A stretch of DNA of 43,930 nucleotides, taken from positions 1-43,930 of the forward strand of contig SHUI01000005.1 of the NCBI GenBank assembly GCA_009697455.1, given 5' to 3'. The notes beneath the pieces are model-generated. The model saw nothing but the letters and a program-made list of their open reading frames with translations, was not told the origin of the DNA and ran no database searches. The translations under genes were made by a program, and so were the position numbers. Source of the DNA: Bryobacterales bacterium (GTDB taxonomy: Bacteria; Acidobacteriota; Terriglobia; Bryobacterales; Bryobacteraceae). Below, piece after piece: positions 1 through 43,930 of the stretch. The stretch's first letter is position 1, and every line of letters begins with the position of its first letter.

Positions 1-1
1 G

Positions 2-2779
2 CTGTACAAGCTGGGGGGCAAGGCCGATGCAGCCATGATGCGGTTTGAGACTGCCTCGAAGCTCGACCCGAACCTCGCCGGACCGCATTTCCAGCTCTAC
101 AATGCATACCGGAGTGCGAACCGCCCCACGGACGCCGCACGCGAACTGAAGGAATTCCAGGAGATCAAAAAACGTCAGGCGGGCGCCGCGATTCCGGAAG
201 ATTTGGAATGGAGCTTCTTCGCCGAGGTCTATGAAACGCTCGATCCGGCGAATTCGAAGGAAGACTCCGCGGCGGGTCCGGAGTTGAAGTGGAGTGAGAA
301 GAAGCTTGCCGAGGGTCTCGACGCGAAGACCGCGGGCGTGACGGTTCTTGACGCCGATGGCGACGGGCGTCCTGATGCAGCCGTGTGGTCCGCGAACGGT
401 ATTCAGGTGTTCAAGGGCGGCTCAGTGAAGATGGAGAACGCGGCGCTCGCTGCCGTCAAGGACGTTATTTCCGTGACCGCGGGGGACTTCAACAACGATG
501 GCCTTGCCGATCTGACCGTGCTGTCGAAAACCGGTGTCACGCTGTTTGCCAATCAGAAAGGCGTGTTTCAGAAGAACGTGGCTCAGCCTCCGGCGGGTGT
601 TTACGCCAATGCGGTCTGGATCGACTACGATCACGACTACGACCTGGACCTTTTTCTGCTCGGTGCGAAATGCGCGCTTGTCCGCAACAACGGCGCGGCC
701 GGCTTCAGCGATCGGACCGCGGACTTCCCATTCGCGAAAGGCAACGCGACCGCCGGAGTTCTTTTCGAGCTGATCGCAGACACGAATGGCTCGGATCTGG
801 TGGTTGCGTACGAAGATCGCATGGCGGTTCTTTATCGAGACAAACTCGCGGGCAAGTTTGAAGCCATGCCGCTCGACGCGATCCCCGCCGGCACGATATC
901 GCTCGCGGCTCAGGACGTCGATAACGACGGATGGATGGATGTCGTGGCTGGCTCGCCCTCAGGCGTGACGCTGGCGTTCAATCGCGAGGGCAAGCTCTCG
1001 GCAGGAGCCCCGCCCGCGAACGCACGTGGCCCAGTGACTTTTGTGGATTTGGAAAATCGTGGAATTGCCGATCTGGTGTCGTCGAACGGTGTATCGCGAA
1101 ATCTGGGCGCCGGGGCGTTTACCGCGGCCAAAGCGCTGAGGCAGGCAGGATCGGGGTTCGCGGCGGCGGATTTCGACACTGATGGCCGCGCCGATCTGCT
1201 GATGGCTGGGGCCGATGGTTCCGCGTCGCTGCTGCGCAACGAGACCGAGACGAAGAACGGATGGATCAGGATCGCGCTCACCGGGGTAAAGAACGTAAAG
1301 CTTGCCCCAGGTGCGGAAGTTGAAGTCAAAGCCGGAGCACGCTATCAAAAGAAGATTTACGAGGGCATTCCCCTGGTATTCGGCCTCAGGGGGCATAAAG
1401 AAGCCGACACGGTCCGTATCACGTGGCCGAACGGGTTGATCCAGAACGAGCCGAAACAGGCGGCGGGAAAAGCTTTCGCCTACAAGGAAGCGCAGCGTCT
1501 GTCGGGTTCGTGCCCCATGATATTCACGTGGAACGGCAAGGAGTTTGAGTTCATCACGGATGTTCTAGGCGTCGCGCCACTCGGCGCGAGTTCGGGCGAT
1601 GGCAAGTATTTTCCGGTCGATCATGACGAATACGTTCAGATTCCCGGAGAATCGCTCAAGCTTGAAAACGGCAGGTACGAGATTCGTATCACGGAAGAGT
1701 TGCGCGAGGTTTCCTATCTCGACCAGATCAAGCTGATAGCCGTGGATCATCGGGCGGACACCGAGATTTACACGAACGACAAGTTCAAGTCGCCTCCGTT
1801 TCCGGACTTCCGGCTTTACGGAGTTCAGAAGCGGGTCTATCCCACGGCCGCGCGGGATCATAACGGTGTGGACGTGCGGGCGCGGCTTTCGAAACGCGAC
1901 CGTGTCTATCCGGACGGATTCAAGCGGGACTATTCCGGCGTGGCCGAGTCGCACCATGTCGACCTGGATTTCAAGGGTCACGCGGCTGGCGGCAAGGCCG
2001 TGCTGATCCTAAACGGCTGGGTCGATTGGGCCGATGGGAGCACGTTCCTGGGTGCGTCGCAGGAAAGCAAAGACGGGCTGGTGTTCCCGTACCTGCAGGT
2101 GAAGGATCAGGCTGGCCGCTGGCAAACGGTCATTTCCGACATGGGAATTCCGGCCGGTAAGCCGAAGACGATCGCGGTCGACCTTACCGGAAAATTTCTT
2201 TCGGATTCGCGGGAGGTGCGGATCGTGACCAACCTCTGCGTCTACTGGGATGAGATTTTCTTGAGCGAAGAGACAGGGACGCCTCAGACCCGGATAACCC
2301 CCCTCGTGGCAGGGACGGCAGATCTACGCTTCCGAGGTTTTTCGAAGCCCGTGATACATCCCGAGCGGAAACAGCCCGAGGCCTTCGTTTACGCGAATTG
2401 GATGGCCGGTTCGATGTGGAACCCCACGCCTGGAAACTATACCCGTTACGGCGACGTGGCGGAGTTGCTGAACCTGGTGGACGACCGGATGGTGCTGATG
2501 GGATCGGGAGACGAATTGCGTCTGTCCTACTCCGCGGACGGGTTGCCCGCGGTGAGCAATGGCTGGAAGAGGGACTTTCTGCTCTATGTCGATGGATGGG
2601 CGAAGGACGGTGATGCGAACACGGCGTATTCTCAAACCGTGGAACCGCTCCCATTTCACGGCATGGCCGGGTATCCATACACAGGGGGCGAGCGCTTTCC
2701 GCAGGCAGGTTATCAGAAGGAGTTCAACACGAGGCCCGCGCTGCGGCTAGTGCGTCCGCTCGCGGAGCGCAGGAAATGA
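2..2779 (+). CDS. TPR / FG-GAP (VCBS) / UnbV-like protein, 5' truncated by the window edge
   Basis: The frame is open from base 2, so the true start lies outside the window; the first ATG (35) falls inside a TPR helix pair and is not the start. Visible order: one TPR-like unit (about 2-190), then at least five Ca-binding FG-GAP/VCBS loops of the form DxDxDGxxD (near 350, 490, 630, 915 and 1170), then an ASPIC/UnbV-like segment (about 1260-1470, with an ITWPNG motif). The last 430 or so residues form a conserved-looking domain beginning SCPMIFTWNG that I cannot name. The family is known for secreted or surface proteins with a beta-propeller that binds calcium and probably ligands. It lies upstream of the multiheme cytochrome in the same orientation (214-base gap), so a joint role at the cell surface is inferred. 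The enzymatic activity, if any, is unknown. Confidence 0.85.
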   Translation: MYKLGGKADAAMMRFETASKLDPNLAGPHFQLYNAYRSANRPTDAARELKEFQEIKKRQAGAAIPEDLEWSFFAEVYETLDPANSKEDSAAGPELKWSEKKLAEGLDAKTAGVTVLDADGDGRPDAAVWSANGIQVFKGGSVKMENAALAAVKDVISVTAGDFNNDGLADLTVLSKTGVTLFANQKGVFQKNVAQPPAGVYANAVWIDYDHDYDLDLFLLGAKCALVRNNGAAGFSDRTADFPFAKGNATAGVLFELIADTNGSDLVVAYEDRMAVLYRDKLAGKFEAMPLDAIPAGTISLAAQDVDNDGWMDVVAGSPSGVTLAFNREGKLSAGAPPANARGPVTFVDLENRGIADLVSSNGVSRNLGAGAFTAAKALRQAGSGFAAADFDTDGRADLLMAGADGSASLLRNETETKNGWIRIALTGVKNVKLAPGAEVEVKAGARYQKKIYEGIPLVFGLRGHKEADTVRITWPNGLIQNEPKQAAGKAFAYKEAQRLSGSCPMIFTWNGKEFEFITDVLGVAPLGASSGDGKYFPVDHDEYVQIPGESLKLENGRYEIRITEELREVSYLDQIKLIAVDHRADTEIYTNDKFKSPPFPDFRLYGVQKRVYPTAARDHNGVDVRARLSKRDRVYPDGFKRDYSGVAESHHVDLDFKGHAAGGKAVLILNGWVDWADGSTFLGASQESKDGLVFPYLQVKDQAGRWQTVISDMGIPAGKPKTIAVDLTGKFLSDSREVRIVTNLCVYWDEIFLSEETGTPQTRITPLVAGTADLRFRGFSKPVIHPERKQPEAFVYANWMAGSMWNPTPGNYTRYGDVAELLNLVDDRMVLMGSGDELRLSYSADGLPAVSNGWKRDFLLYVDGWAKDGDANTAYSQTVEPLPFHGMAGYPYTGGERFPQAGYQKEFNTRPALRLVRPLAERRK

Positions 2780-2843
2780 GGACGCGGCGGTTGAGGTTCC
2801 GGATACGCACACTTCCACGTCACGCACCGGCCGCGCTTCGCAC

Positions 2844-2867
2844 GGCAGGCGGGCGAATGCGCCTGCC
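2844..2867. terminator. GC-rich hairpin after the FG-GAP gene
   Basis: A perfect 8-bp inverted repeat (GGCAGGCG at 2844-2851 and CGCCTGCC at 2860-2867) has an 8-base loop. There is no T-run on either strand, so it is a hairpin that could be a weak terminator, a processing site or a dispersed intergenic repeat. Confidence 0.4.
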
Positions 2868-2909
2868 CCACGACGCAAAGCAGAGTTCTTGTCAGGAACC
2901 GGCACTTTC

Positions 2910-2933
2910 ATCCTTCGTGGTGAGCCGAAGGAT
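2910..2933. repeat. Second intergenic hairpin (ATCCTTCG/CGAAGGAT)
   Basis: A perfect 8-bp inverted repeat (2910-2917 with 2926-2933) has an 8-base loop. It lies 42 bases after the previous hairpin in the 214-base gap before the cytochrome gene. Two unrelated perfect hairpins in one short gap look like REP-type intergenic elements, but no second copy of either was noticed elsewhere in the window. Confidence 0.35.
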
Positions 2934-2993
2934 CATGGCTAGTGTGTTCTTACTATTGTTCGGAGGCCTCTCCGGGGCTAGCATGGAAAACCT

Positions 2994-5867
2994 ATGAAGA
3001 ACTCCAGGTTGGTCAAGTGGATTGGGATTTTCTTTATCGTGCTGCTGGTGAACACGAGCTACATTTCCGCGTTCGCCTCCCCCACGATTTTCTACTTCAC
3101 CAACGTGATCTACCACTTGGCATCCGGCGTCGTGTTGGCGCTGGCACTGTTTCTCGTGTTGCGCAACAGCGAGGACCTCCGAAACGGAATCGCGGCGAGC
3201 GCGGGCTTCTTCGCGGTCTCAACGCTGCTTGCCTTGTATTTGCTCAAGACGGGGAACACCACCGACTACAAATGGGTGCTATGGTCGCATATCGGATCGG
3301 CGGGTCTGGGTGTTGTGTGCCTTATTCCGTTTGTGTCGCGGATGGCACGTCAACACGGCGGCGGTTGGGCAACGTTTAAGTCAGCTTTTCAGTACTCAAT
3401 GATTCTTCTGGTGCTCTTCCCGGCGGCGACAGCCGTATACCGCCGCGCGTTTCCCGAAGCTTCGCACCGGATCAAGAATCCGCTGGTCGTTCCCACTTCG
3501 ATGGCCGAGGAGGGTGGCGGGCCGAAATCACCATTCTATCCGTCTTCGGCGAAGACGAACGTCGGCGGGATTATCCCTTCAAACTTCTTCATGGATTCTG
3601 AAGCCTGCGGCGCTTGCCACAAAGATATTTACGAACAATGGAAGAGTTCGATGCATCACTTCGCATCGTTCAACAATCAGTTTTACCGCAAGTCGATCGA
3701 GTACATGCAATCGGTGGTCGGACTGCAACCGAGCAAGTGGTGCGCGGGCTGCCACGATCATGCGGTGTTCTTCAACGGCCGTTTCGACAAGCCGATTAAG
3801 GATCAGATCGACACGCCGGAGGCGCACGCGGGCCTCGCCTGCACTTCCTGCCATTCGATCGTACACGTAGATAGCTCGATGGGCAATGGCGGATTCACCA
3901 TCGAGTACCCGCCACTTCACGAAATCGCGACGAGCAAAAACAAGTACATCCGCGCATTCGACCATTTCATCACCTATCTGAACCCTGTCCCGCACAAGCA
4001 GGCTTTCATGAAGCCGTTCATGCGGCAGGACACTGCCGAATATTGTTCGAGCTGCCACAAGGTTCACCTCGACGTACCGGTGAACAGTTACCGGTGGTTC
4101 CGCGGATTCAACGATTACGACAATTGGCAGGCGAGCGGTTTCGGGCAGGGGGCGCGGTCGTTTTACTATCCGCCCAAGAAGCAGCATTGCGGTGATTGTC
4201 ATATGCCGCTCGTAAAGTCGAACGATCCGGGCAATCGCGGCGGCGAAGTGCATTCACACCGGTTCCCGGGAGCAAACATGGCGGTGCCAACGGCGAACCG
4301 CGACCACGCCCAGCTAGGCGCTACGGAACGATTCCTGAAATCCGGCTTCATCACAGTGGACATTTTCGCCGTTTCACCAGTGGAGGACCAGAAAGGCCAG
4401 ACTGCGATGATTCGGAGGGCGGGCGAAGGTCCACAGTTGATGTCGAGCACGGCTGTGGGGGAAGAGGCCGAGCAATCCGGCAACATCGTGATTCGAGAAG
4501 TGGGCAAGATCGCGGCGCCAATCGACAGGTCCGGAGTGCACCTGAAGCCCGGTTCGGAGGCGCGCGTGGATGTCGTGGTCCGCACCCGTAAGATCGGCCA
4601 TTTTTTCCCGGGCGGGACACTTGATTCGTTCGACATCTGGCTCGAATTGCAGGCCAAGGATGCAACCGGAAAAATCATCTACTGGAGCGGGCAGGTGTCG
4701 GACGAAGGAAAAGGCCCGGTCGAACCCGGAGCGCACTTCTACCGGTCCTATCAGCTTGACGGCGAAGGCAACCCGATCAATAAGCGCAACGCATGGCAGG
4801 CTCGCAGCGTGCTTTACGTCCGGGCGATTCAACCTGGCGCGGCGGATACAGTTCATTACCGGGTGAAGGTGCCGAAAGATGCAAAGGGCCCTATCACGTT
4901 CGCGACCAAGCTCAATTACCGCAAGTTCTCCCATTACTACACGCAATTTGCGTATGCCGGACAGCCAAAACCCGGTCAGGACGAAGCTACGCTGTTGAGC
5001 AAGAGTCACAACAGCCTCGCGTACTCCTTTGACAAAGCAAATATTCCGAAGAACGTGTCGGGACAGATCAAGGACGAGATTCCGGACGTTCCCATCATCA
5101 CGCTAGCGGAGGCAAAGACGGAGATCCCGCTCGGCGACGGCGAGAGTGAATGGAAGCCGGTTGCGGAGAAGAAGGACCGGGAGAGATGGAATGACTGGGG
5201 TATCGGATTGCTCCTTCAGGGCGACTTGAAGGCAGCCGAGTTTGCCTTCAGAAAGGTGACCGAAGCCGAGCCAGGATACGCCGACGGGTGGTTGAACGTG
5301 GCGCGGGCGCTCATTCAGGAAGGCGAGACTGATGCCTCAAAGCCTTTCATCAAGAAGGCGCTTGAGATCGATCCAAAGCTCGGGCGGATCTACTATTTCA
5401 AAGCGCTGATCGAAAAGGCGGACGGCGAGTACGACGCCGCGCTGACCTCGCTGCGCACCGCCGAAGCGATGTATCCCAGGGATCGCGTGGTGCTCAACCA
5501 GATCGCTCGTATTCTGTTTCTGAAACGCGAGTATGCGGAAGCGATCAAGGTGTTGGATCGCGTGTGCCTGGTTGATCCCGAAGACGTCCAGATGCACTAC
5601 ACGGCGATGCTGTGCCACCGGGGGATGGGGAACGCGGAAAAAGCCGCGAGGGAAGAGTCGCTGTTTCGGCGATTCAAGGTGGAGGAGGCGGCGCAATCGA
5701 TTACCGGCAAGCGGCGTCTGGTGAGCCCGGAAGATAACAACGAGCGGCAGACCATCCATGATCACGAGAGCGTTTCACTGACGGCTCCGAAGGCGCCAGC
5801 GCCATCGAAGCAAGTCAGGGTCAAAAAGGAAGGGCGCGCGGAGACGGCGGCCGGAGGTTCGGAGTGA
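2994..5867 (+). CDS. Membrane-anchored five-heme cytochrome c with C-terminal TPRs
   Basis: A 957-residue protein. Residues about 8-148 hold roughly five hydrophobic helices; an odd number with a cytoplasmic N-terminus would place the rest outside the membrane. Five CxxCH heme sites follow: CGACH (205), CAGCH (250), CTSCH (283), CSSCH (351) and CGDCH (399), in a layout like cytochrome c554-type multiheme proteins. A beta-rich region (about 490-690) comes next, then two or three TPR units (about 725-880). The role inferred is electron transfer in the periplasm or at the cell surface, with the TPRs docking partners. It ends in a 4-base overlap with the next FG-GAP gene, so translation is probably coupled. 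The ATG start is preceded only by a weak GGAAAA. No known enzyme domain (nitrite, hydroxylamine) could be assigned, so the electron donor and acceptor are open. Confidence 0.85.
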   Translation: MKNSRLVKWIGIFFIVLLVNTSYISAFASPTIFYFTNVIYHLASGVVLALALFLVLRNSEDLRNGIAASAGFFAVSTLLALYLLKTGNTTDYKWVLWSHIGSAGLGVVCLIPFVSRMARQHGGGWATFKSAFQYSMILLVLFPAATAVYRRAFPEASHRIKNPLVVPTSMAEEGGGPKSPFYPSSAKTNVGGIIPSNFFMDSEACGACHKDIYEQWKSSMHHFASFNNQFYRKSIEYMQSVVGLQPSKWCAGCHDHAVFFNGRFDKPIKDQIDTPEAHAGLACTSCHSIVHVDSSMGNGGFTIEYPPLHEIATSKNKYIRAFDHFITYLNPVPHKQAFMKPFMRQDTAEYCSSCHKVHLDVPVNSYRWFRGFNDYDNWQASGFGQGARSFYYPPKKQHCGDCHMPLVKSNDPGNRGGEVHSHRFPGANMAVPTANRDHAQLGATERFLKSGFITVDIFAVSPVEDQKGQTAMIRRAGEGPQLMSSTAVGEEAEQSGNIVIREVGKIAAPIDRSGVHLKPGSEARVDVVVRTRKIGHFFPGGTLDSFDIWLELQAKDATGKIIYWSGQVSDEGKGPVEPGAHFYRSYQLDGEGNPINKRNAWQARSVLYVRAIQPGAADTVHYRVKVPKDAKGPITFATKLNYRKFSHYYTQFAYAGQPKPGQDEATLLSKSHNSLAYSFDKANIPKNVSGQIKDEIPDVPIITLAEAKTEIPLGDGESEWKPVAEKKDRERWNDWGIGLLLQGDLKAAEFAFRKVTEAEPGYADGWLNVARALIQEGETDASKPFIKKALEIDPKLGRIYYFKALIEKADGEYDAALTSLRTAEAMYPRDRVVLNQIARILFLKREYAEAIKVLDRVCLVDPEDVQMHYTAMLCHRGMGNAEKAAREESLFRRFKVEEAAQSITGKRRLVSPEDNNERQTIHDHESVSLTAPKAPAPSKQVRVKKEGRAETAAGGSE

Positions 5868-7561
5868 AGAGGTTCGGAATGAAGAAATCGCTGTTTAGCG
5901 TGGCGGCCGTGGGTACGGCTGCCGCCGTAATCGCGGCAAACACCCCAGCGGCCACGGTGCAGTTCACCGACATCACCGCGGTCTCCGGCGTCAAGTTTAC
6001 ACACAACAGCGGACGCGCCGGAAAGAAGTTTCTCCCCGAGACTTTGGGTTCCGGAGGCGCGTTCTTTGACGCCGATGGCGATGGATGGCCTGATGTCCTG
6101 CTGGTTAACAGCAAGGACTGGACGCCGCGCGGGCGAAAGTCGCTTCATGCTCTTTACAGGAACAATAAGAACGGCACGTTTACCAACATTACGGCCGGCA
6201 GCGGCCTCGATGTCGAGATGTACGGCATCGGCGTTGCCGTGGCCGACTACGACAACGACGGCAAGGACGACGTGTACATTACCGCGCTTGAAGGGGACCG
6301 CCTGTTTCACAATGAGGGCGGCGCCAAGTTCAAGGATGTTACAAAGACGTCCGGGATCAACAACGCCAACTTCGCCACCAGCGTAGCGTGGCTCGATTAC
6401 GACAAAGATGGCAAGGTCGATGTGTTCATCGCAAACTATGTTCAATGGACGGCAAAGGGCGACCTGTGGTGTTCACTCGATGGCGCGGCGAAGTCGTATT
6501 GCACGCCGGAGTCCTACAAGGGAACGCAGTCCAAGCTCTACCATAATCTGGGCGCCGGCAAGTTCGAAGACGTGAGCGCGAAGGCCGGAGTCGGCGACAA
6601 CACAAGCAAGTCGCTCGGCATCACGGTGTTTGACTACAACGGCGACGGGTGGCCGGACATGTTTGTCGCCAACGACACACAGCCGAACAAGCTCTACCGG
6701 AACAATAAGAATGGAACGTTCAGCGATGAAGGCATGTCGGCGGGCGTGGCATTCGGCGAGGACGGCGTCGCGCGAGGCGCAATGGGCGTGGATACGGGCG
6801 ACTACGACAGGTCCGGACGGCCTCACCTCCTTGTGGGTAATTTTTCAAATCAGATGATCGGCCTCTACCACAACGAGGGCACCGGCTTGTTTGTCGACGA
6901 AGCGCCTACTTCGACCATCGGACGCGCAAGTCTGCTTACACTGGCGTTCGGAGTGTTTTTCTTCGACTACGATCTGGACGGTTATCTCGATGTCTTCGCG
7001 GCCAACGGCCATATCGAAGAAGAGATCGGACGCGTTCAGCCGAAGGTCTCCTACAAGGAGCCGCCGCTGTTGTTTCACAACCTGGGAAAACGAAAGTTTG
7101 AAAACGCCGGTGCGGGAATGGGCGCGGAATTCAACCGCCCAATTGTGGCCCGGGGAGCCGCGTATGCGGACATCGACCGAGACGGAGATCTCGACCTTCT
7201 GATGACGAGCAACCACGGCCCGGCATACCTGTTTCGCAACGATGGCGGCAATAAGAACAGGTTCCTGTGCGTGAAGGCACTGGGAACCAAATCCAACCGC
7301 AGCGCGATTGGAGCGGTGGTCCGCATCGAAAGCGCATCGGGAAAGCAGTGGAGTTCGGTTCGGAGCGGATCGAGCTTCGCATCCCAGAGCGATCTCGCGA
7401 TTACGTTTGGGCTGGGTAACGATCCGGCGGTGAAGTCGCTCGAGATTGAGTGGCCAAGCGGGGCACGGCAAAAACTGACCGATATCGCGGCTAACCAGTT
7501 CATTACGGTTGAAGAGGGGAAGGGTATCGTGGCGAAATCCGCGCCCGCGGCGGGCAAATAA
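5864..7561 (+). CDS. CRTAC1-like FG-GAP / ASPIC-UnbV secreted protein
   Basis: A 565-residue exported protein. After a signal peptide (hydrophobic run of Ala/Val up to about residue 30), FG-GAP/VCBS loops recur (FFDADGDGWPD, DYDNDGKDD, DYDKDGKVD, DYNGDGWPD, DYDLDGYLD, DIDRDGDLD). A C-terminal ASPIC/UnbV domain (about 465-550) includes SRSxSGFxSQ-like and EWPSG motifs. This architecture is typical of CRTAC1-family proteins, which are very abundant in Acidobacteria. The GTG start at 5864 overlaps the cytochrome stop and has GGAGG six bases upstream. An ATG at 5879 with AGAGG six bases upstream gives a cleaner signal peptide and is an equally good start. Co-location with the multiheme cytochrome suggests a shared surface complex; the ligand is unknown. 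Confidence 0.88.
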   Translation: MKRFGMKKSLFSVAAVGTAAAVIAANTPAATVQFTDITAVSGVKFTHNSGRAGKKFLPETLGSGGAFFDADGDGWPDVLLVNSKDWTPRGRKSLHALYRNNKNGTFTNITAGSGLDVEMYGIGVAVADYDNDGKDDVYITALEGDRLFHNEGGAKFKDVTKTSGINNANFATSVAWLDYDKDGKVDVFIANYVQWTAKGDLWCSLDGAAKSYCTPESYKGTQSKLYHNLGAGKFEDVSAKAGVGDNTSKSLGITVFDYNGDGWPDMFVANDTQPNKLYRNNKNGTFSDEGMSAGVAFGEDGVARGAMGVDTGDYDRSGRPHLLVGNFSNQMIGLYHNEGTGLFVDEAPTSTIGRASLLTLAFGVFFFDYDLDGYLDVFAANGHIEEEIGRVQPKVSYKEPPLLFHNLGKRKFENAGAGMGAEFNRPIVARGAAYADIDRDGDLDLLMTSNHGPAYLFRNDGGNKNRFLCVKALGTKSNRSAIGAVVRIESASGKQWSSVRSGSSFASQSDLAITFGLGNDPAVKSLEIEWPSGARQKLTDIAANQFITVEEGKGIVAKSAPAAGK

Positions 7562-7598
7562 ACAAGATTTCACGCCGCCGCCAGTGTAAAGTAGGCAA

Positions 7599-9404
7599 AT
7601 GAGCGATTTGGTCAAATTTCTGGCGACGGTTCCGGTCTTCCGCGATGTGCCCACTGGAGAACTGGAGGAAATCTCGGCTTTGTTTCGCGAGGAGATCTTC
7701 CCCGCCGGAAAAACCATCTTGCGGCAGGGCGCCAAGAGCCACTCAATCTACTTCCTGCGAAGCGGTCGCTTGGCGATAAGAGTACAGAAGGGCGAGAAGC
7801 GCGAGACGGTGGCTTTCCTTCAGCCGCCGGCCTTGTTCGGAGAGCTATCTTACATTACGGGCAGGGCGGTATCCGCGAACGTGGAAGTCTCCGTCGATGC
7901 CTCCGTCGTGGTTCTCTCGGGCGACGCCATGGCGCAGCTCGGGTCCCATCGCGACGCCGTCATGCGAGGGATTCTCACCGCCGTTGCCGAGCGCCTGCAT
8001 GACACCGTAACGAAGGGCACGAAAGCCGTGGAAGCGCCCGTCGTGCTACTCCGGCCCGACCGGAATTGGGAGGCTCCCCACGCGTTCGCGGTGGAACTTG
8101 GCCGCGCGCTGTCGCGCCAGAATGGGCAGGACACGCTGGTCGCTCATGTCGGGTCCGAGGATGCCCCGGCCACCCAGATCGGCGGCCGGCTCTACGTGGC
8201 CGCGGTTGCCGTGGCGTCCGTTGATGGCGGTTTGCGCGCGGACGTTGCAAAGCGCTTGGTAGAGAGTAAGGCGCAATATCCGAACATCGTGCTCAATCCC
8301 GTTGGACCGCACGCGGCGGACATAGCGGACTTGATCCAGCCGTTCGCGGATTTCCACGGATTTCTGCTCGGCGATGGCGGCGAGCCCCCCGCGTCTTTGC
8401 CGGAAACGGCCTTCGTGGTCGCCAGTCCAACGAATTCGAAATTGAAGGCGCTGAAAGGAAATCAGCAGCTTATCTGGGATGCGGCCGGTTCCGAGGACGC
8501 CCATCTCGGTGGCCGGCCCGCGCTGCCGAAGTTCGTTCGCGTCGCCGAGTCGATGGCGCGTTTCATCTGCGGCGCGCAGGTAGGCCTCGCGTTGGGCGGA
8601 GGCGCGGCGTGGGGATGGGCGCACATCGGTGTGCTCTCCGTGCTCGAGGGCGCAGGCATTCCCATCGACGTGGTTTCCGGCTGCTCCATGGGCACCGTCA
8701 TCGGCTCCCTGCGCTGCTCCGGGCTTGATCTCGGCGAAGTTCGCGAGGTTGCGGACTACTGGTCCACCAGGACGAAGAAGTTCCTCAACTGGCGGATATG
8801 GCAGTTCTGCCTGATTAGTGAAAAGGTGGCGCGCCGGGTGTTTGGGCAGTACTGGGGCACACGCAACGTCAACCAGATGGAGATTCCGTTTTGGGCCAAT
8901 GCCGTCGATATCAAGACCGGCAAGGAATTCACGATTGTGGACAACCCCATCGTCGATTGCGTGCGCGCGTCCATTGCGCTGCCGGGGCTTCTGCCGCCCT
9001 TTCAGCGCGATGATCATTTGCTGGTTGACGCCGGGATCATGGATCCGGTCCCCGCCGGCCTCGTCCGGCGCATGGGCGCGCGATACGCCATTTCTGTCAA
9101 CGCTATGGCGCGTCTGGAATCACAGAAGATGAGTACGCGCTACCCCATGAATCTGTTCGACGTCATGAACCGTTGCATGACCGTAATGGGGCACGAGGTA
9201 GGGCAGGGCCGGGCCGAGGAGTTGTCGGATGTAGTGTTGACTCCCGCGCTGGGCGATCTCGCGATGCTGTCGTTCGCGCGCGCCAAAGAAATTATAGAGT
9301 GCGGCAGGAAAGTCGCTGAAGAGAATCTGCCGGCGATTGTTGCCGGATATGAGCGGCTCAAAGGCCCGGCGAAAACGCCCCAGGCCGCTGAGGCCAAAAA
9401 TTAA
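7599..9404 (+). CDS. cNMP-binding-domain patatin-like phospholipase
   Basis: A 601-residue protein. The N-terminal ~125 residues form a cyclic-nucleotide-binding (CAP_ED) fold with typical GELSYITGR and RxAxVEVxxDASVVVL-type features. A middle region follows, then a patatin hydrolase domain (about 330-580). Catalytic elements are visible: the oxyanion loop GGGAAWGWAHIG, the nucleophile Ser363 in GCSMG, and Asp477 in the DAG motif of the dyad. Architecture and length match bacterial NTE/RssA-type lipases, which hydrolyse phospholipids or lysophospholipids. It sits 13 bases upstream of the acyl carrier protein and leads a ten-gene co-directional run, so it may release or remodel the lipid product or supply acyl chains. 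Whether the sensor domain binds a nucleotide cannot be told from the sequence. The ATG start follows TAGG. Confidence 0.87.
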   Translation: MSDLVKFLATVPVFRDVPTGELEEISALFREEIFPAGKTILRQGAKSHSIYFLRSGRLAIRVQKGEKRETVAFLQPPALFGELSYITGRAVSANVEVSVDASVVVLSGDAMAQLGSHRDAVMRGILTAVAERLHDTVTKGTKAVEAPVVLLRPDRNWEAPHAFAVELGRALSRQNGQDTLVAHVGSEDAPATQIGGRLYVAAVAVASVDGGLRADVAKRLVESKAQYPNIVLNPVGPHAADIADLIQPFADFHGFLLGDGGEPPASLPETAFVVASPTNSKLKALKGNQQLIWDAAGSEDAHLGGRPALPKFVRVAESMARFICGAQVGLALGGGAAWGWAHIGVLSVLEGAGIPIDVVSGCSMGTVIGSLRCSGLDLGEVREVADYWSTRTKKFLNWRIWQFCLISEKVARRVFGQYWGTRNVNQMEIPFWANAVDIKTGKEFTIVDNPIVDCVRASIALPGLLPPFQRDDHLLVDAGIMDPVPAGLVRRMGARYAISVNAMARLESQKMSTRYPMNLFDVMNRCMTVMGHEVGQGRAEELSDVVLTPALGDLAMLSFARAKEIIECGRKVAEENLPAIVAGYERLKGPAKTPQAAEAKN

Positions 9405-9417
9405 GGAGAAGAGGACG

Positions 9418-9675
9418 ATGAACGTCACAGCAGAGGACATAAGAACGGAAGTGAAGCGCTTGATTGCGGAGGTCACTGAGCGCACGCCAGAGGAGATCTC
9501 GGACACAGCACTATTTCAGGATGAGTTGGGTGTCGATTCGCTGATGGCCATGGAAGTCATGGTGGCAGTCGACAAGAAATACAAGATCAATATTCCGGAA
9601 GAGGAATTCGCGAAGATCAAGAACGTCGACGACACGGTTGCCGTGGTGCAGCGGTACCTTGGCGAAGCAGCCTAA
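9418..9675 (+). CDS. Acyl carrier protein (pathway-specific type)
   Basis: An 85-residue acyl carrier protein. The 4'-phosphopantetheine site is Ser41 in GVDSLMAMEVM, on the usual four-helix pattern, and acidic residues flank helix II. The motif differs from the GADSLDTVEL of housekeeping AcpP, which suggests a dedicated pathway carrier. The ATG at 9418 was chosen because AAGGAG sits about ten bases upstream and it gives the standard family length; the frame is open further upstream, but that would run into the patatin gene. It is followed 24 bases later by the ketosynthase, the usual ACP-KS order. It would tether the growing acyl or polyketide chain. Confidence 0.93.
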   Translation: MNVTAEDIRTEVKRLIAEVTERTPEEISDTALFQDELGVDSLMAMEVMVAVDKKYKINIPEEEFAKIKNVDDTVAVVQRYLGEAA

Positions 9676-9699
9676 GCCGGCCAGGGGATCGCTATCGCC

Positions 9700-10917
9700 A
9701 TGAAACGCGTCGCAATAACGGGTCTGGGGCTGATCACGCCAATCGGCGCCGGCAGGAAGGTGTTTTGGGAGAGGCTCCTCGCGGGTACCAGCGGAATAGC
9801 AACGGTCGCCTCTTTCGATAGTTCGGTTTTTCCGGTCCATCTGGGCGCGGAGGTGAAGGAGTTCGATCCAAAGCAGTTCGTCCGGCGCGGCAAGCTGGAG
9901 GAGATGGGCCGCGGATCGCAACTTGCTATCGCCGCCGCGCGAATGTCGATCGAGGACTCCGGCATCGAGATCAGTTCTTACGACTCGGGCCGCGTGGGCG
10001 TGTCGATGGGCACAACTTCTGGTGAACCTCGCCTCGTCGAGCGCTATAACGACGTTCGCAAGGCCGAAGGGCTGGAAGCAATTCCTGGCGACTTTCTTCC
10101 GCAGTATCCCTGCAACGTCATCCCCAGCAACATCGCGGTCGAGTTCGGTCTCCATGGCCCGTGCATGATGATTCCGACTGCCTGCGCCGCCGGCAATTAC
10201 GCCATCGGCTACGGCTACGATCTGATCCGGACCGGCCGGGCGGACCTGATGCTCGCGGGCGGAGCGGACGCATTTTCGAGAATCACGTATCAGGGGTTCT
10301 CGCGGCTCGGTGCGATTGCGCCCGAACGATGCCAGCCGTTCGACAAGAACCGGAAGGGGATGGTTCCGGGCGAAGGCGCGGCGGTCTTGATATTGGAGCC
10401 GCTTGAAGACGCTCGCGCTCGCGGCGCCAAGATTTACGCCGAGGTTCTGGGCTACGGAGTCAGTTGCGATTCGCATCACATGACGGCGGCGCACCCGAAG
10501 GGCGATGGCGCAATTCGGGCCATGGCGATGGCGCTTGAAGGCAGCAAAAAGACGACTGCCGACGTCGATTACATCAGCGCGCACGGCACCGGCACGCCCA
10601 CCAACGACAGGGTAGAGTCCATCGCTGTCCGTACGCTGTTTGGCGATCGTGCTGGGAAGGTTCCGATGAGCTCCATCAAGTCGATGCTCGGCCACACCAT
10701 GGGTGCGGCGAGCGCGATCGAAGCCGTTGCTTGTTCGCTTGCGCTCGATACCGGCGTGATTCCGCCTACGGTCAACTACGAGACGCCGGACCCCGAGTGC
10801 GATCTGGACTACGTTCCGAACTACGCCCGCACCACCAATCCGCGCGTAGTCTTGAATAATGCGTACGCGTTCGGCGGTAACAACGCGTCGCTTTGCCTGG
10901 CGAGGTACGAAGCTTGA
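9700..10917 (+). CDS. Beta-ketoacyl-ACP synthase, FabF-type (catalytically complete KS)
   Basis: A 405-residue condensing enzyme of the FabF/KSalpha family. The complete triad is visible: nucleophile Cys162 in TACAAGN, His295 in SAHGTGTPTND and His332 in MLGHTMGAAS. It would catalyse decarboxylative condensation of malonyl-ACP with an acyl primer on the ACP encoded just upstream. Its stop overlaps the start of a second, degenerate ketosynthase (TTGA), the arrangement seen for KSalpha/chain-length-factor pairs of type II polyketide and aryl-polyene pathways. The start ATG has AGGGGA about 11 bases upstream. A housekeeping FabF role is less likely because of the neighbours. Confidence 0.92.
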   Translation: MKRVAITGLGLITPIGAGRKVFWERLLAGTSGIATVASFDSSVFPVHLGAEVKEFDPKQFVRRGKLEEMGRGSQLAIAAARMSIEDSGIEISSYDSGRVGVSMGTTSGEPRLVERYNDVRKAEGLEAIPGDFLPQYPCNVIPSNIAVEFGLHGPCMMIPTACAAGNYAIGYGYDLIRTGRADLMLAGGADAFSRITYQGFSRLGAIAPERCQPFDKNRKGMVPGEGAAVLILEPLEDARARGAKIYAEVLGYGVSCDSHHMTAAHPKGDGAIRAMAMALEGSKKTTADVDYISAHGTGTPTNDRVESIAVRTLFGDRAGKVPMSSIKSMLGHTMGAASAIEAVACSLALDTGVIPPTVNYETPDPECDLDYVPNYARTTNPRVVLNNAYAFGGNNASLCLARYEA

Positions 10918-12119
10918 GTTCACGGGTTGTAGTCACGGGCGCCGGTGTCATTTCTTCAATCGGCGCGGGGGCGGATGACTTTGAACGTGGCCTGTACGCA
11001 GGCACTACGGGTGTCGGTCCGAGCCAGTTGTTCGGAGAGGGCGCAACCACAGCGGAGGTACGCGACTTCGCGCCCCAGAATTGGCTTGGCCCCAAGGGCC
11101 TGCGGGTGCTCGATCGCAGCGCACGCCTGGTTTGCGTATCGTCACATATGGCCTTATGCGAGGCGGGACTCTCGCAGGCGGACGCCGCGGAAGGGGATCC
11201 GGGTCTGGGTCTGATCTGCGGCACTATGTTCGGGAGCCTTCACAGCATCACTTCGTTCGACTGGAGCGGTCTCACGGAGGGGCCGAATCTGGTCAATCCG
11301 ATGGCATTTCCAAATACGGTTATCAACTCTCCCGCCGGTCATGCGGCGATCAAGCACAAGCTGCGAGGCGTCAACTCCACGATCTGCGCGGGCCTCGCGT
11401 CCGGGCTTTACGCGATGCACTACGCCGCCGAATTCCTCCGATTCGGCCGTGCCAAAGCGCTTCTCGCCGGTGGAGTGGAAGAGTTGTGCGAAGAATCGTT
11501 CCTCGGCTTCCGTAAGATGGGCGCGGCCTCCGCGAGCGGTTCCATCAGGCCATTCGCAGCGGACCGCGATGGCTCGGTGTTGGGTGACGGGTCGGCACTC
11601 TGGATGCTCGAAACGGAAGACGCCGCATGCGCCCGGGGGTTGAGGCCGGTCCTCGAAGTGGGAGGTTTTGGATCCGCGCACGACGCGCACAGCACGAGCG
11701 CTTTCGATGTGCGGGCGGATGGCGCGACTTCGGCAATCCGCCAGGCGCTGGCCGCTTCCGAAATCGGACCGGAGCAGATCGCGTGTATCATTAGTGGCGC
11801 TAGCGGCAGCAGGGCTGGCGACTTGATGGAGGCCCGCGCGCTCCGCAACGTGTTTGGCGACCTGCTCGGAGGGATTCCCGTATCCGCTCCCAAAGCGGCG
11901 TTCGGAGAAGGACTCGGCGTGTCCGGCGCGTTCTGCGCTCTTGCAGGGGGACTGGCTTTGCACCGCCAATCGGCACCGCCGACGGCCGGCTACAAGGAAT
12001 CGGAATTCGGGCTGCGGCTTTCCGCTGAGGCTCAGCCGTTCCAGGGGAAGCACGTTTTGATTAACGCATTCGGGTGCGACGGAAATAACGCCGCGCTCGT
12101 CCTGAATTTGAGAACCTAA
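10914..12119 (+). CDS. Ketosynthase-like protein lacking the catalytic triad (chain-length-factor-like)
   Basis: About 401 residues with a full thiolase-fold KS architecture (N-terminal VVVTGAGVISSIG, the LLAGGVEEL strand, C-terminal NAFGCDGNNA). Aligned with its neighbour and with actinorhodin-type KS motifs, the nucleophile position is Leu161 (AGLASGLY against TGCTSGLD). The first His motif HGTGT reads SGASG, and the second GH motif reads GEGLG. Loss of all three argues for a non-condensing partner that shapes chain length in a KS heterodimer. One caution: Cys158 lies three residues upstream, so a local gap could alter the assignment. The TTG start at 10914 overlaps the previous stop and has GAGG eight bases upstream; an in-frame TTG at 10893 is the alternative. 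The gene is not decayed, since the frame is intact. Confidence 0.85.
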   Translation: MSSRVVVTGAGVISSIGAGADDFERGLYAGTTGVGPSQLFGEGATTAEVRDFAPQNWLGPKGLRVLDRSARLVCVSSHMALCEAGLSQADAAEGDPGLGLICGTMFGSLHSITSFDWSGLTEGPNLVNPMAFPNTVINSPAGHAAIKHKLRGVNSTICAGLASGLYAMHYAAEFLRFGRAKALLAGGVEELCEESFLGFRKMGAASASGSIRPFAADRDGSVLGDGSALWMLETEDAACARGLRPVLEVGGFGSAHDAHSTSAFDVRADGATSAIRQALAASEIGPEQIACIISGASGSRAGDLMEARALRNVFGDLLGGIPVSAPKAAFGEGLGVSGAFCALAGGLALHRQSAPPTAGYKESEFGLRLSAEAQPFQGKHVLINAFGCDGNNAALVLNLRT

Positions 12120-12123
12120 GACT

Positions 12124-12408
12124 ATGGCTGACGAATTCGACAAAAAACTATTACCGGAAATCGTGCAAGACACGGTTGCCATTTCTCTTGGTATGACCTT
12201 CAAGAGCTTCGAGATGATGAAGGATCCCATCGGAAGCTTCACCGACGTTACCGGTGCCGTACAAGCTCTGTTCACGCTGCCGGCCGACGTAGCCGGAAAG
12301 GGCTTGCAGGAAAAAGCTCAGGCCGTTGCGGCTAACGTGTTGGAAAAGGCCGCCGGTCTTATGGAGGAGTGCAAGACCGCGGGGCAGAAGTTCACGGACG
12401 GGAAGTAG
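12124..12408 (+). CDS. Small alpha-helical protein of unknown function
   Basis: A 94-residue protein with no signal peptide, no cysteine motif apart from a single Cys near residue 83, and no family I recognise. It is rich in Ala, Lys and Glu. The second half (about 55-90) looks like one or two amphipathic helices, loosely reminiscent of phasin-like granule-binding proteins, although I cannot support that assignment. It lies four bases after the KS-like gene, and its stop shares a base with the GTG start of the HMGR homologue, so it is clearly part of the operon. Plausible roles are a scaffold, a carrier partner or a lipid-surface protein. Confidence 0.75.
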   Translation: MADEFDKKLLPEIVQDTVAISLGMTFKSFEMMKDPIGSFTDVTGAVQALFTLPADVAGKGLQEKAQAVAANVLEKAAGLMEECKTAGQKFTDGK

Positions 12409-13592
12409 TGGCCGCCGAGTTCGGACCGTCGGATCTACTTCCTCGCCTGAAGGATCAGGGCTACGACGCGGAGCGCGTGGGACGCCGCAGGTCCTGGGTC
12501 GAGCGAAAGACGGGCGCCGCGTTCGAGCACATCGGACGCATGTCGTTCGATTCGGAGTTGACGCGCGGCAACATCGAGAATCCCATCGGCGTTGCGCAAG
12601 TGCCGATGGGAGTCGCCGGGCCGGTTCTGATTCACGGCCAGCACGCGCAGGGGATGTTTTACGTGCCGATGGCGACAACGGAGGGAGCGTTGATCCGCAG
12701 CTACGAGCGCGGAATGGTAGCGCTCACCAAGGCCGGCGGCGTTCAGACAGCGGTGCTCGCGGACGAAAATCAGATTGCGCCGACGTTTTTTTTTAACGAC
12801 GTGTCCTCCGCGAGCCGCTTCTCCGAATGGGCGCCGGCCAACTTCGGGCACATGCAGGAAGCCGCCAGCCATACCACGAGCCACGGTAAACTGACGGCCA
12901 TCAAGTGTTATCAGGTCGGAAGGCAGGTGCTTGTCAATTTCGGCTTTTTCACCGGCGATGCTCAAGGCATGAACATGATCGTCAAAGCCGCGGACGCTGC
13001 CTGTAAGTGGATCGAGAAGAACTTCCCGATTTCGAGCTACTTCATTTTCAGCGGAATGTGCTCCGAGAAGCGGCCCTCGGGTTTCCTGCTCACGCGAGGG
13101 AAAGGGAAGCGGGTGACGGCCGGCGCGTTGTTGCCGCATGACGTCCTCAAGATGTACCTGCATTGCACGGCCGAACAGTTGTTTCGCGTGTGGCATTCCA
13201 CTTTGATCGGCCATCTTCACGCGAATGCGATCGGCTACAACGCCCACTACGCAAACGGGCTCACGGCGATCTTCATCGCTACCGGGCAGGATGTTGCGAA
13301 CGTCGTCAACGCGTCGTGCGGCATCACGTACTTCGAATTGCAACCCGAAGGCCTGTTCGTCAGCGTAACGCTGCCCGCGCTTACGGTGGCTACAGTCGGA
13401 GGCGGCACGGCTCTGCCCACACAGCGGGAGGCGCTTCAAATGATGGACTGCTTCGGCAACGGAAAGGCGAAGAAGCTCGCTGAGATCGTCGCCGCGGCGC
13501 TGCTTGGCGGCGATATTTCGATGGGGGCCGCCATCACAACCGGCGAGTTTGTGGCGGCGCATGAGCACTACGGGAGAAATCGGCCGAAATGA
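12408..13592 (+). CDS. Hydroxymethylglutaryl-CoA reductase homologue (class I-like)
   Basis: About 394 residues covering the HMGR catalytic domain without a membrane domain. Conserved blocks run in order: ENPIGVAQVPMGVAGP (CoA/pantetheine site), PMATTEG with catalytic Glu92, GDAQGMNM (dinucleotide binding), SEKRPS with Lys221, GYNAHYAN, ATGQD with Asp295, GGGT, and AAHEH with His385. All four catalytic residues therefore appear present. The family reduces HMG-CoA to mevalonate in two NAD(P)H steps. No HMG-CoA synthase or mevalonate kinase gene is in the window. Its place between ACP/KS genes and a ketoreductase suggests it may reduce another pantetheine thioester, perhaps ACP-bound; this is inference. 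The GTG at 12408 was chosen because it overlaps the previous stop; the downstream gene overlaps by ATGA. Confidence 0.85.
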   Translation: MAAEFGPSDLLPRLKDQGYDAERVGRRRSWVERKTGAAFEHIGRMSFDSELTRGNIENPIGVAQVPMGVAGPVLIHGQHAQGMFYVPMATTEGALIRSYERGMVALTKAGGVQTAVLADENQIAPTFFFNDVSSASRFSEWAPANFGHMQEAASHTTSHGKLTAIKCYQVGRQVLVNFGFFTGDAQGMNMIVKAADAACKWIEKNFPISSYFIFSGMCSEKRPSGFLLTRGKGKRVTAGALLPHDVLKMYLHCTAEQLFRVWHSTLIGHLHANAIGYNAHYANGLTAIFIATGQDVANVVNASCGITYFELQPEGLFVSVTLPALTVATVGGGTALPTQREALQMMDCFGNGKAKKLAEIVAAALLGGDISMGAAITTGEFVAAHEHYGRNRPK

Positions 13593-14287
13593 GCGTGGTG
13601 CTGGTAACGGGCGGGAGCCGTGGAATTGGGCGGGCGATTGTCGAAGAGTTTAGTGGAGCCGGGCACAAGGTCGCGTTTACCTACGCAGGGAACACGGCCG
13701 CCGCTCAACTAGTGCAGGCGGCGGCTTATCAGGCCGACGTCCGGGATTTCGCCCGGGCGCAGGCAGTCGTCGCCGAGGTCCAGGCCTCGCTTGGCCCTAT
13801 CGACGTACTGGTCAACAACGCCGGAATCAAGCGCGACAGCGCGCTGCACAACATGGCCCCGGAGGTGTGGCAAGAGGTAATCGACACCAATCTGACGGGA
13901 ACGTTCAACTACACCCGCGCGCTGATGAAGGAGTTGATCCGCCGCAACGGCGTGGTCATTAACGTCACGAGCGTTAGCGGAGTTATCGGCATGGCCGGGC
14001 AGACTAACTATAGCGCCTCGAAGGCTGGCGTCATCGGATTCACGAAGGCTCTGGCCCGCGAAGTGGCCCGCTTCGGTGTTAGAGTAAACGCGATCGCTCC
14101 GGGCTTCATCGACACGGACATGACGGCGTCCATTGACGAAAATGCGCGCAAGAAGCTCTACGCGCAGATTCCTCTAGGCCAGCCGGGAACAGCCAGGCAG
14201 GTCGCCCGGGCCGCGGTTTATCTGGCGAGCGAAGATGCGGCATATATTACCGGCCAAGTCTTGACGATGGACGGAGGCCTCAGCTAA
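13589..14287 (+). CDS. FabG-like 3-oxoacyl-ACP reductase (SDR)
   Basis: A 232-residue classical short-chain dehydrogenase/reductase. The cofactor motif TGGSRGIG is at the N-terminus and NNAG is at about 82. The catalytic Ser128, Tyr141 and Lys145 (YSASK) are present, followed by the PGxxxTDM loop and a C-terminal GQVLTMDGG typical of FabG. It is slightly shorter than FabG (about 245) because the region around residues 38-48 is compact. It would reduce the beta-keto group made by the ketosynthase on the operon's ACP. The start overlaps the HMGR stop by four bases. Confidence 0.92.
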   Translation: MSVVLVTGGSRGIGRAIVEEFSGAGHKVAFTYAGNTAAAQLVQAAAYQADVRDFARAQAVVAEVQASLGPIDVLVNNAGIKRDSALHNMAPEVWQEVIDTNLTGTFNYTRALMKELIRRNGVVINVTSVSGVIGMAGQTNYSASKAGVIGFTKALAREVARFGVRVNAIAPGFIDTDMTASIDENARKKLYAQIPLGQPGTARQVARAAVYLASEDAAYITGQVLTMDGGLS

Positions 14288-14299
14288 GGTACAGCAGCC

Positions 14300-15868
14300 A
14301 TGCCCACAATTTTCGGCCGCGACTATCCGGAGCAATACGATGTCATCATAATCGGGTCCGGCATCGGCGGCCTGTTTTGCGCAAACCTTCTGGCGAAAGA
14401 GAAGCTCAAGGTATTGCTGCTCGAGCGTCATTACATGCTGGGCGGGTTCTGTTCCACGTTCCGGCGCAAGGGCTTTATTTTCGACGCTGCTACGCACTTC
14501 TACCCTCTCCTAGGCAATCCCACAACCATGACCGGGAAGTTGCTGGGTGACCTGGGCATTTCGACCGAGTGGGTGAAGATGGATCCAGTCGACCAATTCC
14601 ACCTTCCCGGGCTTCCAACCTTCGCGGTGCCCGCCGATCTTGCCGAGTACATCGCCCTCTTGAAAAAGTGGTTCCCAAGCGAAGCTGCGGGCGTCGATTC
14701 CTATTTCGCCGAACTCCGCCAAGCCTATCTCTACGGTCTTCTCTATTACTTCAAGGGCGTCGACAACGATCAGGCCGAACGCTTTGAGCGCTTTACGGTA
14801 ACGGAGAAGCTCAACCAGCATTTTCATGATCCGCGCATCCGGGCCATCCTCATGGCCGATACTCCACACTGGGGATCGCTGCCGGACCGCACCTCCTTTC
14901 TTTTCGATGCGATGTTGAGGCTTGCTTACTTCCTGGGTAATTACTATCCGGTGGGCAGCTCTCAGAAATTCGCCGACGATCTCGGGAGGGCGCTCGAACA
15001 GAAGGGCGGACGAATCCTCAAGTGCGCCGCGGCCGACAAGATTCTGGTCGACGGCGCGGAGATCAAGGGTGTGAGGCTTCACACCGTTTCGAAGCGCGCG
15101 CCGGAGACGTATGAGTTCAGGGCGCCCATTGTCGTCTCGAACGGAGATGCATTGCATACCTATGAAACTCTGATCGGCGAAGAACACGGCGGCCGCTGGG
15201 CCATCGATCACCTGAAGACGCTGAAACCCAGCTACCCGTGCTTCCTTGTCCATCTCGGTTTGCGCGGCATGGATCCGCACCAACTCGCCGCCGCCGAAGG
15301 CTACTACTGGAGCTCATACGACCCGGGCGACGCGATCCGCAACGTCTTCAAGATTTTCATCCCTACGCACTTCGATCCCGCCATCGCGCCGCCCGGCTGC
15401 CAGATCCTGATTGTCCAAAAACTTATCCCGTTTCGGATTGAAGAGATTCACGATTGGGCCGCACATAAGGCTCAGGTCGAGGGACAGATCATGGCGCGGC
15501 TGCGGGAGATTCTGCCGGGAATCGACAATCACATCGTGGTGAAACTGAGCGCCACGGCTATGACATCGTACCGGTTTACGGGCAACTGGCAGGGCGCGAT
15601 GCTTGGATGGGAGATGTCTCCGGGGCAATTGGGCGCGAACCGCCTGCCTACATCCACGCCCTTCGACAACCTGCATCTTGTGGGACACTGGACCCAGCCC
15701 GGGGGCGGCATTACGCCCGTGATCGTGTCGGCGCAACGAGTGGCGCGCAATATTCTTAGTGGCAAGGAGAGCAGCCGCCAACTGGCTGCCGATTACTTTT
15801 CGTTCAGGGCCGGCCATTCAGGGCGGCAAGCCATGGGCGCGGGAGCGCCTAAAGGGGGATCACCATGA
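14300..15868 (+). CDS. CrtI-like FAD-dependent desaturase/isomerase
   Basis: A 522-residue flavoprotein with an N-terminal Rossmann dinucleotide motif (GSGIGG, residues 19-24), the ERHYMLGGFCSTF substrate-loop block, and a C-terminal HWTQPGGGITPV motif. Together these place it in the phytoene desaturase / carotenoid isomerase / retinol saturase superfamily. It would oxidise, saturate or isomerise double bonds in a hydrophobic chain. No phytoene synthase is nearby, so a carotenoid role is not supported locally; an acyl or polyene chain made by the same operon is the more economical substrate. It starts 12 bases after fabG and overlaps the TetR gene by ATGA. Confidence 0.85.
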   Translation: MPTIFGRDYPEQYDVIIIGSGIGGLFCANLLAKEKLKVLLLERHYMLGGFCSTFRRKGFIFDAATHFYPLLGNPTTMTGKLLGDLGISTEWVKMDPVDQFHLPGLPTFAVPADLAEYIALLKKWFPSEAAGVDSYFAELRQAYLYGLLYYFKGVDNDQAERFERFTVTEKLNQHFHDPRIRAILMADTPHWGSLPDRTSFLFDAMLRLAYFLGNYYPVGSSQKFADDLGRALEQKGGRILKCAAADKILVDGAEIKGVRLHTVSKRAPETYEFRAPIVVSNGDALHTYETLIGEEHGGRWAIDHLKTLKPSYPCFLVHLGLRGMDPHQLAAAEGYYWSSYDPGDAIRNVFKIFIPTHFDPAIAPPGCQILIVQKLIPFRIEEIHDWAAHKAQVEGQIMARLREILPGIDNHIVVKLSATAMTSYRFTGNWQGAMLGWEMSPGQLGANRLPTSTPFDNLHLVGHWTQPGGGITPVIVSAQRVARNILSGKESSRQLAADYFSFRAGHSGRQAMGAGAPKGGSP

Positions 15869-16473
15869 GTAGAGGGGTTCTTAGCGCCGAGGAGCAACGT
15901 GAGGTACTGGACGGCGCGGTGAAGTTGATTTCCACGCAGGAACTTTCCGCGATCACCCTTGAAGGGCTCAGCAAGGCCTGCGGCGTTCCGGCGTTTGATA
16001 TCGTTCGTCAATACCATTCGAAGGAAAACATCCTCCAGGCCGTGCTCGAGCGTGAACTGGAATTGATCGCCGGCGCCGTGGCTTCCCCGGAGCTTCGTTT
16101 TCCGGGTGAAACGCTTAAAGACGAAATCGAAGTTCTGGCCAAGGTCATGTTGGGCGAGTATCGCAGCCGGCTGAAGTTCATGGGTAAGATGCTCTCGGAA
16201 GCGATGAGGAACCCCGAGATCGGCGCGCTTTTCTACAAGACGTTTATCGAGCAGGGCCGTCTGCTTTTTACCGAGTTTCTCAACACCCGTAAGGCCCTGG
16301 GAGAACTTCGTGAGGACGCGGATGTGGAAGCGGCAGCAGCCATGTTTCTTTCCGCGCTCACGTTTATCCTGCTTGTTGTAGAATTGTTTGGCGGTAACAA
16401 GGTCGAGGCGCTTGATGACGAGCGTCTTGTGCGCGAAATGACAGACGTCTTCTTGAGAGGGGTCAGATCATGA
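15865..16473 (+). CDS. TetR/AcrR family regulator
   Basis: A 202-residue protein with an N-terminal helix-turn-helix (about 15-62, ITLEGLSKACGV followed by a helix with QYHSKENIL) and a variable all-helical ligand domain. It is embedded in the operon, overlapping both neighbours by four bases, rather than divergently placed. It probably controls this operon in response to an acyl or pathway intermediate, by analogy with FadR/FabR-type TetR proteins. No clear palindromic operator was found upstream of 7599. Confidence 0.85.
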   Translation: MSRGVLSAEEQREVLDGAVKLISTQELSAITLEGLSKACGVPAFDIVRQYHSKENILQAVLERELELIAGAVASPELRFPGETLKDEIEVLAKVMLGEYRSRLKFMGKMLSEAMRNPEIGALFYKTFIEQGRLLFTEFLNTRKALGELREDADVEAAAAMFLSALTFILLVVELFGGNKVEALDDERLVREMTDVFLRGVRS

Positions 16474-18065
16474 AGGTTGCGGTCCTCGGCTCCAACGGCG
16501 TGCTGGCACGCCAGACGCAGGAGGAACTGAAGGCCCGCGGTCATGTTCTTGACAGCTCCACGCCGGACTCCGTCATTTATATTCCGGGGGACCTCGAAGG
16601 GCTCTCCGCAGTCCTAAGCCGTGGGGGTTTTTCGCGGCTGGTTCTCCGGAGCCACGCCTACGCCTATGGATCGAATACCAAGAACCCGGGTCTGATGACG
16701 GAAGAACGCGTGTCGCTGCTTCCGCCGGGTGCGCCGGAGCAGCGCTGGCTTCGCGCGGAGGAACTGGCGTCGAAGTTCCTAAATTCCGCCGTGGTGCGCC
16801 TTACGAATGTGCTCGCCCCGGAAGAGGGTGATTTGCTCGTGCGGCAACTTGCGCGCGGCGCAGCCATGCCGCTGGCCGGACACGATCCTAACGTTCAGTT
16901 TCTGTCGCTCAAGGATGCGGCAAGGGCGCTGGCGGTGGCTGCGGAGTCTTCCGCGACCGGCATTTTTAATGCCGCAGGTGAAGGAACCATCCCGCTTAAG
17001 AAGGCCTTCCGCGCAGCCGGCACGACCCGCGTAGCGATGCTCCAACCCCTTCAATCGTCCATTCGATCAGCGGCTGTGAGCCTCGGAGCCGCGAAGTTCA
17101 GGGGAGGCAGCCTCGATCAGCTTCAATACAACTGGACCGTCTCGGGAGAACGCGCCGCCCGAGAGCTTGGTTACACGCCCTCGCAAACAACCATCGAGGC
17201 GCTTACCGAGTTCGTCCGCACCAAGCCGGGCGCGCGCCCCGAACTTCTTGCGAAGCCCTTCGACGAATATGGCCTCGACGTGGATTACATCAAGGCTTGG
17301 GGCTGGTGGTTCGCGTTTCTACGCAACATCTACTGGCGCATCGACCATGAGGGGCTGGAGAACGTTCCGAAGTCGGGACGAGCGGTGTATGTCTCGAATC
17401 ATCGCGGCTTCATGCCGCTCGACGCCGTAATGCACCTGTCGCTGCTCTTCACGCACCGCCAGCGCATCGTCCGGTTCCTGATTATTACGTCCCTTCTGCG
17501 AATTCCTTTCTTGTGCAATTTCCTCACGAAGCTGGGGGGCGTAATCGCGAGCCAGGAAAACGCCGCGCGACTCTTCGGCCGTGAGGAACTCGTGGGAATC
17601 TTTCCTGAAGGCATTCGCGGATCGTTCACGCCCTACAAGCGCACGTATCAACTTCGCGACTTCGCGAAGAGTGCGTTTGCGAAAATCGCCATCGAGAATC
17701 AGTCGCCCGTGGTCCCGAGCGCCGTGATCGGACACTCCGAGATCTTCCCGATCATCGGCCGCATCGACTCGGGATTTATCGTGAAGGAATTCGGCTGGCC
17801 CTATTTCCCGATCGCTCCGATGTTTCCGCTAGCTCCGATTCCGATTCCATCGAAGTGGCATGTGCGCGTCCTGCCCGCGGTTCCGTTCGAAGGACTGAAA
17901 CCCGCGGATGCGGAGAATGTGCAGATCGTACGCGATTTCGCGCGCCACGTACAGAAAATCGTCCAGACGAACCTTGACGACATGGTTCCAAAACGCAAAA
18001 GCATATTCTGGGGAAAAGTGTTGGACGGCACATGTCCCCCTGTGCCGGCGTTCGTGCGGCGGTAG
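16470..18065 (+). CDS. SDR (epimerase-like) - PlsC acyltransferase fusion
   Basis: A 531-residue two-domain protein. Residues 1 to about 255 resemble an atypical NAD-dependent epimerase (VLGSNGVLARQ, RLTNVL, FNAAGEG) but lack an obvious YxxxK, so redox activity is uncertain. Residues about 270-510 form a PlsC/LPLAT acyltransferase with NHRGFMPLD (His311 and Asp318, the longer H-x6-D variant) and FPEG at 378-381. The acyltransferase would pass an acyl group from ACP or CoA to a lipid or alcohol acceptor. It is last in the ten-gene run and overlaps the TetR stop. The fusion suggests coupling of substrate binding or keto reduction with esterification. Confidence 0.85.
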   Translation: MKVAVLGSNGVLARQTQEELKARGHVLDSSTPDSVIYIPGDLEGLSAVLSRGGFSRLVLRSHAYAYGSNTKNPGLMTEERVSLLPPGAPEQRWLRAEELASKFLNSAVVRLTNVLAPEEGDLLVRQLARGAAMPLAGHDPNVQFLSLKDAARALAVAAESSATGIFNAAGEGTIPLKKAFRAAGTTRVAMLQPLQSSIRSAAVSLGAAKFRGGSLDQLQYNWTVSGERAARELGYTPSQTTIEALTEFVRTKPGARPELLAKPFDEYGLDVDYIKAWGWWFAFLRNIYWRIDHEGLENVPKSGRAVYVSNHRGFMPLDAVMHLSLLFTHRQRIVRFLIITSLLRIPFLCNFLTKLGGVIASQENAARLFGREELVGIFPEGIRGSFTPYKRTYQLRDFAKSAFAKIAIENQSPVVPSAVIGHSEIFPIIGRIDSGFIVKEFGWPYFPIAPMFPLAPIPIPSKWHVRVLPAVPFEGLKPADAENVQIVRDFARHVQKIVQTNLDDMVPKRKSIFWGKVLDGTCPPVPAFVRR

Positions 18066-18118
18066 GAAGACAGAGTCAGAATGGCTGCGCCGTGGTCTCG
18101 TTGCGACCGCCGGATGAA

Positions 18119-18300
18119 GGGGGCCCAAAAAAAAGGCCCCGCCGCGGGCTCTGCAGCGCCGTTGTTGCGCGGGGCCTAGACACATCACAGGAGAAGTAAC
18201 ACCCACCAAAGACAATCTTGGCATTCCTGAGCAAGTGCCCTTTGTTGAGCACGCAAGGGGCCACCGCGTAAACTCAATAGAACCAACCGGACGTTTTCGC
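18119..18300 (-). ncRNA. Candidate minus-strand small RNA
   Basis: A T8-tailed terminator on the minus strand (18127-18177) has no minus-strand gene feeding it nearby. Upstream on the same strand is a second hairpin (TTGAG/CTCAA at 18245-18249 and 18273-18277, with ACGC/GCGT inside). Between them is a CTTCTCCT stretch complementary to a Shine-Dalgarno site. No credible protein is encoded. The 5' end is a guess and the RNA is inferred, not observed. Confidence 0.35.
18127..18177 (-). terminator. Rho-independent terminator, minus strand
   Basis: A perfect 9-bp stem (AGGCCCCGC at 18134-18142 with GCGGGGCCT at 18169-18177), read on the minus strand, is followed directly by eight Ts (complement of the A-run 18127-18134). 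The 26-base loop can pair internally. On the plus strand a small GGGGCC/GGCCCC hairpin (18120-18140) exists but has no T-run. Confidence 0.7.
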
Positions 18301-18352
18301 GCCTACCATTTCACGTAGCACAACTCGTGCGGCCGCTACGGAAATCTGAAGT

Positions 18353-18389
18353 AACAAGTGTATATTCATGGCGTTACATGACGCTTGTT
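18353..18389. promoter_or_regulatory. Imperfect inverted repeat upstream of the cyclophilin gene
   Basis: AACAAGTGT (18353-18361) and ACGCTTGTT (18381-18389) are complementary at 8 of 9 positions and end 23 bases before the ATG. The site could be an operator; a TATATT lies inside it but lacks a convincing -35. The rest of the 347-base gap is covered by the terminator and small-RNA entries. Confidence 0.3.
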
Positions 18390-18412
18390 CGGGTTAAGAT
18401 GAAGACACCGCT

Positions 18413-19795
18413 ATGAGAACTCGTTTGGTTGCCGTGGTCTGGCTCGTCCTTTTTCTCGCGCCGCGCGCGCTCGAATGTCAGAGCGCCACCGCGCCAACGG
18501 TCCGTTTTCGCACGGTCCTTGGCGATATCGATGTTACGTTGCTTCCGGGTTCCGCGCCCCGGACTGTAGCAAATTTCCTCAATTACATGAACCGCGGCGC
18601 GTTTAACAATTCGATCATCCATCGGTCCGTGCCCGGTTTCATTTTCCAGGGCGGAGGTTTTCAATATCTCAACCAAACGGCGTCTGAAATCCGCGCCGAT
18701 CCGCCCGTGCGCAACGAATATGCCGTCTCGAATACGCGCGGCACAATCGCCATGGCAAAGCTTGGAACCAGTGCCGATAGCGCCACCAGCCAGTGGTTCT
18801 TCAATTTGTCTAACAACAATGCTTCGAATCTCAACAATCAAAATGGCGGGTTTACGGTTTTCGGACGTGTCGCAAACGCCGCCGGTCTCACGGTGATGGA
18901 CCGGATCGCCACCGTTCCCATACCCAACCCTCCGATTTTCGCCTCGCCGTTCGATGCCATGCCGCTGATCAACTACACCCGAGGGGCACCCGTGGGCGAG
19001 CAGAACCTGGTGATGGTCCTCACGGTCACGCAACTAGATCCCGCTCCGGCGATAAAGGCGAACGGGATTGTCTCGGCCAGCAGTTTCGGGGCATTCGCGG
19101 CCGCCGCGCCGGGTTCTTACATCGAGATTTACGGTACGGATCTCGCGGGCACCACACGGGAATGGGCCGGAACCGACTTCACGGACGGCGACGCGCCCAC
19201 ATTGCTTGACGGTGTCAGCGTCACAGTCGGCGGGCAACCGGCGTTCGTCAATTTTGTGAGCCCGGGCCAGGTGAACGTTGAGATCCCCGCTGGCGTCCCG
19301 GCCGGTACCGCACCTGTTGTCGTCAGCTACAAGGGCCAGACCAGCGCTTCCGCTTCGTTCACGATCAAGCTGCTTGCCGGCGGACTGCTCGCTCCGCCTT
19401 CCTTCAATGTGAACGGCAAGCAGTACGTACTCGCGATTCACGCCGCTAGCGGCGCCTTCGTGAGCAATGGAAATATTCCAGATGTGCCTGCGGCACCTGC
19501 CGCTCCCGGCGAAACGCTGATCCTCTATGGACTGGGCTTCGGTCCCGTGAGCCCCGCCGGCACTCCAATTGCGGGCAAGATCGCTCAAGGCCTGACGTCG
19601 CTAACGGCGGACGTGCAGTTCAGGATCGGACAATCGGCCGCGAAGGTTGAATACGCGGGTCTCGCTCCGAATCTGGTTGGACTTTATCAGTTCAACGCTG
19701 TGGTTCCGCCGAACGCGGCGAGCGGCGATCTGCCCCTGGAAGTTGTCCTGGCAGGGGAGGCCGTACCGCAGACGCTGTTCATCCCGGTGAAGTAA
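18413..19795 (+). CDS. Secreted cyclophilin-type PPIase fused to a Solibacter C-terminal (TIGR03437-like) domain
   Basis: A 460-residue exported protein. A signal peptide (1 to about 24) is followed by a cyclophilin domain (about 28-208) with IIHRSVPGFIFQGGGF (the Arg of the active site is present), AMAKLG and SQWFF blocks. Residues about 217-460 form an Ig-like double repeat (SPGQVNVEIP, LYGLGFGPVSP) matching the lineage-restricted domain known as TIGR03437. It would catalyse prolyl isomerisation outside the cytoplasm, with the C-terminal domain perhaps anchoring or binding surface structures. The last 17 bases overlap the convergent GtrA gene. The domain is a strong lineage marker for Solibacter-like acidobacteria. 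Confidence 0.88.
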   Translation: MRTRLVAVVWLVLFLAPRALECQSATAPTVRFRTVLGDIDVTLLPGSAPRTVANFLNYMNRGAFNNSIIHRSVPGFIFQGGGFQYLNQTASEIRADPPVRNEYAVSNTRGTIAMAKLGTSADSATSQWFFNLSNNNASNLNNQNGGFTVFGRVANAAGLTVMDRIATVPIPNPPIFASPFDAMPLINYTRGAPVGEQNLVMVLTVTQLDPAPAIKANGIVSASSFGAFAAAAPGSYIEIYGTDLAGTTREWAGTDFTDGDAPTLLDGVSVTVGGQPAFVNFVSPGQVNVEIPAGVPAGTAPVVVSYKGQTSASASFTIKLLAGGLLAPPSFNVNGKQYVLAIHAASGAFVSNGNIPDVPAAPAAPGETLILYGLGFGPVSPAGTPIAGKIAQGLTSLTADVQFRIGQSAAKVEYAGLAPNLVGLYQFNAVVPPNAASGDLPLEVVLAGEAVPQTLFIPVK

Positions 19796-20159
19796 ATACG
19801 ACCTTCTCGCTCACTGCGAAGTTCGCGAGCGAAGCGATCGCGATCGCGCAGACGTTCGCGGCAAGCACGGGCGCGTGAAGTTGCCCTACCAACAGTTGCA
19901 TGGCCAACAGATTCGAAAGTATCGAGACTGCTCCGTTGGCAAGGTGAAATCGCAACAGCCGCCCGGCCACGCTGCCACTGCCACGGCTGCTCCAGGTCCA
20001 GTGCTGATGCCACACAAAGTTGTGGAGCACGGCGCACTCCACCGCCAACGCCGTCGCAATAAGGTAGTTCACACGTCTCTCAAGCAGCGCCAGCGCCGCG
20101 AGTTGGACCCCGATTCCCATTGCTCCAACCGCGTGGAACTTCAGCCAGCGTCGAATCAT
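19779..20159 (-). CDS. GtrA-like membrane protein
   Basis: A 126-residue integral membrane protein with four predicted helices and the GtrA/DPMS-type layout (RRWLKFHAVGAMGI start, NFVWHQHWTW in the middle, LANFAVSEKVVF end). GtrA-family proteins are thought to move or assist undecaprenyl-phosphate-linked sugars across the membrane. The ATG at 20159 was chosen because it overlaps the stop of the upstream gene (ATGA) and begins directly at the conserved region; the open frame extends 14 codons further. No glycosyltransferase is adjacent, so the pathway is unclear. Its 3' end overlaps the convergent cyclophilin gene. Confidence 0.82.
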   Translation of the reverse strand: MIRRWLKFHAVGAMGIGVQLAALALLERRVNYLIATALAVECAVLHNFVWHQHWTWSSRGSGSVAGRLLRFHLANGAVSILSNLLAMQLLVGQLHAPVLAANVCAIAIASLANFAVSEKVVFTSPG

Positions 20160-20821
20160 GGGAGGCGCTCGGCGCGGTAGAGCGCTGCCGTGTGCTTCCA
20201 CACTGAGTGGAGCAGCATGGCAGCCATGCCTACAACCCCCAGCGCGCCGCCCACATCGAATAGCAGATAACGCTCGCCGAGCAGATTCACATGCGGCCGG
20301 TAGAACAACGCGATATTCCCGATACAGAGGAGTATGCGCAATTCCGTCGGACTGAACTTCCAGAAAGACAGGTGGAACGATCCGATCGTATAAGTCGCGA
20401 GATACGTCTCGATCGAGAGCATGAAGTAGACGATCAGAAGCCCGATTGCGATGGGTGGGCGCATGTAACCGGAAAGCGCCAGGCCGCCCAACAGAAACAA
20501 CGTGCCGAAAGCATCCACGATATGATCGACGTAAAATCCGTAGCGAGGGCGCTGCCGGTTTCGAACGCGCGCGAGGGTGCCGTCGAGGCTATCGCCGAAC
20601 CAGTTCAGTATCAGGCATCCGATCACAAGGACAAGCCCCACGCGGTCCCGGCTCGCGTACCAGTAGCTGAAGCCCGCGCCCAGCAGCGAGACGAGTCCCA
20701 GCGCCGTGAGATGGTCTGAGTTCACCACCGAAGGCATGCGGCGGGCGAGCCAAATGAGCGTACGTTTTTCAATCGGAGCGAGCAGGCTTCCCTGTTCGCG
20801 TTTCGCTTCCTGAAAGGGCAT
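20156..20821 (-). CDS. CDP-alcohol phosphatidyltransferase family protein
   Basis: A 221-residue membrane enzyme with the signature D-x2-DG-x2-AR-x(8-9)-G-x3-D-x3-D (GDSLDGTLAR then GFYVDHIVD). Several hydrophobic helices follow. The family transfers a phosphatidyl group from CDP-diacylglycerol (or a CDP-alcohol) to an alcohol in phospholipid synthesis; the acceptor cannot be told from sequence. It is transcribed with the downstream GtrA gene (4-base overlap), suggesting the pair modifies a lipid-linked sugar or head group. The start CAT at 20819-20821 has no strong ribosome site. Confidence 0.87.
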   Translation of the reverse strand: MPFQEAKREQGSLLAPIEKRTLIWLARRMPSVVNSDHLTALGLVSLLGAGFSYWYASRDRVGLVLVIGCLILNWFGDSLDGTLARVRNRQRPRYGFYVDHIVDAFGTLFLLGGLALSGYMRPPIAIGLLIVYFMLSIETYLATYTIGSFHLSFWKFSPTELRILLCIGNIALFYRPHVNLLGERYLLFDVGGALGVVGMAAMLLHSVWKHTAALYRAERLP

Positions 20822-20900
20822 CGCTTGAACATTGGACTCAGCGCGCGGGGCCGAGGTTTCATCTCAATTGTGCAGGCGGCGGCGTAGGTCATGGCAGAAG

Positions 20901-21065
20901 GGCAGTCTGGCGCCGGTCAATTTCGTGCCCTGGGCCTGGTAAGTTTCATGGTCCATGAAGGCGTCCCGGCCGGAACCGCGCCCGTCGTCGCAAACCGGCA
21001 CGCCAGACCAGCGCCGCATCCGCGCTTGCGGTCAGCCTACTGGAGGCGGGCTACTGGCCAGCGTC
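20901..21065 (+). pseudogene. Decayed fragment of a Solibacter C-terminal (TIGR03437-like) domain
   Basis: Bases here align with 19232-19397 of the cyclophilin fusion: CGTCAATTTyGTG, a GGGCCwGGT block, then a near-identical run reading GVPAGTAPVV, and CCAGACCAGCGC. A base is missing after the FV codons, so the two matching parts lie in different frames, and no start or end of a full gene is present. It is the relic of a larger secreted-protein gene. The remainder of 20822-21157 holds only a short GCAAACGCC triplication (about 21124-21152) and no other gene. Confidence 0.6.
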
Positions 21066-21158
21066 GCCGCCAAGCGGTGCGGCCAACCGGATGGCGCAAG
21101 AAAGACCTTCGGAGGCAAAGGCAGGCAAACGCGGCAAACGCCGCAAACGCCGCCCGGT

Positions 21159-21188
21159 TTGACAGGAGGCCCCGCACCACGCGAAAAT
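21159..21188 (+). promoter_or_regulatory. Sigma-70-like promoter of tRNA-Gly
   Basis: A perfect -35 TTGACA (21159-21164) and, 18 bases later, GAAAAT (21183-21188) as a 4/6 -10 box. This puts transcription start about ten bases before the tRNA. Confidence 0.55.
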
Positions 21189-21207
21189 AGGTATCGGTTC
21201 CTCCAGT

Positions 21208-21283
21208 GCGGGAGTAGCTCAGCTGGTAGAGTGCGACCTTGCCAAGGTCGATGTCGCGGGTTCGAATCCCGTCTCCCGCTCCA
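21208..21283 (+). tRNA. tRNA-Gly (GCC anticodon)
   Basis: A 76-base cloverleaf. The acceptor GCGGGAG (21208-21214) pairs with CTCCCGC (21273-21279), the discriminator is T, and an encoded CCA lies at 21281-21283. The D-arm reads AGCTCAGCTGGTAGAG, and the anticodon arm CGACC-TTGCCAA-GGTCG has GCC at 21241-21243. The T-arm is GCGGG-TTCGAAT-CCCGT. It decodes GGC, a common codon in this GC-rich DNA. Confidence 0.97.
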
Positions 21284-21321
21284 TCGCTTTCGCTTCACCC
21301 AAGTGAAGTAGAATGGCGTAG

Positions 21322-22629
21322 ATGAGAACAACTCTTGCGTTTCTGATCGCGGTCGCCGCCACCGCTCAAACGGATTACGATCTTTTGCTCAAGGGCGGCC
21401 ACGTCATCGATGGCAAGAACCGGATCGACGCCGTCCGTGATGTCGCCATCAAGGACGGCAAGATCGCCGAAGTAGCCGCCAGCATTCCCGCATCGAAGGC
21501 GGTGAAAGTGGTTAACGTTGCGGGACTGTACGTCACGCCGGGCCTGATCGATATTCACGTCCATGTCTACGCCGGCACGGGAATGCGCGGGGCGTACTCC
21601 GGCGACAACAGCGTCTACCCGGATGGACACACGTTCCATAGCGCCGTTACCACAGTCGTGGACGCGGGCAGTTCCGGCTGGCGGAATTTCCCTGACTTCA
21701 AGGATCGCGTGATCGACCGGTCGAAGACTCGCGTACTGGCGCTGCTGAATATCGTCGGGCGCGGCATGGGCGGCGATGGCATCGAGCAGAACCTGGGCGA
21801 TATGGACGCAAAGGCCACGGCTGAACAGGCTATGCGCTATAAGGACGTCGTGGTCGGCGTCAAGACGGCGCACTACGCGGGTCCCGAGTGGGCGCCGGTC
21901 GAGCGCGCCGTGGAGGCCGGTACGGCGGCGAATATTCCGGTCATGGTCGATTTCGGTTCGTTCCGCTCCGAGCGGCCGTTTCAGGAGCTCGTGTTGAAGA
22001 AGTTGCGGCCTGGCGATATAGCGACGCACGCGTTCCTTGACCGCGTACCCATACTCGACGATAGCGGCAAAGTGAACGCTTATTTGTTCGAAGCGCAGAA
22101 GCGCGGCATTATTTTCGACGCTGGCCACGGCGCCGGCAGTTTCCTGTTCCGTCAGGCCGCGCCGGCAATCAAGCAGGGCTTTCTTCCGTCGTCGATTTCA
22201 ACCGACCTCCACATCAGCAGCATGAACGCCGGAATGAAAGACATGCTCAACGTGATGTCGAAATTCCTAAACATGGGCATGACGCTCAACGATGTGATCG
22301 TGCGTTCCACCTGGAATCCGGCGCGGGAGATCAAGAGAGAGGAGTTGGGAAACCTATCAGTGGGAGCGGAGGCGGATGTTGCCGTTCTTCGCGTGCTCAA
22401 GGGGTCTTTCGGTTTTACCGACGTGCGCGGAGCGAGGTTGAGGGGTACACAGAAGCTCGACTGCGAACTCACGTTGCGTTCCGGAAAGGTAGTCTGGGAT
22501 CTGAATGGCATGACCCGGGAGGATTGGGACAAGTTGCCGAAAGGCTATTCATTTCAGACCGATCCGCGCTGGGACGGGACCTTCGGTGCGGCCGCGGGAC
22601 TGACGAGACCGAGATCGGCCAAGAAGTAG
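21322..22629 (+). CDS. Exported amidohydrolase/deacetylase-family metal-dependent hydrolase
   Basis: A 435-residue protein with a short signal peptide (MRTTLAFLIAVAATAQ). It has the amidohydrolase beta/alpha barrel: HxH at 79-81 (DIHVH), candidate carboxylated Lys181 (GVKTAHY), His236 (ATHAF), His269 (DAGHGAG) and Asp295 (STDLH). The pattern fits the binuclear-zinc deacetylase/EF_0837-like subgroup of D-aminoacylase and dihydroorotase relatives, which cleave amide or imide bonds. It stands alone on this strand after the tRNA. The substrate is unknown. Its 3' end faces the kinase gene with a 19-base gap. Confidence 0.87.
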   Translation: MRTTLAFLIAVAATAQTDYDLLLKGGHVIDGKNRIDAVRDVAIKDGKIAEVAASIPASKAVKVVNVAGLYVTPGLIDIHVHVYAGTGMRGAYSGDNSVYPDGHTFHSAVTTVVDAGSSGWRNFPDFKDRVIDRSKTRVLALLNIVGRGMGGDGIEQNLGDMDAKATAEQAMRYKDVVVGVKTAHYAGPEWAPVERAVEAGTAANIPVMVDFGSFRSERPFQELVLKKLRPGDIATHAFLDRVPILDDSGKVNAYLFEAQKRGIIFDAGHGAGSFLFRQAAPAIKQGFLPSSISTDLHISSMNAGMKDMLNVMSKFLNMGMTLNDVIVRSTWNPAREIKREELGNLSVGAEADVAVLRVLKGSFGFTDVRGARLRGTQKLDCELTLRSGKVVWDLNGMTREDWDKLPKGYSFQTDPRWDGTFGAAAGLTRPRSAKK

Positions 22630-22648
22630 CGGGCTCGCGAGGATGGTG

Positions 22649-25165
22649 CTACCGGGATAGCGCGTGTTTCGTTCTGGCCCAGCGGGTGATGGCGGCGTAA
22701 AGCTCTTCCACCCGAACCGGCTTGCTGATGTAATCGTCCATGCCGGCGTTGATGCAGCGCTCGCGGTCCCCCGCCATGGCGTTGGCCGTCATGGTGACAA
22801 TTGGCGTATGCCGCACTGCTTCCGCCAGATTGCGGATCTGCATCGTGGCCTCCAAGCCGTTCATCAACGGCATCTGCATATCCATCAGGATCAGATCGTA
22901 GGGCGCGTGCGCCAACGCCTCCAGTGCCTCCTTGCCGTTCGACGCCACGTCAATCCGGTGGCCAGCCTTTTCGATCAGGCGCACGACGATCTTTTGATTG
23001 ACCAGATTGTCTTCCGCCAACAGGATGCGGGCCGCGAATCCCGGTTTCGGCGATTCAACGGACTGATGCCGAGCCTCGGCCTGGATTGACGGCACCCGTG
23101 CTTCACCTCGGAGAACTTCAGCAAGCAGGAGATTCAACTGCGACCGCCGGACGGGCTTCAGAATGTATCCGGCGAAGCCTGCATTCGGCAGATTCTGTCC
23201 GTCGCCGGCGGAACTCAGGCAAACCAGGATCGTGTCCGCGATGCGCGGATCGGCCTTGATCGCTTCGCCCGTCCGTGCACCGTCCATCCCTGGCATACGC
23301 ATGTCGATAATTGCCAGCGGGAACGGGTTCCCTTCAGCCTCGGCATGACGAAGCAAGTCCAAGGCCTTCAGCCCAGAATCGACTTCCTCGCAGACGAAGC
23401 CCCACAATTGCAAATAGTGACGGAGCACGATGCGATTTGTAGCGTTATCGTCGACGATCAGGACCCGAATGCCGCCGAAAGACGCAGGATCATCCGCGTT
23501 ATCCTCCACTGCTCCAGATCCAGGCAAGACATCCAATACGGTAGTGAACCAGAATGAACTCCCGGTTCCCGGCACGCTCTCGACGCCAATGCCGCCACCC
23601 ATCATCTCGGCTAGCCGCTTCGCGATGGCTAGGCCCAAACCCGTGCCTCCGTATTTGCGGGTGGTAGAACTATCTGCCTGAACGAAGCTCTGAAAGATCC
23701 GCCTCACGGCTTCCGGACTGATGCCGATGCCGGTGTCCCTGACTTCAAAGCGGACCGTAACCCGGTCTCCGATTAGGGCATCCACCAACACTTCGATAGT
23801 TACTTCCCCCCGCTCGGTGAACTTAATGGCGTTCCCAACGAGGTTCATCAGGATCTGCCTGAGACGTCCGGGATCGCCACGAACTTGCCGCGGAACGTCG
23901 GGGCGAATCAGACAGTTGAGATCGAGCTTATGCCCCTCCGCCCGGAGGGCCAGCAGCGCGGCGACCTCCTCGACCGCACGTGCCAGGTCGAACGGGATCG
24001 ATTCCACCTCCAGCTTTCCCGCCTCCATCTTGGAGAAATCGAGGATATCGTTAACCACCGTCAGTAGGCTTTCAGCCGAACTCCTCACCGAATCCGCGTA
24101 TTCCCGCTGCTCCGGGTCAAGGGCGGTGTCAAGAAGCAGCGTAGTCATCCCGAGCACACCGTTCATCGGCGTGCGAATTTCGTGGCTCATGTTGGCCACG
24201 AACTCGGACTTAATGGAATTCGCGTGTTCGGCTGTCCGCCAGGCCCTGCGCGCTCTGAGGCTCTGGAACAACAGAAGGAACGCCACGCCCACCACACCGC
24301 CCAGACCATAGGAAAACACGCGGTTCCGCTCAGCCGCGCTTTGAAGCGCGAAGAAGGAACGCGTGTCTCCTGCCGAGTACGAGGACCAACGGTCGACGCT
24401 CGCGGACAAGGTTCCGTCCATCGCCAGCGTAGAGATTTCGTCTCGCAACGCGTCGGCGGCAACACCATGGGTTTTGATGGCCGCGATGCCGGCTTCGCTG
24501 TAGGCCCCCGGCACAAAGCGTATTTGAAGCGCCGCACTCTCACAGCCGGCTGGGCGTTCGAGCAACATTACGTCGAGATTGCGCGACTCAAGAAAGCCGG
24601 CATCCACTTCACCCGCGCAAACCGACCTGACCACCAACTCGTTACTTGCCTTACCGGTAAGGCCAGCTGCGGGGAGAAACTGCCGCGCCATGCGAGTTGC
24701 CATCGGAAACATGGGATGAGCTACGGTGCGGCCTGCCGCGGCCTCAGGGCTGGTTACATTGCGATCTTTACGAGAAATGAGACAAAAGCTGTTTTGGAGC
24801 CATGGTTTTGAAATGTGGAAGCTCGCCTTGCGCTCGGCCGTGACGGCGAGCACCGGCCAGAGGTCCACGACCCCTCGGGCAAGCGCCTCATCCGGCAGCA
24901 TTCCGCTGATCCAAACCCATTCGATCAAAATGCCCCGCCGCCGGGCCGCCTCGCCTATGACCTCGATCGCCAGACCGCGCACCTCTCCGTTCTTGCCCAA
25001 GGCCGTGTAGGGAGGAGCGTTATCCGCGCCCACGCGGTACGTGCGGTGTGGAAGTTGGTGCGAAGCGCGCCAAGCGGCCAGCGCGGAGAAAAGCACGGCG
25101 AAGGCAAGGGCCGATACGATAATCGGAATGATCAGGCCCCGAACCTTAGAGCTTTCCCTCGGCAC
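22649..25165 (-). CDS. Hybrid sensor histidine kinase with periplasmic solute-binding sensor and two receivers
   Basis: An 838-residue protein. Order: TM1 (about 10-31); periplasmic SBP_bac_3-like domain (about 42-262) with [11 protein letters not shown] at its start; TM2 (about 284-302); HisKA with phospho-acceptor His328 (SHEIRTP); HATPase with N-box [15 protein letters not shown] and GGTGLGLAI; receiver 1 (about 565-685, Asp621); receiver 2 (about 713-832, Asp762). There is no HPt domain at the end, so phosphotransfer to a separate protein is expected. It probably senses an amino acid or other small solute. No output regulator lies next to it; the VWFA/S10 genes lie upstream on the same strand with a 50-base gap. 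Confidence 0.92.
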
Positions 25166-25215
25166 GTCGGATCTATCGGCATAACCCGCCGACTACATTA
25201 GGGGCAAGACGCCAG

Positions 25216-26112
25216 TCACCGCGTCGCGTAGTAACCCGCCCGCGCCCGGACGGTCAGGCCCTTCTGCGCCTTCAGTTCAACGCTGATACGCCGGAAACCC
25301 GCCGCATCCGGCGCTGGCGCGACGTACTGGATGTTGTAGCGCGCGCGAATGCGCTCCACCATCTGGAAAAACGTTTCGCCAATTTTTCCTCCCGCCAGAG
25401 CTTCCCCGCCCGTCTGCTGAGCCAACTTGAGCACATCCGAGGGCGTAAAATCCGGATTCGGACCGCGCGGGTGCACCGGCGGCGCGGGATGCCCGAAGGG
25501 CCCAATCACGATGGCATTCAACACCGCATCGGCGCCGTAGAGCGCTCTTAACGCATCTTCGTCGGTTACCTGATAGTTCAGGCTCTGATTGTCGGTAACG
25601 ATCAGGATGGCTCTACGGCCCCGTACGGGTTGCTTCCCGATGTGGGCGGCCGCGGTGACGATCGCCTGGTTGATCGCCGTGCCCGCGCCAAGCGACTTGT
25701 CCAGCACGGCGTCTCGCATCCATTCCGCCACGCCGGTGAAGTCGGAAGTGAAGTCTTCCCGCACTTCCGCGCGGCGCGCGAAGAGCATCACCGAGACCCG
25801 GTCGCTTGGATAAAGCTGCTTAAGCGCCCCTCGCGCCGCTGCCGCCAGAAGTTGCAGCGAGCGCGACATGCTGCCGCTTACGTCAAGGAGCAGCAGCAAA
25901 TCGAGAGGCTCGGATTCCCGTCCAAAATGCACGATCGTCTGCTGTTTCCCCTCGTCGAAAACCGCGAAGTCGTCAGCCGTCAAATTGTCGATAGTGCGCC
26001 CGTTGCGGCCCACAACCTGAGCGTCCACGCGAACGAGTGTTACCCCGCTTCGAAAGGTTGGGGCCTCCTGGGCCGAAGCCGCGAAAGCGAGGAAAAAGAC
26101 TGCCCGTTTCAT
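25216..26112 (-). CDS. Exported acidobacterial VWFA-domain protein
   Basis: A 298-residue protein with a signal peptide (MKRAVFFLAFAASAQ), an N-terminal beta segment (LTADDFAVFDEGKQQTIVHF) and a von Willebrand A domain with intact metal site DVSGS (77-81). The combination matches the lineage-rich family known as TIGR03436. VWA domains bind proteins through a bound metal ion. The start overlaps the stop of the S10 peptidase gene by four bases, so the two form an operon; the partner ligand is unknown. Confidence 0.88.
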   Translation of the reverse strand: MKRAVFFLAFAASAQEAPTFRSGVTLVRVDAQVVGRNGRTIDNLTADDFAVFDEGKQQTIVHFGRESEPLDLLLLLDVSGSMSRSLQLLAAAARGALKQLYPSDRVSVMLFARRAEVREDFTSDFTGVAEWMRDAVLDKSLGAGTAINQAIVTAAAHIGKQPVRGRRAILIVTDNQSLNYQVTDEDALRALYGADAVLNAIVIGPFGHPAPPVHPRGPNPDFTPSDVLKLAQQTGGEALAGGKIGETFFQMVERIRARYNIQYVAPAPDAAGFRRISVELKAQKGLTVRARAGYYATR

Positions 26113-27641
26113 TTCGCGGGAAGAGCGTTCCGCAGAAAGCCAGCCACGTCCCGGCGGAGTTTCTCAAGCGACACATCGTGGATGTACATCATGTGTCCGG
26201 CCTCGTATTCCGCAATGGTGATGTTCTTCCGCAAGCTGGGATCAAGACCCATATGGCTCAATGTATACTCGGTCGCGAAGAACGGGGTTGCAAGGTCGAA
26301 GTACCCCGAGCCCACGAACAGCTTCATGTACCGGTTCTTCGCGAAGGCGGCGCGGAGCGCTTCACTCACGTCCGCGTAACCGCGCCCGGCCGATCCCCAG
26401 TCCCACGTACCGATTCCGCCGCCCAAAATATGATAAGGCATGTCGGACTTGTAGTTCAGTTCCCGGCGGACGTAGTCGTTAAACGCGGCCGTGTAGGGAG
26501 GACGGATGATCGCCATCGCCGGATCGAAATCGGGCGTCTCGGAGACGGCGAGTTCATCGATGCCGTCGAAACGGCTGTCCAGCCGGCCGACGGTCTTCTT
26601 TTCGTTTCGCAGCAGTTCTTTGATGAAGTGCTGAATTTCCACGCGCAGGTCGACCTGATCGAGATAGCGCCGCTCGATCCCCGTATACCGGGAAAGCTTT
26701 CCCATCGTATCGGCACGTTCGCCCGGCGTTAGGCGGTCGCCCTTCGCCAGCGCCTCGGCGTATCCGGAGGCGGCCCAGGCTTTCGATTCGTCGACGGCTT
26801 TTCGCAGGCCGCCCTTCTGAAGATCGCCCGGCAGTTTCTTGTGATACCAGGCGGTCGCGGTGTAGGTGGGGAGGAACAGTACATACGGCAGGTCGTTGCC
26901 CTTCGTGAAGCGCGCGGTCTGGAAGTTGAGGATGGAAGAGATTAAGAGAACTCCGTTGAAAGCGATGCCCTTCTCGATGAGGTATCCGGAGAGCCCGGCC
27001 GCGCGCGTCGTACCGTAACTCTCGCCGACGAGAAACAGCGGTGAGGCCCATCGCTCATAGCGCCCGAGGTAGAGCCGGATGAACTCGCCTACGGATTCGA
27101 TATCGCCCTCGACGCCCCAAAATTTCTTCCCGAGTTCAGGCTTTCGCGCGCGGCTGTAACCGGTGCCCACGGGATCGATGAACACGAGGTCTGTCTGGTC
27201 AAGCCATGTGTGTTCGTTGTCGACACTCTCGAACGGAGGCGGGGGCATGCGTCCATCGCCCAGCATCTTGACGCGCTTGGGTCCGAGCGCGCCCAGGTGC
27301 AGCCAGACTGATGACGACCCTGGACCGCCATTGAACGAAAACATCAGAGGCCGGGAGCCGGGATTGGCCTCGCCGTCGAGAGTGTAGGCGACGAAGAACA
27401 TGTCCGCCTCGGTCTCGCCGGCGGCGTTCCTGATAGGAAGCTTGCCGGTGGTAACGGTGTATTTCAACTCCTTCCCAGCGGCCTTGATGGAGTGAGTTGT
27501 GACCACGGGCTTTTCGTCCGCCGGGTCTGCCTGAGCGGAATCCTTGACTGCAGGCTTGGAGGCTTCGGCCTTGGGTGGTGTGGCGGGCTGCTGTGCGGCC
27601 AAGGCAGAGGACGCGATCAGGAGAAGGAGCGGGAGAACCAT
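26109..27641 (-). CDS. Exported S10 serine carboxypeptidase-like protein
   Basis: A 510-residue alpha/beta-hydrolase with signal peptide (hydrophobic 1-16) and a low-complexity Ala/Lys/Pro stretch (18-45). Family landmarks: oxyanion motif FNGGPGSSS (102-110), nucleophile Ser208 in GESYG, an Asp in GYFDLATP and catalytic His483 in EAGHMMY. S10 enzymes remove C-terminal amino acids, usually at acidic pH, which suits peptide scavenging in soil. It is the upstream gene of a two-gene operon with the VWFA protein. Confidence 0.9.
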   Translation of the reverse strand: MVLPLLLLIASSALAAQQPATPPKAEASKPAVKDSAQADPADEKPVVTTHSIKAAGKELKYTVTTGKLPIRNAAGETEADMFFVAYTLDGEANPGSRPLMFSFNGGPGSSSVWLHLGALGPKRVKMLGDGRMPPPPFESVDNEHTWLDQTDLVFIDPVGTGYSRARKPELGKKFWGVEGDIESVGEFIRLYLGRYERWASPLFLVGESYGTTRAAGLSGYLIEKGIAFNGVLLISSILNFQTARFTKGNDLPYVLFLPTYTATAWYHKKLPGDLQKGGLRKAVDESKAWAASGYAEALAKGDRLTPGERADTMGKLSRYTGIERRYLDQVDLRVEIQHFIKELLRNEKKTVGRLDSRFDGIDELAVSETPDFDPAMAIIRPPYTAAFNDYVRRELNYKSDMPYHILGGGIGTWDWGSAGRGYADVSEALRAAFAKNRYMKLFVGSGYFDLATPFFATEYTLSHMGLDPSLRKNITIAEYEAGHMMYIHDVSLEKLRRDVAGFLRNALPAK

Positions 27642-27704
27642 TTCATGAATCTATCATGAGACGTAACTCAGTCGAAGAAAACCGTGCGTGTTGGGTGCGG
27701 TGAA

Positions 27705-27732
27705 TGACCGGCGCCGATCCCGGCAACGGTCA
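27705..27732 (-). terminator. Hairpin downstream of the GMC/subunit-3 operon
   Basis: An interrupted stem of TGACCG/CGGTCA with inner GCCG/CGGC (27705-27732), 32 bases after the stop of the subunit-3 gene. It has no T-run, so the terminator call is tentative. The rest of the 122-base gap shows nothing. Confidence 0.4.
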
Positions 27733-27763
27733 GGACGTCGGGTGAAGAGGACTGTTCCACCGT

Positions 27764-28378
27764 TTACAGGCCGCTGCGCTTCAGGGCGTAATCCATCGCT
27801 TCCTGCGGAACCTTGAATTCCGCCATCGCGCCGTTGCCCATGAAGCCAAGATCGTCGAAACCGGTCTTGCTCGTGTAGAAGGCGTCCACCACCATATTGC
27901 GCGCCCAAGTGAAGAAGCGGATGCCCGGAGCGAGCGCGGGCGAATCGTTCTTGCGGTACGCGATCAGGTCGAGCATCGCCGTCTGCTGCTCCGGCTTCGC
28001 GTCCGCGAACAACGCGCCGTAGCGCTTCTTCATCTCGCGATCGAGCCAGCCCAGACCGCCCGTGTAAATCTCCTTCAACTCGCCGTTGTTCGCGCACAAC
28101 AGATCGATGTACTCCGGCGCGCCCGCCTCGATCGCCCCTTTCGATTTCGCGTCAGGCGGGATAATCATTTCGGCCAAGCGGCGCAGGGATCTGTACTCCT
28201 GCGCGTTCAAAGCCTTCGGTTTGTAGGGGCCAGACGCCTTCTGGCTGGCGGCTTCCTGATGCACGTGCTGGGCGGCATCGAGCGTCAGCACCCCGGTACC
28301 GGACGCCGTGAGCGCGGCCGATGCGCCAATGGTCCTGAGAGCGTCGCGCCGGGATACATCGTCAAGGATCTTAAACAT
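27764..28378 (-). CDS. Gluconate 2-dehydrogenase subunit 3 family protein
   Basis: A 204-residue protein with a twin-arginine signal (SRRDALRTIGASAAL, residues 9-23) and the small-subunit pattern (LRRLAEMIIPPD, then GAPEYIDLL, and WLD). In FAD-dependent sugar/alcohol dehydrogenases this Tat-exported subunit carries the folded catalytic subunit across the membrane. It overlaps the 3' end of the GMC gene by eight bases, so the two are made together. No cytochrome c subunit follows. Confidence 0.88.
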   Translation of the reverse strand: MFKILDDVSRRDALRTIGASAALTASGTGVLTLDAAQHVHQEAASQKASGPYKPKALNAQEYRSLRRLAEMIIPPDAKSKGAIEAGAPEYIDLLCANNGELKEIYTGGLGWLDREMKKRYGALFADAKPEQQTAMLDLIAYRKNDSPALAPGIRFFTWARNMVVDAFYTSKTGFDDLGFMGNGAMAEFKVPQEAMDYALKRSGL

Positions 28379-30083
28379 TGCCCTTCCTCATTTCATCGGC
28401 CATGTATTCCGACATGCGCCAGGCAAACGCCACGATCGAGAGCGTCACGTTCTTATCGGGATTACTCACAAACGACGCCGCGTCCGCAACGAAGAGGTTG
28501 CTCACTTCATGCGCCTGCGAAAACCGGTTCAGAGCACTGGTCTTCGGGTCCGCTCCCATGCGCACCGTTCCGGCCTCGTGGATGATCGTACCGCCTACGG
28601 AAATTCCGCCATCCTCGCGCTCCGGATTCCGAAGGCCCGTAACCGTACCGCCCATCGTTTCGATGATCTCGACGAAGGTCTTGTGCATGTGCTTCGCCTG
28701 GTTGATCTCGTGCTCGCTCCAGCGCCAGTGAAATCGCAGCACCGGAATGCCCCACTGATCGACCACATGGGGATCGATCTCGCAGAAGGTGTGCTCGTTC
28801 GGGATCATCTCGCCGCGGCCGGAAAGCCCGACGCCCGTGCCGTATTCGGCGCGAATGCTCGATTTCAGGCCTGCCCCATATCCCTCATGGCGTCCCGCCG
28901 CGCCGTGGAAAGATCCCACTCCAGGCATGTTGAAGCCGCCGCCGAGTTCGACGTGATACCCGCGCGCGAAATCCTTATTTTTCTTGTCCCACAGCCACCA
29001 GGGGATGTACATATGCATCCCGGCAATGCCATCCGAGTTGTACTTCGGAAGGCCCTCAAGCGCCGGGATGTGACCGCTGAGACCATAACCGACAGTGTCG
29101 GTTAGATTGCGTCCTACCTGGCCGGAAGAGTTCGCCAGACCGTTCGAGAAACGCGGGGACTTCGAGTTGAGCAGCAGCCGGGCCGATTCGCACGCGCTTG
29201 CCGCAACTACCACGGCACGGCAGCGGATGGTCTTTTCGGTACGTGTGAGCTTGTCGATGTAGGAGACGGCGTTGACCTTGCCATCGTCTCCGGTGATGAG
29301 TTCGCGAGCCATGGCGTTCGGGATCACAGTGAGCCGTCCTGTCTTCATGGCGGGGAACACCATTGCCTGGCTTGAAGAAAACGCTGAGGCGGTCTGGCAA
29401 CCGCGACCGCACTGGCCGCAGTAGTGGCAGGCGGCGCGACCATGGATGGATTTGGTGAGCATCGCCATGCGCGACGGGATCACCGGGATCTTGAGTTTGT
29501 CGCACGCCTTCTTAATCAGGACCTCGTGGACGCGCGGCGGGATGGGAGGAAGAAAATTGCCGTCGGGCGCGCTGCGGATACCTTCATGCGTTCCCGTGAC
29601 GCCAATGAAACCCTCTGCCTTATCGTAATAAGGCGCGATCTCGTCGTAGGTGACGGGCCAGTCCGTCCCAAGACCATCGGTCGAGTAAGGTTTGAAATCG
29701 TAATCGGAGAATCGGAGCGAGATGCGGCCGTAGTGGTTGGTGCGGCCGCCGACGATTCGAGAACGGAACCAGCGGAATTTGTTGCCGGGGGCGACTGTAT
29801 AGGGCTCGCCCTCGATTTCCCAAAACCCGTTCGGCGCCGCGAAGTAACCCCACTGCTGTTTTCCGAAGTAGATTTCCGCCGCCGCGCCCGCGCCGCGATG
29901 AGGAACCTGGTAGGGCGTCACGTGTTCCTTGAAATCTTTCATCGGATTGAGTTGCGGCCCAGCTTCGAGGAGCGTGACCTTGAAGCCCAGATCCGTTAGA
30001 ACTTTCACTGCGGTGCCGCCACCGGCTCCGGAGCCAATGACGACAATGTCATGAACCTGCGCGCGCGGTTGGATTTGTGACAT
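28371..30083 (-). CDS. GMC-type FAD-dependent dehydrogenase (gluconate/glucose dehydrogenase-like catalytic subunit)
   Basis: A 570-residue flavoprotein: FAD-binding GSGAGGG (17-23) with LLEAG, VGGRTNHYG (111-119), a Cys cluster C-x2-C-x2-C-x3-C (Cys219, 222, 225, 229), and the C-terminal GMC blocks around HEAGTVRMG and FVADAASF. The Cys cluster is known in related three-subunit dehydrogenases to hold an iron-sulfur centre near the FAD. It would oxidise a sugar or alcohol in the periplasm and hand electrons to a quinone or cytochrome. It lacks its own signal peptide and would be exported with the Tat-bearing subunit 3. The upstream gap (92 bases) is shared with the divergent sulfatase gene. 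Confidence 0.9.
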   Translation of the reverse strand: MSQIQPRAQVHDIVVIGSGAGGGTAVKVLTDLGFKVTLLEAGPQLNPMKDFKEHVTPYQVPHRGAGAAAEIYFGKQQWGYFAAPNGFWEIEGEPYTVAPGNKFRWFRSRIVGGRTNHYGRISLRFSDYDFKPYSTDGLGTDWPVTYDEIAPYYDKAEGFIGVTGTHEGIRSAPDGNFLPPIPPRVHEVLIKKACDKLKIPVIPSRMAMLTKSIHGRAACHYCGQCGRGCQTASAFSSSQAMVFPAMKTGRLTVIPNAMARELITGDDGKVNAVSYIDKLTRTEKTIRCRAVVVAASACESARLLLNSKSPRFSNGLANSSGQVGRNLTDTVGYGLSGHIPALEGLPKYNSDGIAGMHMYIPWWLWDKKNKDFARGYHVELGGGFNMPGVGSFHGAAGRHEGYGAGLKSSIRAEYGTGVGLSGRGEMIPNEHTFCEIDPHVVDQWGIPVLRFHWRWSEHEINQAKHMHKTFVEIIETMGGTVTGLRNPEREDGGISVGGTIIHEAGTVRMGADPKTSALNRFSQAHEVSNLFVADAASFVSNPDKNVTLSIVAFAWRMSEYMADEMRKGNV

Positions 30084-30175
30084 GAAATCATAGTGATAGC
30101 ACAGGCGGGGAGCGGAATCAAAACCTTGCCGGCTTCACACAACCTGATCTCGAACGGCGTTATCATTGTACCCAC

Positions 30176-31423
30176 GTGCCTTCTCGCCGCCAGTTCCTTT
30201 CCGCCGCCGCGCTCGGTACCGCGTCCGCGGTGCCCCAAGCCGCACGTCCCAATGTCCTCGTCGTCATGTCGGATCAGGAATCGGCCTTGCTTCCCGGACC
30301 GGTCAAGCTCCCCAATCGACGCCGCATCGAAACGGGCGGCGTGAACTTCTCCAACGCTTTTTGCAATACGCCGCAGTGCTCGGCCGCGCGTTCCGCATTG
30401 CTGACCGGGCACGAGCCGCACCGGACCGGCGTCCTCACAAATGTCGACGGGTCGTCTCTTGGCAAGGGCCTTCCAGTCTCGATGCCGAATGTGGGCAGCG
30501 TGTTCAAGGCCGCGGGATACCGCACCGGATACTTCGGCAAATGGCACCTGGGTGGAGGCGACAGGCTTTCGCAATTCGGCTTTGACGCCTTCGAAGCTGG
30601 TTCCGACGAAGCGGTGGCATCCGCGGCTTCCATATGGATTCGCAAACAAACCGGCCCGTGGCTGGCCTGGGTCTCCTTCCTCAATCCACACCACATTTAC
30701 GAATTGCCGAAGCCGCTCAGCGGCTATCCCGTGCGCCCCGGCGTGAAACCGCCAGCTTCTGCCTTGGCGAATCTCGCCGGCAAGCCTACCGAGCAGCGGC
30801 AGTTCGTCGACGAAGACCAGGGCCGCCAGACGAAAGACTTCGCGCCAGGCGACTGGCTCCGTTACCGCAGCTACTACTGCGAGCTTGTCGAGAAGGTGGA
30901 CGCAGCGCTGGGCACGGTGCTGGATGCGGTGCCGACTCTCGATTCGACTGTGATTGCGTACACCACGGACCACGGCGATGCGCTCGGTGAGCACGGCCTT
31001 CCGTTCAAGGGACCTTTCATGTACGAGGAACTGATCCGGATTCCACTCGTGATTCGCGCTCCCGGCCTTTCGGACGCGGCGGGAGATGAACTGGTGACGC
31101 AGACCGATGTCGCGCCCACCCTTTCCGGACTGGCGGGAGTGCGGTGGCCGTCTGCCGTCGCGGGCCGCGACCTTTCGAAACCGCACGAAGCGCGCGACGC
31201 CGTATTTCTCGAATACTACGCGAAGCAGAAGTGGACGAATCCGATCCGGACCGTTCGCACAAGACGCTGGAAACTCAATTGGTACGACCGTGGGAACAAG
31301 GAGTTGTACGACCTGACCGCCGATCCGCGCGAGCTAAACAACCTTACGGGAAAACCCGCTGCCGCGAAGGTGCAGGCGAATCTTGAGGCGCGCCTGAACG
31401 CCTGGCGCGCGCCGCTGACGTAA
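30176..31423 (+). CDS. Exported sulfatase-family hydrolase with CSAAR active-site motif
   Basis: A 415-residue alkaline-phosphatase-superfamily protein with a Tat-like signal (SRRQFLSAAALG). The FGly-site region reads QCSAARSALLTG (Cys68 to Arg72); the canonical CxPxR has Ala at the Pro position. Metal-site residues are visible (SDQ near 32-34, TDHGD), and the length is on the short side for sulfatases (450-550). It would cleave sulfate esters if Cys68 is converted to formylglycine; the missing Pro makes this uncertain, and a phosphodiesterase-like role is the alternative. The GTG start was chosen because the signal begins immediately after it. A WYDRGNKELYDL block near the C-terminus is typical of the family. 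Confidence 0.87.
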   Translation: MPSRRQFLSAAALGTASAVPQAARPNVLVVMSDQESALLPGPVKLPNRRRIETGGVNFSNAFCNTPQCSAARSALLTGHEPHRTGVLTNVDGSSLGKGLPVSMPNVGSVFKAAGYRTGYFGKWHLGGGDRLSQFGFDAFEAGSDEAVASAASIWIRKQTGPWLAWVSFLNPHHIYELPKPLSGYPVRPGVKPPASALANLAGKPTEQRQFVDEDQGRQTKDFAPGDWLRYRSYYCELVEKVDAALGTVLDAVPTLDSTVIAYTTDHGDALGEHGLPFKGPFMYEELIRIPLVIRAPGLSDAAGDELVTQTDVAPTLSGLAGVRWPSAVAGRDLSKPHEARDAVFLEYYAKQKWTNPIRTVRTRRWKLNWYDRGNKELYDLTADPRELNNLTGKPAAAKVQANLEARLNAWRAPLT

Positions 31424-31499
31424 TGGGCCCCCGTCCACTACGCGGTCCACTGGACCGCCCCACCCGACTTCGCCACAGACATCAAGATAATTGCTTCCT

Positions 31500-31784
31500 A
31501 CATCGCTATGAGACCAAGATCGAGCCGCGTTCTGGGAACACTTGGCGAGTTTGGCGTATTTCGATATCGTCAGTTTGCCCTCGAACCTCCACCGCGTGGA
31601 GTTTCGCACCGAACTCTTCAACGCTTTCAACCACCCACAGTCCGGCAACCCACCACTGTTTCCGGGGAGGCATCCCTTGGCGGGCAAGATAAACATCGGC
31701 GCGACTTCCGATTCATACAATCCGAGCGCGTTCGGTTCGGACGGAAATGCCAATTCTAAGGTGAGAGATGCCTCCTGGAAGGTC
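31500..31784 (+). pseudogene. Remnant of a TonB-dependent/Oar-like outer-membrane protein C-terminus
   Basis: The frame from about 31542 reads RVEFRTELFNAFNHPQSGNP, the hallmark near the C-terminus of acidobacterial TonB-dependent receptor-like proteins. The preceding bases (31500-31545) continue in another frame and no N-terminal part exists. The frame runs by chance into the PD40 gene. The segment 31424-31499 holds nothing I can identify. Confidence 0.6.
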
Positions 31785-33524
31785 ATGAACCGAACATTAT
31801 TGTCTCTCATCGCGGCTTTCGCGCCTTTGGCCGCCCAGTCCCCGTCGCCGCTGTTAAACGACGGTGGGACGGCTTTGTTCCCGGCAATTTCGAGCGATGG
31901 CCGCTGGCTCGCTTACTCGTCCAGCCGTGATGGGTCCGCTTTCTTGCACCTCTGGTTACGCCCGCTTCCCGATGGCGAAGCCCGAAAGCTAACCTCGGGA
32001 TCTTCCGGCCATTCCGAGCCGGCCTTCTCCCCTGACGGTCGTGCTCTGGCCTATCGCTCCGAAACAAACGGGGGCGGCGTTTATCTTCTTCCGGTCGATC
32101 GAGGCCGGCCGCGCCTTCTCGCTCAGGGCGGAAGGAGGCCCCGGTTCTCACCTGACGGGAATCTCATCGCATATTGGGCCGCCCCGTCGGGATTGTTCCT
32201 CATCGATGCCGCTGGTGGCCGGCCTCGCGCGCTGCAGACCGGCTTCTATTCCGCTCAAGATCCGGTCTGGTCGCCCGACGGGAAATCCCTTGTGTTTGCC
32301 GGTTGCAAGGACGCTTCCCCCGAAAGCTGTGACTGGTGGGTGGCTTCGATCAACGGCGGCGAAGCGGTCGCGACAGGAGCGGCAGGGCTTTTCCGGCAGC
32401 ATCACCTCAGCGCGCAACCGTCGCCGGACTTGTGGCTGGCCTCGAATGCAGTGGTCTTCACCGCCAGGACCGGCGAGATGACTCGTCTCTGGGTTCTGAG
32501 CCTTACTGCTGACCCGTGGCGCGCGGGCGAATCAGCCCGGCGCTTGACCTCGCGCGAGACCGATGAACGCCACCCCGCCTTCTCACCTGACGGCCGCGTC
32601 GTCTTCGAGAGCCGCTCGGAGAACATTGATGTCTGGAGCCTGCCAATCGACTCCGATCATGCCAAGCCGAAAGGTGCGCTCCATCGACTGACGAACGATC
32701 CATCCATTGACCAGCGGCCCAGTCTATCGCTCGACGGCCGTAAGATCGCTTGGGAAACCAGCCGCGGCGGCAACTTCGAAGTGTGGGTGAAGGACCTTGG
32801 ATCCGGACAGGAAAAGGCTCTCACGAACGGGCCCTTGCGGGAACACATGCCGACCCTGTCACGCGACGGCTCACGAGTGGTTTACGACACGCATGACGGC
32901 GAGAAGGTAACGGTCTTCGAAGCGCCTTTTCACGGCGGTGACCCCGCGAGGGTTGTTGAAGAAAACGTCGGCCAAGGCTCCTTTCAGTGGGCCGCCGACG
33001 GTGAATCCGTACTCTATTTCCATCGCGCGCCACCCGGCACTGTGGGGCTCTTGAACCTATCGAGCGGAAGACGCACGGTTCTGCTGCGGCATCCCAGACT
33101 CAACCTCTCGCTTGCCGACGCGCGTCTATCGCCCGACGGCCGGTCGATCGCGTTTCCGGTGCCATTTGCGCCTCACCGCTCACGCTTGGCAGTGGCGCGG
33201 CTTTCGGGCAAGGTAATAGAAAATGAACGGGACTGGACCTATCTCACGCCGGAGCGCTTCAACGCATCGCAACCCGAATGGTCTCCGAATGGCCGTTGGT
33301 TGTATTTTCTCTCCGATCAGACCGGTTCGCTGGCGGTCTGGGCGATGCCGATATCTCGCGAGAATACGCGCCAAGGCACGCCGAGACTCATTCTCGATTT
33401 TCCCGGTGCGCTACGGACCATCGCCGAAATGCGCCCGCGCGACAGCGGTCTGTCTGTCGCGACAGATAAACTCGCTCTTGGCGTGACGGAGTATGGCGGC
33501 GCACTATGGTCCGTGAGATTTTGA
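31785..33524 (+). CDS. Exported PD40 (TolB-like) beta-propeller protein
   Basis: About 579 residues. The ATG at 31785 was chosen because a signal peptide (MNRTLLSLIAAFAPLAA) follows and the upstream part of the frame is a receptor relic; GGAAGG lies very close upstream. At least nine PD40 motifs of the FSPDGRxLAY type are spread along the whole length, giving a six- to eight-bladed propeller. There is no winged-helix or peptidase domain, unlike DPP or CadC relatives. Such proteins are periplasmic binding scaffolds. It ends 33 bases before the PQQ dehydrogenase, so the two could be cotranscribed. Confidence 0.85.
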   Translation: MNRTLLSLIAAFAPLAAQSPSPLLNDGGTALFPAISSDGRWLAYSSSRDGSAFLHLWLRPLPDGEARKLTSGSSGHSEPAFSPDGRALAYRSETNGGGVYLLPVDRGRPRLLAQGGRRPRFSPDGNLIAYWAAPSGLFLIDAAGGRPRALQTGFYSAQDPVWSPDGKSLVFAGCKDASPESCDWWVASINGGEAVATGAAGLFRQHHLSAQPSPDLWLASNAVVFTARTGEMTRLWVLSLTADPWRAGESARRLTSRETDERHPAFSPDGRVVFESRSENIDVWSLPIDSDHAKPKGALHRLTNDPSIDQRPSLSLDGRKIAWETSRGGNFEVWVKDLGSGQEKALTNGPLREHMPTLSRDGSRVVYDTHDGEKVTVFEAPFHGGDPARVVEENVGQGSFQWAADGESVLYFHRAPPGTVGLLNLSSGRRTVLLRHPRLNLSLADARLSPDGRSIAFPVPFAPHRSRLAVARLSGKVIENERDWTYLTPERFNASQPEWSPNGRWLYFLSDQTGSLAVWAMPISRENTRQGTPRLILDFPGALRTIAEMRPRDSGLSVATDKLALGVTEYGGALWSVRF

Positions 33525-33557
33525 CGCTCCTTGAGATCGCGCGCCCCGTGTACAACA

Positions 33558-35396
33558 ATGAGCAGTATGTTCATTCCTCCGCGCAACTTGTTCCTGGCGC
33601 TATCCATCACCGCAGCGGCCAGCGCCGCCGATTGGCCTGCATACGGAGGCGATGCCGGCACCAGCCGCTATTCTCCACTGAAGCAGATCAACACAACCAA
33701 TGCCGGTTCCCTCAAGAAAGCCTGGACTTTCCATACGGGCGATAAGACCGACAGGCCGGCGACGCAGATTCAGTGCACGCCGATTGTGGTCGACGGCATC
33801 ATGTATGTCACCAGCGCCCAATTGAAGGTCATCGCCCTCCGCGCCGCGACGGGCGAGAAACTCTGGAGCTTCGATCCCTTTGCGGGAATCGATGACGACC
33901 GGCCCCGCGGAGTGAGCCGCGGAGTCTCCTTCTGGGCTAACGGGAAAGACAAGCGAATTCTCTTCACCTACCGCGCGAAGCTGGTGTCGCTCGACGCCGC
34001 CACCGGCAAGCCTGTACCAACATTCGGCGACAACGGGCAACTCGATCTCACGCGCGGTCTTGACCGCGACATCACGGACCTTGCGTATTACGTGACCACG
34101 CCCGGCGTCGTGTTTCGGGATACGATCATCCTCGGTTCCACCACCGGTGAGGGACCGCGGCTGTCCGCTCCCGGCCATGTGCGCGCCTTCGATGTACGCA
34201 CCGGGAAGCAGAAGTGGATCTTCCACACCATTCCGCATCCGGGCGAATTCGGTTACGAAACCTGGTCGCCCGATTCCTGGAAGTACTCGGGCGGCACGAA
34301 CGTGTGGGGCGGTCTGACGGTCGACGTAAAGCGGGGGATGGTATTTCTCGCCACGGGATCTCCGACATTCGATTTCTGGGGCGGCGACAGGATCGGCAAC
34401 AACCTCTTCGGCAATTCTGTCGTAGCGCTCGATGCGGCAACGGGCCGGCGGGTCTGGCATTTCCAGGTGGTACATCATGATGTATGGGATTACGACCTGG
34501 CGAACGCACCCTCGCTGGTCACCGTCAAGAGAGATGGCCGCCCGGTCGATGCTGTTGTCCAGGTTTCGAAGATGGGGTTCGTGTTCGTCTTCGACAGAGT
34601 AACGGGCAAGCCTCTTTTCCCAATCGAGGAGCGGCCTGTACCCGCGTCCGACGTGCCAGGTGAAGTTTTATCCCGCACACAACCGTTTCCAGTGAAGCCG
34701 CCTCCCATAAGCCGTCAGCGCCTATTGGAAGAGGACCTCACGGACGTTACTCCGGCGAAGCGGGCCTACATCCTGGAGCGATACCGCAAGCTCCGCGCGG
34801 GTAACATTTACACGCCACCCAGTGTCCAGGGCACCCTGATTTATCCGGGTTTCAACGGCGGCGCGAACTGGGGCGGGGCGTCCGTGGACCCTGAGAACGG
34901 ACTGCTCTTCATCAATTCCAACGAGAACGTGAATTGGATGACGCTCAAGAAGGCCGAGGCCGGCGCTGGATACACGTTCGATTTCCAGGGCTACACGCAG
35001 TTGCTTGATGACGAGAGCTACCCGGCGATGAAACCGCCATGGGGCTGGCTCACGGCGATCGACCTAAACTCCGGCGACTTCCGCTGGCGCAACTCCTTCG
35101 GCGAACACCCCGAACTGACCGCTCGCGGCATTCCGCCAACGGGCACGACGAACTTCGGCGGTTCCATCGCGACCGCTGGCGGCCTGGTGTTTATCGGCGC
35201 GACGCAGGACCACAAGTTCCGTGCCTTTCATTCAGGCAACGGAAAGGTGGTTTGGGAAACGCAACTGGAGACCGGCGCCTATGCGACGCCCTGCACCTAC
35301 GAGGTCAACGGCAAGCAATACGTCGCAGTGTCCGTAGGCGGAGGGCGGTGGAAAAGCCCGGCGGGCGATTCGTTTGTGGCCTTCGCTCTTCCATGA
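33558..35396 (+). CDS. PQQ-dependent quinoprotein dehydrogenase
   Basis: About 612 residues with a signal peptide ending near ASAA and the characteristic mature start DWPAYGGDAGTSRYSPL. Eight-bladed propeller W-motifs recur (LWSFDP, VWHFQVVHHD). The DYDLANAP and GGANWGGA blocks common to PQQ methanol/glucose-type dehydrogenases are present. It would oxidise an alcohol or sugar in the periplasm with pyrroloquinoline quinone and Ca or a lanthanide. It has no fused cytochrome domain; its ATGA overlap with a five-heme cytochrome gene supplies the likely electron acceptor. The start at 33558 is followed by a second possible ATG at 33567. Confidence 0.9.
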   Translation: MSSMFIPPRNLFLALSITAAASAADWPAYGGDAGTSRYSPLKQINTTNAGSLKKAWTFHTGDKTDRPATQIQCTPIVVDGIMYVTSAQLKVIALRAATGEKLWSFDPFAGIDDDRPRGVSRGVSFWANGKDKRILFTYRAKLVSLDAATGKPVPTFGDNGQLDLTRGLDRDITDLAYYVTTPGVVFRDTIILGSTTGEGPRLSAPGHVRAFDVRTGKQKWIFHTIPHPGEFGYETWSPDSWKYSGGTNVWGGLTVDVKRGMVFLATGSPTFDFWGGDRIGNNLFGNSVVALDAATGRRVWHFQVVHHDVWDYDLANAPSLVTVKRDGRPVDAVVQVSKMGFVFVFDRVTGKPLFPIEERPVPASDVPGEVLSRTQPFPVKPPPISRQRLLEEDLTDVTPAKRAYILERYRKLRAGNIYTPPSVQGTLIYPGFNGGANWGGASVDPENGLLFINSNENVNWMTLKKAEAGAGYTFDFQGYTQLLDDESYPAMKPPWGWLTAIDLNSGDFRWRNSFGEHPELTARGIPPTGTTNFGGSIATAGGLVFIGATQDHKFRAFHSGNGKVVWETQLETGAYATPCTYEVNGKQYVAVSVGGGRWKSPAGDSFVAFALP

Positions 35397-35899
35397 TTGT
35401 TCGCGTTTTTTTATACCTTCTGGTCACTGCGGCCGCCATGGCGCAGAAGGAACCGGCGCCTCCGGTCGGCGTCGCCCCGGTGCAGCCGCTGCCGTTCAGC
35501 CATCGCGTGCACGTTGCGACGGGCCTCAAGTGCGCGGAGTGTCATAAGACCGTGCTGACGGCGACCGCGGCGGGGATGCCGTCGGTTGATTTCTGCATGC
35601 GCTGTCATGTCGCGATCAGGAAAGACAGTGCAGCCATCGTCACTTTGGCCCAGCACCAGAAAGAGAAGAAACCGCTGGAGTGGCTTCCCGTGTACCGCCT
35701 CCCAGCGTTTGTCTACTTCTCTCACCGGCGTCACCATGCAAAGGGGCAGATCGCCTGCGAGACCTGCCACGGAGACGTAGCCCGGCAGAATGTGCTTTCC
35801 AAGGAGAAATCGATCGCGATGTCAGCCTGCCAGGCGTGCCATGATACGCGCAAGGCGAACAACAACTGCGATGCGTGCCACGTCCCTCATCCGAGCTAG
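35393..35899 (+). CDS. Small five-heme c-type cytochrome
   Basis: A 168-residue exported protein (signal peptide to about AMAQ) with five CxxCH sites at residues 47 (CAECH), 68 (CMRCH), 122 (CETCH), 146 (CQACH) and 159 (CDACH). Extra His residues in FSHRVH and FSHRRHH could serve as distal ligands. It resembles the cytochrome c3/c7 class. The start overlaps the stop of the PQQ dehydrogenase by four bases, making it the likely acceptor of that enzyme's electrons. A hairpin begins within its stop codon. Confidence 0.9.
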   Translation: MIVRVFLYLLVTAAAMAQKEPAPPVGVAPVQPLPFSHRVHVATGLKCAECHKTVLTATAAGMPSVDFCMRCHVAIRKDSAAIVTLAQHQKEKKPLEWLPVYRLPAFVYFSHRRHHAKGQIACETCHGDVARQNVLSKEKSIAMSACQACHDTRKANNNCDACHVPHPS

Positions 35900-35923
35900 G
35901 TCTGCCTGCGATACGCGCAGACC
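35899..35923 (+). terminator. Stem-loop at the end of the PQQ dehydrogenase/cytochrome operon
   Basis: GGTCTGC (35899-35905) pairs with GCAGACC (35917-35923), with GCG-ATA-CGC extending the stem inside after a two-base bulge. There is no T-run, so it is a probable but non-classical terminator. Confidence 0.45.
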
Positions 35924-35970
35924 CACGCTCGGTTTCCGCTGCCGGCAGGCACGGATGAACATCAGACTTT

Positions 35971-35989
35971 ACCGGACCGGTGGTCCGGT
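35971..35989. terminator. Perfect hairpin between convergent genes
   Basis: ACCGGACC (35971-35978) and GGTCCGGT (35982-35989) with a three-base loop lie ten bases before the end of the convergent M81 gene. It could end transcription from either side. Confidence 0.45.
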
Positions 35990-35998
35990 GCGATCAGA

Positions 35999-37549
35999 TT
36001 AGTCGACCCCGAACAGCGGCCGCCGTACATGCTTGTAGGTAAACCGAGCCGGGTTGATGTCGGTGGCGCCGGGCGTATTCACTTCAACGATCCGTGCGGC
36101 AACCGGCTCATAGGCGGCACGCGGTGCGGTCGTGCCCTTGGCTACCAGTATCCGCTGCCGCTGCGGATATACTCCGTTGCTGATCAATTGGTGCAGGCTG
36201 TCGGGGCTCGTGGGGTGGTCGGTCAGGAGCAGCAGATTGGGCAGGTCGAGAGTGGATCCTTCCGCTTCAATCACCGACGTCCGCCCCATGTCCTTATAGC
36301 GGCCGCCTCCGTGCCGCACCTCTGTCTCCACATACTTGCCGTCGTGCAACGCCTTCACACGGCCCGTCACACGCACTGGATCGCCGTGCATGCGGTCCGT
36401 CTTGCCGCCCACCATCTGGCTGAATGCACCGCCTATTCCCGCCTGAAACGCCGCCCGGTTCGCTTCCGCGTCGGCAATTACCACAACCCAGCCTTGCGCT
36501 TTCTGCCGCAGCAATTCGCCGAGCAAAGTGGTTCCATCTCCCGCCGAACCGCCGCCGATGTTGTCCCCCGTGTCCATCAACACCACCGGGAAGCTTGTGG
36601 CGGCCATCGCGTCCTTCACGGCCGCGGCTGCATCCGGAGCTCGAAACACAAGACGATCCCGGAGCGCCCACAGCATGTCGCTCAGCCGCTTGGCCTCGCG
36701 CTCGGCCAGCGCGCGGTCATTGTCGGTAACGACAATCACGCTCGGACCTAAGGCCGGCACATCGCCCCATTGGTACCCGCCCGGAACGCTTACCGCGAGT
36801 ATCTTCGGGTTCGTGCGCTCCAGCCTGCGGCTCTCATCCACGAGCGGTTTGTAGGGCGCGTGGAACGTGTCCTGATAAACAATGTTTACAATCATCGGCG
36901 GCCTGGCGATCGCCTGCACTGGCTTGATGGAGCCGCGAATCATCCCGGCGATGATGGTCGCCGCCTGTATGCCACGCTGCTTGGGATCGAGGTGCGGGTT
37001 CTCCTTGTAGGTGATCAGCACATCGGAATCATCGACGATTTCCTGGCAAACGTTCGAGTGGAAGTCGTGAGTCACCACGATCGGGAACGGCCTGCCCATG
37101 GCTTGGCGTACTCGATGGACCACCTCGGCGTCCCCCTGCGGATAGCCGTCCACTACCATCGCGCCGTGCTGCACCAGGATCACTCCGTCGTATGGTGGAC
37201 TCGCGGTCTTAATCTGGCGCACCAGTTCATTGAGCTTTTCATCGAAGGAAGATTTCTCGACGTAACCGAGCGAACTCGCGCCGGCCCGCAAGACCGGGTA
37301 CACGTCGAGCCCCAGCTTCCCCGCCGCTTCCACAATGCCGCTGGGAACGGTGTTCGCCACGGCCGCGGCGTGCAGCCACTCCTCCCGTGAAACAGGACTC
37401 GATTCCCGCATCGGATTCGCGCGCGGATACAAAGAGTTCGACTCCGCCACCAGACCGCCCACTGCGATGCGCGGCTTGCGCGGCTGTCCCCATGCCACGC
37501 CGCCCAATCCACAAACCGCCGCCAGGATCAATACAGCGAGTCGTTTCAT
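35999..37549 (-). CDS. Exported M81-family (MlrC-like) metallopeptidase
   Basis: A 516-residue protein with a signal peptide (MKRLAVLILAAVCGLGGVAWGQ). It contains the MlrC N-terminal domain with QHGAM, THDFHSN and YKENPHLD (probable zinc ligands) and the C-terminal domain with DTGDNIGGGSAGD. M81 is named for the microcystinase-linear-peptide enzyme MlrC, but most members act on unknown amides. The ATG at 37549 was chosen for the signal peptide and the GAGG seven bases upstream; it begins one base after the stop of the upstream gene. It is the last gene of the minus-strand run. Confidence 0.87.
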   Translation of the reverse strand: MKRLAVLILAAVCGLGGVAWGQPRKPRIAVGGLVAESNSLYPRANPMRESSPVSREEWLHAAAVANTVPSGIVEAAGKLGLDVYPVLRAGASSLGYVEKSSFDEKLNELVRQIKTASPPYDGVILVQHGAMVVDGYPQGDAEVVHRVRQAMGRPFPIVVTHDFHSNVCQEIVDDSDVLITYKENPHLDPKQRGIQAATIIAGMIRGSIKPVQAIARPPMIVNIVYQDTFHAPYKPLVDESRRLERTNPKILAVSVPGGYQWGDVPALGPSVIVVTDNDRALAEREAKRLSDMLWALRDRLVFRAPDAAAAVKDAMAATSFPVVLMDTGDNIGGGSAGDGTTLLGELLRQKAQGWVVVIADAEANRAAFQAGIGGAFSQMVGGKTDRMHGDPVRVTGRVKALHDGKYVETEVRHGGGRYKDMGRTSVIEAEGSTLDLPNLLLLTDHPTSPDSLHQLISNGVYPQRQRILVAKGTTAPRAAYEPVAARIVEVNTPGATDINPARFTYKHVRRPLFGVD

Positions 37550-37550
37550 T

Positions 37551-38780
37551 TCAAGTCCTCTGGTAGTAGGCGTCGCGTGGAGCCGTATATACGATGTCCA
37601 GTTCCGGCGTTTCGATACGCTTCTTCCACGTCCGCGATTCAAACAGCAGGGACAGCGCGCAGGTAGTAAGCAACGTCCTCTCCACCGGATAGAGCGGCCT
37701 GCCCGTTACGAACATCTCCTCCATGCAGTGGACCAGCCCGTCGAAGTGCGCGAGCGGACGGGCGCGGACCGCCTGTCTCGGCTGCCCGAAATAGGTTGCC
37801 ACCGGATCGGCCTTTTCTTTCACCTTTCCCGCGACGGCCCAACCACTGGCATGACCGTTCATCATGTAGGCAACGGCCTTCAGGCCGTCCCGATATTCGA
37901 TGAGAAAGGCGGCCGGAGTTTTCGCATTGTCCTCCATGCGGCCTGCCTTCACCGATGGACTGCGCGAGAGCGCGGCTTCGAGTAGCGGCACGCTCCAACG
38001 GCCTTCCGTGTCCCGCCACTTCCAGACAGCCTCGCCATCCAACCACTCCACCGAGCGAATCCCTCTCTCGCCGCCTTTGCGCCGTTCCACCATGCATTGG
38101 AGCGATTCCAACGTATGGAACCCATAAGCGTCCAAGCCCCCATACCCTATAACCACCGCGCCTTCCATTTCAGCGCCGTAAGGTATCTCCACGTCTGGCG
38201 TCCTTACCGTGAGGGGAATGGAAGAACCGGCCATGAGGGGGAACTTCAACTCTCGCGACCATGAGTAAATGGCCTTCGCCTTAAGCCAGGAATACGACAG
38301 ATGCTTGTCGCAGAACACAGGCACGGTCTTGCCTGTTCGCCGGAACACCTCCACGATCTGCTCCATTAACTCATAACGCGGGTAGAGCTTCTGGCCGCGG
38401 TGGTTCGAGGGATAGTCCCCATGCTCGCCGATAAGGCACACGGCGTCCACCGCCAGATCGTCCCCGCCGAGCGTGAGCGCCTCCCGTATAGTGGGGTAGA
38501 TCTGGAAACCGTGCTTCTCCGCAAGGCCACGGCTCAAATCCTGGCGTGGAACCTGATCGGTAAACATGGAAACCAGGTGGGTGCGCGGCTGGATAAAGAC
38601 TCCGTTGGGCGAGTAGCCATCCAGCAGCCTGCCGATAATCACGTTGGCATGCGTGTTCAACCGGCCATCGTTGGTGTACATGGTCACAACGGCCGCCACT
38701 CTTTTCCTGGCTGACTGTGCGCCGGCCCGCGGGCTACCGGCAATGCCGAGTCCAGCGGCAATCACCTGCCGGCGGTTCAT
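37551..38780 (-). CDS. Exported protein of unknown function
   Basis: About 409 residues with a Tat-like signal (MNRRQVIAAGLGIAG). I recognise no family with confidence. The body is alpha/beta with VVTMYTNDG near the N-terminus, LIGEHGDY, VFCDKHLSY and VIGYGGLDAYG. The last two are His/Asp-rich and could bind a metal. The start at 38780 matches the signal; 38810 is also open but overlaps the neighbour. It sits in the run between the creatininase and M81 genes, which suggests a hydrolase or accessory for the same substrate. Confidence 0.8.
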   Translation of the reverse strand: MNRRQVIAAGLGIAGSPRAGAQSARKRVAAVVTMYTNDGRLNTHANVIIGRLLDGYSPNGVFIQPRTHLVSMFTDQVPRQDLSRGLAEKHGFQIYPTIREALTLGGDDLAVDAVCLIGEHGDYPSNHRGQKLYPRYELMEQIVEVFRRTGKTVPVFCDKHLSYSWLKAKAIYSWSRELKFPLMAGSSIPLTVRTPDVEIPYGAEMEGAVVIGYGGLDAYGFHTLESLQCMVERRKGGERGIRSVEWLDGEAVWKWRDTEGRWSVPLLEAALSRSPSVKAGRMEDNAKTPAAFLIEYRDGLKAVAYMMNGHASGWAVAGKVKEKADPVATYFGQPRQAVRARPLAHFDGLVHCMEEMFVTGRPLYPVERTLLTTCALSLLFESRTWKKRIETPELDIVYTAPRDAYYQRT

Positions 38781-38802
38781 CTTCTCGTGCCTGCTTCCGC
38801 CG

Positions 38803-39627
38803 TCAAGCATCGCATAACTGACGGAGCCGGCCGGCAGTCCATTGCACCGAGATTTCGATCATTGCTTCACCCTTCGCGGCGGTGGCCAGCTTGGCTTCGC
38901 GCGCAAACTCCTCTTCCTGAATGGCCGACTGCGGGTCCTTAATATTCAGGCGCGATTTAATCTTGTCGTAGTCAACGCCTTCCCAATGGATGCGCTCAGG
39001 GAAGGCGGCCATGGCGAAGGAGGTTTCGAACTCCGCCGCGTGGCCGGGAGCCTTTCCACTGGCCATGTACTTCTTGACGATCTCCGGCGTATAGGCGTCC
39101 CAATAAGAATTGGTCTCGATCCGGATGCCCAGTTTGCTGGCGAACTTCGGCGCGCTTTCCCGGAGAGGCGCGACGTTGCCGCCATGACCATTCAGAATAA
39201 GGATGTTCTTGACTCCGTGCGCCTGAAGGCTCTCGCAGATTTCGAATACTACCGCCAGAAACGTTTCCTTCTTGAGTGTGAGGGTTCCCTTCCTCTCCAT
39301 CCAGTGGGGCGAGATGCCCACAGGCACCGGCGTCGCCACCATCACTTTCGGATAGAGCAGCAGCGCGGCTTTTTGCGCAACGAGAGTGACGCTGGCGGTG
39401 TCGTTGATCATTGCCAGATGCTCGTTGTGTTGCTCCGTGCTACCGGTGGGAACGATCACCGCCTTTAGCGCCCCGCTTTCGATCGCCTCGCGAAATTCCT
39501 TACGCGTGCTTTCATAAAGCAGAACTTTCCTTGGATCCACATCAGCTGTCGCGCCGGCCGCCATCGTGGCCAGCGTCCCGCCTGCAATGGAGCGGACAAA
39601 TGAGCGGCGGTGAGTTTGCGGATTCAT
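38803..39627 (-). CDS. Exported creatininase-family amidohydrolase
   Basis: About 274 residues with a Tat-type signal (RRSFVRSIAGGTLATMA) and the creatininase core: VPTGSTEQHNEH (metal ligands Glu65, His67 and His70 by position), an Asp at 76 and NGHGGN (His148). The family hydrolyses creatinine, mycofactocin-type or other cyclic amides with two metals. The start at 39627 is preferred because the signal follows it, but an in-frame ATG at 39765, overlapping the upstream stop by ATGA, would add 46 residues. The gap 39628-39761 therefore holds either that extension or no gene. Confidence 0.85.
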   Translation of the reverse strand: MNPQTHRRSFVRSIAGGTLATMAAGATADVDPRKVLLYESTRKEFREAIESGALKAVIVPTGSTEQHNEHLAMINDTASVTLVAQKAALLLYPKVMVATPVPVGISPHWMERKGTLTLKKETFLAVVFEICESLQAHGVKNILILNGHGGNVAPLRESAPKFASKLGIRIETNSYWDAYTPEIVKKYMASGKAPGHAAEFETSFAMAAFPERIHWEGVDYDKIKSRLNIKDPQSAIQEEEFAREAKLATAAKGEAMIEISVQWTAGRLRQLCDA

Positions 39628-39761
39628 GCCAAATCGACTATCCGAAACCGCCATATTCGCATCCTGCTTGTCGATGTCCTGGGCAAGAATCCGTCTCTCT
39701 TGTTGATTCATGAAAGCATTCACCTCCGCCACAAGCCGCTCTTGCTGCATTGGCCCGCCAT

Positions 39762-40838
39762 TCACCGAGCCTCATACACAACCTGGGCGATTCCGATTCC
39801 ATGCTCGCCCGCACTTGCATAGAGCAAATAAATCTTACCGCTCTCGCGAAAGATAGCCGGGTCCCTTAAGCCGCGTTCCCAGGATTTCGACCGTCCTCCC
39901 TTGGAATACGCTAACGGGAGGCCGGCGCCTTCCCAGTCTGTTTCGGGGCGTAACACTTCGATAACGCCTCTTGCTTTCCACCCCCCCGGATCACCCGTCA
40001 TTTTCACCGAGGTGGCAAGAATGCGCTCCGGCTGATGACCCACGCAACTGAAGTAAACCCACATTCGGTCCCCGTCAGTGTCTACCCCGACATGCCGGAT
40101 CGAGTAACGGTCCGGGCCTTTCTTTGGCTGGCCGGACCGCGCACCGGGTTCACCCAGTCTTACCGGGTCCACCAGATCTTCGATATCAGGCCCAATCACG
40201 CCGGATACAGCCTCAAACGCCTTCCCCAATTCAGGAGAACGTAGCAGGCTCCCTCGCCCGGCCATCCCGTACCACTGTCCGCCGTCCCGGAAAACGCGCA
40301 GGTAAGCGGGAGCCACGATAACTCCGGTAGGGCAAAACTGCAACCCGTCCGAGGAAACGGCAGCCGCCGTCTTCTGACCTGCCTCTGGATCGGAATCCCC
40401 CTCCGCCTTCGTCTTATCCCTCCTCCTGAAGGCCGGCGGGTGGCCGTGGTAGAAGAGCACGATCTTCTTGTTCTCTTCATCCACCACCGCCTCGGGCGAT
40501 GCCAGGTGTCCGGTCAACGTGCTCTGGTCCTCGAGCTTGACGACACCTCCATCGTGGATTTTCCACGGTCCTTCCAGACGGTCCGCGTAGGCCATCCGGA
40601 TGTATTTTCTGGCATGGTGCGCGAAGTAGAGATAGTACTTGTCTCGCGGACTCGTGACCCACGCCGGTACCCTGATGAGGCTGGGACCGTTGATGCTTCC
40701 GCCATCGTCTCCCGGCAGCATCTTCTCGGTGATGATCGGATTGCCGGAGAGCCGCTTCACCGCGATTCGGCGCGGTGGTTGCGCGTTCGCGCTCGACGCG
40801 GCGGCCAGCAGACAGAGTGCGATACCGCGGCGTGTCAT
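39762..40838 (-). CDS. Exported glycoside-hydrolase-like five-bladed propeller protein
   Basis: About 358 residues with signal peptide (MTRRGIALCLLAAASSANA). Motifs such as GPSLIRVP, YYLYFAHH, GPWKIHDGG, HLASPEAVVD and RDPAIFRESGKIYLLYA resemble GH43/GH32-type five-bladed propellers, in which short Asp/Glu motifs line the active site. It probably cleaves or binds a polysaccharide; the family and substrate are not certain. The start at 40838 has AGGGGA just upstream and overlaps the stop of the previous gene by ATGA; the frame stays open upstream to 40982 without meaningful sequence. Confidence 0.78.
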   Translation of the reverse strand: MTRRGIALCLLAAASSANAQPPRRIAVKRLSGNPIITEKMLPGDDGGSINGPSLIRVPAWVTSPRDKYYLYFAHHARKYIRMAYADRLEGPWKIHDGGVVKLEDQSTLTGHLASPEAVVDEENKKIVLFYHGHPPAFRRRDKTKAEGDSDPEAGQKTAAAVSSDGLQFCPTGVIVAPAYLRVFRDGGQWYGMAGRGSLLRSPELGKAFEAVSGVIGPDIEDLVDPVRLGEPGARSGQPKKGPDRYSIRHVGVDTDGDRMWVYFSCVGHQPERILATSVKMTGDPGGWKARGVIEVLRPETDWEGAGLPLAYSKGGRSKSWERGLRDPAIFRESGKIYLLYASAGEHGIGIAQVVYEAR

Positions 40839-42100
40839 TTCCCCTGCCCTTTCCTTAGGACGCGAATGCGGAACATCTGCCGCGTACGGTCCCGGTCGTC
40901 CGCGATCGCCGTGAAAAGAACCTGGTCGCTCGTACGGTTCCAACATGGAGCGCCGTCCACGCGGAGATCCCCGGACGTCCACCCGGGATGAGGAAAACCC
41001 GTTGTTGTCTCAAAACTTGAATCCGGCCGGCGGAAGATCGTGTAGAAATTCTCCGCCTTGACGCGGAAGCCGCTCGCGAGCCACTGTGAATCTGGTGAAA
41101 GTGCGATATCGCTGCCGGGATCCGGAAATGCTGCCTTCGTGCCGATCGTGCCTACGACCGCTTTCCGGTCTACATCGTAGAGGATCTGCTTTCCGTCGAC
41201 GGTCCCGATCATTCGCGACTCGGATTCCCACTCCGGGTGTCCGCCTATAAAGACGGGTTCCTCGGTGAAGCCGCTCCCATCGGGCCTGATGGTGCAGGGA
41301 ATGTTCACGCGGTCCGGCTTCTCGAAGTTTCCACGGACGTAAAAGTAGATCCGGTTGCCGGCACGGTTCCAAAGCGTGTGGTTGATGAATAGCGGCACTC
41401 CCTCCATCTCGGGATGCTTCGGCTTCAACCGCACGAGCATTTCACGATAGGAAATCAGAAGCCGCTGCCGCCCGGTCTCAACGTTTACCAGGAAGATGCC
41501 GTCGTTCGCGGGTGCGGGGTCCGTTGCGTTCCAGTCGAACGCGCCGGGATAGCCGGTTACAGGGCGGAGCCTCGCCAGGCGCCCGTAGTTCAGGCCGAGA
41601 AAAAAGCCGCCGTTCTGCGCGACTCCGCTATTCGCGAAGTGCACGTCCGGATAGCGGTATTCACGAATGCGTTTCCGCGCGCCAATGTCGAACAGAACGC
41701 TGAAGGTCTGATTCGTCTTAGGGTCCCGGTCGTTGAAAAACACCTGGGTATCGGCGGCTTTGGGATTCCAGTAGAACATGGTCCCCTGCTGGAAGTTCCA
41801 GGCGCGCGTCCGGTCGATCACGACGACAGTGTTTTTCCGTGCGGTATCGATGAGAACGACGTCTGCGGCGTCGGCGGGCGTAGGCATACGGTCCTGAAAC
41901 GCCGTGCGCAGACCTACGATGTACCGCCCGTTCCCATTCCATGGGATGTTCTGGACGTGGCCGATATATCCAAAGAAGTGATGCCCAGGGCCGGAGGTGA
42001 CCTGATCGATTTCAAGGCGCCAGTCAGGCGCCGCAGCCGCGCACGGCAATGCACGAAAGGCGGCTGCGAGCGCGAGCGCCAGGAACCGGTGAGAGTCCAT
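40835..42100 (-). CDS. Exported beta-propeller protein (TolB/oligogalacturonate-lyase-like)
   Basis: A 421-residue protein with a signal peptide (to about LPCAAA) and repeated propeller strands (VVLIDTARKNTVVV, SVLFDIGARKRI, LSPDSQWLASGFR). HHFFGYIGHVQNIPW near the start and the general layout resemble propellers annotated as oligogalacturonate lyase-like or TolB-like. It may bind or cleave an acidic sugar polymer. It is coupled to the downstream propeller by ATGA and follows the ATP-grasp-like gene by four bases. Confidence 0.75.
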   Translation of the reverse strand: MDSHRFLALALAAAFRALPCAAAAPDWRLEIDQVTSGPGHHFFGYIGHVQNIPWNGNGRYIVGLRTAFQDRMPTPADAADVVLIDTARKNTVVVIDRTRAWNFQQGTMFYWNPKAADTQVFFNDRDPKTNQTFSVLFDIGARKRIREYRYPDVHFANSGVAQNGGFFLGLNYGRLARLRPVTGYPGAFDWNATDPAPANDGIFLVNVETGRQRLLISYREMLVRLKPKHPEMEGVPLFINHTLWNRAGNRIYFYVRGNFEKPDRVNIPCTIRPDGSGFTEEPVFIGGHPEWESESRMIGTVDGKQILYDVDRKAVVGTIGTKAAFPDPGSDIALSPDSQWLASGFRVKAENFYTIFRRPDSSFETTTGFPHPGWTSGDLRVDGAPCWNRTSDQVLFTAIADDRDRTRQMFRIRVLRKGQGK

Positions 42101-42104
42101 CGTT

Positions 42105-43463
42105 TTACTTCGTTTCTAAAATGTAGGTGGGCGCAAGCCCCGCTGCCGTCGAAAAGCCTCCCGCGCCGCTCGCCGCGAGCCAACTCGCGCATCCGGCAAT
42201 CTTGCCGAGGTACGCATGCGGGTGCAGATCGACCCGCATTTCACGGAACTCCAATTCGCCGTAAGTCTGCAGGGGGAAAACCGCCTTGGCCGGTTCCACT
42301 TTTTCCTGCACCACGTAAGGCGCCCGCATCGCTTCGCGGAGGGCGCGCTCCCATCCAGAAGCGTCCATTTCCCAGCCGAAAAACGCACCTTTCCCGCCAT
42401 ACTCGTCGTTCGGTTTTAGGACGAGCTTTTCCTGGTTCTTGAGGATAAACTCCTGCAGATCCACGGTCTCGCCTTCGTAGGTGGTTTTCATGGGCGAAAC
42501 CAGGCGGGTCCACGGTACGTGATCGAGTATCGCTCTCCGCTCCGCCGCGGGAAATTTTGCCGTAAGGGTCTCATCCGTCAGCAATCCGAACATCGCCTTC
42601 TTATGAGCCAGTTCGGAACGGAAGCTGTTCACAATGCACACGGCGCGGCTCTTATAGGCCTGTACCAGCGGATGCGACAGGTCGAACCGCAGCAGGAATT
42701 CCTGAGCGCTGACACGCCGGTGAATGAGGTTGATTTCGAAGTTGCCCCGCCGGAGCACGCCGTTGCGGAACTCAAGCTGATCGGGCGAGACGATTTCGGA
42801 CTGGAATCCGGATGCCCGGTAGAAATCGCGGAATATCTCATATTCGCTTGGGGCGGACGACTGGAACGACGGGCGAAACTCCAGAATCCCGATTTTCGGC
42901 TGCACGTTCTTGCCCGCGAACTGGCGAAAGGCCTTGAGCAGTGCCGAGAGCAAAAGCTTCTTCCCTCCGATACGCGTCAGAGTATAGCGCTTGCGAAACT
43001 CCTTAACCGGAGGGCAATCGTAGAAGATATCCGCAAGCCCTTCCGCCCACGCGAGTCCGGATGGCGACTCGGCGCTATACTGCACGAGGTGGAGCGAACC
43101 GTTGTTGAGATGGGAGTCGAGTCGCGCCGTGACATCCGGAATGTGGTATCCCGGATCGATCGAAGCGAGCATCTTCTCGCCCGGGAGCAATTCCATTCGC
43201 GCAAGAAGGGCCGGCGTACTGAGCACCATCTGGCCCATGCGCTCAATAGCCCCGATGAGGGTTTCAGCGGTCTTGGACAGTGCATCGAACTGGCGCCGCG
43301 AAAGAAAATGAGGGCGAAGAAACGGGCAGAGCAGGCGGCCGGCCGTCGAAAGATTTTCGGCGTGCATGCGCTCGCGCATCGCTTCCACCCACGATAGATC
43401 TTTGGAATGGCCGTTCTCAAGAAGCTTATGGTATCGCGAAATCGCTTCGTCCAACTGGGACAT
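42105..43463 (-). CDS. Circularly permuted ATP-grasp-like protein
   Basis: A 452-residue protein without a signal peptide, hence cytoplasmic. LVLKPNDEYGGKGAFFGWE near residue 360 matches the ATP-binding core of circularly permuted ATP-grasp proteins; FPLQTYGELEFREMRVDL follows. The family joins carboxylates to amines or makes gamma-glutamyl-type bonds. It leads a six-gene run of otherwise exported proteins, so it may make or modify a compound related to what they degrade. Its upstream region (43464-43638) is AT-rich and carries a CTAAGACTTAG palindrome. Confidence 0.72.
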   Translation of the reverse strand: MSQLDEAISRYHKLLENGHSKDLSWVEAMRERMHAENLSTAGRLLCPFLRPHFLSRRQFDALSKTAETLIGAIERMGQMVLSTPALLARMELLPGEKMLASIDPGYHIPDVTARLDSHLNNGSLHLVQYSAESPSGLAWAEGLADIFYDCPPVKEFRKRYTLTRIGGKKLLLSALLKAFRQFAGKNVQPKIGILEFRPSFQSSAPSEYEIFRDFYRASGFQSEIVSPDQLEFRNGVLRRGNFEINLIHRRVSAQEFLLRFDLSHPLVQAYKSRAVCIVNSFRSELAHKKAMFGLLTDETLTAKFPAAERRAILDHVPWTRLVSPMKTTYEGETVDLQEFILKNQEKLVLKPNDEYGGKGAFFGWEMDASGWERALREAMRAPYVVQEKVEPAKAVFPLQTYGELEFREMRVDLHPHAYLGKIAGCASWLAASGAGGFSTAAGLAPTYILETK

Positions 43464-43464
43464 G

Positions 43465-43492
43465 CTAAGTGTTAACCTTTTCTAAGACTTAG
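43465..43492. promoter_or_regulatory. CTAAG-type palindrome cluster upstream of the ATP-grasp gene
   Basis: CTAAGT (43465-43470) pairs with ACTTAG (43487-43492), and CTAAGACTTAG (43482-43492) is a perfect palindrome around one A. It sits just before the ATG at 43463 and could be an operator or attenuator. No convincing -35/-10 pair was found. Confidence 0.3.
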
Positions 43493-43581
43493 TATTGCAT
43501 ATGACTTGCCGAAAGGGAAAGCAATAGAGGGTCCGCCAGCAGGCGCAACATATTGAAAATAAGGCGGTTAAATTAAATATT

Positions 43582-43603
43582 GCTTGCCCTGAAATATGCA
43601 AGC
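43582..43603 (-). terminator. Hairpin after the sigma factor gene
   Basis: GCTTGC (43582-43587) and GCAAGC (43598-43603) have a ten-base loop, with an A/T-rich tail (AATATTTAATTT) on the minus strand. They lie 36 bases past the rpoD stop, which fits a terminator. Confidence 0.5.
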
Positions 43604-43638
43604 CGGCCGGCTCGCGGATCTATGGCGAAGCTTTCGCG

Positions 43639-43930
43639 TCAGCGCGCGGCCATCAGTGCCCGCAGCCGCCTTGCTCTTTCCGGAGCCCGCAGTTGTCTCA
43701 GAGCCTTCGCTTCAATCTGCCTGATCCGTTCTCTGGTAACATCGAACTCCTGGCCGATTTCCTCAAGCGTGTGCTCCCGCTCGCAGCCGATGCCGAAGCG
43801 CAAGCGGATCACCTTTTCTTCTTTGGGCGAGAGCGTTTTTAGAATTCCGGCGGTTTCGTCGCGAACGTTCGCTTCGATCACGGCATCCACGGGTGACCCA
43901 ACCCAGCGATCTTCGATCAGATCGCCCAAC
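43639..43930 (-). CDS. rpoD: RNA polymerase sigma factor RpoD, C-terminal part (cut by window edge)
   Basis: The last 97 residues of a primary sigma-70 factor. The end of region 3 (LGDLIEDRW) leads into region 4 with [16 protein letters not shown] and the -35-binding helix-turn-helix [27 protein letters not shown]. It directs transcription of housekeeping genes. The frame is open to the window edge, so the rest of the gene lies beyond 43930; the TTG at 43929 is an internal Leu codon. Confidence 0.95.

Follow-up and report, generated by a model that had tools for sequence, protein, structure and literature searches.

A candidate small RNA ending at an intrinsic terminator between the acyltransferase and cyclophilin genes of a Bryobacterales bacterium

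What might a strong intrinsic terminator serve when it stands on a strand where no gene leads directly into it? The question is raised by positions 18119-18300 of a 43,930-nt stretch of DNA from an uncultured soil bacterium (the whole stretch being the window), in which such a terminator faces the minus strand between two plus-strand genes. A previous reading of the letters alone (the sequence-only reading) had placed the next minus-strand gene about 1.6 kb away behind an opposing gene, and this holds: the nearest minus-strand gene upstream of the terminator is GtrA, which ends at 19779, and the plus-strand cyclophilin-type gene (18413-19795) lies between. The same reading had proposed a probable small RNA, a proposal now backed by conservation, synteny, the terminator and the absence of a conserved reading frame. 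As we see it, the interval separating the acyltransferase gene from the cyclophilin gene probably encodes, on its minus strand, a free-standing, base-pairing small regulatory RNA (sRNA) that is likely to be assisted by Hfq, and the locus is very probably a real, selected and genus-restricted sRNA candidate. The features on which this reading is built are the following:

16470-18065, plus strand: acyltransferase gene (Pfam PF01553), convergent with the RNA and syntenic in the genus.
18413-19795, plus strand: cyclophilin/TIG-domain gene (Pfam PF00160 and PF01833), divergent from the RNA and syntenic in the genus.
18127-18176, minus strand: intrinsic terminator, with an 8-bp GC stem, a 26-nt loop containing a nested hairpin, and then T8.
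18128-18284, minus strand: candidate small RNA as modelled, 157 nt, drawn from conservation and a covariance model, with a provisional 5' end.

On the minus strand the terminator stem consists of GGCCCCGC (18176-18169) paired with GCGGGGCC (18142-18135), and the T-run that follows it (18134-18127) corresponds to the sole A-run of at least seven on the plus strand of the window. Because terminator and T-run both face the minus strand, transcription is taken to proceed in that direction. Combinations of terminator grade, defined as a perfect 8-bp stem with at least seven GC, a loop of up to about 40 nt and then at least seven T, arose once per 300 dinucleotide shuffles of the window with both strands counted, and the one at 18176-18127 is the only stem and T-run of such strength in the window. 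The strong minus-strand terminator of the sequence-only reading is thus upheld by the presence of stem and T-run and by their rarity in shuffles; there are either 8 bp with eight T or, if the first T is paired with A, 9 bp with seven T. A simple scanner called a different stem at this site, its loop limit being 8 as against the 26-nt loop found here. When compared with shuffles, the fold energy is ordinary for such GC-rich sequence (z of -0.33 for the 68-nt terminator region and of +0.49 for 182 nt). Among the species of the genus, the tail reads T8 in the window's own genome (G000), T7 in one sister genome (G002) and TTTATT in the other (G001), whose terminator is weaker, the innermost stem pair being lost as well. 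The opening of the terminator loop, GCGCAACAACGGC (18158-18170, minus strand), is invariant, and it contains two AAC triplets that, we presume, could suit Hfq.

The locus is conserved well beyond its terminator. A DNA search of 61 genomes (the window's own and 60 relatives) returned 41 with a match at E ≤ 1, of which three are convincing and all belong to the genus: the window itself, G002 (88% over 347 nt) and G001 (78% over query positions 64-306), the next best match having an E-value of 0.013. In the three genus genomes listed by the searches the locus is syntenic, with the same flanking genes in both sisters; the cyclophilin gene of G002, near a contig end, is partial. Between G000 and G001, 88 of 97 aligned positions (91%) are identical over the stretch that begins with GCTCAGGAATG and closes with the terminator stem, as compared with 56% of the fourfold-degenerate sites in both flanking genes (273 sites in the acyltransferase gene and 231 in the cyclophilin gene), and with a rate of 0.56 at least 88 identities in 97 would arise with a binomial probability of 7e-14. 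The corresponding comparison of G000 with G002 gives 91/98 (93%) against 78% and 76% at fourfold sites (292 and 156 sites). When identity to G001 is counted in steps of 20 nt, the block 18240-18121 gives values of 15 to 20, and the steps around it score 7/20 (18120-18101), 11/20 (18260-18241) and 15/20 (18280-18261); farther 5' the values are 10/20 (18300-18281), 16/20 (18320-18301), 8/20 (18340-18321) and, in a second conserved block, 19/20 (18360-18341). These figures point to conserved non-coding sequence under selection at this locus. The 5' half is thus a mosaic, in which conservation marks no clear start for the RNA.

Read 5' to 3' on the minus strand, positions 18119-18300 present a CCAAAG/CTTTGG-type hairpin, then GGTGGGTGTTACTTCTCCTGTGATGTGTC, then the terminator. 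A second hairpin and an anti-Shine-Dalgarno-like sequence had been noticed just upstream of the terminator, and both are present, at 18221-18206 and 18196-18189, respectively. The elements inside the candidate RNA are:

18206-18221, minus strand: second hairpin, CCAAAG/CTTTGG type, its stem kept in two of three species and imperfect in the window, its loop variable in length.
18179-18207, minus strand: near-invariant segment GGTGGGTGTTACTTCTCCTGTGATGTGTC, which holds the anti-Shine-Dalgarno-like CTTCTCCT at 18189-18196.
18178-18240, minus strand: predicted enclosing stems, GGGCAC (18240-18235) with GTGTCT (18183-18178) and CAGGA (18229-18225) with TCCTG (18192-18188), from RNAalifold and pair counts.

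Thirty-four contiguous columns, corresponding to 18180-18213 of the window and including the anti-Shine-Dalgarno piece, are invariant in the three species, and the segment CTTTGG..GTGTC is identical between G000 and G001 at 32 of its 33 positions (97%). An exact match to the first 27 bases of the GGTGGGTGTTACTTCTCCTGTGATGTGTC segment is present in two other records of the collection of genomes searched, from which the window's own genome may be missing. The RNAalifold consensus has an energy of -49.1 kcal/mol on the minus strand versus -42.3 on the plus strand, and 83 of 87 cells are paired on the minus strand versus 78 on the plus strand, in a structure that was itself drawn on the minus strand. 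In the enclosing stems all changes are one-sided, and the outer stem has one broken cell. Across the tested structure as a whole, none of the pairs changed on both sides, and the shuffle control was flat, in an alignment of three sequences only. The idea of CTTCTCCT as a generic anti-Shine-Dalgarno sequence does not fare well, since in the predicted fold the piece is partly paired rather than simply exposed, the overlapping UCCUG joining with the invariant CAGGA that lies upstream of it, and long complements are absent elsewhere. When the three genomes were searched for the 18-nt complement of the anti-Shine-Dalgarno part with up to three mismatches, only the locus itself in each and one further 3-mismatch site were retrieved, compared with 10 sites for the reversed-pattern control; used as a target finder, this 18-mer gave no candidate.

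The interval first put forward for the RNA, 18119-18300, was adequate; conserved sequence continues to about 18284 and is followed by a separate block:

18340-18371, strand not assigned: second conserved block, with GAAGTAACAAGTGTATATTC (plus orientation) at 18348-18367.

This block comprises 24 contiguous invariant positions (18348-18371). Its 20-mer GAAGTAACAAGTGTATATTC occurs once in each of the three genomes, where no further copies with up to three mismatches were found, and by eye it is a partial dyad, GAAnnnACAnnTGTnnnTTC. The block may be a promoter or operator serving either the RNA or the divergent cyclophilin gene, or it may be the 5' part of the RNA; no sigma-70-like site was found near the locus on either strand. 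A direct repeat, TGTTACTTC (minus strand), was seen by eye to be common to the second block and the invariant segment of the RNA, and a long-range pairing between the two conserved blocks is possible. GGTTCTATTGAGTTTACG was considered as a recurrent promoter and set aside as unconvincing, with six sites in the three genomes versus one for the reversed control and three of the six being the locus itself.

The candidate RNA would be transcribed from the minus strand, would measure approximately 155-230 nt and would end at the intrinsic terminator 18176-18127; its U-tail would probably be engaged by Hfq, and its invariant segment CUUUGGUGGGUGUUACUUCUCCUGUGAUGUGU would base-pair with a target. We infer its transcription, its 5' end, its Hfq binding and its base-pairing mechanism. 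The base-pairing interpretation draws on an intrinsic terminator combined with a U-tail and a single near-invariant segment, and a base-pairing regulator appears likeliest given that the window's own genome carries an Hfq gene (90.3 bits; cut-off 27). The locus offers a sequence-supported sRNA candidate in an uncultured genus, in which one segment is constant enough that its partner should be findable. For comparison, a table in a 2022 review gives four distinct annotated sRNAs for the Acidobacteria (PMC9029176).

The distribution of the RNA was examined with a covariance model, R1, built from the three genus sequences. Under stricter filters, which lose weak matches, R1 gave matches at E ≤ 1 in 24 of 237 family genomes and at E ≤ 0.05 in eight of 257 order genomes, the latter set overlapping the former and adding little. 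Credible matches were confined to the three genus genomes (182-196 bits), the other listed ones reaching at most 22.2 bits; the next best (E of 0.0045 and 0.0084) were taken as chance, as they match mainly via the 5' piece TTCTATTGAGTT. No copy of the RNA was found in eight loci of more distant acyltransferases, with about 1.5 kb taken on each side. A spread across the Acidobacteria, over which the sequence-only reading had suggested a covariance search, is not supported by R1, according to which the RNA is restricted to the genus among the genomes searched.

One weak R1 match, at a locus designated L053 (E of 0.051, chance level if taken alone), sits in an element that is conserved throughout another genus (23 of 23 genomes). 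The other strand of this element has a near-constant AAGCCGGGGAGGnAACTCCCACCAAAGCGAGACTAACCTC..AAGACCCCTGAAGC inside a GC stem; the same strand also displays, by eye, a promoter-like TTGCAA-17-TATTAT. A second model, R2, built from the L053 element, matches 214 of the 237 family genomes at E ≤ 0.1, among them G001 and G002, where the matches lie at loci other than that of the window. The copies named here are:

L126 (G001), 1141-1258: R2 element, genus copy.
L127 (G002), 1510-1626, minus strand: R2 element, genus copy.
L053, 1580-1691, minus strand: R2 element from which the model was built.

In 14 of the 16 loci read (all but L119 and L125) a frame starts on the same strand about 100-420 nt downstream of the element, and from its motif LGSTGSIG we take it to be the start of 1-deoxyxylulose-5-phosphate reductoisomerase (dxr). 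Most genomes of the family carry this RNA element, which usually lies upstream of dxr where the locus was read, and the four loci compared with Rfam gave no match near a curated cut-off: L053 had no match in Rfam at E ≤ 10, the element in L126 and L127 matched mir-583 only (19.7 and 19.8 bits versus a cut-off of 80), and L128 had none. The R2 element may be a new leader of riboswitch-like type. Downstream of it, in G001 and G002, lies a GGGTCTTAG that by eye could pair with (T)AAGACCC in a switch-like manner, and G125 has three neighbouring copies of the element.

It is possible, if rather doubtful, that the window RNA is an antisense regulator or a sponge of this family-wide RNA usually found upstream of dxr, its CUUUGGUGGGUGUUACUUCUCC pairing with GGGGAGGUAACUCCCACCAAAG of the latter. 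This pairing, though only suggestive, is the best lead to a target. The two sequences can form 19 Watson-Crick and two G-U pairs over 22 positions (21 pairs), with both L126 and L127; both pairing sites are nearly invariant, and where the family is variable at one position, both genus copies have T, in keeping with the pairing. Of the 50 dxr RNA copies read, some of them from overlapping loci, nine contain GTAA or GGTAA. When 20000 random 157-nt stretches were sampled, with overlap, from a 213-kb pool, no stretch reached the score of the window RNA against the dxr RNA (maximum 22.1 versus 23.1; Gumbel estimate 2.6e-5), nor did 0.8 Mb strand-bases of G001 offer a site as good (maximum 22.9 for the whole RNA, and nothing of at least 19 with the 22-nt core alone). 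However, the test is post hoc, the dxr RNA having been discovered via this very similarity, and the best random stretch (22.1) and the best other G001 site (22.9) leave a narrow margin below 23.1. Furthermore, the profile of the dxr RNA scores the window locus in the three species at E of only 0.017-0.055 per 60 kb, while 23 other loci (73 kb) yield an equally good profile match (E of 0.021), and R2 detected no dxr RNA in G000, a genome that is 74% complete. Whole-RNA duplex energies were unexceptional, 22, 42 and 161 of 1000 shuffles being as good, a test that is indecisive in GC-rich sequence. The further step, by which a genus-specific sRNA would control isoprenoid synthesis through a near-invariant, family-wide element before dxr, or would act as a sponge for that element, we consider unlikely and put forward only tentatively; if true, it would be a case of an sRNA targeting the conserved part of a cis-regulatory leader.

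The likeness to the dxr RNA also admits a quite improbable reading in the opposite orientation, in which the conserved block would form part of a plus-strand transcript as the cyclophilin gene's 5' leader, a sequence perhaps related to the dxr leader motif but diverged from it. The plus strand has GGAGAAGTAACACCCACCAAAG, identical to the genus dxr RNA at 19 of 22 positions in the sense direction, a CCTGAGC farther on that by eye resembles CCCTGAAGC of the dxr RNA, and the start of the cyclophilin gene some 200 nt downstream of the block; but the terminator and T-run are oriented to the minus strand, wobble-type changes weakly favour that strand too, the block is not preceded by a sigma-70-like site, and R2 run with filters off has no match at the window locus at E ≤ 10. 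Decidedly improbable, too, is a terminator that acts alone, keeping antisense read-through, such as that from GtrA, out of the acyltransferase gene with no separate RNA involved. The convergent layout with the acyltransferase gene would make a terminator useful there, yet this account leaves unexplained the invariance before the terminator, where identity to G001 is 20/20 over 18181-18200 versus 16/20 over 18141-18160. Least of all do we expect a short protein, which is highly improbable, because the frame containing SLVGVTSPVMCLGPAQQR, although all three species keep it open on the minus strand, enters the terminator hairpin with amino-acid changes, hairpin-loop indels of 2-3 nt shift the reading frames between species, frames run into the terminator, and the three species show no common start accompanied by a ribosome-binding site.

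The free-standing minus-strand sRNA that we favour recalls several known RNAs in its general make-up. With relaxed thresholds, Rfam gave three weak matches over 17900-18500 (15.7-19.5 bits, far below the cut-offs), the best of which, asX2, is on the plus strand. The mmgR/suhB sRNA (RF00519), a weak match, likewise has a pyrimidine-rich stretch before a GC terminator and U-run, but homology is unsupported, the locus scoring 15.7 bits against a gathering score of 41. In the Betaproteobacteria toxic small RNA (RF02278) a CU-rich region is similarly followed by a strong terminator, whereas the score of the locus is 16.3 bits against a gathering score of 50. Structured RNA candidates of Acidobacteria or Solibacter named in PMC2864571 include Acido-1 and Acido-Lenti-1, given there with Rfam numbers, and Solibacter-1, given there without one; the first two differ from the present RNA in that, at gathering score, Rfam matches nothing in the window save a tRNA, and Solibacter-1 falls outside that comparison. 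Literature searches brought up no paper that, judged from its title and abstract opening, describes this RNA or the dxr element. The 6S RNA (RF00013) is a conserved non-coding RNA of similar size class, and identity with it is not supported, there being no 6S match at the window locus. A 6S-like match does occur elsewhere in the genus, on contig C39 of G001 (45.3 bits versus a cut-off of 46.4), with none in G000 or G002. At gathering score, Rfam returned one tRNA and nothing else over the whole window, and a tRNA gene is located on the plus strand at 21208-21280 (68.5 bits).
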